A model generated the notes under the pieces. The model worked only from the letters and a program-made list of their open reading frames with translations. It was not told the DNA's origin and made no database searches. The position numbers were made by a program, and so were the translations under genes. From assembly GCA_937867415.1 (NCBI GenBank), contig CALMKO010000311.1:1-36316 (forward strand): a stretch of 36,316 nucleotides of DNA. Reading direction: 5' to 3'. This stretch comes from an uncultured Verrucomicrobiota bacterium (GTDB lineage: Bacteria > Verrucomicrobiota > Verrucomicrobiia > Verrucomicrobiales > Akkermansiaceae). Below, piece by piece: positions 1 to 36,316 of this stretch. Each line of letters opens with the position of its first letter. Position 1 is the stretch's first letter.

Positions 1-380
1 GCGGTTTCCGGGGCAAGTTTGGCGGATGGCAGCAGGAGTGCGCTTGCCGCACTGAAGAGGGCGACCGCCGCAGCGGCGTGCCACAAGGGGCGGGCCTTGC
101 GTGGTTCGGGTGGATGTTTGGCCTTGGGGAAGAGAACGATTTTCTCGTTCACGGTGAAGGGGGTCTGTGCGACCACGCCTTCGAGCCTGCGCAGGAAATC
201 CTCCGGAAGAGCGCTGGGTTGGGTGGCGCGGAGGAGATTTTCAAGACGGATCTCTTCGTGGCTCAGTTCCGACCAGGATCCATCCGCAGCGGCTTCCAGG
301 CGCAACAGCAACTCATCATCAAGCGCGGTGGCTTGGAGGGCACGAAGGTCTGCTTCGAGATCGGTGAGTTCGGGGTTCAT
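1..380 (-). CDS. Putative membrane-anchored anti-sigma-like protein (partial, 3' end outside window)
   Basis: The minus-strand frame opens with ATG at 380 and runs off the left edge, giving about 126 residues. The first 90 or so are acidic and helical. A basic Pro-rich linker (KAKHPPEPRKARP) follows, then a hydrophobic segment near residues 100-115 that looks like a single membrane span. The gene starts only nine bases after the stop of the ECF sigma gene, so the two are almost certainly co-transcribed. A small membrane-anchored protein directly behind an ECF sigma factor is the usual place for its anti-sigma regulator. No zinc-binding HxxxCxxC motif is visible, so it is not a classical ZAS protein. 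The anti-sigma role is inferred from position and topology only; the C-terminal domain, which would face the periplasm, cannot be seen. Confidence 0.6.
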   Translation of the reverse strand, partial: MNPELTDLEADLRALQATALDDELLLRLEAAADGSWSELSHEEIRLENLLRATQPSALPEDFLRRLEGVVAQTPFTVNEKIVLFPKAKHPPEPRKARPLWHAAAAVALFSAASALLLPSAKLAPET

Positions 381-389
381 GATGTTCTG

Positions 390-986
390 CTAGATTGAGA
401 TGTCGCCGCGTTGGCGGGCGTTGGAGAGGCTTTTTTTGAGCGCCTCGAGGCCATAGCGGTAGCGGGACGCGGCTGTGTTTTGGGAAATTTCGAGGATTTC
501 ACCGATCTCAGCGAAGGTGCGGTCACCCCAAATTTTCATGAGGATGACTTCAGAGAATTTCGGCGGGAGTTGTTTGAGGCATCTCTCGAGTTGGGCGCGC
601 GTCTCATCATCGGAGGTCTCGTTTTCAAACCATGGTTGGAGGGCGTCGTATTGGCCGGTTTCCGCGTCAGCGGTGACGGAGTCTTCGCGGCGTTTGCGGC
701 GGTCTTCGCGGCGGCTCAGGTCGATCGACAGGCGCCGGATGGTGGTATAAAGGTAGGGTTGCCAAGCGTCCTGGCCACCCATGAACTCGCCGGAGTTGAC
801 CTTCTCGACGAGTTTGACGAGGGCGTCTTGGAAGACATCCTTGGCGTCTTCATGGGAGCGGGTTTGCTGGCGTGCGAAGAGCAAGAACTTGGGTCCATGG
901 GACTCAAGCCACTCGCGCCAGGCGGAGGCGGCAGTCGGGGCATCTTGAACTACGGACAGAGATGGCATGGGCGTTTCTTCATCCAT
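390..986 (-). CDS. RNA polymerase sigma factor, ECF (sigma-70) family
   Basis: This 198-residue protein has the two-domain layout of ECF sigma factors, which direct RNA polymerase to a specific promoter set. Region 2 lies at about residues 25-95, with an acidic DAKDVFQDALVKL stretch and TTIRRLSIDLSRR matching the core-binding and -10 recognition helices. Region 4 lies at about residues 130-190, with LPPKFSEVILMKIW followed by the helix-turn-helix TFAEIGEILEISQNTAASR. The ATG at 986 is used; an in-frame ATG six codons later is an alternative. The gene sits between an EVE-domain gene upstream and a probable anti-sigma gene nine bases downstream. The regulon is unknown. The family call is firm, but the ECF subgroup cannot be assigned by eye. 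Confidence 0.93.
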   Translation of the reverse strand: MDEETPMPSLSVVQDAPTAASAWREWLESHGPKFLLFARQQTRSHEDAKDVFQDALVKLVEKVNSGEFMGGQDAWQPYLYTTIRRLSIDLSRREDRRKRREDSVTADAETGQYDALQPWFENETSDDETRAQLERCLKQLPPKFSEVILMKIWGDRTFAEIGEILEISQNTAASRYRYGLEALKKSLSNARQRGDISI

Positions 987-1031
987 GGAGCGGTGCGGGG
1001 GCTGGGATTTGTCTCCTGTGACGAGAATTTT

Positions 1032-1496
1032 TCAGGGCTTCCAGCGCGCCAGTTTGCAGACGCGCTGGTAGTGCTGGGGATCGACCGGGTTGATGGAGAG
1101 CCGGCTGCCGCGTTGGCAAACCATCATTTCAGAGAGCAGGCTGTCTGCCTTGATGGCCTCGAGTGTGAGCATTTCCTTGAATTTACCGACGTATTCAAAG
1201 TCGGTCAGCCACCAACGCGGGCGGTCAGGGTGGGACTTGGAGTCGTGGTATTCGCTCGAGGGGTCAAACTGGGTCGGGTCCGGGTAGGGCTCGCCGACGA
1301 CTCTAGCAATGCCGGTGATGCCCGGCGGCTTGGCGTTGGAGTGGTAGAAAAGCGCGAGATCTCCAGGCTGCATTTCCTTCCACATGAAATTGCGTGCCTG
1401 GTAATTGCGGACTCCGCTCCAAGGCTCGCGGGTGACTTTGGCGAGGTCGTCGATGCCGAAAACGTCCGGTTCGGACTTGATGAGCCAGTAGCGCAT
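1032..1496 (-). CDS. EVE domain-containing protein
   Basis: At 154 residues this is a complete single-domain EVE protein of the PUA-like fold. Family hallmarks are visible in order: MRYWLIKSEPDVF at the N-terminus, WSGVRNYQARNFM near residue 30, GDLALFYHSN near 50, and GIARVVGEPYPDP near 65. The C-terminal part holds an SLLSEMMVCQRGSRLSINPV stretch. EVE domains bind modified bases (for example methylated or hydroxymethylated cytosine) in an aromatic cage, but the cellular role of stand-alone bacterial versions is poorly defined. The start codon lies four bases after the lipA stop, so it probably shares the lipA transcript. The family is certain; no specific function is claimed. Confidence 0.92.
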   Translation of the reverse strand: MRYWLIKSEPDVFGIDDLAKVTREPWSGVRNYQARNFMWKEMQPGDLALFYHSNAKPPGITGIARVVGEPYPDPTQFDPSSEYHDSKSHPDRPRWWLTDFEYVGKFKEMLTLEAIKADSLLSEMMVCQRGSRLSINPVDPQHYQRVCKLARWKP

Positions 1497-1500
1497 GGGC

Positions 1501-2511
1501 TTAGGCGATGGCTTGGATCAGCGCGGGCTTGGGGGATGGCAGCGGGAGGTGTTCGGGGCCGATTTCCAAACCGCGGGCAGCCCGGACATCCGCTTCGATC
1601 GACTCTAACACGTCAAGTTCGGGCCGGAAGTCGGCCGCGTGATACGAGCTGCGGACGAGAGGGCCGCTGGCGACATGGCGGAAGCCCTTGGCGAGGGCGA
1701 TGGCCTTATACTCGTCAAATGCCTGCGGGGTGATGTATTCGACGACAGGGAGGTGCTTCTGAGTGGGCCGGAGATACTGGCCCAGGGTGAGGACGGTCAC
1801 GTCGTGGGCGAGCAGATCATCCATGGCGCGGAGGATTTCATCGTGGCGTTCGCCGAGGCCCAGCATGATGCCGCTTTTGGTGGCGATCTTGCCATGGACC
1901 ATTTCCTTGGCCTTTTTAAGGACGGTGAGGCTGCGCTGGTATTGTGCCCGGGAGCGGACGAGCGGGGTGAGGCGCTCGACGGTTTCGAGGTTGTGATTGA
2001 AGATGTGCGGGCGGGCTTGCATGACCATGGCAAGCGCCCAGTCGCGGTCGTTGAAGTCGGGCACGAGAACCTCGATGATGATTTCGGGGTTGGCTTGGCG
2101 GACTGCTTCGATGGTGAGTTTGAAATGTTCTGCGCCACCGTCGCGCAGATCATCCCGGGCGACGGCGGTGATGACGACGTGGCGCAAGTTCATGCGGCGG
2201 GTGGCCTCGGCGACGCGCTGGGGTTCGTCGCTTTCAAGGGCGTCGGGTTTCGCGGTTTTGACGGCGCAGAATCCGCAGGCGCGGGTGCACTTGTCGCCAG
2301 CGATCATGAAAGTGGCTGTGCCTTGGCCCCAGCATTCCCAGCGGTTCGGGCATTGGGCTTCTTCACAGACGGTGACGAGTTTGAGGTCGGTGATGAGGGA
2401 TTTGGTTGACCAGAATCCAGGATTGTTCGGAAGTCTGACTTTGATCCAGTCCGGTTTTTTCTCCCGGTGCAAGGTCGGATCCATCTTCATTTTCGGTCCA
2501 CAGCTACTCAT
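1501..2511 (-). CDS. lipA: Lipoyl synthase
   Basis: Lipoyl synthase is a radical-SAM enzyme that inserts two sulfurs into protein-bound octanoyl groups, making the lipoyl cofactor of 2-oxoacid dehydrogenases and the glycine cleavage system. From the chosen ATG at 2511 the protein has 336 residues. The auxiliary cluster cysteines are C49, C54 and C60 (CEEAQCPNRWEC) and the radical-SAM triad is C75, C79 and C82 (CTRACGFC). The C-terminal RSSY motif that completes the auxiliary cluster is present (VRSSYHAADF). The open frame extends upstream to 2721, but that extension has no family similarity and would run into the HiPIP terminator. ATG at 2490 is an alternative start. No lipB is seen nearby. 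Confidence 0.97.
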   Translation of the reverse strand: MSSCGPKMKMDPTLHREKKPDWIKVRLPNNPGFWSTKSLITDLKLVTVCEEAQCPNRWECWGQGTATFMIAGDKCTRACGFCAVKTAKPDALESDEPQRVAEATRRMNLRHVVITAVARDDLRDGGAEHFKLTIEAVRQANPEIIIEVLVPDFNDRDWALAMVMQARPHIFNHNLETVERLTPLVRSRAQYQRSLTVLKKAKEMVHGKIATKSGIMLGLGERHDEILRAMDDLLAHDVTVLTLGQYLRPTQKHLPVVEYITPQAFDEYKAIALAKGFRHVASGPLVRSSYHAADFRPELDVLESIEADVRAARGLEIGPEHLPLPSPKPALIQAIA

Positions 2512-2587
2512 TTCGGCGGGAGGATAGTCATGGGAATGCCTGGGGGAAAGAGGAAAGTCTGAGGATTTGAATGGGGAACGCGCACAC

Positions 2588-2622
2588 AAAAAACCTCCGC
2601 AGGCACGGGCGCTGCGGAGGTT
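2588..2622 (-). terminator. Rho-independent terminator of the HiPIP gene
   Basis: An 11-bp perfect stem (AACCTCCGCAG paired with its complement, arms 2592-2602 and 2612-2622) closes a 9-base loop. On the minus strand it is followed by a run of six U (2588-2593). It begins 18 bases after the HiPIP stop codon and isolates that gene from lipA. Confidence 0.9.
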
Positions 2623-2639
2623 GGAACATGACTGAGCCC

Positions 2640-2981
2640 TTACTTGGCAGCTTGCGGCTTCTTGGCGTAAACCGCGCACCAACCTGCGGCGGTGACGAGC
2701 TTTCCGCCAAAAGCAGCGCATGGTCCGGTCGCTTCACCGGCTTTCCCTTGGTAAAGGGCGCATCCCGAACACACCTGCTCAGCCTTGTGCTGTGGGTATT
2801 TGGCCGCGTCCACTTTGGTGGTGTCTTCCTTGTAGCCGAGAGCAACTGCCGCGGGATCGGCTTCTTCGAGTTTGACCGGCGGTGGTGGCGGAGCTTGGCC
2901 GAAAGCGCTACGGCAGAGCAGGGCGGGAGTTCCGACTGAGAAAACGAGTTTGCTGAGGAAGTTGCGACGTGTGTTCATCAT
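2640..2981 (-). CDS. High-potential iron-sulfur protein (HiPIP), Tat-exported
   Basis: HiPIPs are small periplasmic [4Fe-4S] electron carriers. This 113-residue protein has the four cluster cysteines in the family spacing: C71, C74 (VCSGCALYQG), C88 (GPCAAFGGK) and C102 (AGWCAVY). The family lead-in is also present (DPAAVALGYKEDTTKVDAAKYP). The N-terminus has a twin-arginine motif (NTRRNFLSKL) followed by a hydrophobic stretch, as expected for Tat export of a pre-folded cluster protein; cleavage is likely after FGQA. Two adjacent ATG codons (2981 and 2978) could each be the start. The gene is monocistronic, divergent from murI and ended by a strong terminator. Its electron donor and acceptor are not in the window. 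Confidence 0.95.
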   Translation of the reverse strand: MMNTRRNFLSKLVFSVGTPALLCRSAFGQAPPPPPVKLEEADPAAVALGYKEDTTKVDAAKYPQHKAEQVCSGCALYQGKAGEATGPCAAFGGKLVTAAGWCAVYAKKPQAAK

Positions 2982-3170
2982 GGATACAAGTGGTGTTTTG
3001 GTGATGGCGTGATCCTATCCGACGGAATCCCGAAAATGCACGCCCAGACTTTTGAATTGCTGCGCATTTTTGATGTTTTTGCGATGGCGGGAGTGTTTAC
3101 GCTCGAAAACAGGTTGGTTTTGCAAGGCTTACGGCTTGCTCGCCGGGCCAGTCCGGTCACAATCCGCCCA

Positions 3171-3974
3171 GTGAATTCAGCTCCTCTTGGAATCTTTGAC
3201 TCAGGCGTCGGCGGCTTGACCGTGGTGCGCGCGGTGCAGGAAATGTTGCCTGCTGAAAACATCCTCTACCTCGGCGACACGGCCCGGCTTCCCTACGGCT
3301 CGAAAAGCCCTGAAACGATCCGGCAGTTCGCCGATGAAGATGTGCGTTTTTTGATCGCACGCGGGGTGAAAGCGATCGTCGTGGCTTGCAATACGGCAAC
3401 CGCCCACGCCCTGCCGAGCCTCCATCAAAAATACCGAATCCCGATTTTGGGGGTGATCGAAGCGGGTGTGGAAGCCGCGCTGGCTTGTCCGAATGCCGAG
3501 CGGATCGGAATCATCGCGACCCGCGGCACCATTCGCTCGCACGCTTATCAGCACGCTCTCGCACTGCGGAAAACCGGCCTCATGATCCATGGCCAGGCGA
3601 CTCCTCTGTTGGTGCCGCTCATCGAGGAAAACTGGATTGAGCACCCGGCGACAAGGCAGGTTTTGAAGGCTTACCTGGATCCGCTGATTGAAAAGGGAAT
3701 CGATACCTTGATGCTGGCCTGCACCCATTACCCGTTGCTGATTCCTGTTTTAAAGGATCTTCTCCCCGCCGGCGTGCGCTTGGTGGACTCGGCGACCACT
3801 TGTGCCGAGCACTTGAAAAAAGAGCTCACCAATCTGGATCTGCTGCAGGCTGCAAATCATGAAGGCACCTTGGAAATCCATCTCAGCGACCTTTCCGAGG
3901 AGTTCGAGGAACTTGCCCGTCAATTCCTCAAAAAATCACCGGGGCGCATTCATCGCGCGGTCGTCGGTGTGTAG
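3171..3974 (+). CDS. murI: Glutamate racemase
   Basis: MurI interconverts L- and D-glutamate and supplies D-Glu for peptidoglycan. With the GTG start at 3171 the protein has 267 residues, the normal family length, and begins directly before the conserved LGIFDSGVGGLTVVR. Catalytic residues are visible: D10, C73 in VVACNTATA, and the second cysteine C184 with H186 in LACTHYPLL. The glycine-rich YLGDTARLPYGSKS signature is present. The frame is open to 3009, but the extra 54 codons do not look like MurI, so GTG is preferred. It heads a cluster with glmM, a GlmU-type acetyltransferase and glmS, all serving cell-wall precursor synthesis. Confidence 0.96.
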   Translation: MNSAPLGIFDSGVGGLTVVRAVQEMLPAENILYLGDTARLPYGSKSPETIRQFADEDVRFLIARGVKAIVVACNTATAHALPSLHQKYRIPILGVIEAGVEAALACPNAERIGIIATRGTIRSHAYQHALALRKTGLMIHGQATPLLVPLIEENWIEHPATRQVLKAYLDPLIEKGIDTLMLACTHYPLLIPVLKDLLPAGVRLVDSATTCAEHLKKELTNLDLLQAANHEGTLEIHLSDLSEEFEELARQFLKKSPGRIHRAVVGV

Positions 3975-4046
3975 TCCGCGCTGGGTTTTTCTTGATCGCT
4001 CTGGAATTTTTGACCACATCTCCTCTTCCACACCTTGAAATCTTCC

Positions 4047-5393
4047 ATGAAATTGTTCGGAACCGACGGCATTCGAGGCCGGGTGAACGAGTTCCCCATC
4101 ACTGCGGAACTCGCCCTGCGCATGGGTAAAGCTGTCGCCAATGTTCTTCGTGCCGACGGGTCGCGCCGCAACCGTGTCTTGATCGGCAAGGATACCCGCA
4201 TTTCCGGCTACATGCTCGAATCCGCCATCACCAGCGGCCTGGTATCCATGGGCATGGATGTCTATCTCGTCGGCCCGCTGCCGACGCCCGCAGTCGCCCA
4301 CCTGACCAAGTCGATGGGGGCTGTCGCGGGAATCATGATCACCGCATCCCACAATCCTTACGAGGATAACGGCATGAAGATCTTCGGGCCGGATGGCTAT
4401 AAGCTCTCCGATGAACTCGAAAGCGTGATCGAGCGCCATATCATGGGTGACGAACCGGAGCCCCCGCCCGTGCCACCCGGGCAAATCGGCAAAGCCCACC
4501 GCATTGACGACGCCCGCGGTCGCTACATCGAGTTCGCGAAAAACACGGCAGACAACATTTCCCTGCGTGGCTTGAAAATCGTGGTCGATTGTGGTCACGG
4601 CGCCGCCTACTTCATCGCGCCTTTGATTTTCAAAGAGCTCGGAGCGGACGTCATCGTCACTGCCAACCAGCCTGACGGCATCAATATCAATGACGGCTGC
4701 GGCGCGCTGCATCCCGAAGCTGCCGGCGCACTTGTCCGCCAGCATGGCGCCGACCTGGGGATCTCGTTCGACGGCGATGCCGACCGAGTGATTTTCACCG
4801 ATGCAAGCGGTCGGATCGTGTCAGGGGACCGCATTCTGGGGCTCTGTGCCATCGGACTCAAGGAACAGGGGAAGCTCAGACATGACACCCTGGTAGCCAC
4901 CATCATGAGCAATCTCGGATTGATCGAGGCGATGAAAAAACACGGCATCCATGTCGAGACCACGGCGGTCGGAGACCGTAGTGTGATTGAGTGCATGAGG
5001 GCGAACGGCTATTCCTTTGGCGGCGAGAACTCCGGGCATTTGATTTTCGGGGACTATGTCACCACCGGAGATGGTATCCTGAGTGCGCTCCAGGTCCTGA
5101 GGATGATGATCGGGCGCAAGGCCAGCCTCGCAGAGCTTGCCGACATCATGCACGAGTATCCCACGCATCTTGCAAACATGCCAGTGCCGTCCAAGCCGCC
5201 GTTGGAAGGGCTGGTGAAGCTGCAGGGACTCATGAAGCAGGCAAGCAGCGAGTTCGGGGATCAGGGGCGCCACCTCATCCGCTACTCAGGAACCGAAAAC
5301 AAGATTCGAGTGCTCGTCGAACACCGCGAACTCGCGGAGGTCAACGCCTGGATCGAGAGGTTCTCATCCGCGATCCACGAGGAAATCCGATAA
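4047..5393 (+). CDS. glmM: Phosphoglucosamine mutase
   Basis: GlmM converts glucosamine-6-phosphate to glucosamine-1-phosphate. The 448-residue protein starts at ATG 4047 with the typical MKLFGTDGIRG. The phosphoserine loop is at residues 99-104 (TASHNP, catalytic Ser101), the metal-binding DGDAD is at 242-246, the sugar-binding GGENSGH lies further on, and the phosphate-binding loop RYSGTENKIR is near 412-421. An in-frame TTG at 4035 is possible but less likely. The gene follows murI by 72 bases and is followed 12 bases later by the acetyltransferase that would use its product. Confidence 0.97.
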   Translation: MKLFGTDGIRGRVNEFPITAELALRMGKAVANVLRADGSRRNRVLIGKDTRISGYMLESAITSGLVSMGMDVYLVGPLPTPAVAHLTKSMGAVAGIMITASHNPYEDNGMKIFGPDGYKLSDELESVIERHIMGDEPEPPPVPPGQIGKAHRIDDARGRYIEFAKNTADNISLRGLKIVVDCGHGAAYFIAPLIFKELGADVIVTANQPDGININDGCGALHPEAAGALVRQHGADLGISFDGDADRVIFTDASGRIVSGDRILGLCAIGLKEQGKLRHDTLVATIMSNLGLIEAMKKHGIHVETTAVGDRSVIECMRANGYSFGGENSGHLIFGDYVTTGDGILSALQVLRMMIGRKASLAELADIMHEYPTHLANMPVPSKPPLEGLVKLQGLMKQASSEFGDQGRHLIRYSGTENKIRVLVEHRELAEVNAWIERFSSAIHEEIR

Positions 5394-5405
5394 ACGCACG
5401 AAATC

Positions 5406-6260
5406 ATGTCCTTTGCTCTATCAGATTGTTGGCCGCTTTCCCTGACCAAGAAAATCGAGGATTTCCCCATCGCGAACGCAGCGCTTTCGATTCATCAGAA
5501 GCGTGTGATCGGAGATCTCGCGCTCACTGCGAATCCGCGTGCCTGGCTGGATTCCCTTGATCTGGCGGGATTCAGTAACTCTGGAAAAGACACCATGAGT
5601 GACACGAGCGGCCTCCCGCTTGTATGGAGCAAAGCGGAACCCGATCTCAGCGCCCCCTTCATCGCCAAGTCGTCTTTTGTCATCCGCTATCCCTGGGATT
5701 TCCTGCGGGCGAATGAACTCATCGTGTCCGAGCTCAAGGGTGACACCCTCTATGGTGATATCCACCCGGCGGCGGTGGTCGAAGGCAATGTCTTTCTCGG
5801 GCCCGGCTCCCGAATCCTGCCGGGCGTTTATATCGAGGGGAATGTCGTCATCGGCGCGCATTGCAAGATCGGACCTAACTGTTATATCCGGGGTAACACC
5901 AGTATTGGCAACCAGTGCCACATCGGCCAGTCCGTGGAGATTAAGAACTCGCTGATTTTATCCAATACCAACGTGGGGCACCTTTCTTATGTGGGGGATT
6001 CCATTCTCGGCGAATACGTCAATCTTGGCGCTGGAACCATCATTTCCAATTTGCGCCATGATGGTAAAAACACCCGCTCGATGGTGAGCGGGATGCTTGT
6101 GGATACCGGGCGGCGCAAGTTCGGCACCATCGTCGCTGATCACGTCCACACCGGCATCAACACTTCCATCTATCCCGGTCGCAAGCTCTGGCCTGAAACC
6201 TCTACCCGCCCCGGTGAAATCGTGCGGCGGGATCTCGAATCTCAAATCTCTAATTCATAA
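5406..6260 (+). CDS. GlmU-type glucosamine-1-phosphate acetyltransferase without a uridylyltransferase domain
   Basis: The protein has 284 residues. From about residue 110 onward it is a left-handed beta-helix of hexapeptide repeats (VVIGAHCKIGPNCYIRG and so on), containing the GlmU-like active site GHLSYVGDSILG (His192) and VNLGAGTIISN. These are marks of acetyl transfer onto glucosamine-1-phosphate. The roughly 100 residues before it are too short for a nucleotidyltransferase and show no GxG..R pyrophosphorylase signature. They do keep a short IRYPWDFLRANE motif like the junction between the two domains in archaeal-type bifunctional enzymes. Placement between glmM and glmS strongly supports a role in UDP-GlcNAc synthesis. 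The uridylyl-transfer step must come from a gene elsewhere. Exact substrate specificity is inferred. Confidence 0.85.
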   Translation: MSFALSDCWPLSLTKKIEDFPIANAALSIHQKRVIGDLALTANPRAWLDSLDLAGFSNSGKDTMSDTSGLPLVWSKAEPDLSAPFIAKSSFVIRYPWDFLRANELIVSELKGDTLYGDIHPAAVVEGNVFLGPGSRILPGVYIEGNVVIGAHCKIGPNCYIRGNTSIGNQCHIGQSVEIKNSLILSNTNVGHLSYVGDSILGEYVNLGAGTIISNLRHDGKNTRSMVSGMLVDTGRRKFGTIVADHVHTGINTSIYPGRKLWPETSTRPGEIVRRDLESQISNS

Positions 6261-6266
6261 TCACCC

Positions 6267-8108
6267 ATGTGCGGAATCGTCGGATACATCGGAAAAGCGG
6301 ATGCAGCCACCGTGCTGATCAATGGCCTGCGGCGTTTGGAATACCGTGGCTATGACTCAGCCGGAGTCGCAATCCTCGATGAGGATCGCCTGCTCGTTTC
6401 AAAGTCGCCCGGCAAGGTCGCGAAGTTAAGCGACAAGGCTCATGCGGACTGGGATGCAGCCTTGTTCCAGCGTGCGTCCACCGGCATCGCCCACACCCGC
6501 TGGGCCACTCACGGGCCGCCGACGGAGGTCAATGCGCACCCGCATCTCGACCAGTCGGGCGACATCGCGCTGGTTCATAACGGCATCATCGAAAACTACC
6601 GCATGCTTCGTGCCCGGTTGGAGGGGAAAGGCCACCATTTTTACTCCGAGACAGACACGGAAGTCCTCGCCCATCTTATCGGTGACTGTGACAAGGGCGA
6701 TTTGTTTCAAGCGATTTGCGATGCGCTCCACCAGGTCAACGGCACGTTTGGCATCGCCGTGCTATCGAGCCGCGAGCCGGGTAAAATCATCACCGCGCGG
6801 CGCGGCAGCCCGATCGTCATCGGAGTGGGGGATGGGGAGATCATCATCGCTTCGGACGCCGCGGCCATTGTCGCCCATACTTCACGGGTGATCTATCTCG
6901 ACGACAACGACATCGCCGTGGTCACGGCGGATTCAGTGGATATCCGGGATCTCAACAACATTCCCGTTACCCGGGAGATTGCCGAGCTGGGACTGGATTC
7001 CGCGGCTGCCGAGAAAGGTGGCTTCGAGCACTTCATGCTCAAGGAAATCCATGAACAGCCGGAATCGTTGGGAAATGCCATCCGCGGGCGGCTTGATTTT
7101 GACCTGGGCTCGTCGGTTCTCGCTGGCATGGGCACCTCGCCGCGCGAACTCGCCGAGCTTTCCCGCGTGGTGCTCATCGGCTGCGGAACCTCGCTGCACG
7201 CCGGGCTTGTCGGCGAGTATGCCTTTGAAGACTTGGCGGATATCCATGCGGAAGTCCAGCAGGCGGCGGAGTTTCGCTATCGCAATCCGATCCTAGGCAA
7301 CCGCGATCTCGTCGTCGCCATTTCCCAGTCCGGTGAGACGGCGGATACCCTTGCCGCGGTGCGGGAGGCCAATCAAAAAGGGGCCTTCGTGATGAGTCTT
7401 TGCAATGTCGTGGGATCGACCATCGCCCGTGAGACAGGCAGGGGCGTTTACCTTCATGCGGGACCGGAGATTTCAGTAGCCTCGACCAAGGCGTTTACTT
7501 GTCAGGTCGCCGTGCTGCTCATGATGGCCCTCAAGCTCGGGCGTGGCCGCAGGTTTTCCCGGGAGGAAGGGTTCAAGCTCGCCCGGGAGATCGAATCGAT
7601 TCCCAGCTTGGTCGCCAAGGTGATCCTCCAGGATGCGCACATCGCCAGGATTGCCGCCGACTATACGAAAAACGAGCACGCGTTCTTCATCGGCCGTGGG
7701 CCGATGTATCCCGTCGCTCTTGAAGGCGCGTTGAAGTTGAAGGAGATCTCCTATATCCATGCCGAAGGATATCACGCGGCGGAACTCAAACATGGTCCCA
7801 TCGCCTTGTTGGAAAAGGGCACGCCTGTCATCGCCCTTGCCGTGGATATTCCCGGGATGGACAAGACTTTGGGGAACGTGGAGGAATGCCGGGCCCGCGG
7901 CGCGCGCATTCTTGGCGTGGTTACGGAAGGTGATCATGAGACGGCCGAGTGCATGGACGACTTCATCACCATTCCTCGCTGCCATCCGCTGGTGGCCACC
8001 ATCCCTGCTGTCGTCGCACTCCAGCTGTTTGCATATCATGTCGCACGCCTCCGAGGTTGTGAGATCGACCAACCGCGGAACCTTGCGAAGAGTGTCACGG
8101 TCGAGTGA
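6267..8108 (+). CDS. glmS: Glutamine--fructose-6-phosphate aminotransferase (isomerizing)
   Basis: GlmS makes glucosamine-6-phosphate from fructose-6-phosphate and glutamine, the first committed step to UDP-GlcNAc. The 613 residues match the full family length. The N-terminal glutaminase domain begins MCGIVGYIG with the nucleophile Cys2, followed by RRLEYRGYDSAG and the THGPPTEVNAHPH loop. Two SIS sugar-isomerase domains follow, with SQSGETADT, SVASTKAFTCQ and ELKHGPIALLE. The end NLAKSVTVE is the conserved C-terminal loop. It starts six bases after the preceding stop and so closes the murI-glmM-acetyltransferase-glmS operon. No glmS ribozyme-like leader could be present, because the upstream gene abuts it. 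Confidence 0.98.
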   Translation: MCGIVGYIGKADAATVLINGLRRLEYRGYDSAGVAILDEDRLLVSKSPGKVAKLSDKAHADWDAALFQRASTGIAHTRWATHGPPTEVNAHPHLDQSGDIALVHNGIIENYRMLRARLEGKGHHFYSETDTEVLAHLIGDCDKGDLFQAICDALHQVNGTFGIAVLSSREPGKIITARRGSPIVIGVGDGEIIIASDAAAIVAHTSRVIYLDDNDIAVVTADSVDIRDLNNIPVTREIAELGLDSAAAEKGGFEHFMLKEIHEQPESLGNAIRGRLDFDLGSSVLAGMGTSPRELAELSRVVLIGCGTSLHAGLVGEYAFEDLADIHAEVQQAAEFRYRNPILGNRDLVVAISQSGETADTLAAVREANQKGAFVMSLCNVVGSTIARETGRGVYLHAGPEISVASTKAFTCQVAVLLMMALKLGRGRRFSREEGFKLAREIESIPSLVAKVILQDAHIARIAADYTKNEHAFFIGRGPMYPVALEGALKLKEISYIHAEGYHAAELKHGPIALLEKGTPVIALAVDIPGMDKTLGNVEECRARGARILGVVTEGDHETAECMDDFITIPRCHPLVATIPAVVALQLFAYHVARLRGCEIDQPRNLAKSVTVE

Positions 8109-8136
8109 CAGATACTCCGCGGATTTTGTTAGAGAC

Positions 8137-10101
8137 CTAAGGTGAGACGTGGACCCGGTAGAACCCCCGTCCGAGCACGGGGTCGAGCGGGATGGTGAAG
8201 GAAAGCAAGCCATTCAAACCCGCCTTGCTGGGTCCTTCATTCTGCCACGAACCGGGTTCAAGAGACGGGGAATACTGCAGTTGATAGCCGTGGCCGATGT
8301 TCGAGGGGATGGTCACCGTGGCGAAGGATCCCGCGATCGAGATGGTCGGGTCCTTCAATTCGCTGGAATCAAGCACAACGCCATAGTTCACGAAATTTCT
8401 CGGGAGATCCTGTGCCCCCGTGATCAAGTCGAGCACACCGTTGTTGGTGAATGTTCCTCCGTTTTCCAACGTGGCGCCGTCGGTGACCCGGATCACGCCG
8501 TTGTTGGTCACCGCCCCGGGGAACAGCGGAATGTTGTCGGGACCGCCGCCGATGGTGCCGTTATTGATCAAGGCACCGCTGAATTTCAAGCTTGCGGAAC
8601 TTGCGCCATGGATCGTTCCGTTGTTAGTGAAGATGCCTGTGAAATCCAGGCTTTGGCCCGGAATCCCCAATTGGGAACCGCTGAAACCAACACTCCCGCC
8701 CACCGTTCCGGATCCGGTGATCTGGCCCTGGCCGAGAAGCTGGATGGCAAAGGCATTGATTCCACCGCCGCTGCCCAGACGGAGTGTCCCGGAATTCGCT
8801 AGTGAGGAAACGAAGGCTTTGTTGCCATTCAGATCGAGAGTCGCTCCCTGCATGACGGTGACGGCGCCGTTCGCCGGAAGCGCCTGGGAGCTGACGCCTT
8901 GTGGCGTGAACGCATCAATGATCGCTTCATGCCATTGGCGGGCCATCCATGCGAAGCCGGTGTCATTAGGGTGCACACCGTCGTTGATCAGACCGTTGCC
9001 CGGGAATCCTGAATTCAAATCCACCAAATGGACATTCTTCCCTGCAGCCTGGAACGCCGCGACTTGGCGGGTGACGATCGAGTTATAGGAGTCGATCGGA
9101 TAGATGCCACTCGTGATCGGGGTGATCTTCGCGATGATCAGCCTACTGTTGGGGCGCAGGGTGGTGATTTTTGAAATCAGGCCCTGCAAGCGGGCTTCCA
9201 CTCCATCCTGATCGAGCAGATCGTTGGTCCCGAGCATCATCGTGATACAATCCGGGTTCACGGGCGAGCGTCCGGTGCCATTCCCACCGGTGAGCCAGTA
9301 GCCTCCGTTAGGGTTGCGGTCCTGTCCTCCGTATTGGAGAAAACGGGCGTTGTCGAAACCATCAAGATTGTTAGATACGTCATTCAAGTTATAGGATGAA
9401 TGCCCCTCGTGATACCTTTGGTCGATCGGCGAGCTTGGTAAGGTAGTTGATCCCAGATTCGAGGTGCCGATGAACCTGAAGGTGGGTGCCATCGGAAGCA
9501 CCAGTGGGAACAAGGCTCCTCGGTAGCCCGCTGTGTTGCTCGTTGAGCCGTAGGTGATGGAGTCTCCCAAAGGCATGATTTGAAAGCCGACTGGAAACAC
9601 CGCGGGTGCGCAGATCCGTAAAACACCCATCGCAACCGTCGTTCTCCCACTATAGGAATTCGGGCCGCTTAGCACGAGCGTGCCGGGACCCGTCTTGAGA
9701 AGCCCCTTGTTGCCGACGAGTGGAATCCCCAGGGTGGCGGTGCGGGAGTTCACGCTAAGCGTCGGTGTGCCGGTCGTGACGTCGAGGGTGAGCGCTCCGC
9801 CACTGCCGCCACTGCCGCCACGGATCGACCAATCATGACTCGGGTTGGTGTCTCCGAAGGTGAGGCTCCCGACGGTTTTTGCGCCGTCGAGGGTGATTGC
9901 GATGTCTGACAGGAGGTCGAGCTGATCAAAGTCGGCGCTGTCCTGCACTCCGTCAGGAATGGCGTTTCCGCTCCAGTTCGTGCTGTTTGTCCACGACGCG
10001 CTTCCGGGTGTGATCCAGGTCGCGGCAAAGATGTCCGTGTGAGGCATCAGGTGCGACACGGCCAGAAAAAACATGATATACCCGGGGGGAGAGGTTCTCA
10101 T
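8137..10101 (-). CDS. Secreted SGNH/GDSL hydrolase embedded in autotransporter-type beta-strand repeats
   Basis: The 654-residue protein has an N-terminal signal-like stretch (YIMFFLAVSHLM) and then a passenger-type repeat segment at about 30-165, with the typical LLKTGPGTLVLSGPNSYSG motif. An SGNH hydrolase domain occupies about 170-400: block I PLGDSITYG (nucleophile near Ser181), block II EGHSSY, block III LGTND (Asn near 293) and block V DGVHPND (Asp near 374, His near 377). After it come several short NNG repeats (FTNNGTIHG, LINNGTIGG, VTNNGVIRV, FTNNGVLDL) and a final domain ending GHGYQLQYSP...GRGFYRVHV. No outer-membrane beta-barrel is seen. SGNH enzymes are esterases or lipases, often acting on acetylated glycans; the substrate here is unknown. 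GTG at 10104 and ATG at 10074 are alternative starts. Confidence 0.85.
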   Translation of the reverse strand: MRTSPPGYIMFFLAVSHLMPHTDIFAATWITPGSASWTNSTNWSGNAIPDGVQDSADFDQLDLLSDIAITLDGAKTVGSLTFGDTNPSHDWSIRGGSGGSGGALTLDVTTGTPTLSVNSRTATLGIPLVGNKGLLKTGPGTLVLSGPNSYSGRTTVAMGVLRICAPAVFPVGFQIMPLGDSITYGSTSNTAGYRGALFPLVLPMAPTFRFIGTSNLGSTTLPSSPIDQRYHEGHSSYNLNDVSNNLDGFDNARFLQYGGQDRNPNGGYWLTGGNGTGRSPVNPDCITMMLGTNDLLDQDGVEARLQGLISKITTLRPNSRLIIAKITPITSGIYPIDSYNSIVTRQVAAFQAAGKNVHLVDLNSGFPGNGLINDGVHPNDTGFAWMARQWHEAIIDAFTPQGVSSQALPANGAVTVMQGATLDLNGNKAFVSSLANSGTLRLGSGGGINAFAIQLLGQGQITGSGTVGGSVGFSGSQLGIPGQSLDFTGIFTNNGTIHGASSASLKFSGALINNGTIGGGPDNIPLFPGAVTNNGVIRVTDGATLENGGTFTNNGVLDLITGAQDLPRNFVNYGVVLDSSELKDPTISIAGSFATVTIPSNIGHGYQLQYSPSLEPGSWQNEGPSKAGLNGLLSFTIPLDPVLGRGFYRVHVSP

Positions 10102-10283
10102 CACTGATCACAACGTTGAGTTGTGCTGCGGCGGGCCTACGGAAAAATCCCGTCGAAGGCAAGATAAAGATGGGCTTCAGGATCTAACAGCCGAGGAAAG
10201 AGCCTTGGAAGCACTTCCGATAAATCACAGTCTGGTTGATTTTACGGTTTCTTACGCTGCAAGGAAAATGTTAAGCTTCTTCC

Positions 10284-10835
10284 ATGAACGAATCGATGAT
10301 GCCGCCGAAGAACATTGTTCTGATCGGCTTTATGGGAAGTGGAAAGTCCACGGTAGGGAGGGAGCTGCATCAGCGGCTGGGCTATCCGTGGGTCGATACC
10401 GACCACCTGATCGAGCAACGTGAGCGGAAATCGATCGCTGCGATCTTCGCTGAATCCGGTGAGGAGGCGTTCCGGGATCTGGAGACGCGCGTGCTGGAAG
10501 AGCTCAACGAGCCCCAGGTGCCGCGGCGGATCATTTCCACCGGCGGCGGAGTCATCGGCCGCGCGCAAAACCGTGCTCTGCTGCGTGGTCTGGGCTATGT
10601 GGTTTGGCTGCATGCGCCGACTTCCGTGATCGTGGAGCGAACTTCCAAAAATCGGGACCGGCCACTGCTTCATGCGGAGGATCCGGTAGCCCGCATCGAA
10701 GCCCTATTGGCGGTTAGAAAGCCATTGTATGCTGAGACAGCGCATTTGAAAGTCGATACGGCCGGGCTCGACTGTGGCGAGCTTGCCACCGGGATTCTGG
10801 AAAGCGCGCGGTATTTTTTCTCCTGCCAGCTGTGA
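10284..10835 (+). CDS. aroK: Shikimate kinase
   Basis: Shikimate kinase phosphorylates shikimate at O3 in the aromatic amino acid pathway. In 183 residues all key elements appear: Walker A GFMGSGKST at 15-23, the substrate and magnesium aspartates in VDTDHLIE (D38 and D40), the shikimate-binding arginine in EEAFRDLE (R64), the STGGGVI loop at 86-91 and the lid arginines in NRDRPLL. ATG at 10296 is a possible alternative start. The stop codon overlaps the GTG of queG by four bases (GTGA), which suggests translational coupling. No other aromatic-pathway gene lies in the window. Confidence 0.96.
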   Translation: MNESMMPPKNIVLIGFMGSGKSTVGRELHQRLGYPWVDTDHLIEQRERKSIAAIFAESGEEAFRDLETRVLEELNEPQVPRRIISTGGGVIGRAQNRALLRGLGYVVWLHAPTSVIVERTSKNRDRPLLHAEDPVARIEALLAVRKPLYAETAHLKVDTAGLDCGELATGILESARYFFSCQL

Positions 10836-11914
10836 GTGCCATGGAGGATCAAATCAAGCAATGGGCGCGGGAGCTCGGCTTCGACGACTGCCGGATCGCG
10901 CCTGCCAAAGTGGCAACCCACGCCGACGTGTTCCGCGATTGGATCGCAGAAGGCAGGCAGGGCGAGATGGCATGGATGGAGCGTCATCCGGAGAGGCGTT
11001 GCGATCCGCGGGAAGTTCTGGCAGGTTGCAAGTCGGTCATCTGCCTGGCGCTCAACTACTATCCCGGACGTAGCCCGTTTTCCGAGGGCGACGAGGGTGG
11101 CTACCGGATCGCCCGGTATGCCTGGAATGAGGATTATCATGACTTGATTGAAAAGCGCTTGAGGGAGTTTGACCTGAAGCTGCAGACCTTGGGTGGGGTG
11201 CAGCGGTTTTATGTGGATACCGGGCCGGTGCTGGAACGGGATTTTGCGAGCGATGCCGGGTTGGGATGGAATGGGAAATCCACCGTTCAGATCCACCGTC
11301 ACCTTGGAACATGGTTTTTTCTGGCGGAGTTGCTGACGACCCTGGAGCTCGCGCCGGACACTCCCTTCGGGGATCATTGTGGGAAATGCACGGCCTGCAT
11401 CACCGCCTGCCCGACCCAGGCGATCACCGCGCCGCGTCGTCTGGATGCGCGGCGCTGTATTTCCTATCTAACCATCGAACACAAGGGGGCCATCCCGGTC
11501 GAATTCCGGAAAGCCATCGGAGACAGGATCTATGGTTGTGATGACTGCCTCGATGCCTGTCCATGGAACCGCTTCGCGGTCGAATCACGCGAGATGAGCT
11601 TCCAGGCGCGGAAGGCGGTGTTTAGTCACCGGTTGCGGGATTTTCTGGATCTGGACGATGCTGGATTCCGCGTGCTATTCGCCAAGTCGCCGGTCAAGCG
11701 GATCAAGCGGGCGAGGTTTTTACGAAATGTCTGTGTGGCCCTGGGAAATACCGGAACTGTCGCGGATCTCGCCGCTTTGGAATCCGCCGCTGCCGAGGCG
11801 GATCCCCTCGTGTCCGAGCATGCGCGGTGGGCGATCGAGGAGATTTCCCAGCGGGTGGCGCAAGGCTCTCTTTCTTCCAACCCGGCAGGTGCCCAACCGC
11901 GCGCAAGCTCATGA
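10832..11914 (+). CDS. queG: Epoxyqueuosine reductase
   Basis: QueG carries out the last step of queuosine synthesis, reducing epoxyqueuosine at the wobble position of certain tRNAs with a cobalamin cofactor and two [4Fe-4S] clusters. The 360-residue protein has the catalytic Asp129 in YVDTGPVLER. The first cluster ligands are C183, C186 and C189 with C193 (CGKCTACITACP), and further ligands are C209 and C236, C239 and C243 (GCDDCLDACPWN). The C-terminal part (about 290-345) looks like a HEAT-like repeat. The start is GTG at 10832, overlapping aroK, or ATG at 10841. The stop overlaps the next gene's ATG (ATGA). No other queuosine gene is nearby. Confidence 0.96.
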   Translation: MSAMEDQIKQWARELGFDDCRIAPAKVATHADVFRDWIAEGRQGEMAWMERHPERRCDPREVLAGCKSVICLALNYYPGRSPFSEGDEGGYRIARYAWNEDYHDLIEKRLREFDLKLQTLGGVQRFYVDTGPVLERDFASDAGLGWNGKSTVQIHRHLGTWFFLAELLTTLELAPDTPFGDHCGKCTACITACPTQAITAPRRLDARRCISYLTIEHKGAIPVEFRKAIGDRIYGCDDCLDACPWNRFAVESREMSFQARKAVFSHRLRDFLDLDDAGFRVLFAKSPVKRIKRARFLRNVCVALGNTGTVADLAALESAAAEADPLVSEHARWAIEEISQRVAQGSLSSNPAGAQPRASS

Positions 11915-14763
11915 ATCCTTTTGAAGAAAATCCGCTGTGGGATGAGATCAAGCGACTGCGCGGTGAGATCGCTGATCTCAATGACACGCACCAAGCGGCA
12001 GTCGCCCGGATCAGCGCACGGATTTCAGGGTTGGAGTCGGCATTTGTCAGGAGTGTCGTCAATGTGGTCGGTCCGCCGCCGCTGCCTGAACCAGCCATGG
12101 TCCCGGAGCCGCCGGTTGCGGTTCCCGAGGAAGTCGTGGAGGAACCGCCGGTGCTTCATGCCGTCGCACCTTCCCCGCCTCCTGTTCCTGCGCCGGTTGG
12201 GAATCACAGGTTCGAGCTGGATTTCGGGAAAGTCTGGTTTGTGCGGATCGGTGTCGTGATTTTGCTGACGGGGCTCGTCTTCCTTGGGAACTATGCCTAT
12301 CAGAACTGGGTCCGCGAGATGCCCAACGGTATCCGGCTCGCCGCGCTTTTCGGGTGTGCGCTCGTCTTGGTGGAGACGGGCAGGCGGCTTGCGAACAAGG
12401 AAAGCCTGAACCGTTTCGGGGAAGTGCTCATGGCGGGCGGGATGGCATTTTTCTACTATTGCACCTTCGCTGCGCATCATGTCACCCGGCTGCGTGTGAT
12501 CGAAAGCCCGGCCGTCGGGGCGGTTTTACTTTCTGCTGCCGCCTTCGCCATCGCCGCTGTGTCATGGCGGCGGGAGGCGAAGACCACTGCGGTGCTAGGG
12601 ATCGTGCTCGCGTCTTACGCGACCATGCTGCAGCCGATCGGGTGGATGTCCTGTTTGTCCAATGTTCTACTTGGCGGGCTCGGTTTGTTTTTCATGCTCC
12701 GTCCCGCTTGGTCGGCGGCAGGCTGGGCTTCCATGCTGGGAAGTTATGGCGCGTTTCTGGGTTGGCAGTTGTTCGGGGCTTCCGGAGGGGATGCACGCGT
12801 GGACGATCCCGCGACTCTCTGGTTCCTGCCGCCCTTGTGGGTCATGTTCGCGATTCCCGGAGCGCTGGATCGTTTCCGGGAAATTCTTTCGGACCGTGCC
12901 CGGGCGTGGTTCACTGCTTCTAACAACGCGCTTTTCTTCCTGTTGTTTTCCGCCGTGTGGTCTGAACAGAATAGCAGTGGCAGTTATTGGAAAGTGGCTG
13001 GTTTTTTCGGTTTCATTCTCATCATGCTCGGCATCCTCGGGCGCCGTCGTCAAACTACGGCAGGGGGGGTGAACATCGGTCAGGGAATCGCGGTCGCGAC
13101 CTGGGCGCTCATTCTGAAACTGGACGGGCAGCATCTCGGGCTGGTGCTTGCTTTCGAATCACTCGCGTTGGCTCTTGCAGTGCTAAGGTACGGGGGGAAG
13201 TGCGAGTCGGTCTTCTCGTTGCTATGCGGACTTGGAGCTGCGTGGATCGTGATTTCGGAGGAGTCTGCCAGCTCCATAGCGAGCGTCGCGCTTACGGCGT
13301 TCCTCGTAGCTGGTGCATCGGTTGTTTCCGAGCGGGGGGGCGGGAAGTGTCATGCGTTTGCAGAGTTTCGGAGGGCATCCGCATTCTTGCTTTTTGCGGC
13401 GTCGGTGATCGTTGTTTCACAACTCTGTGTTGTCCGGCTGGAGGATCCTTGGAAGCTTGTCACAAGCGTCCTGCTTGCGGGGGGGCTGACGGTCGTTTCG
13501 TTAGAGCTCGATGTGAAACGGCGCCAACCTGAAGTTTTATGGGCGTCCCTGTGGTTTCTCGGACTGGCGGTTCTGTTCGGTTTTGGGGTGCTTTCAAAAT
13601 GGCCGCTGGCGCTTGCGGCGGTGGTGGCGCTGCTTGCCTGCTGGTTCTGGCATCATCGTGGCAAGGGTGGACGTTCCGCCCATGATCCAGCGGCATATCC
13701 TGATTTTTGCGCACTCGTGTTTTCCGCTCCGGTGCCCATTTTTCTCTGGTTGTTTTGTCAGAAGTGGGCGGGTGGGTTTTGGTGTTCCCCGACTCGTGTG
13801 GACTTGGCCTTTGGCTTGAATCAAGTGGCGGCCTGCGCCCTCGTGCCGACCGCGCTTGCGGTCAGGTGCCCGAAATTGGTAACGATGGCGGGGATTTATT
13901 CGTGCGCCGCTCTGGGGTATTGGGTTCTTCTGCCCGCCGGAAATGCGCCGGTGATTTTTGGTGCCTTCGTTCTCGCCAGCGGCTCAGCGGCGGTGGTTCT
14001 CAGCTCGTGGGGGAAGTCGGTGGTGAGTGAAAATCCGCCGAGATCCGGAGGCTTGTTTCGCTTCTCCGCATTTGGTGCGTACTGCGCGGCATGGCACGCC
14101 GTGGTGCCAGGTGCGTGGATGGATTGCCTGGCGATCACTTCGATTGGACTGGTCATTCTATCAGTGGTGATCAAACGGAAAATTGCCATCGAGTGCCTCG
14201 GGTTTCTGGCGATCTCGTTTCTGGGGCTCGCTTTTGAAATGTTCACCAGTCCTTGGATGAAGAGTGAAATGGGTGATTCGTGGCGTGGGATCCTGGTGGT
14301 CTTTGCCTTGTTAGGGTTGACATTCACCTATCGCGAGCGTCCGGCGCTCATTACTGATCCGCAGGTCCGAAAATCCGCCATCGCTGTGCTGGCGGGACTT
14401 GCGTGCCTCGTCGCGACTCTGTGGGCCACACAGATGTTGGTCTGGCGTTTCGGATGGAAGCCGACGGCTGTGCTCTGGACCTTGCTCGGCTTCGGATTTG
14501 TAAGTGCGGGCCTTTGGCAAGGTCTCCACATCTTGCGTGTTTGTGGATTTGGCCTGCTCCTTGTTTCGTTTTGCAAGCTCTTCGCCGTGGATGTCTGGGA
14601 CTTCACCGCTTTCATGCGGGTGGTATCATTCATCGTGCTCGGTGCCGCGCTGATCTTGCTTGGTCTGTTTTACAACAATTTTTCGGAAACGATCAAAGCG
14701 CTGCTTGATTCCGAGCAAGAGGCAAAGCCGACCGGAATCAGGACGGGCGAGGAAGCAGGATGA
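11911..14763 (+). CDS. DUF2339 family large multispanning membrane protein
   Basis: This 950-residue protein starts at the ATG that overlaps the queG stop. Residues 5-45 form a likely coiled coil (WDEIKRLRGEIADLN). A Pro/Val/Glu-rich linker spans about 53-95, and LDFGKVWFVRIGVVILLTGLVFLGNYAY opens a long series of roughly two dozen hydrophobic segments running nearly to the C-terminus. This layout (coiled coil, proline linker, then a W-x-R-x-G first helix) is that of the DUF2339 family, whose function is unknown. The overlap with queG, which itself overlaps aroK, indicates a single coupled transcript, but no functional link is obvious. No enzymatic motif was seen. Confidence 0.85.
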   Translation: MNPFEENPLWDEIKRLRGEIADLNDTHQAAVARISARISGLESAFVRSVVNVVGPPPLPEPAMVPEPPVAVPEEVVEEPPVLHAVAPSPPPVPAPVGNHRFELDFGKVWFVRIGVVILLTGLVFLGNYAYQNWVREMPNGIRLAALFGCALVLVETGRRLANKESLNRFGEVLMAGGMAFFYYCTFAAHHVTRLRVIESPAVGAVLLSAAAFAIAAVSWRREAKTTAVLGIVLASYATMLQPIGWMSCLSNVLLGGLGLFFMLRPAWSAAGWASMLGSYGAFLGWQLFGASGGDARVDDPATLWFLPPLWVMFAIPGALDRFREILSDRARAWFTASNNALFFLLFSAVWSEQNSSGSYWKVAGFFGFILIMLGILGRRRQTTAGGVNIGQGIAVATWALILKLDGQHLGLVLAFESLALALAVLRYGGKCESVFSLLCGLGAAWIVISEESASSIASVALTAFLVAGASVVSERGGGKCHAFAEFRRASAFLLFAASVIVVSQLCVVRLEDPWKLVTSVLLAGGLTVVSLELDVKRRQPEVLWASLWFLGLAVLFGFGVLSKWPLALAAVVALLACWFWHHRGKGGRSAHDPAAYPDFCALVFSAPVPIFLWLFCQKWAGGFWCSPTRVDLAFGLNQVAACALVPTALAVRCPKLVTMAGIYSCAALGYWVLLPAGNAPVIFGAFVLASGSAAVVLSSWGKSVVSENPPRSGGLFRFSAFGAYCAAWHAVVPGAWMDCLAITSIGLVILSVVIKRKIAIECLGFLAISFLGLAFEMFTSPWMKSEMGDSWRGILVVFALLGLTFTYRERPALITDPQVRKSAIAVLAGLACLVATLWATQMLVWRFGWKPTAVLWTLLGFGFVSAGLWQGLHILRVCGFGLLLVSFCKLFAVDVWDFTAFMRVVSFIVLGAALILLGLFYNNFSETIKALLDSEQEAKPTGIRTGEEAG

Positions 14764-14768
14764 ACCCG

Positions 14769-14790
14769 CCATTCACCACTGCGTGAATGG
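14769..14790. terminator. Possible bidirectional terminator hairpin between convergent genes
   Basis: A perfect 8-bp inverted repeat (CCATTCAC and GTGAATGG, 6-base loop) sits in the 52-base gap between the DUF2339 and TPR genes, which converge here. No U-tract follows on either strand, so it is at best a weak terminator. Confidence 0.35.
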
Positions 14791-14815
14791 ACTGGTTTCC
14801 AACGGTCTAGCAGAT

Positions 14816-16204
14816 TCAGGAATAGGATGACTCGACGCGCTCGGCGACGTCGCGGTAGCCATAGTCCACCTCGTAGATCTGCTTGAAGCAGTCAAGGGCG
14901 GCGGGCTTGTCATTCACTTCTGCGTGGATGAGGCCTTTTTCGTAGAGCACTTCCTTTTTGGTGTTATCCATGGAAATGAGATCCGCGAGGGCATCCGCAA
15001 GCTGCTTGATGGCGAGGTCGAACATGCCTTTGGCCCGGAAGGCCCGGGCGAGTGTCAACAGGACCTTGGTCCGGATGTGCGGGTTGCGGGTGGCTTGTTG
15101 CAGGTGGGGAATGGAGGCGCTGTAGTCGCCCGCCTTGAAGAGGGCGGTGCCGAGTTCGAAGCGGAGTTGGGGGTCGGTGGGGTTTTGATCCACACGGCGC
15201 TGGGTTTCCTGCACTTGTTCGGCAAGCCGTTCCGCCTTCCGTGCTTCAAGAGTGGCCTTGAGTTCCTCATTGTCAGGATCCGCAGCGACGGCGGCTTCAA
15301 GTTGCCTCATGTCCGTCTCCACGGATTTGTCCTTCATCGCTGAGGCCTTGGTAGCGAGCGCGACGTCGCCATTGCTCAGCGAGTGTGCCCAACTGAAGAA
15401 GGTGTGGGCGTTGTGCCAGTCTTCGAGTTGTTCGTAGATGCCGGCGAGGTCCTTGACGGTGGCGAGGTGGTTCGGGTCGAGGTTATATTTCTCGATGATT
15501 TTGTCGCGTCGTTCTTCGAGTTGCTCGCGGGTGAGGCCGGTGCGGGATGCCTTTTCCAATTCCTCGAATTCGGAGGAGTTTTTCATGAGCGAGCGCATGT
15601 CCGCGTTTTCATCCCATTTCTGCTTCTGCATCGAGGCGCGCGCGGATGCGTCCTTGGATCCCTTGATGGCGGTGCCGTCGGTGGGATGGTGCTTGATGAT
15701 GTCGTTGTAAACTTCCGATGCAACAAGCGGCAGCTCGCGGGAGAGATAGAACTCGGCGAGCTTGTGGAGAAGTTTGGCATTCTCCGGGTTGCCCTTGCGG
15801 ACGGTCTCGAGCGCGAATGCGGCTGTTTCGTAAAGTTCCAACTTGAGGCAGATGTCAAAAAGAAGGTCGTTCGCCTGGTCGTTGTAGGGATCCTTTTCGA
15901 GTTCTTTCTCGATGAGCGGGATGGTGCCTGCGGGATCTTTTTTTGCTTGTCCCTGAAGCTTCATGATGCCCATTCCGCCGCCTGACATGCCGAACAGGCC
16001 AGCCTTCTTTTTTGTGTTTCCGGCGACTTGGAATTCACATTTGCGCAGCATCTTGCGGCCTTCGAGGAAGCCCGGGCTTTCCTTGAGCACCGCTTGAAGA
16101 AGGCTGATGCCGTAGGTTAAATTCGAGGTCTGGACAGCACTCAGCGCTTTGAGCCAGAGGGGCTTGATGCTCGGTGGAAGTTCTTTTTCGGTGATCTCGG
16201 GCAT
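14816..16204 (-). CDS. Tetratricopeptide-repeat protein
   Basis: The 462-residue soluble protein is mostly helical with no signal peptide or membrane span. TPR-like helix pairs are visible near residues 160-180 (LVASEVYNDIIKHHP), 245-280 (VKDLAGIYEQLEDWHNAHTF), 340-375 (LRFELGTALFKAGDYSASIP), 380-410 (LARAFRAKGMFDLAIKQL) and 425-455 (LIHAEVNDKPAALDCFKQIY). A glycine-rich insert (LFGMSGGGMGIMK) lies near 70. A charged linker rich in Lys and Glu separates the N-terminal from the C-terminal repeats. TPRs mediate protein-protein contacts; the partner is unknown. The gene is divergent from infA and convergent with the DUF2339 gene. Confidence 0.82.
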   Translation of the reverse strand: MPEITEKELPPSIKPLWLKALSAVQTSNLTYGISLLQAVLKESPGFLEGRKMLRKCEFQVAGNTKKKAGLFGMSGGGMGIMKLQGQAKKDPAGTIPLIEKELEKDPYNDQANDLLFDICLKLELYETAAFALETVRKGNPENAKLLHKLAEFYLSRELPLVASEVYNDIIKHHPTDGTAIKGSKDASARASMQKQKWDENADMRSLMKNSSEFEELEKASRTGLTREQLEERRDKIIEKYNLDPNHLATVKDLAGIYEQLEDWHNAHTFFSWAHSLSNGDVALATKASAMKDKSVETDMRQLEAAVAADPDNEELKATLEARKAERLAEQVQETQRRVDQNPTDPQLRFELGTALFKAGDYSASIPHLQQATRNPHIRTKVLLTLARAFRAKGMFDLAIKQLADALADLISMDNTKKEVLYEKGLIHAEVNDKPAALDCFKQIYEVDYGYRDVAERVESSYS

Positions 16205-16389
16205 GACAAATGGAATAGTGCGGTTTTTTGAAAATGATCAGCGGAGGTGGCTTACGGACCGAAAGTGGAGACTCATGAGCTGCTTGGCAAGCGCGCGCTG
16301 CGGAAGAAAATCGAGAAAATGGCGACATTGGTCGATTCCGTTGTTTTTTGGGATTGTCGGCGCGGCGGACATGGGTTACCGAAGGGGGC

Positions 16390-16420
16390 GCTGTTGAGTG
16401 TTTCAACAGCTCATTTTTTC
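16390..16420 (+). promoter_or_regulatory. Terminator-like hairpin directly upstream of infA
   Basis: An 8-bp perfect stem (GCTGTTGA at 16390-16397, TCAACAGC at 16403-16410) with a 5-base loop is followed by TCATTTTTTC. It has the form of an intrinsic terminator on the plus strand and ends 14 bases before the infA ATG. No plus-strand gene precedes it within the 230-base gap, so it could be a leader attenuator or the end of a short upstream transcript. Confidence 0.55.
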
Positions 16421-16433
16421 ATTTCAAGCCACT

Positions 16434-16727
16434 ATGCCTCCTCGCCCAAAGAACTCGGGACGTCGTCTCAATCGCAACCGTTATGGTCCTCCAAAGCGCT
16501 CCACCAAGGACGAGGAGGAGAAAGCTGTGGAGGTGGATGGTGAGATTTCTTCCGTTCTCGCAGGAACCATGTTCCGGGTAAAGTTGGAGAGCGGCCATGA
16601 GGTGCTCGCGCACATTTCCGGCAAGATGCGCAAGCGATTCATCCGCTTGGTCGTAGGTGACAAGGTCAAGATGGAGATGTCTCCATACGATTTGACCAAG
16701 GCCCGGATTGTTTTCCGTCTGAGCTGA
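16434..16727 (+). CDS. infA: Translation initiation factor IF-1, with basic N-terminal extension
   Basis: IF-1 binds the A site of the 30S subunit during initiation. From ATG 16434 the protein has 97 residues. The S1-like OB fold covers about residues 30-97 with family-typical text: [35 protein letters not shown] and [13 protein letters not shown]. The first 28 or so residues are an extra, strongly basic and then acidic tail ([19 protein letters not shown] and KDEEEK), absent from the usual 72-residue enterobacterial protein. A GTG at 16398 is in frame but would place the terminator-like hairpin inside the coding region, so ATG is preferred. No ribosomal protein genes are adjacent. Confidence 0.93.
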
Positions 16728-16740
16728 GCCTCTGCGCGCA

Positions 16741-17520
16741 TCAAGCGTAGTCTGCGCCGACTTCCGCCGCTTCGAGCGCGGCGACCGACTGGTTGTCGCG
16801 CCTTTCAATGATGATGTCGCCGAGCAGTTCGTTCTGGCGAACGACGAATTGGTTGAGCTTCATCAGCTCAAGAAGCGCCAGGAAGGTCACGATCACCTCC
16901 GCCTTGGTGGTGGCCGATTCGAAAAGTTCTTCAAATCGGCGACTTTCCCCAGGCGCGAAGTGCCCGAGAAGTCGCTCGATTTTGTCTGAAACGGTGAAGC
17001 GATCGTCAATGATATCGCCGAAATCGTGCGACTCCTCAAAGCGCTTGAGCACGTTTTGGAAAGCCCGGATAAGATCGAAAATCGAGATCTCGGCAAGCGC
17101 CGCAGGCTCCTCAACCGGGGCCTCCGAGGTATCCGGTTGGTGGGCAAAGCGGCCTTCCTGCTCCAGTTCCCGGAGACACAGGAATCCCGCCGCGTCCTTG
17201 AATTTTTTATATTCGATGAGCTGCCGGATCAGCTCCCAACGTGGATCGTCCTCTTCGGCATCCTCATCCGGAGGCTGCTCGACCCGAGGCAGCAGCGTGC
17301 GGCTCTTCAAATACATCAAATTCGCAGCCATCACGATGAACTCGGAGGCGAGGTCGATGTTGAGCAGCTTGAAGGTGTTGATGTAGTCAAGATACTGGCG
17401 GGTGATGCGCTCGATGGAGATGGAATGAATGTCGACCTCGTCTTTTTTGATCAAATAGAGGAGGAGATCGAGGGGACCTTCGAAGATTTCCAGGCGCACT
17501 TTGTAGTCATTTGCTTCCAC
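16741..17520 (-). CDS. scpA: Segregation and condensation protein A
   Basis: ScpA is the kleisin subunit that bridges the SMC heads in bacterial condensin. The chosen GTG start at 17520 gives 259 residues and places the family hallmark YKVRLEIFEGPLDLLLYLIKK at the N-terminus. The middle has FIVMAANLMYLKSRTLLP, and the C-terminal winged-helix region includes EVIVTFLALLELMKLNQFVV. An acidic linker (PPDEDAEEDDP) separates the domains. An upstream ATG at 17577 is in frame, but that segment contains a GC-rich inverted repeat and lacks similarity, so GTG is favoured with moderate certainty. scpB, usually adjacent, is not present in the window. Confidence 0.93.
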   Translation of the reverse strand: MEANDYKVRLEIFEGPLDLLLYLIKKDEVDIHSISIERITRQYLDYINTFKLLNIDLASEFIVMAANLMYLKSRTLLPRVEQPPDEDAEEDDPRWELIRQLIEYKKFKDAAGFLCLRELEQEGRFAHQPDTSEAPVEEPAALAEISIFDLIRAFQNVLKRFEESHDFGDIIDDRFTVSDKIERLLGHFAPGESRRFEELFESATTKAEVIVTFLALLELMKLNQFVVRQNELLGDIIIERRDNQSVAALEAAEVGADYA

Positions 17521-17550
17521 GCGGCGGTGGTAGGGGATGAAAGCGCGGAG

Positions 17551-17573
17551 GGCGAGGGTAAATTTCCCTCGCC
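17551..17573. repeat. GC-rich inverted repeat upstream of scpA
   Basis: An 8-bp perfect inverted repeat (GGCGAGGG and CCCTCGCC) encloses TAAATTT, between the scpA GTG and the divergent gene at 17619. It would form a stable hairpin in the scpA leader about 30 bases before the GTG, or could be an operator. If scpA starts at 17577 it is simply coding sequence. Confidence 0.4.
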
Positions 17574-17618
17574 TCATCGCGGGTTGGCCGTTTTACTTCG
17601 CTTGCAGCGATCTGATGT

Positions 17619-19262
17619 ATGGAATCTGAACAAACTCAAAATTTCAATGAACGCCTGAGCCAGTGGGTGGCGAACCAAGGATTTTGGTTCCAGGTGCGCT
17701 ATTCCATGGTGGGCAGCGGGATCAAGGGGGTCGCATTGTTCCAGCTGCTGAGAATGGCATTCCGGGTCACGGTGTTCTGCTTGGTCGTGGCGGCGGGGAT
17801 TTTCTACTACTTGCTCAAACGCACCGAGTATCAAGCGTTCAACACCAATTTCAAAAGCGCGCTCCAGAGTGGATTCTCGGCCAAGGAAATAGAAATCAAG
17901 GGCTTTTCCCGCATCCAAGGACAGTTCGAGATCAAAGGGATCGCGTGCGAGGGCGGCGATCAGACGTTTTTCAATTCACTGGAGGCGAAAAACATCCGGT
18001 TCAAGATGGGCCTGTTAGACGGGGTGGTTGGGAAGTGGGACCCCAAGGTGATTCTGGTCTCAAGACTGGACGTCGACCTGCGCGCGGGTGCTGATGATGC
18101 CCAGTCCGCGAAGAATTTTGCCACCGCCTTCTTCAAGAAGTTTGATAAGGTGGTCGTGGACTCGGTTGAGGTCACGGATGCGAGCGTGAGTTGGGGCTAC
18201 TCGGAGCGAACCCGGGGATCCATTTCCAACAGTGTTCTCAAGATTCAGCGCCTGGAGGATGTGACCATCCTGTCATTCACCGGAGGGGTTTTTGATCAAA
18301 ACTGGCTCAGAAACCTTGAGATCGTACGCCTGGTCGTGCGTTGTAATGCGGAGGGAGTGTATTTTGAAAAGGCGGAGTTCCGCCGCGGTCAAGGAACGGT
18401 GGATCTCGGCGGCCTCAAGGTGCTCGGCGGCGAGCGTCCAAGTATCGAGGGGGTGGCCAAGGTGCGTAAGCTTGGGCTCGATGGGATACTTCCACCGGCT
18501 TTGAGGAGCTTTGTCGAGGGCTCGTTTTCTTCGGATTTCCGAGTCTCCGGATCGACCAATACCACGGCGGGTGTCGGATTTGCCGGCCAAGTGGTTCTGG
18601 ATGGTCAGGATGTGATCACCCTGCGCCGCCGGATCTATATTCTCCAGGCGCTTTCCGATATTGACTACGTGCGAAACTACTACCGGGTGGACTTCAAAGA
18701 GGGTTCCTTCCAAATGAAAACTTCTGGTGGTGGGATGGAAATCAGTGACTTGAATCTGAAGGCAGACGATCTCTTCACCATGGAAGGCAGAATGTTAGTG
18801 AGACTTCCCACCGCTGAAGAAAGCCGGGAGAGTGTGGAAAAGGGTTCGGTGGCCGGAGGCTCCCCCTTGTTCGCCGGGGAAGAGTCTGAAGAGGATGAAT
18901 TGGCCGTCCGCGCGGACGACTCGAATTTCACGCTCCGCCGTGCCGCGCTCGAAGAAAAGCGGGCCAAAGAAGGAAACGCCGGTGTGGCCACCAACTTGTC
19001 GATGGACCACCTGGGACTCAGTTTGGAGCTCCGGCGGCTCGGGGAGAAGGCGGCCGAGCGCCTCTCCAGAACATTGCGTTACGAAGGACTCTTCAAGGTC
19101 ACCCTCCTTCCCGACGCCTTTGAACTCGCTCCCAAGCTGATCGCGCAGTTCCCCATCGATCCCAAGCTGGGACGCATCCCGTTGATGGTCCCCATCGAGG
19201 GAAGTATCTATGAACTCACCCTGAAACAAGCGGAGGACATCTATCAGATGAGGAGTCGCTAG
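17619..19262 (+). CDS. AsmA-like membrane-anchored protein of unknown function
   Basis: The 547-residue protein has one transmembrane span at about 47-66 (FRVTVFCLVVAAGIFYYLL) after a short cytoplasmic N-terminus, and the rest would lie in the periplasm. The body is beta-rich with recurring short units such as AKEIEIKGFSRIQGQFEIKGIAC, FNSLEAKNIRFKMG and VVDSVEVTDASVSWGY. This pattern of repeated strands, starting with a layer-defining segment and ending near GSIYELTLKQAED, recalls AsmA/DUF748 proteins of the inner-to-outer membrane lipid-bridge superfamily. That resemblance is structural impression only. A charged, low-complexity insert (GEESEEDELAVRADD) lies near 425. The gene is divergent from scpA and convergent with metF, three bases away. 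Confidence 0.6.
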   Translation: MESEQTQNFNERLSQWVANQGFWFQVRYSMVGSGIKGVALFQLLRMAFRVTVFCLVVAAGIFYYLLKRTEYQAFNTNFKSALQSGFSAKEIEIKGFSRIQGQFEIKGIACEGGDQTFFNSLEAKNIRFKMGLLDGVVGKWDPKVILVSRLDVDLRAGADDAQSAKNFATAFFKKFDKVVVDSVEVTDASVSWGYSERTRGSISNSVLKIQRLEDVTILSFTGGVFDQNWLRNLEIVRLVVRCNAEGVYFEKAEFRRGQGTVDLGGLKVLGGERPSIEGVAKVRKLGLDGILPPALRSFVEGSFSSDFRVSGSTNTTAGVGFAGQVVLDGQDVITLRRRIYILQALSDIDYVRNYYRVDFKEGSFQMKTSGGGMEISDLNLKADDLFTMEGRMLVRLPTAEESRESVEKGSVAGGSPLFAGEESEEDELAVRADDSNFTLRRAALEEKRAKEGNAGVATNLSMDHLGLSLELRRLGEKAAERLSRTLRYEGLFKVTLLPDAFELAPKLIAQFPIDPKLGRIPLMVPIEGSIYELTLKQAEDIYQMRSR

Positions 19263-19265
19263 GCA

Positions 19266-20171
19266 TCATGCCTTGGCCACCAAGCCGAGGCTGTGGTAGA
19301 TCTCGCGTGTCGCATGGCTCTTGTTCAGCGTGTAGAGATGGATGCCATCGACCCCGGCATTGAGCAGTCCGGCACATTGTTCGGCGGCGTAGTGGATGCC
19401 GACCTGTTCGACCGCCTCCGGGTTCGACTTTGCCCGCTCGAGCGCCCGCAGCAACTTGGCGGGATAGCGTGCTCCGGCCGCAAGCTCGGCCATCCGTTTC
19501 ATTCCCGAAATGGAAGTCACAGGCATCACTCCGGCGATGATCGGGATGTGGATTCCGGCAAGATCACAGCGGTCCCGGAAGTCGAGGAAATCGTGATTAT
19601 CGAAAAAAAGCTGGGTGCAAATGTAATCCGCGCCCGCGTCCACCTTGGCCTTCAGGAAATCCAGTTCATCAACCCGGTTGGGAGTGGTCGGATGCCCCTC
19701 CGGAAAGCCGGCCACGCCGATGCCGAAGCCACGTGGGTCCGGGTGGGCTCCGGTGGCGTTGAACTTTTTGATGAAACGCACCAAATCCGCCGCATGACGG
19801 AAGCCGCTTTCTGACCAGTCGTAATTCGGTTGATCCCGCGGTGGATCACCCCGCAGCGCGAGGATATTGCCTACCCCTGCCGCCGCGTAGCGGGAAAGAA
19901 TCGCCTCCACTTCTTCCTCGGTGTGGCCCACACATGTCAAATGAGGCACCGGAGGGATGGAAGTGGTCTCCTTGATCCGCACGACCAAATCATGAGTAAG
20001 CTCCCGAGTGCCGCCACCTGCCCCATACGTGACGGATACGAAGGTCGGGTTGAGCGGTTCCAGTTCGCGAATCGTCTGATAGAGCTCTTCCCAGGCCACG
20101 GGCGTCCTTGGGGGGAAGAACTCAAAAGAAAGTGAAGGTTTGGAATTTGTGAGAATATCGTGAATGTGCAT
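19266..20171 (-). CDS. metF: Methylenetetrahydrofolate reductase
   Basis: MetF reduces 5,10-methylene-THF to 5-methyl-THF, the methyl donor for methionine synthase, using FAD. The 301-residue TIM barrel shows LSFEFFPPRTP with the catalytic Glu17, then FVSVTYGAGGGTR, ILALRGDPP (FAD-binding), DYICTQLFFDNHDFLDF and IIAGVMPVTS. The length and the absence of a C-terminal regulatory domain match bacterial MetF. The start ATG at 20171 gives MHIHDIL. It is divergent from the EF-hand gene across a 119-base intergenic region. Confidence 0.96.
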   Translation of the reverse strand: MHIHDILTNSKPSLSFEFFPPRTPVAWEELYQTIRELEPLNPTFVSVTYGAGGGTRELTHDLVVRIKETTSIPPVPHLTCVGHTEEEVEAILSRYAAAGVGNILALRGDPPRDQPNYDWSESGFRHAADLVRFIKKFNATGAHPDPRGFGIGVAGFPEGHPTTPNRVDELDFLKAKVDAGADYICTQLFFDNHDFLDFRDRCDLAGIHIPIIAGVMPVTSISGMKRMAELAAGARYPAKLLRALERAKSNPEAVEQVGIHYAAEQCAGLLNAGVDGIHLYTLNKSHATREIYHSLGLVAKA

Positions 20172-20231
20172 GGCGGGTGATCGGCTAAGGGTAAGGGAAA
20201 TTTGCGGCGGCGCTCGAAACTTTTATGGATT

Positions 20232-20249
20232 CACGGAGTTTCCTCCGTG
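20232..20249. repeat. Inverted repeat between metF and the EF-hand gene
   Basis: A perfect 7-bp inverted repeat (CACGGAG, TTTC, CTCCGTG) lies about 41 bases upstream of the EF-hand ATG and 60 bases upstream of metF. It may be an operator for either gene or a leader hairpin; neither is proven. Confidence 0.4.
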
Positions 20250-20290
20250 GCAAGTCGCGACGGACGCGGCTAAACAAGCGTGAAACTCTC

Positions 20291-21046
20291 ATGAAAACAA
20301 TCCCTGTTTCCTTTCTTGTCGTCGGCATGATGCTGCCCGCTTGGTGTCCCGCCCAGCCACCAGGCCCGGATCGCCAGGGGATGAACGACCCCAAGCGCCC
20401 CAAGAGAGAGGGGCAGCGACACTTCATCGAGGCTTGGAAAAGGGCGGATGCCGACAAAAACGGCCAGATTTCAAAGTCGGAATTCGACGCGATGCCCCGC
20501 CTTCAGAACCTTGCCGATGAAAAGCGCGCCAAGCTTTTCACCCGTCTCGATAAGAATGCCGACGGCGAGCTTCAGCGCGAAGAACTCGCGCAGATGATGA
20601 AGCCTCAAGAAGGAAAAATGGGAGGGCCCCCACGGCTCTGGGAGCTCGACAAGGATCAAAGCGGTGGAATCAGTTTTGAAGAATTCAAGCAAAGTGCGTT
20701 CTTTGGCAAGCTACCCGCCGAGAGGCAGCAGGCGGTATTTGCCAAGTTGGACACCGACGGCGACCAGCAAATCACCCGCCAAGACCGCCCCGAACCACGG
20801 CTGAGGCAGCCCGACGGCCGCCCGCACCCGCAGCGTGCGGACAAGAACGAGCAGGAACCCATGGATCGGGTCAATCCGGCTCTGGACCTCAATGGCGACG
20901 GGGCGCTTTCGTTCGAGGAGTTTCGTGCCGGCCCTGCGGTGAAGGATCTCACCGAGGATGAGCAGGAAGATCGTTTCGAGCTGCTCGACCGGAACAAGGA
21001 CCTCAAGATCTCGCCCGAGGATTTCTCCTCGGTCCCGCCTCCTTGA
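20291..21046 (+). CDS. Secreted protein with six EF-hand motifs
   Basis: From ATG 20291 the protein has 251 residues with a signal peptide (MKTIPVSFLVVGMMLPAWCPAQ). The mature part is a string of calcium-binding loops: DADKNGQISKSE (53-64), DKNADGELQREE (87-98), DKDQSGGISFEE (120-131), DTDGDQQITRQD (154-165), DLNGDGALSFEE (199-210) and DRNKDLKISPED (233-244). Loops one, two, three and five follow the canonical 12-residue consensus, while four and six deviate. A Pro/Arg/Gln-rich stretch separates loops four and five. EF-hand proteins of this type are frequent among secreted proteins of Verrucomicrobiota and Planctomycetota. The role, whether calcium buffering or a structural one, is unknown. 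The frame is open from 20225 but the signal peptide fixes the start. Confidence 0.88.
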   Translation: MKTIPVSFLVVGMMLPAWCPAQPPGPDRQGMNDPKRPKREGQRHFIEAWKRADADKNGQISKSEFDAMPRLQNLADEKRAKLFTRLDKNADGELQREELAQMMKPQEGKMGGPPRLWELDKDQSGGISFEEFKQSAFFGKLPAERQQAVFAKLDTDGDQQITRQDRPEPRLRQPDGRPHPQRADKNEQEPMDRVNPALDLNGDGALSFEEFRAGPAVKDLTEDEQEDRFELLDRNKDLKISPEDFSSVPPP

Positions 21047-21186
21047 TGCCGACAGTATTCCTTGGATCAAGGCCCGTGCCCGAAACTCCGGGGACCAAGG
21101 GCGCTGCGTTTCAAATTCTCTTAAATAAGTCCTGACAATTAAGCGGTTTGTAGTAAACAGGCTTTGCCGCAGGCATTTTCTCCCCG

Positions 21187-22212
21187 ATGCAGAGTTCCGA
21201 AACCACCGAGATGGATCCGTCCTCTCCAGCCTATCAGCTGGGGCTTTGGTTCGACACCCTGGAATCGCTCGGGGAGTTTGTGGGAATCCGTTTCGGGCGG
21301 ATCTGTCGGCTGAGCGGCAAGGTGGATTGGTTTTACCTGTCGCATCGGGACTACGATGGCATCGGCGGGTTCGCATACCTGTTGCGGGAACGAGGGGCGA
21401 TTCTTCCGGACTTGCCGACCATCAGTCATCCGCACGATGAGTCCTGGCTGCATTTTTTCAAGTTTGTGCCAACCATGTTAGCTCCTCGGAAGGTTTTGGA
21501 GTGGAAGCCCTTGAAGCAGGGTAGGGAGTTGGAAACCCGTTGCCAACCCGCCACTGCGGTGGCCTATCACGTGTTTGATGAGGATAAAACCGCCAGGATC
21601 CGCCGCGCCAGCAGGGCTGCGGAGGTCACGGTGAACTCCCTGTTGCTGAAGTATCTGGATAGTGCGATCCGTCCGGCCCTTGTCGATCCCGGGAGCGTCA
21701 CTCCGTGGATGATCCCCGTGAATTTGCGGGGCAAGGTCTCCCAGAGCGAAGATACGGGAAATCATTCGAGCTACGTCGGAATCCAAATCCGCGCGTCGGA
21801 AAGTGTCAAACAAGTGCACCAGCGGGTCCGCCAAGCCTTGCGCAAAGGCCAGCACATGGCGGCGTGGAAGAGCTTCACGGCGACCCGGCTCACAACACCC
21901 GAGATGAAGATGCGCATGATCGAGACGGGGCGCGCCACCTCGCAATGGAGTGTGGGAGCCTTTTCGAATCTGGGTGTCTGGGATGCCGGGAAGAACATCA
22001 GCGCTGCCGCTTGTCTGGGCGACTGGTTGTTTGCACCGCCGGTCTTGCGCTTTCAAATGATCGGTGCCGGCTGTGTCACTTATCGCGGCAGGCTCACACT
22101 CACGCTTCAAATCCACCCGGAGCTGACCACCTCACCGCACGTGGCCCATGAGTGGCTGCGTGCATGGGTTGGAGAAGTCGATACCGCGATCCTAACGGCT
22201 CCGGTTGCCTAG
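21187..22212 (+). CDS. HXXXD-type acyltransferase-like protein
   Basis: This 341-residue protein resembles the chloramphenicol-acetyltransferase/condensation-domain fold. The expected catalytic motif HxxxDG appears as SHRDYDGIGG (His53, Asp57). A second-half region reads PWMIPVNLRGKV...GNHSSYVGIQI, as in wax-ester synthase or condensation-like enzymes, and SNLGVWDAG occupies the place of the structural S/TNxxG motif near the end. There is no signal peptide or membrane span. It follows the EF-hand gene by 140 bases on the same strand but has no neighbour pointing to a substrate. The fold is inferred from the motif order; acyl donor and acceptor are unknown. ATG eight codons in is an alternative start. 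Confidence 0.6.
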   Translation: MQSSETTEMDPSSPAYQLGLWFDTLESLGEFVGIRFGRICRLSGKVDWFYLSHRDYDGIGGFAYLLRERGAILPDLPTISHPHDESWLHFFKFVPTMLAPRKVLEWKPLKQGRELETRCQPATAVAYHVFDEDKTARIRRASRAAEVTVNSLLLKYLDSAIRPALVDPGSVTPWMIPVNLRGKVSQSEDTGNHSSYVGIQIRASESVKQVHQRVRQALRKGQHMAAWKSFTATRLTTPEMKMRMIETGRATSQWSVGAFSNLGVWDAGKNISAAACLGDWLFAPPVLRFQMIGAGCVTYRGRLTLTLQIHPELTTSPHVAHEWLRAWVGEVDTAILTAPVA

Positions 22213-22246
22213 CACGTTCGTGCATGCCGCGCCTGTCGGGTGGTGG

Positions 22247-22266
22247 ATCACGGGGTGGTCCGTGAT
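22247..22266. terminator. Possible hairpin terminator between convergent genes
   Basis: A perfect 7-bp inverted repeat (ATCACGG, CCGTGAT) with a 6-base loop lies in the 67-base gap between the acyltransferase-like gene and mazG. There is no U-tract, so termination is only suggested by position. Confidence 0.3.
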
Positions 22267-22279
22267 TGGGAGGTCCGGG

Positions 22280-23116
22280 TCAATGTGATCGGGCGTCGGA
22301 GTCGGCGATGGCGGGCGGGTTCTTGGCACGCTGCCAGGCATCCTCCATTTGCTCCGGCGTGGCAGTCTCGAGATCGAGATTCGCCGCGAGGAGTGCTTTT
22401 TCCATGGCTGCGAAGCGATTTTCAAACTTGCTGTTAGCCGCAGCCATGAGGAGTTCCGGGTCGAATTTCCTGAACCGCGCCAAGTTGACCAGGGAAAACA
22501 TCAGATCGCCCATTTCCTCGAGCACCGCATCAGGATCGCTGGCGGCGATGGCGGCTTGCAGTTCAAGGTGTTCTTCTTGGATTTTTGCAAGCACACCCGC
22601 TTCGTCGGGCCAGTCGAAACCGACCTTGGCGGCCTTTTTTTGGAGTTTGAAGGCGCGGAGCAGGCCGGGCAGCCCCTTGCCCACGCCGTGAAGATAGGGC
22701 TTTTGTTCGTCGCCCTTTTCGGTGCGTTTGATTTCGTCCCATTGTTGAAGGACCTGATCGGTGGTGGAGGCGGCGCTGGTGCTGAAAACGTGGGGGTGGC
22801 GGCGCACAAGCTTCTCGCTGATGCCGCGTGCGACGTCGTCGAGAGTGAATCGTCCGGCTTCTTCCGCGATTTCACTGTGGAAGACCACCTGCAAGAGCAG
22901 GTCCCCGAGTTCCTCCTTGAGATGCTCGTGGTCTCCGCGCTGGATGGTGTCCACCGTTTCGTAGGCTTCTTCGATGAGATTCGGGACGATGGATTCGTGG
23001 GTTTGTTCTGCATCCCAGGGGCAGCCACCGGGAGCGCGTAGCCGGTGCATGATGGCGCGGAGGCGGGCGAGTTGCCGGCCTGCGTCAGGGGAGTCGATCA
23101 TTTCTGCGTCGGTCAT
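22280..23116 (-). CDS. mazG: Nucleoside triphosphate pyrophosphohydrolase
   Basis: MazG hydrolyses (d)NTPs to monophosphates and pyrophosphate and is thought to clean nucleotide pools or tune stress responses. The 278 residues contain the N-terminal signature LRAPGGCPWDAEQTHESI, the metal-binding helices EEAYE (49-53) and EELGD (68-72), and a second MazG-like half with EEHLELQAAI and EEMGDLMFSLVNLARF. The KVGFDWPD motif typical of the tandem form is present. Its ATG overlaps the rhomboid stop codon (ATGA), so the two are translationally coupled. The C-terminal tail (PEQMEDAWQRAKN) is normal for the family. Confidence 0.96.
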   Translation of the reverse strand: MTDAEMIDSPDAGRQLARLRAIMHRLRAPGGCPWDAEQTHESIVPNLIEEAYETVDTIQRGDHEHLKEELGDLLLQVVFHSEIAEEAGRFTLDDVARGISEKLVRRHPHVFSTSAASTTDQVLQQWDEIKRTEKGDEQKPYLHGVGKGLPGLLRAFKLQKKAAKVGFDWPDEAGVLAKIQEEHLELQAAIAASDPDAVLEEMGDLMFSLVNLARFRKFDPELLMAAANSKFENRFAAMEKALLAANLDLETATPEQMEDAWQRAKNPPAIADSDARSH

Positions 23117-23991
23117 GATGAGGATTTTTTGGATTCGGATACCTTTTGGAGAAAATCGCGTTCGGCTTGGGTGAGGCTCTGGAATCCTTCGCGGGAGATC
23201 TTGTCGAGAATCGCATCCACCGCGGAGTCCTGACTCAGCTCGACCTCCGAGCGCGGTCGCAGTTTGGACAAGGGGCGCGGTCCGGCTTTCCGCGGGGGCG
23301 CGGGCTCATCCTGAAATCTCGCGCCTAACAAAATTGGATAACGCATGATCAGAAAGCCGACGATGGCGCCGCCGAGGTGGCCTGCTTCGCCGCCTTCATT
23401 ACCACCGAGCCTGAAAATCACCGACCCAGCGGAGATGGCCATCAGGGCGATCGCGAGATTCCGCATGGACAGCTCGATGGGTGGGAAAAGCAGGGAGACG
23501 CGGAGGTTGGGCGCGATGACGGCCACGCCGATGAAGATTCCATAGATTCCGGCAGAGGCCCCGACCAAGGGGCTCTGCATATCGGCGCCGGGGAGGATTC
23601 CCGAAAATGCCAACAGCATGAAGAAGACCGCGCCACCGATGCCGCAGAGCAGGTAGAAGATGAGGAACTTTTTGGACCCCCACCAGCGTTCCAGCCACGG
23701 GCCGAAGAAGAAGATGCCCAGGCTGTTGAAAAGGACATGGCCGAGGCTGCCATGGATGAATTGGAAGGTGACGAACTCCCAGATGCGGAATTCAAACACG
23801 GCGGATTGGATCGCGAAGGCTCCGAACTGCCGGATCGGCTTGCCGGTTTCCGGATTTTCGAGAAACAAGTCGAGCAGGTAGAGCCCGAGGTTGAGGATGA
23901 GCAGCCACTTGACCACAGGCGTCAGTTGGGAGAGGAAACCGCTTTGGTAGCGGGTTTCTTGTCGATGATAGTCGCGGTCTTGCATTCCCAT
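23113..23991 (-). CDS. Rhomboid family intramembrane serine protease
   Basis: From ATG 23991 the protein has 292 residues and about six membrane spans. The rhomboid signature is complete: QFIHGSLGHVLFN (H80, H85, N89), the nucleophile Ser146 in VGASAGIYG, and the partner His205 in AGHLGGAIVG. After the last span a cytoplasmic tail carries a Pro/Arg-rich linker and a helical motif (ILDKISREGFQSLTQAERDFL) of the kind found at the end of many Bacteroidota and Verrucomicrobiota rhomboids. Substrates are unknown. The open frame reaches 24138, but the extra N-terminal residues lack conservation. It is the first gene of a coupled pair with mazG. Confidence 0.93.
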   Translation of the reverse strand: MGMQDRDYHRQETRYQSGFLSQLTPVVKWLLILNLGLYLLDLFLENPETGKPIRQFGAFAIQSAVFEFRIWEFVTFQFIHGSLGHVLFNSLGIFFFGPWLERWWGSKKFLIFYLLCGIGGAVFFMLLAFSGILPGADMQSPLVGASAGIYGIFIGVAVIAPNLRVSLLFPPIELSMRNLAIALMAISAGSVIFRLGGNEGGEAGHLGGAIVGFLIMRYPILLGARFQDEPAPPRKAGPRPLSKLRPRSEVELSQDSAVDAILDKISREGFQSLTQAERDFLQKVSESKKSSS

Positions 23992-24115
23992 TTCGGGTGT
24001 CAGGTAACACGGCGGCGCCGCATCCGCAAGGCTGGGTAAGAAAACGAGGCTTACGGGATTTTGTGTAAAGCCACCTTGGTGTGAAGCAGGCCGGGGGCTA
24101 GGGTGCCGGAGTCCC

Positions 24116-24313
24116 ATGAGTTCGCAAGCCAGTGACAACCAGCAGTTTTACCCGGAGATGGCCAAGCTGTTGGAGGCAGGAACCCGGCTTGCCAGAATGG
24201 CGGCGGGTGAGGAGGCGGGAACTTGGATCAGGACCTGGCGAGTCGGGGATGTGGCGACCTGCGGATCCGCGTTGAATCACGCCCCCCCAAAAAATACGCC
24301 CGACCATCCGTGA
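24116..24313 (+). CDS. Possible small protein (65 residues), unrecognised
   Basis: A 65-codon frame begins at an ATG preceded four bases upstream by GGAG, a better ribosome-binding site than most genes here have. The predicted product is soluble, with a helical middle (MAKLLEAGTRLARMAAGEE) and no family that I recognise. The stop codon falls inside the loop of the hairpin shared with the RRM gene, and on the plus strand that hairpin is followed by TTTTT. It is divergent from the rhomboid gene. It may be an unannotated small gene or a chance frame in a 370-base gap. Confidence 0.35.
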   Translation: MSSQASDNQQFYPEMAKLLEAGTRLARMAAGEEAGTWIRTWRVGDVATCGSALNHAPPKNTPDHP

Positions 24314-24331
24314 GGAGGGTCGGGCGTTTTT
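24289..24331 (-). terminator. Rho-independent terminator of the RRM gene (likely bidirectional)
   Basis: A perfect 10-bp stem (ACGCCCGACC at 24296-24305, complement at 24318-24327) has a 12-base loop. On the minus strand it is followed by UAUUUUUU (24289-24296), and on the plus strand by TTTTT. It lies about 30 bases beyond the RRM stop codon. Confidence 0.9.
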
Positions 24332-24359
24332 AAAGAACGTTTGTCGGGAAACGCCGGAA

Positions 24360-24758
24360 TTACCAGCGACCGCCGCCACCGCCGCCGCCGCGGCGATCAC
24401 CGCCGCCACCGCCGCCTTTGTAGCCACCGCCACCGCCGCCACGACGATCACCGCCGCCGCCGTATCCACCACCACCGCCGCCGCCGTAACCGCCGCCGCC
24501 GCCGCTTGGACGGGCTTCTTTGGGTTCGGAGGCATTCACGCGGAGCGCGCGGCCATTGTAGTCGTAGTCGTTGAGAGCCTCGATGGCTGCGTTCAACTGA
24601 GATTGGTCGCCGAGGGTCACGAAAGCAAATCCTTTGGATTGCCCGGTTTCGCGGTCGGTGATGATTTTGACCCGTTCAACAGGTCCGAAAGCGGCGAAGA
24701 GGCCAGAAACATCTCCTTCAGTTGCGGTGTAGGGCAGGTTGCCCACATAAATATCCAT
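24360..24758 (-). CDS. RNA-binding protein with one RRM and a glycine-rich tail
   Basis: The 132-residue protein has a single RRM at residues 1-76 with RNP2 IYVGNL (3-8) and RNP1 KGFAFVTL (42-49), both with the aromatic residues that stack on RNA. The tail (85-132) is almost pure glycine with RR and Tyr interspersed (GGDRRGGGGGG units) and ends GGRW. This is the layout of cyanobacterial Rbp and other bacterial cold-inducible RRM proteins, which act as RNA chaperones. The gene has its own terminator, a plausible promoter and a leader containing an 11-bp inverted repeat, so it is a tightly controlled single gene. The tail DNA is a purine-biased simple repeat and could vary in length. Confidence 0.94.
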   Translation of the reverse strand: MDIYVGNLPYTATEGDVSGLFAAFGPVERVKIITDRETGQSKGFAFVTLGDQSQLNAAIEALNDYDYNGRALRVNASEPKEARPSGGGGGYGGGGGGGYGGGGDRRGGGGGGYKGGGGGGDRRGGGGGGGRW

Positions 24759-24774
24759 TTAATTCAATTCTAAA

Positions 24775-24814
24775 GACGCCATGATAATTCAAAACCTTAC
24801 GGGATCATGGCGTC
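24775..24814 (-). promoter_or_regulatory. Large inverted repeat in the leader of the RRM gene
   Basis: Perfect 11-bp arms GACGCCATGAT (24775-24785) and ATCATGGCGTC (24804-24814) surround an 18-base loop. In the minus-strand mRNA this forms a stable stem-loop ending 16 bases before the start codon. Given that RRM proteins of this type often control their own mRNA, it could be an autoregulatory or temperature-sensitive element; this is inferred. Confidence 0.6.
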
Positions 24815-24818
24815 ACAG

Positions 24819-24847
24819 ATCAAATAAAGAACGTTCGGACGAATCAA
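24819..24847 (-). promoter_or_regulatory. Possible sigma-70-type promoter of the RRM gene
   Basis: On the minus strand, TTGATT (24842-24847) and TTTGAT (24819-24824) are separated by 17 bases, each matching four of six consensus positions. Transcription would start close to the outer end of the leader hairpin. The match is weak. Confidence 0.3.
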
Positions 24848-25025
24848 GTCGTTCAAGCGAACTGAGTTATGGTCTGCATGAAATCATTTAGCAAGAATTC
24901 ATTTTATTTAGTTTTCGCCGCCTGGGGTCGTGGTCCGCGCCAAGTCTTTTGTGGCAAGGGGAAATGGAGCTTGACGCATGGGCGCAGGATTTCTGTCCTT
25001 ATCCCAGAAACTGAAAAATCCAACC

Positions 25026-25346
25026 ATGTCCCAGCCACCGCCCGATCAATCCGACTTTATTCATAGTGAAAAATTCCTTCAGGAGCTGATGAAGAGGCAG
25101 TTGAAGCTTTCCATTTCATGTGCCACGGCCTTTGCGGTGCTTTTATTCGGGCTGCCTCTGATGAATTACCTGTTGCCCGGGCTAATGGCTCAACGGGTCG
25201 GAGGTTTCACGCTGTCGTGGTTGATTCTCGGGGTCTTGTTCTTCCCTTATGTGTGGATCATCGCCCGGGTATTCATCACCCGTTCCATGGCATTGGAAGT
25301 GGATGAAGTCCGGCATGCTGCGGAGGGCAATCATCGTCAGTCTTAA
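25026..25346 (+). CDS. DUF485 small membrane protein, symporter partner
   Basis: From ATG 25026 the protein has 106 residues with two membrane spans (about 35-60, ISCATAFAVLLFGLPLMNYLLP, and about 68-92, FTLSWLILGVLFFPYVWIIARVF). Before the first span lies the FLQELMKRQLKLS segment typical of DUF485 proteins. These are nearly always encoded directly before sodium/solute symporters of the ActP type, as YjcH is in enteric bacteria, and that is the case here: the symporter ATG follows 13 bases after this stop. It probably assists or modulates the transporter. The frame is open further upstream, but the homologous part begins here. Confidence 0.85.
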   Translation: MSQPPPDQSDFIHSEKFLQELMKRQLKLSISCATAFAVLLFGLPLMNYLLPGLMAQRVGGFTLSWLILGVLFFPYVWIIARVFITRSMALEVDEVRHAAEGNHRQS

Positions 25347-25359
25347 CAGAATCTATCAA

Positions 25360-27192
25360 ATGCAGATCGATTATTGGATTCTGGGGTTTTCCGCGGTGAC
25401 GGTGGCCGTGACGATATGGATGGGCTTTCGCTCGGCGAAGACATCGAAGTCCGCCTCGGACTTTTTTGTTGCCGGGCGCTCGGTATCGGTTGGGTGGAAT
25501 GCCTCGGCGATTTCCGGCGAGTATCTAAGTGCGGCGAGCTTCATGGGGATCGCAGGCATGGTGATGTTGTCAGGTTATGACGCGCTGTGGTATCCGGTTT
25601 GTTATGCGTGTGGATATTTGTTTTTGTTATTGTTCATCGCGGGTCCGCTGCGGCGCTTCGGGGCTTATACCATCCCGGACTTCGCGGAGGGGCGCTATGA
25701 TTCGCCGGTTTTCCGGAAAATCGCGGTGTGCTTTGTGCTGTTTATTGGATTTTTCTACACCATGCCTCAGATGAAGGGTGCCGGGACGACGCTGGCGTAT
25801 ATCTTTAAGGGAGTGGATTTCCGGGGAACCATGTTCCAGTTTCTAGCTCCGCTTGATGATTTAGGTAGAATGACTCCTGGAATCCCTTATTGGTTTGGTG
25901 TCGCCATTGTCGGGTTAGTCATCACGCTGAACGTCGCCTTGGGCGGGATGAAGGGCATCACGCTGGTGCAGGCGGTGCAGTATTGGATCAAGATGTTCGC
26001 CATTTCCGTGCCGATCTTCGTTCTGTTAGCGGTATATGGTGGCTATGGAAAGAATCTTGCGCTGAACAAGTCCGCGATGGATACGCCACCGGCGGTGGTG
26101 CAAACGGTGGAGCCTCTCAAAGCCGAGCGGCTTGCCTTGCCGGATAAGGCACCCAAGGATGAGGCATGGATTGCACCATTCGGTCCACTTACTTCCAAGG
26201 CGGCAAAGGCGGCGGGCTTGTCGGCGGAGGAGGCCAAGCCGTATTCCTTACTTTATACCTTCTCGCTGATCGTCGCGCTGGTCTGTGGCACGGCAGGGCT
26301 GCCTCACATCCTGGTGCGTTTCTATACCAATCCGGATGGGGTGGCGGCGAAGAAGACGACAATGTGGGTGATGATCCTGATCGGTGTCTTCTATGTGTTC
26401 CCGCCGATATTCGGGGTGTTGGGGCGGAATTTTCTTCCCGAGTTGTATGCGGCGTCGGGCTCGAAGGGGCCTGATAAAGTGGTGTTGGAGCTTCCCGTTT
26501 TGATTCGTGAAAAATATGGGATTCTGGGGTCGATCCTGAGCGGCATCACCTGTGCCGGGGCCTTTGCGGCATTCATGAGCACATTCTCCGGCTTGCTGGT
26601 GTCGATGACAAGCGCGCTGGCGCACGATGTCTATGGCCGGATGTTGCGGCCGGGGTCATCGGCTGGGGAGCGGATGAGAATGTTCAAGTGGTGTGCCATC
26701 GGGGTGGGTGGGATTTCGGTTCTGTTAGGATCGGTGGTCGAGCCTTTGGAAATCAACTTCATGGTCGGGCAGGCATTCGCGATCGCGGCGGCGAGTTATT
26801 TCCCGCTGCTGTTCATGAGCGTGTGGTGGCGGGGGATGACGATGAAGGGCGCGGCCACGGGGATGTTGACCGGCGGGCTTTGCGCGTTGTTCTCCGCCAC
26901 GGTGGTGAATGCCAGCACGCTTGCCCTGGACAAGGGGGCGATGGGCAGGTTGTTCTCCCCATTTGCGGGGATCAATGATTTTTGGAAAGCGCATCCCTTG
27001 CTGAGGATCCTCGCGGAACAGCCAGCCATCTGGTCGGTGCCGCTGGCGATCGGGCTGATGATCATCGTCTCCAAGATGACCCGTCGGACGGTGCCTGCGG
27101 ATATCCGGATGAAGATGCTCGTTCTTCACGCGCCCGAGGCCCTGGGCCTGAAGCAGGAATACATTCAAGAGCACCAAGGCCCGGCGCACTGA
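25360..27192 (+). CDS. Sodium:solute symporter family protein, ActP (acetate permease)-like
   Basis: The 610-residue protein has about 13 membrane spans. Family features include SASDFFVAGRSVSVGWNASAISGEYLSAASFMG near residues 30-65, GAYTIPDFAEGRY near 105, PQMKGAGTTLAYIF near 140, and the ActP-type GTAGLPHILVRFYTNPDG near 315. A soluble insert of roughly 70 residues (about 235-300) rich in Ala, Lys and Pro lies between two spans. ActP-like members import short monocarboxylates such as acetate with sodium. Substrate assignment follows from the family and the DUF485 neighbour only; propionate, pyruvate or glycolate are possible. The start at 25360 is chosen because earlier codons overlap the DUF485 gene. 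Confidence 0.88.
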   Translation: MQIDYWILGFSAVTVAVTIWMGFRSAKTSKSASDFFVAGRSVSVGWNASAISGEYLSAASFMGIAGMVMLSGYDALWYPVCYACGYLFLLLFIAGPLRRFGAYTIPDFAEGRYDSPVFRKIAVCFVLFIGFFYTMPQMKGAGTTLAYIFKGVDFRGTMFQFLAPLDDLGRMTPGIPYWFGVAIVGLVITLNVALGGMKGITLVQAVQYWIKMFAISVPIFVLLAVYGGYGKNLALNKSAMDTPPAVVQTVEPLKAERLALPDKAPKDEAWIAPFGPLTSKAAKAAGLSAEEAKPYSLLYTFSLIVALVCGTAGLPHILVRFYTNPDGVAAKKTTMWVMILIGVFYVFPPIFGVLGRNFLPELYAASGSKGPDKVVLELPVLIREKYGILGSILSGITCAGAFAAFMSTFSGLLVSMTSALAHDVYGRMLRPGSSAGERMRMFKWCAIGVGGISVLLGSVVEPLEINFMVGQAFAIAAASYFPLLFMSVWWRGMTMKGAATGMLTGGLCALFSATVVNASTLALDKGAMGRLFSPFAGINDFWKAHPLLRILAEQPAIWSVPLAIGLMIIVSKMTRRTVPADIRMKMLVLHAPEALGLKQEYIQEHQGPAH

Positions 27193-27220
27193 GTGGTGTG
27201 CCGGGGTGGGGTGGGCGGAA

Positions 27221-27787
27221 TCACACTTTCATGAGGTCCGCTTCTTTGGCGATGGCGTGCTCCTCGATTTTTTTGGTGTATTTGTTGGTGAGCTCCTGCA
27301 CGTCCTTTTCGAACGACTTCTGACCGTCTTCGGTGAGGATGTTCTCGGCCTTCATTTTTTTCGCGGCGTCGATGCCGTCCTTGCGGGCGGCGCGGAGGCG
27401 GACCTTGGCCTCCTCGGCGAGTTGTTTGATCATTTTCACCATGTCGCGCCGGCGTTCTTCGGATAGTTCGGGGATGGGCACACGGATCGAGCGGTCTGCG
27501 GCGGCTGGGTTGAGGCCAAGCTTGCATTCGCGGATCGCACGCTCGATGTCGCGGGTGGTGGCGGGGTCGAAGGGCTGCACCATGAGCATGCGCGGCTCGG
27601 GCGAGCTGATGACGGCGATGCTCTTGAGCTTGGAAATGGCTCCGTAGGCGTGGACGTGAACGTCCAGATTCTCGATCAGGGCGGGACTGGCTTTACCGGT
27701 GCGCACCCCGGCGAATTCGTGCATGAGGTAGTCCACGCACTTGGTCATGGCGTCCTCGACGTCAAAGATGGCTTCTTCTGGGTCCAT
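27221..27787 (-). CDS. frr: Ribosome recycling factor
   Basis: RRF, together with EF-G, splits post-termination ribosomes. The 188-residue length is standard. Conserved parts are visible: VRTGKASPALIENLDVHVHAYGA near 30-50, PFDPATTRDIERAIRECKLGLNP near 78-100, IRVPIPELSEERRRDMVKMIKQLAEEAKVRLRAARKD near 108-145, and ILTEDGQKSFEKDVQELTNKY near the end. It follows pyrH, the common bacterial order, with a 42-base gap filled by a direct repeat. tsf and rpsB, often further upstream in other bacteria, are not present. Confidence 0.97.
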   Translation of the reverse strand: MDPEEAIFDVEDAMTKCVDYLMHEFAGVRTGKASPALIENLDVHVHAYGAISKLKSIAVISSPEPRMLMVQPFDPATTRDIERAIRECKLGLNPAAADRSIRVPIPELSEERRRDMVKMIKQLAEEAKVRLRAARKDGIDAAKKMKAENILTEDGQKSFEKDVQELTNKYTKKIEEHAIAKEADLMKV

Positions 27788-27792
27788 GGGAA

Positions 27793-27830
27793 ATTTGGGA
27801 TTTGAGATTGGAGATTTGGGATTTGAGATT
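27793..27830. repeat. Two 17-bp direct repeats in the pyrH-frr gap
   Basis: The sequence ATTTGGGATTTGAGATT occurs twice without mismatch (27793-27809 and 27814-27830) with a 4-base spacer, filling nearly all of the gap between pyrH and frr; the second copy touches the pyrH stop. It is AT-rich compared with its surroundings. Confidence 0.9.
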
Positions 27831-28567
27831 TATTCGCCGTGGACCAGGGTGCCGATGGGTTGGCCGCGGAGTGCGTGGGAAAGGTTGCCGTGGGGGCCGA
27901 GATCGAAGACGATGATGGGGACGTGGTTGTCCATGCACAGGCTGAAGGCGGTGGCATCCATGACGCTGAGTCTCTTGGAAAGGCATTCCTGGAAGGTGAC
28001 TGTCTCGTAGCGCACGGCATCCGGGTTGTGGCGGGGGTCGCTGTCATAGACACCATCCACCTGGGTGGCCTTGAGGATCACATCCGCTCCCATTTCACTG
28101 GCACGAAGGGCGGCGGTGGTATCGGTGGAGAAGAATGGATTGCCGGTGCCGGCGGCGAAGATGACGACCTTGCCTTCGTCAAGTTGGCGCTCGGCCTTGC
28201 GGCGGATGAAGGTTTCCGCGACGTTTTTCATTTCGATGGCGGACTGGACGACACAGCTGACTCCATGATGCTCGAGGGCTCCTTCGAGGGCGAGGGCATT
28301 CATGACCGTGGCGAGCATTCCGACGTAATCGGCGGTGGCGCGATCCATACCCCGGGCGGAGGCGCTGGCACCGCGCCAGAAATTCCCGCCGCCGACGACG
28401 ATGCCGAGCTGGAGGCCGCCTTCCACAGCTTCGCGGATTTCGAGGGCGATGCGGTCAACGATCTCTGGAGAGATGTTGTCGCGGGAGCCTGGGCCACGAA
28501 GGGCTTCTCCGCTGAGTTTGAGAATGGCACGTTTGAAGGGACGGGGATCTTTAGGGCGGTGTGGCAT
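27830..28567 (-). CDS. pyrH: UMP kinase
   Basis: PyrH phosphorylates UMP to UDP with ATP and is specific to bacteria and archaea. From ATG 28567 there are 245 residues beginning near [11 protein letters not shown], with the nucleotide-binding [10 protein letters not shown], the UMP-binding [53 protein letters not shown] and the C-terminal GTLVHG. The open frame extends 18 codons upstream, but the extra residues lack similarity. It is first in the pyrH-frr pair and divergent from the histidine kinase gene. Confidence 0.97.
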
Positions 28568-28723
28568 ACGGGATTGGAGCTGGCCGATGAAAGCGGAAAG
28601 CGCCCCTGCTTGAAAAGGCAAAACACGGAATCAATTCAGCATGCTGCGATTTTTGGTGATTTCCTGAAATCCTGAAATTCCGTGTTCCCTCGCAAGCTGC
28701 GGATACGCTAGAAGATCTGGCAG

Positions 28724-30799
28724 ATGAAGTGCGCGGCGGGTTTATCGTGGATGTGGGCGTTATGGCTCGTGATGGCGGGGGCTGCCCGGGCGGATGACGC
28801 GCCGTGGGACGAGCGCTTGGCGGGAACGTTTTCGGGGAGGCTCAGAGAGATTGGAAATGAGTTGAAAGCGCTGGAGCCGCAGCTTGCAGCGCTGCCGAGC
28901 CTGCCGATCGATGACCAGGGAGGCACCGGCGGCTACGCGGGAATTTATGCGACTGCCGTGCCGGCGGCGGGCACCCGGGCTGCGGTGGAAGTGCGTTGGG
29001 GGGGCGGTGCCTTGATTGACAAGGTCGCGTTGGTTCCAGCGCGGAGGTATGATGCGAGGGGGCTCGACGCGCAATACGGGATGCCGGAGGCCTTCACGGT
29101 GGAGTTGATCAATGAAGCGGGTGAGGTGGTGCGGCGGGTGGCGCGGGAGGTGGACACCCGTGCCGACCGGGTGCGGCACGGGCACCCGTTCGTCTATCAG
29201 GTGTCGCCGGCGGTGGAGGCGAGCGGGATCCGCGTTTCAGGTGACAAGCTGATCCCGGACTCCGAGGGTGAGGGGACTTTCGTACATGCCTGGGCTGAGT
29301 TGTTTGCTTTCCAAGCCGAGAGGAATGTGGCGCTGGGGCAGAAGGTGGAGAGCATCGGCGGAAGTGCGCCGCCCGCACCCTGGCACTGGAGCGCCGCCTT
29401 CCTGGTCGATGGCCAGGTGCCGCTGGGCCTGCCCGAGGTTCCTGCGGAGGAACATGCCAACATTGGCTGGCTCTCCGAGGGGCGGGAAAGCCCGAATGAG
29501 GCGGTGTCCCTGAGTGTGAATCTGGGCGAGGCGATGGCGATCGATTCCGTGCGCTTGATCCCCGCCAAGCGTCCGACGTCGGATTTGCCGAGCGGATTTG
29601 GTTTTCCGCGGAAGCTCAGGATTTACGTTTCCGAGAGCGGCGAGCCCGGGGATGCGGGGAATTGGAAAATGGTCGCGGGGCTGGATCTCCGCAATCCAGG
29701 ACATAATCCGGTGTTGGTGCGGTTTGAGCAGCTCAAGACGCGCTTTGTCAAAATCGAGGCGGTGGAGCTGTGGAAGGCATTTGAAAGTTATCCGGCATTT
29801 TTTGCGCTGAGCGAGGTGGAAGTGCTCTCGGATGCGCGGAATCAAGTGTTAGGGAAAGCGGTGTATTCCTCGGACGGGATGCTCAATGTCTTCGCGCCAG
29901 GCGGGCGTTTCTGGACCTCGGCGGCGCTCAGTGATGGATTCGGTCCGGATGGGCGGCTGGTTTCCACTCGCACTTGGATGAACCAGTTGGATATGCGCCT
30001 CACGCTGGAGCGGCGGCGGCATGATTTGCTGGCGGAGTCTGCAAATCTAGTGGGCAATTGGCGGCGTGCGGGGCAGATCGGGTTGGCCTTGTTAGGGTTG
30101 CTGGGGGCATTCTTGGTGGTCGTTTTGCCGATCCGATATCGGCTCCATGCGCGGGAGGAACTGCTCAAGGTGAGGGAACGCATTGCGGGAGATTTGCATG
30201 ACGAGGTGGGCAGCAATCTGGGGAGTATTCAAATGTTTGCGGATCTGGCAGAGGGGCGCTCGGGTGGCTCGGACGAACTGAAGCGGATCCAACGGATCGC
30301 CGCGGAGACGGTGAGCGCGGTGCGTGACATCGTGTGGCTGCTCCGGCCGGAGGGTGATCACCGGATTGGCACGGTCGAGCATCTGCGTGAGACCAGCTCC
30401 ATCATGTTGGAGTCCCTCGAGTGGAAGTTCACGGCGGATGAAGAGGCGTGGCAGGTTGAACTTCCGGAAGAGTCGAACCGCGACTTGTTTTTGTTTTTCC
30501 GCGAAGCGCTTCACAACATCATGCGTCACGCCAAGGCGAAGAAGGTATCGGTGCGTGCGGAGCGGGTCGGGGGTGGGCTCAAGCTGCTGATTTCGGATGA
30601 TGGGGTAGGCATCGTGCCAGAGCGCTTGGAGCGCCCGTCCACCTTGCGGGCCCTGCGCCAGCGCTCGGCGGCGCTGGGGGCGGAGTTGCAGGTCAAGACT
30701 AGCCCGGGCGAAGGGACGCGGCTGGAGTTGACGGTGCCGCTGGAACGCAAGCGGGCGAAGAAGAGGTCGGAACCTCCACTTCCGTCCGATCCTGTCTGA
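28724..30799 (+). CDS. Sensor histidine kinase (HisKA_3/NarL type) with two extracytoplasmic discoidin-like domains
   Basis: The 691-residue protein has a signal peptide (residues 1-24, ending GAARA) and a large periplasmic part. Two beta-rich modules at about 60-190 and 195-370 resemble F5/8 type C (discoidin) carbohydrate-binding domains; one repeating pattern is the pair VRWGGGALIDKVALVPARR and LGEAMAIDSVRLIPAKR. A membrane span lies at about 447-468. The cytoplasmic kinase has the dimerisation/phosphorylation motif RERIAGDLHDEVGSNLGSIQ with His492, then an ATPase domain with N-box FREALHNIMRHAKAKK near 592-607 and the G1 box DDGVGI near 625. A LuxR-type response regulator follows 44 bases later. 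The ligand is unknown; a glycan is an inference from the fold. Confidence 0.87.
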   Translation: MKCAAGLSWMWALWLVMAGAARADDAPWDERLAGTFSGRLREIGNELKALEPQLAALPSLPIDDQGGTGGYAGIYATAVPAAGTRAAVEVRWGGGALIDKVALVPARRYDARGLDAQYGMPEAFTVELINEAGEVVRRVAREVDTRADRVRHGHPFVYQVSPAVEASGIRVSGDKLIPDSEGEGTFVHAWAELFAFQAERNVALGQKVESIGGSAPPAPWHWSAAFLVDGQVPLGLPEVPAEEHANIGWLSEGRESPNEAVSLSVNLGEAMAIDSVRLIPAKRPTSDLPSGFGFPRKLRIYVSESGEPGDAGNWKMVAGLDLRNPGHNPVLVRFEQLKTRFVKIEAVELWKAFESYPAFFALSEVEVLSDARNQVLGKAVYSSDGMLNVFAPGGRFWTSAALSDGFGPDGRLVSTRTWMNQLDMRLTLERRRHDLLAESANLVGNWRRAGQIGLALLGLLGAFLVVVLPIRYRLHAREELLKVRERIAGDLHDEVGSNLGSIQMFADLAEGRSGGSDELKRIQRIAAETVSAVRDIVWLLRPEGDHRIGTVEHLRETSSIMLESLEWKFTADEEAWQVELPEESNRDLFLFFREALHNIMRHAKAKKVSVRAERVGGGLKLLISDDGVGIVPERLERPSTLRALRQRSAALGAELQVKTSPGEGTRLELTVPLERKRAKKRSEPPLPSDPV

Positions 30800-30843
30800 A
30801 GCTTCGCCTTTTCAAGCCGCGCAATTGCTTTAACCTCTCCCCC

Positions 30844-31515
30844 ATGTCCGACCTGCTTCCCACGAAAGAAAAACCGATCCGGCTCGTTTTGATCGAAGAT
30901 CATGCGGATTTCCGGGAATCCGTGTCGATGGTGCTTGAAGAGCGGGGCGGCTACCAATGCGTGGGTGGTTTCTCGACGATGGAGGATGCGTTGGAGGCCT
31001 TCCGTGGAGGTTTGCTCGCGGATTTGGTTTTGTCAGACCTTGGGCTGCCGGGGATGAGTGGGATCGTTGGGATTCGCAAGGTGCGCGAGCTTTTGCCCGA
31101 GGCGCGGGTGCTGGTGCTCACTGCATTCACGGATAAGGCGAAGGTTTTCGCGGCGCTGGAAGCAGGGGCTCATGGCTACCTCGTCAAGGCTGGCAGCGCG
31201 ACCCGGCTGATGGAGACTCTTGAAGAAGTCCTTGCGGGTGGGACGCCGCTGGATCCGAAAATCGCGGGGATGATCCTACAGACATTCCGCCAACTCAGTC
31301 CGATTCCGGGGGCGGAGGCGCTTTCCCCGAGGGAGTGCGAGGTCTTGCAACTCTCTGCAAAGGGCCTGAATCGCCAGGAAATCGCCGACGAGCTGAAAAT
31401 CAGCCAGCACTCCGCTACCGAGTACATCAAGCGCAGCTTTGATAAACTCCACGTGCGCAGCTTGCCCGCCGCCGTGAGTGAGGCGATCCGCCGCGGATTC
31501 CTTGATTTGTCCTGA
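30844..31515 (+). CDS. Response regulator, NarL/FixJ (LuxR-type HTH) family
   Basis: The 223-residue protein pairs a receiver domain (12-130) with a LuxR-type DNA-binding domain (160-215). Receiver residues are clear: acidic pair E18/D19, phosphoacceptor Asp65 in LVLSDLGLPG, Thr93 in LTAFTD and Lys115 in YLVKAG. The HTH reads LSPRECEVLQLSAKGLNRQEIADELKIS followed by HSATEYIKRSFDKLHVRS, close to the NarL pattern. It lies behind the kinase of the matching type and is thus its cognate regulator. A strong terminator lies 135 bases downstream, with a structured segment in between (see the ncRNA entry). Targets are unknown. Confidence 0.94.
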   Translation: MSDLLPTKEKPIRLVLIEDHADFRESVSMVLEERGGYQCVGGFSTMEDALEAFRGGLLADLVLSDLGLPGMSGIVGIRKVRELLPEARVLVLTAFTDKAKVFAALEAGAHGYLVKAGSATRLMETLEEVLAGGTPLDPKIAGMILQTFRQLSPIPGAEALSPRECEVLQLSAKGLNRQEIADELKISQHSATEYIKRSFDKLHVRSLPAAVSEAIRRGFLDLS

Positions 31516-31553
31516 TTTTACCCCGCAAACCCACGTGATCGCGTGTGTCCCAT

Positions 31554-31683
31554 AATTTGGTGACATGACAAATTTCTGAAAAGCTGACACCTTTGCGGCG
31601 TCGAGGGGAGAGGTCCCCGGTTTCATGAAGAGGTTCATGACAGAAATTTGGGGGTCACGTGAGTGCGTGACCCCCTTCTTTTT
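31554..31683 (+). ncRNA. Candidate structured small RNA or 3'-UTR-derived RNA, with two GAGG-loop hairpins
   Basis: This intergenic stretch has no protein-coding frame of note but has ordered structure. Hairpin A is GGGGA-GAGG-TCCCC (31605-31618). Hairpin B is TCATGAA-GAGG-TTCATGA (31623-31640). The flanking arms CAAATTTCTG (31569-31578) and CAGAAATTTG (31641-31650) form a 10-bp inverted repeat enclosing both. The left arm can alternatively pair with AATTTG (31554-31559). A 10-bp terminator with U-tract follows directly (31650-31683). CATAAT at 31551-31556 could be a -10 box, but no clear -35 was found. It may be an independent sRNA or be cut from the regulator mRNA. I do not recognise a known RNA family. 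Confidence 0.5.
31650..31683 (+). terminator. Strong Rho-independent terminator
   Basis: A perfect 10-bp stem (GGGGGTCACG at 31650-31659, complement at 31666-31675) with a 6-base loop is followed by TTCTTTTT. It ends the two-component operon and the candidate RNA on the plus strand. The minus strand has only a weak U-tract. Confidence 0.95.
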
Positions 31684-31715
31684 GCCCGCATGGCTCGTAT
31701 CCGCCTGTGATCGGA

Positions 31716-32279
31716 TCAGTCGGGCGAGTTGGCGGTTCCGACGCTGAACTCACATCCAAGATCACGCAGGCTTGCCTTAGCGTCATCCGCGCCCTCGATG
31801 GTCAGGATCACCGGCAGTGCCTGCGTTTGGGGCCGCTGGTATTCCTCCAGAGTTTTTTTGAGTGCGATGATGGTCAGTTTGAGAATCTGGCGGCTTGTTA
31901 AATCCACCTCGGGTGGGATCGCAAGTTCTGCGACGTTCAGGCTCACCAGAAGTATGCCATTTTCGATTTTCCCGACGATTCCGATGTTGGAAATAACTAA
32001 CAAGTTCGCCTCCTGCACCTTGTAGTTCGGATGGTTCGTTGGAATCAGATGGGGGCTGCGGATGGCATCGACCAAGGCCTCGGGAAAGGCCCCGGTGAGG
32101 GCCATGGGGCGCGGCATCACGGACGCTTGCAAGGCCTCGCCGATCTCGGAAATCGCGCCGTCACCATCCGTTCCATGCAAGCTCAAGGGCTCGAAAATCG
32201 GCACGACCATGATCGTGGAGGCAAGTCCCATCCCCAAGGTTGAAACATGAAACAAGCACAGGATGAAAAACTTTCTCAT
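31716..32279 (-). CDS. Exported protein of unknown function
   Basis: This 187-residue protein has a signal peptide (MRKFFILCLFHVSTLGMGLAS) and a mixed alpha/beta body with no family that I recognise. A central hydrophobic strand region (EANLLVISNIGIVGKIENGILLVSLNVAELAIPPE) and a following helix (SRQILKLTIIALKKTLEEYQR) are visible; one cysteine lies in the signal and one near the C-terminus. The base composition looks a little more AT-rich than that of its neighbours. It is convergent with the two-component operon across the terminator and divergent from kdsD across a 321-base gap. It may be periplasmic; no function is claimed. Confidence 0.7.
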   Translation of the reverse strand: MRKFFILCLFHVSTLGMGLASTIMVVPIFEPLSLHGTDGDGAISEIGEALQASVMPRPMALTGAFPEALVDAIRSPHLIPTNHPNYKVQEANLLVISNIGIVGKIENGILLVSLNVAELAIPPEVDLTSRQILKLTIIALKKTLEEYQRPQTQALPVILTIEGADDAKASLRDLGCEFSVGTANSPD

Positions 32280-32600
32280 GGGTGCATCTTGCTTGATAAT
32301 CCGTCACATTGCCAGCGCAAAAGGCTGGCGTCCTCAGCGCCCCACTGAAACGGTTTGGCGGCATTGTTTCGGTCGATGCTGACCGCTAGTTGAGAGGTTT
32401 TTCGAACTTCATCCGCCGGGGTGAACGGTCCGATAAGTTCGGAAGGTGAATTGTAAATGCAAGGTGTCACTGAACAAGATTCAAATCCACCGTGAACTGG
32501 TAGGGTTTTGGAATTGGGAAGAGTCGTGGCCTTGGGCCGCTGGCCAGCCGCTTCGCCCCTGCGCTTGCCAAGTGGCCCGATCTTCGCTTGTCATGGGGGC
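32280..32600. other. Intergenic region, 321 bases, no gene supported
   Basis: It holds the divergent upstream regions of the exported protein and kdsD. A 6-bp hairpin (GCCAGC, GCTGGC at 32311-32329) and a 10-bp palindrome GCTGGCCAGC near 32539-32548 are present. A 64-codon GTG frame on the minus strand ends by overlapping the next ATG, but it has no recognisable content. Confidence 0.5.
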
Positions 32601-33572
32601 ATGAACGAATTGGCACGTGCCCGCTACGTGATTGAAACTGAGATTGAGAGCCTGCACGGGATGGCCGCGCGCTTGGACCACCGGCTTGTCACTGCCGTGC
32701 AAATTCTCAAGCATACGCTCGAAAATCGTGGCAAGATCGTGGTCATCGGCGTGGGGAAATCCGGCAATATCTGCCACAAGATCGCGGCCACCCTCAACTC
32801 CACCGGTGCCACGGCTGTCGTTCTGGATTCCCAAAACGCGCTTCATGGCGATCTCGGTTTACTTTCGGATGGGGACGCGCTCATCGCTCTTTCCTACTCG
32901 GGGGAGACTCGCGAGCTGCTGGATCTGCTGCCGTTCATCAAGCGCTTCGACATCAAGCTCATCGCTCTAACGGGAAATCCGGGCTCAAGTCTCGCCGGCT
33001 TCAGCGACGTGACGCTCGACACTTCAATTGAAAAGGAGGCCTGCCCGCTGAATCTGGCACCCACCTCCTCATCCACCGCCATGCTGGTGATGGGCGATGT
33101 GCTGGCGATGGTGCTGCTGGAGATGCGCGGATTTACCGAGGCTGATTTCGCGCGCTTTCATCCCGGCGGTTCGCTCGGCAAGGCCCTGCTCACGCGTGTC
33201 TCGGATATCATGCGCAGCGACACCGCCTTGCCGACGGTGAATGAAGCGGCGGACGTCTTCGCCGCGTTGGATGCCATGAACCGCGCTCGTGCCGGGGCTT
33301 GCCTGATCATCGCGGAGGATGGCGGACTCGCTGGGATTTTTACTCATGGAGATTTCGCCCGCAGCTTCCGCAGTGATCCGCTGTTAGGCGGGAAACCGGT
33401 GGCCGGACTGATGACCCGCAAGCCAGTCACGGTGCAGGCGGACGCACTCGCCGTGGAGGTTTTAAGAACTCTGGGGCAGAATCGGATCGATGACATCGTC
33501 GTCCTGGATTCCGCAAACAAGCCGATCGGGCTGATTGATACGCAGGACCTCGCCCGCTTGAAAATCGTCTGA
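32601..33572 (+). CDS. kdsD: D-arabinose-5-phosphate isomerase, KdsD/KpsF family
   Basis: The enzyme interconverts ribulose-5-phosphate and arabinose-5-phosphate, the precursor of Kdo in lipopolysaccharide. From ATG 32601 there are 323 residues. The SIS domain covers about 33-170 with VVIGVGKSGNICHKIAATLNSTG, the catalytic-histidine region ALHGDLGLLSDGD (His82), YSGETRELLDLL and TSSSTAMLVMGD. The FHPGGSLGKALL link leads into two CBS domains (about 205-323) with VSDIMR and GLMTRKPVTVQADA. The usual FVHPxEAxHGDLG is altered to VVLDSQNALHGDLG, so some residues around the active site differ. It is followed by hisF after 48 bases. An upstream in-frame start at 32508 has no supporting similarity. 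Confidence 0.93.
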   Translation: MNELARARYVIETEIESLHGMAARLDHRLVTAVQILKHTLENRGKIVVIGVGKSGNICHKIAATLNSTGATAVVLDSQNALHGDLGLLSDGDALIALSYSGETRELLDLLPFIKRFDIKLIALTGNPGSSLAGFSDVTLDTSIEKEACPLNLAPTSSSTAMLVMGDVLAMVLLEMRGFTEADFARFHPGGSLGKALLTRVSDIMRSDTALPTVNEAADVFAALDAMNRARAGACLIIAEDGGLAGIFTHGDFARSFRSDPLLGGKPVAGLMTRKPVTVQADALAVEVLRTLGQNRIDDIVVLDSANKPIGLIDTQDLARLKIV

Positions 33573-33620
33573 GCTCCCCTTTTGCTTGGCGGATGAATCG
33601 CCAAGCGCTTTGATCCGCCC

Positions 33621-34388
33621 GTGCTTGCCAAACGAATCATTCCCTGTCTCGACGTCACCGACGGCCGCGTCGTCAAAGGCGTCAACTTCGTGGATCTCAT
33701 CGATGCCGGAGATCCGGTGGAATGCGCCATCGCCTACAATCTCCAACAAGCCGATGAGCTGGTGTTTCTGGACATCACCGCCTCGTCCGACCGCCGCAAC
33801 ACCATGGTGGACGTCGTCCGCCGCACCGCCGAGAAATGCTTTATCCCGCTCACCGTCGGCGGTGGGATCCGCAGTGTGGAAAACATGCGGGAAATGCTGC
33901 TCGCGGGTGCTGACAAGGTGGGCATCAACACGTCTGCTGTGACTGATCCCGCGCTGGTCGATGCGGGAGCCAAGGCATTTGGGAGCCAGTGCATCGTCGT
34001 CGCCATCGACGCCAAGCGGGAAGCTCCGGGAAAATGGGGCGTTTACACTCACGGCGGGCGCACCCCGGTGGGTATCGATGCGGTCGAGTGGGCCAAGGAA
34101 GTCTGGCGCCGTGGGGCGGGGGAGATCCTTTTGACGAGCATGGACTCGGACGGCACCCAGGCGGGCTATGATATCGAGCTTACTGCTGCGGTTTCCTCCG
34201 CCATCGGTATCCCGGTCATTGCCAGCGGGGGAGCTGGAAATCTCGACCACATGGTCGATGTGCTCAACGCGGGAAAAGCTGATGCCGTGCTCGCTGCCAG
34301 TATTTTCCATTTCGGGATGCACACCGTGTCCGAGGCCAAGCGCCACTTCGCCGAGCGCGGCGTGCCTGTTAGGCCGATGGTCGATTAG
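33621..34388 (+). CDS. hisF: Imidazole glycerol phosphate synthase subunit HisF
   Basis: HisF is the cyclase half of the HisH-HisF enzyme, making imidazole glycerol phosphate and AICAR in histidine synthesis. The 255-residue (beta-alpha)8 barrel starts at GTG 33621 with [22 protein letters not shown], carrying the catalytic Asp11. The second catalytic Asp is in VVAIDAKR. Phosphate-binding glycines are seen in TVGGGIRS and [11 protein letters not shown], and [16 protein letters not shown] is also conserved. No other his gene is in the window, so the pathway is dispersed. Confidence 0.97.
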
Positions 34389-34463
34389 CCGGCCCGCCGG
34401 GCGCGTTACGAACGGTAAATTCCCATTTGATTTTTTCCCGGGAAGCCCCCACAAGCTTCGGGT

Positions 34464-35021
34464 ATGGCGAAAGCGAAAGACGAAAATCGAGTATTGGTGA
34501 AGGTGTTTCTGTATGGAATCCAGCCGCAGATCTGGCGGCGGTTCTCGATTTCCGCAGACATCACGTTTGTTCAGTTCAGTGACGCGCTGCAGGCGGTGAT
34601 GGGTTGGGACAACAAAAGCCCTCACGAGTTCCGCCATGGCAAGGGCAAGCGGCTGGTGGACGTCATCGGCCCGATCGGGCTGGAGGATCAGACGGCGGGC
34701 GAGTTTCAAGACGAGGCCGTGCTGACCGTCGCCGAGTTTCTGGGTCGCCGAAAGCTGCCCATCCGGATCCTCTACCGCTATGATTTCGCCGATGAGTGGA
34801 TCCATGAAATCGTCTTCGAAAAAAAGGTGGCCGGTGAGGGCGGGCCGGAGGTGCTTGAAGGGGCCAGAGCTTGCCCGCCCGAGGATTTCGGGGGGACCTT
34901 CCAATACATGCAAGCGCTGCACGGCGAAATCGAGTGGGCCCACCCGGGCTACGACCCCGAGGCCTTCGACCCGAAGGCGGTCGATTTCTCGGGCAAAAAA
35001 GCCGTGAAGAAGCGCCGGTAG
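34464..35021 (+). CDS. Plasmid pRiA4b ORF-3-like protein
   Basis: The 185-residue protein matches the pRiA4b ORF-3 family, named after an Agrobacterium rhizogenes plasmid gene: YGIQPQIWRRFSISADITFVQFSDALQAVMGW at the N-terminus, HEFRHGK near 55, ILYRYDFADEWIHEIVFE near 100-118, ACPPEDFGG near 135, and FDPKAVDF near the end. The family's biochemical role is not established. A basic C-terminal tail (KKAVKKRR) is seen. It stands between hisF and the IscU-like gene without overlap. Such genes are often mobile, but no repeats or mobility genes were noticed beside it. Confidence 0.87.
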   Translation: MAKAKDENRVLVKVFLYGIQPQIWRRFSISADITFVQFSDALQAVMGWDNKSPHEFRHGKGKRLVDVIGPIGLEDQTAGEFQDEAVLTVAEFLGRRKLPIRILYRYDFADEWIHEIVFEKKVAGEGGPEVLEGARACPPEDFGGTFQYMQALHGEIEWAHPGYDPEAFDPKAVDFSGKKAVKKRR

Positions 35022-35118
35022 TCCGGCCTGGCGCCCGCGAGACCCCATCCAAGTGGAAACCAAGGCTGGCATTGCAGATCTGGCGTGGCTATCCTTGCCC
35101 TGCAGCCCCATCCAACTC

Positions 35119-35601
35119 ATGAGTTCGTTCGAAACCAAAGTGCAGGAAGCCCTTGCCAATCCACACAACCAAGGGGAAATCCCGAATGCCGACGGCGTTG
35201 GCACCGTCGGCTCGCCCGAATGCGGTGACATGCTGCGGATGTGGCTGAAGTTTACGGAAAAAGACGGCAAGCGAGTGATCGATCGTGCGTCATTCCAAGC
35301 GTTCGGGTGCCAGACCGCCATCGCCGTGGCCTCCATGGCCACCGAGCTTCTGCGCGGGAAAACCGCTGCCGAAGCCAAGGATCTGACCGTGCAAGAGCTC
35401 ACCGGCGGGCTCGGCCCGCTGCCGCCGATGAAGATCCACTGCGGGCAGCTGGTGGAAGGTGCCCTTCGCAACGCGCTGGAGAATGATGCTGCCGGAACCC
35501 CCGGAAAAGTGGACGCGCTGCCCGCCAACCAAGCTCCGACTCTGGCCGCATCCCTGCACCGCAAGCCCGCTGGGACCGTCCGGATCGTCCCACTCGACTG
35601 A
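35119..35601 (+). CDS. IscU/NifU-like iron-sulfur cluster scaffold protein
   Basis: From ATG 35119 the protein has 160 residues. It has the three cluster-binding cysteines of the IscU/NifU N-terminal domain: C35 in GSPECGDM, with the following Asp37; C64 in AFGCQTAIA; and C108 in PPMKIHCGQLVEGAL. The last motif is the characteristic one. The scaffold receives sulfur from a cysteine desulfurase and passes [2Fe-2S] or [4Fe-4S] clusters to apo-proteins such as LipA, QueG or HiPIP. The C-terminal 40 residues are extra compared with IscU and have no cysteine. No desulfurase or chaperone gene is next to it. The frame is open to 35053, but the family-like part starts here. Confidence 0.9.
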   Translation: MSSFETKVQEALANPHNQGEIPNADGVGTVGSPECGDMLRMWLKFTEKDGKRVIDRASFQAFGCQTAIAVASMATELLRGKTAAEAKDLTVQELTGGLGPLPPMKIHCGQLVEGALRNALENDAAGTPGKVDALPANQAPTLAASLHRKPAGTVRIVPLD

Positions 35602-35615
35602 GAAATATGAGCTGG

Positions 35616-35643
35616 CGATGATAAAGATCCCGCATCTTCATCG
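35616..35643 (+). terminator. Possible hairpin after the IscU-like gene
   Basis: CGATGA...AGAT and ATCTTCATCG pair across a CCCGC loop with a 3-base bulge, beginning 15 bases after the stop. Only a weak T-rich tail follows, so termination is uncertain. Confidence 0.3.
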
Positions 35644-35672
35644 TTAGCTATTCTCCAACCCTATTCGATTTT

Positions 35673-36316
35673 GTGTTAGAGCTTCAAGAAGTCATTTTTA
35701 CGATCCGCAAAGACGGGGAGGACGTGCCCTTGGTGGATCGTGTCTCGCTGCGCGTCCCACAGGGGCACTTCATGGCCATCGTCGGACCATCGGGTTGCGG
35801 GAAGACAACCCTTCTCAAGACCATCGCCGGTCTGAACCCGGAGTCGGGTGGTGCTTTGTTCTGGAATTCGCGGAATCTATCGGAAGAAGGCGATTTCCTC
35901 GCATCCGAGATCGGCTACGTCCCGCAGTTTTCCATCGCTTATGATCCGCTGACGGTGGATGAATCCGTGGAAGCTGCCACGCGCTTGCGAGTCCGCACCC
36001 GCAGCACGGAAGAACTGGATCACCGGATCGACCGGGTGCTCGACGAGACCGGGCTCAGCCCCATCAGCGACCGGCAGGTCAAGGTGCTCTCGGGAGGTCA
36101 AAAGCGCCGCCTGGGTCTTGCCATGGAGTTGGTCTCGGATCCCAAGCTGCTTCTTTGTGACGAGGTGACCTCCGGCCTCGACCCTCGCTCCGAACGGGAG
36201 ATCGTGCACCTTCTTCACGACCTCTCTCGCAAGGACGGCCGGATCGTGCTTTCCGTCACCCATTCGCTCGCGCATCTGGAGTTGTATGATTCCATTCTGG
36301 TTCTGCACGAGGGGAA
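35673..36316 (+). CDS. ABC transporter ATP-binding protein (partial, 3' end outside window)
   Basis: A GTG at 35673 opens a frame of 214 codons that runs off the right edge. The order of motifs is that of an ABC ATPase: Walker A GPSGCGKTT (38-46), a Q-loop in GYVPQFSIAYDPLTVDESV, the signature LSGGQKRRLGLAMELVSDP, Walker B KLLLCDEVTSGLDP and the H-loop VTHS. The phrase SGLDPRSEREIVHLL is close to the ABCG/ABC-2 type exporter branch, which commonly carries FHA or membrane domains behind the ATPase. Whether this gene continues into such a domain is not visible. It is separated by 71 bases from the IscU-like gene. Confidence 0.92.
   Translation, partial: MLELQEVIFTIRKDGEDVPLVDRVSLRVPQGHFMAIVGPSGCGKTTLLKTIAGLNPESGGALFWNSRNLSEEGDFLASEIGYVPQFSIAYDPLTVDESVEAATRLRVRTRSTEELDHRIDRVLDETGLSPISDRQVKVLSGGQKRRLGLAMELVSDPKLLLCDEVTSGLDPRSEREIVHLLHDLSRKDGRIVLSVTHSLAHLELYDSILVLHEG

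Follow-up and report, generated by a model that had tools for sequence, protein, structure and literature searches.

A predicted multicopy small RNA family associated with a NarL/FixJ-type response regulator in the Akkermansiaceae (Verrucomicrobiota)

Background

The described systems closest to the locus reported here are GacS/GacA, CiaRH-csRNA and LisRK-LhrC. GacA is a response regulator of the NarL/FixJ type, and rsm genes are not known to be linked to gacA; the LhrC small RNAs (sRNAs) have C/U-rich UCCC loops, which pair with Shine-Dalgarno regions. According to those parts of the published accounts on which we draw, the response regulator of GacS/GacA drives several sRNAs (RsmX, RsmY and RsmZ) via a palindromic upstream element, and the Rsm RNAs sequester RsmA-type proteins via several GGA motifs (PMC2375449). 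Streptococci with the CiaRH system have two to six csRNAs per genome, short, terminator-ended sRNAs of 51 to 202 nt. Each is preceded by a promoter that contains a CiaR binding site, and they were predicted by the same logic as that used here and confirmed by Northern blot (PMC3091779, in part). The CiaR site is a direct repeat, TTTAAG-N5-TTTAAG (PMC8186281, in part), and in Listeria a multicopy sRNA family is placed under one two-component system, LisRK (PMC4132741, PMC5880928, both in part).

The locus studied here lies in a stretch of 36,316 nucleotides from an uncultured bacterium of the family Akkermansiaceae (contig CALMKO010000311.1), hereafter called the window. Like the csRNAs, as the source partly describes them, its predicted relatives are short terminator-ended sRNAs whose promoters carry the site, here a proposed one, of one response regulator (PMC3091779). 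In contrast to the csRNAs, the site is an inverted 6-8-6 dyad, TGTCCC-N8-GGGACA, the regulator is NarL-type, and a copy usually lies right behind the regulator gene. A response regulator and a palindromic element before sRNA genes are shared with Gac-Rsm, so far as the account used covers it (PMC2375449), but a CsrA match is absent from 16 genomes searched and the loops of the window copy are without GGA; by inspection, some copies have GGA in one loop or at most two, rather than multiple GGA or ANGGA motifs. The multicopy organization under one two-component system (here a proposed one) is shared with LisRK-LhrC as partly described, whereas the loops are purine-rich or stable tetraloops (GAGG, GGGA, GNRA and UCCG types). 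Because binding site, protein partner and loops differ, the element would belong to none of the CiaR-csRNA, Gac-Rsm and LisR-LhrC families. The 99 copies that we found in 53 genomes are predicted homologous short RNA genes with their own promoter and intrinsic terminator, one of the features of multicopy sRNA families controlled by a two-component system. On comparison of sequences, the element would best be classed as a new family within an established kind, the multicopy sRNAs governed by a single response regulator.

The original prediction recognised no known RNA family, and this still holds: Rfam 15 gave nothing at gathering score in the window or at eight loci with relatives. The best weak match extending past the terminator, suhB/mmgR (RF00519), reached 15.5 bits against a gathering score of 41 and is attributed to chance, and the only higher weak match (ftsZ-DE, 16.3 bits) covered the terminator alone. 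Among the titles listed in our literature searches, none named an experimentally studied sRNA of the Verrucomicrobiota, which is a weak negative, as in part of the searches the listed papers did not name these bacteria. Any claim that the family is unpublished would have Rfam and these listed titles as its basis.

Results and discussion

Organization of the locus

The features of the locus are as follows (positions in the window).

28724..30799, plus strand: sensor histidine kinase (Pfam HisKA_3 and HATPase_c; an F5/8 type C-like region is below the Pfam cut-off)
30844..31515, plus strand: NarL/FixJ-type response regulator, the proposed sRNA activator (Pfam Response_reg and GerE; recognition helix at about residues 189-199)
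31546..31565, plus strand: dyad TGTCCC-N8-GTGACA, at which the response regulator is proposed to bind
31565..31570, plus strand: -35-like ATGACA, abutting the dyad and common to 69 of 94 copies
31588..31593, plus strand: -10-like CACCTT (CAnnnT at 17-nt spacing in 77 of 94 copies)
31600..31683, plus strand: predicted sRNA of about 84 nt, its start placed by the distance to the -10
31605..31618, plus strand: hairpin 1, GGGGA[GAGG]UCCCC, with pairs changing on both sides (covariation)
31623..31640, plus strand: hairpin 2, UCAUGAA[GAGG]UUCAUGA, present in only part of the family
31638..31641, plus strand: UGAC of the conserved pre-terminator motif UUCAUGAC (UGAC in 76 of 92 distinct transcripts)
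31650..31683, plus strand: intrinsic terminator, an 11-bp stem with covarying pairs and a T tract
31569-31578 and 31641-31650: 10-bp inverted repeat, seen in the window copy only

The element begins at 31546, earlier than the position 31554 originally given, and a transcript starting at about 31600 would be about 84 nt long, shorter than the band of about 120 nt that had been expected. A reading on the minus strand was considered and set aside: the scan lists this hairpin for either strand, but as a T tract the tail on the minus strand, AAATTTCTGT, is inferior to that on the plus strand, TTCTTTTTGC. A minus-strand frame of 120 codons (window 31276-31638), antisense to the end of the regulator gene and to the sRNA, is probably no gene.

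RNA structure

The twin hairpins of the original prediction, with stems of 5 and 7 bp and the loop GAGG in both, are in the sequence between the regulator stop codon and a strong terminator. Window positions 31545-31720, terminator included, fold better than 200 of 200 shuffles (z -3.76). Two hairpins of at least 5 bp sharing one tetraloop arose in none of 20,000 dinucleotide shuffles of 31554-31649, by a criterion picked after the sequence had been seen, and two hairpins with any loop arose in 138 of 20,000.

The alignment of all 99 copies (98 distinct) was fitted to the structure; in it, 94.4% of cells are paired and changes affect both sides in 14 of 16 pairs. Its covariation score of 0.389 was reached by none of 500 shuffles, which ignore relatedness and gave 0.195. 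A MAFFT alignment of 43 transcripts gave a score of 0.345 against 0.184 (again reached by 0 of 500) with 11 of the 16 pairs changed on both sides, and slid controls were far lower (0.070-0.165). Changes on both sides affect four of the five pairs of hairpin 1 (91.9% of cells paired) and 10 of the 11 terminator pairs (95.5%) in the 99-copy alignment, and two of the five hairpin 1 pairs in the smaller, independent MAFFT alignment. Since covariation exceeds both shuffles and slid controls, it is very likely that hairpin 1 and the terminator really form in an RNA. Hairpin 2 is clade-dependent: its arms are UCAUGAA/UUCAUGA in the window copy and UUCAUAA/UUGUGAA in others, and it is absent or different in many.

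The stems of relatives had been expected to covary around a fixed GAGG loop. Hairpin 1 and the terminator do covary, but the loop is not fixed: GAGG, GGGA, GAGA, GCGA, GUGA, UGGA, GCAA, UCCG, GAAA and others are seen across the copies; one loop table, which gives hairpin 2 for hairpin 1 in some copies, was used only for the kinds of loop. By lineage, the window's genus (g1) has GAGG, GGGA, GAGA, GCGA and GUGA, and a second genus (g22) has UCCG, GCAA, GCGA and GAAA. GAGG, being one of several tetraloops, was thus rejected as a family-wide loop signal. Hairpin 1 is duplicated within the RNA in L018, L192, L193 and L205. In L192/L193 and L205 the stem of the duplicated hairpin has diverged while the loop (GAGG or GAUG) is kept; these few lineages provide the best support for the proposal of loop selection, so that selection on a GAGG loop may be said to be weakly supported by the comparison, although several tetraloops serve the family at large.

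The 10-bp inverted repeat reported around the hairpins exists but is confined to the window copy: in the 93 further copies whose promoter was placed, the corresponding regions match by complementarity over 3-8 nt at the longest. The left arm of the repeat falls between the start of the -35 and the -10, ahead of the predicted start, and would therefore not be in the RNA. A large structure of about 120 nt closed by this repeat, which is unique to the window copy and inside the promoter, was accordingly discarded.

Distribution of the family

When the genome of the window and those of 58 relatives were searched at the DNA level, 14 of the 59 gave matches at E <=0.1, several of them with at least two places; one of the 14, in G041 (E 0.075), looks like chance. 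The matched relatives show the upstream dyad directly before ATGACA, and a scan of genome contigs for the dyad yielded 82 DNA stretches. The seed consisted of 54 elements (52 distinct) with a terminator, from dyad-scan stretches, the window and two DNA-search loci; 43 of the 52 were used for the alignment and the covariance model, the other nine (near-duplicates or long inserts) being left out. Applied to the 82 stretches, the model found 54 copies in 45, including two missed by the terminator rule (L032 at 1191 and L055). All 45 fall among the 49 stretches titled Akkermansia(ceae), Verrucomicrobi(a, ia, aceae), Haloferula, Luteolibacter or Prosthecobacter, while no copy was seen in the 33 stretches with other titles.

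The model search over 260 genomes of the family gave 99 strong copies in 53 (E <1e-7 for one genome), after eleven weak matches (E >1e-10, on the strand opposite to strong copies) had been removed; 11 further genomes with weak matches only (E 6.4e-5 to 0.008) were counted as without the sRNA. Strong copies are confined to the genera g1 and g22, and four other genera have weak matches only (E at least 6.4e-5). One copy is present in 21 genomes, the window's among them, two in 21, three in eight and four in three, so that 32 of the 53 have more than one; tandem arrays comprise three copies in L108 and two each in L109 and L116. Two named strains carry the element, Haloferula luteola YC6886 and Luteolibacter (now Neoluteolibacter) marinus NBU1238. 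It is also carried by metagenome-assembled genomes titled 'Akkermansia muciniphila' (L033, L043, L046, L069, L089 and L092), titles that may be misnomers.

Promoter and dyad

The upstream part of the element consists of the dyad TGTCCC-N8-G(G/T)GACA, an abutting -35 (ATGACA), 17 nt, and a -10 (CAnnnT). Conservation sets in sharply at the dyad, with at most 0.6 bit per position in the six positions upstream. A first pattern placed the dyad in 72 of the 99 copies and a wider pattern in 94; the five copies outside the promoter counts are L118 (one-base variant GGGACG), L201, L175 and L184 at 7 (cut at contig ends) and L206 (without dyad). The half-sites of the 94 are TGTCCC with GGGACA (75), GTGACA (14) or GCGACA (3), and (T/C)GCCCC with GGGGCA (2), and their -35 hexamers are ATGACA (69), AAGACA (18), ATGACG (5) and others (2). 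CAnnnT stands exactly 17 nt past the -35 in 77 of the 94, compared with 1.5% per position within the spacer.

The seed set was found by dyad search, and its dyad conservation is by construction; the search key did not include the -10, hairpins and spacing, although elements had to have a terminator and all of these features are part of the model with which the wider search was made. On this comparison, the element appears to be an independent sRNA gene under a promoter of its own.

Association with the response regulator

Of the 260 genomes, 51 have a regulator match of at least 80% identity, in every case together with the sRNA; two genomes (G166 and G187) have the sRNA only and 207 have neither at these thresholds, nine further genomes with regulator matches of 38-60% identity, probable paralogs by this measure, being counted as without the regulator. 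The association (Fisher p ~3e-52, phylogeny not corrected for) is confounded by phylogeny and partly by linkage. Among 37 congeners from the DNA search, 16 have both, and a strong sRNA or a regulator of at least 80% identity is listed for none of the other 21, which include two genomes with a 55% regulator paralog (G002 and G024) and one with a weak sRNA match and no dyad (G032). Regulator orthologs are 80-95% identical, and the neighbouring kinase about 52-75%; of 62 loci rows, which include the window, duplicates, paralogous loci and early-ending contigs, 40 have a kinase homolog next to the regulator.

Forty of the 51 genomes have a copy on the strand of the regulator gene and 7-268 nt downstream of it, and in G026 the copy lies 66 nt upstream. 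The remaining 10 have no copy in the 330 nt downstream, their copies being on other contigs (eight) or far away (two). The G187 copy is without a dyad, as expected if the regulator of that genome was lost. The other exception, G166 (a 570-contig draft), has the sRNA with an intact dyad and no regulator match, which counts against the link between regulator and dyad. The near-constant pairing of sRNA and regulator suggests that the regulator acts by switching on the RNA. Of the two origins first proposed, a regulator-linked sRNA is strongly supported by comparison (covarying stems, own promoter and terminator, nested co-occurrence with the regulator), whereas derivation from a 3'-UTR is opposed by the copies far from the regulator, which have the same promoter.

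Recognition helix and half-sites

Comparison of the recognition helix covered 55 rows (47 genomes) at first and then all 51 regulators. T192, Y194, I195, R197 and F199 are invariant in the 51; S190 and E193 are constant in 50, the sole exception for both being G146 (S190T, E193D), which is also the only genome with dyads TGCCCC or CGCCCC paired with GGGGCA. H189Y occurs in G146 and in five other genomes, the latter with TGTCCC where dyads were read, and position 196 is variable (42 K, 6 Q, 3 R); neither can thus be the specific change. In the alignment with NarL, E193 corresponds to V189 and K196 to K192, both of which we take, in NarL numbering, to be DNA-contacting residues. Because the half-site change coincides with a helix change only in G146, the dyad is probably the binding site of the response regulator; this co-change is suggestive of regulator-dyad specificity, being a single event and not proof.

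Paralogous regulators (about 52-64% identity, seven loci) have helices that are HSVSGYLRR-like or more distant. By eye, six of the seven loci have an imperfect dyad in the same register before a TGACA box (L212 has none), of the TGACGC or TGTGAC type with halves matching at 4-5 of 6 positions, and in L208, L211, L213 and L214 the paralog dyad is followed by the start codon of a seemingly secreted protein, which is perhaps the ancestral arrangement. Paired kinase and regulator paralogs with their own imperfect dyad and TGACA box are found at L208, L209, L210, L211, L213 and L214.

Other dyad sites

The perfect dyad TGTCCC-N8-GGGACA was counted in 25 genomes, and occurs 0 times in the eight without the sRNA and 40 times in the 17 with it. 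Thirty-one of the 40 are at sRNA promoters (30 model hits and one, G023:C83, cut by a contig end), and nine are elsewhere. Five of these nine are in longer palindromes (G138, G009, G147, G148 and G139, the last, at G139:C2:106896, judged only from its identical spacer), which are probably hairpins or terminators and not operators; two, in G006:C156, are near other genes, and two are unassigned. In G019:C180 a dyad promoter precedes an apparent protein gene. Given the nine dyads away from sRNA promoters and the promoter in G019, the sRNA need not be the only output of the regulator. By locus, the longer palindromes around TGTCCC and GGGACA are at L227, L241, L245 and L247 and at G139:C2:106896, and a gene of the PfkB family adjoins two of them (L227 and L241).

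The window's genome has four sites within two mismatches of the dyad plus -35: the sRNA promoter described here, two sites TGTCGC-N8-GCGACA upstream of autotransporter-like genes with PATR repeats, and one within a long reading frame (C216). The TGTCGC sites, alike in operator layout but with a different half-site, are probably the operator of another regulator from the same family. The sequence TGTCGC-N8-GCGACATGACA occurs twice, at G000:C56:38868-38892 and 41678-41702 (L105, L106 and L254), before two tandem PATR-repeat genes.

Proposed mechanism and alternative explanations

The reading that we favour, with a probability of roughly 75%, is a dedicated sRNA gene that is directly activated through the dyad by the response regulator encoded upstream, and whose RNA pairs in trans. 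RNA structure, promoter and the regulator-dyad link are supported by comparison among the copies. The kinase would phosphorylate the regulator, a dimer of which would bind TGTCCC-N8-GGGACA beside the -35 and recruit RNA polymerase to a promoter with a weak -10; activation is presumed over repression. The transcript, of about 75-85 nt from the predicted start, and longer where hairpin 1 is duplicated, would end at its own terminator and consist of the 5' hairpin, a short conserved segment round UUCAUGAC or the loop of hairpin 2, and the terminator. The RNA would most likely pair in trans with mRNAs without Hfq, ProQ or CsrA, and the one to four gene copies per genome may raise dosage or diversify targets.

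Profile searches, which could miss divergent homologs, gave no match in 16 genomes (12 with and four without the sRNA) to CsrA (PF02599), Hfq (PF17209) or ProQ (PF04352), whereas controls were positive in 3, 5 and 1 of 14, respectively. In view of these results, chaperone-independent base pairing is the likeliest mode of action, and a protein sponge would come second. AUGAC is present in 71 and UGAC in 76 of the 92 distinct transcripts; the mean unpaired value of the UGAC segment is 0.55, compared with 0.37 overall, which makes it no more than moderately open, and part of it is paired within hairpin 2 in the window copy, so that its role as a pairing seed is uncertain. UUUCAUGAC is complementary to GUC-AUG-AAA start regions.

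In 40 of 51 genomes the stretch immediately follows the regulator gene in the same orientation. This would also fit the tail of the mRNA of the kinase-regulator operon, with a terminator region that may be processed into a 3'-UTR RNA, and a single terminator could serve both operon and stretch. Yet copies on other contigs or far off keep the dyad and -35 as well as the -10 and its spacing, the onset of conservation at the dyad is sharp, and the G026 copy precedes the regulator gene, all of which make this explanation improbable. There is an outside chance that the RNA is a sponge, in the manner of Rsm/Csr, for some other protein recognising purine-rich tetraloop hairpins: the same loop is repeated on different stems in the window copy, L192/L193 and L205, and the loops GGGA and UGGA resemble ANGGA. 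However, there are usually just one or two hairpins ahead of the terminator, the g22 loops (GCAA, GAAA and UCCG among them) suggest simple hairpin stability, and CsrA had no match in any of the 16 genomes, with positive controls. A sponge for CsrA itself was rejected on the latter result.

It is quite improbable that the dyad is a 5' hairpin within the RNA and not an operator. Its arms are complementary and change together in G146 (TGCCCC/GGGGCA), but that change coincides with the change in the recognition helix of the regulator; moreover, a -35/-10 pair stands at fixed spacing downstream, GTGACA or GCGACA breaks a pair in 17 of 94 copies, and the paralogous regulators are accompanied by other dyads in the same layout, at several loci before protein genes. 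Several copies per genome, scattered positions and the tandem copies of L108, L109 and L116 recall a small mobile or repeat sequence (REP/MITE-like) hitchhiking beside the regulator, which is nevertheless very hard to reconcile with only 1-4 strong copies per genome, a promoter and terminator in nearly all of them, compensatory changes, and a presence tied to the regulator. Equally far-fetched is a short peptide encoded from the conserved AUGAC: 16 of the 71 transcripts with AUGAC have an 8-codon frame, but 42 have no stop before the end of the examined stretch, other frames are 3 to 16 codons long, and 21 of the 92 distinct transcripts are without AUGAC.

Direct activation of a trans-pairing sRNA thus remains our preferred reading. 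More speculatively, and with a low probability, this branch without Hfq, ProQ and CsrA may have a riboregulatory system of its own, made up of a NarL-type regulator, a dosage-amplified sRNA, a hairpin-tetraloop unit and an undescribed RNA-binding protein; the sRNA would then be the most constant output of the regulator, and the tetraloop unit would be the part duplicated and loop-conserved in some lineages.

Significance

The element brings together a concrete RNA, a regulator and a proposed operator in one set. The paired change of half-site and recognition helix offers a handle for testing specificity in NarL-type regulators, and the family as a whole ties a two-component system to probable riboregulation in bacteria in which the usual RNA chaperones were not found.
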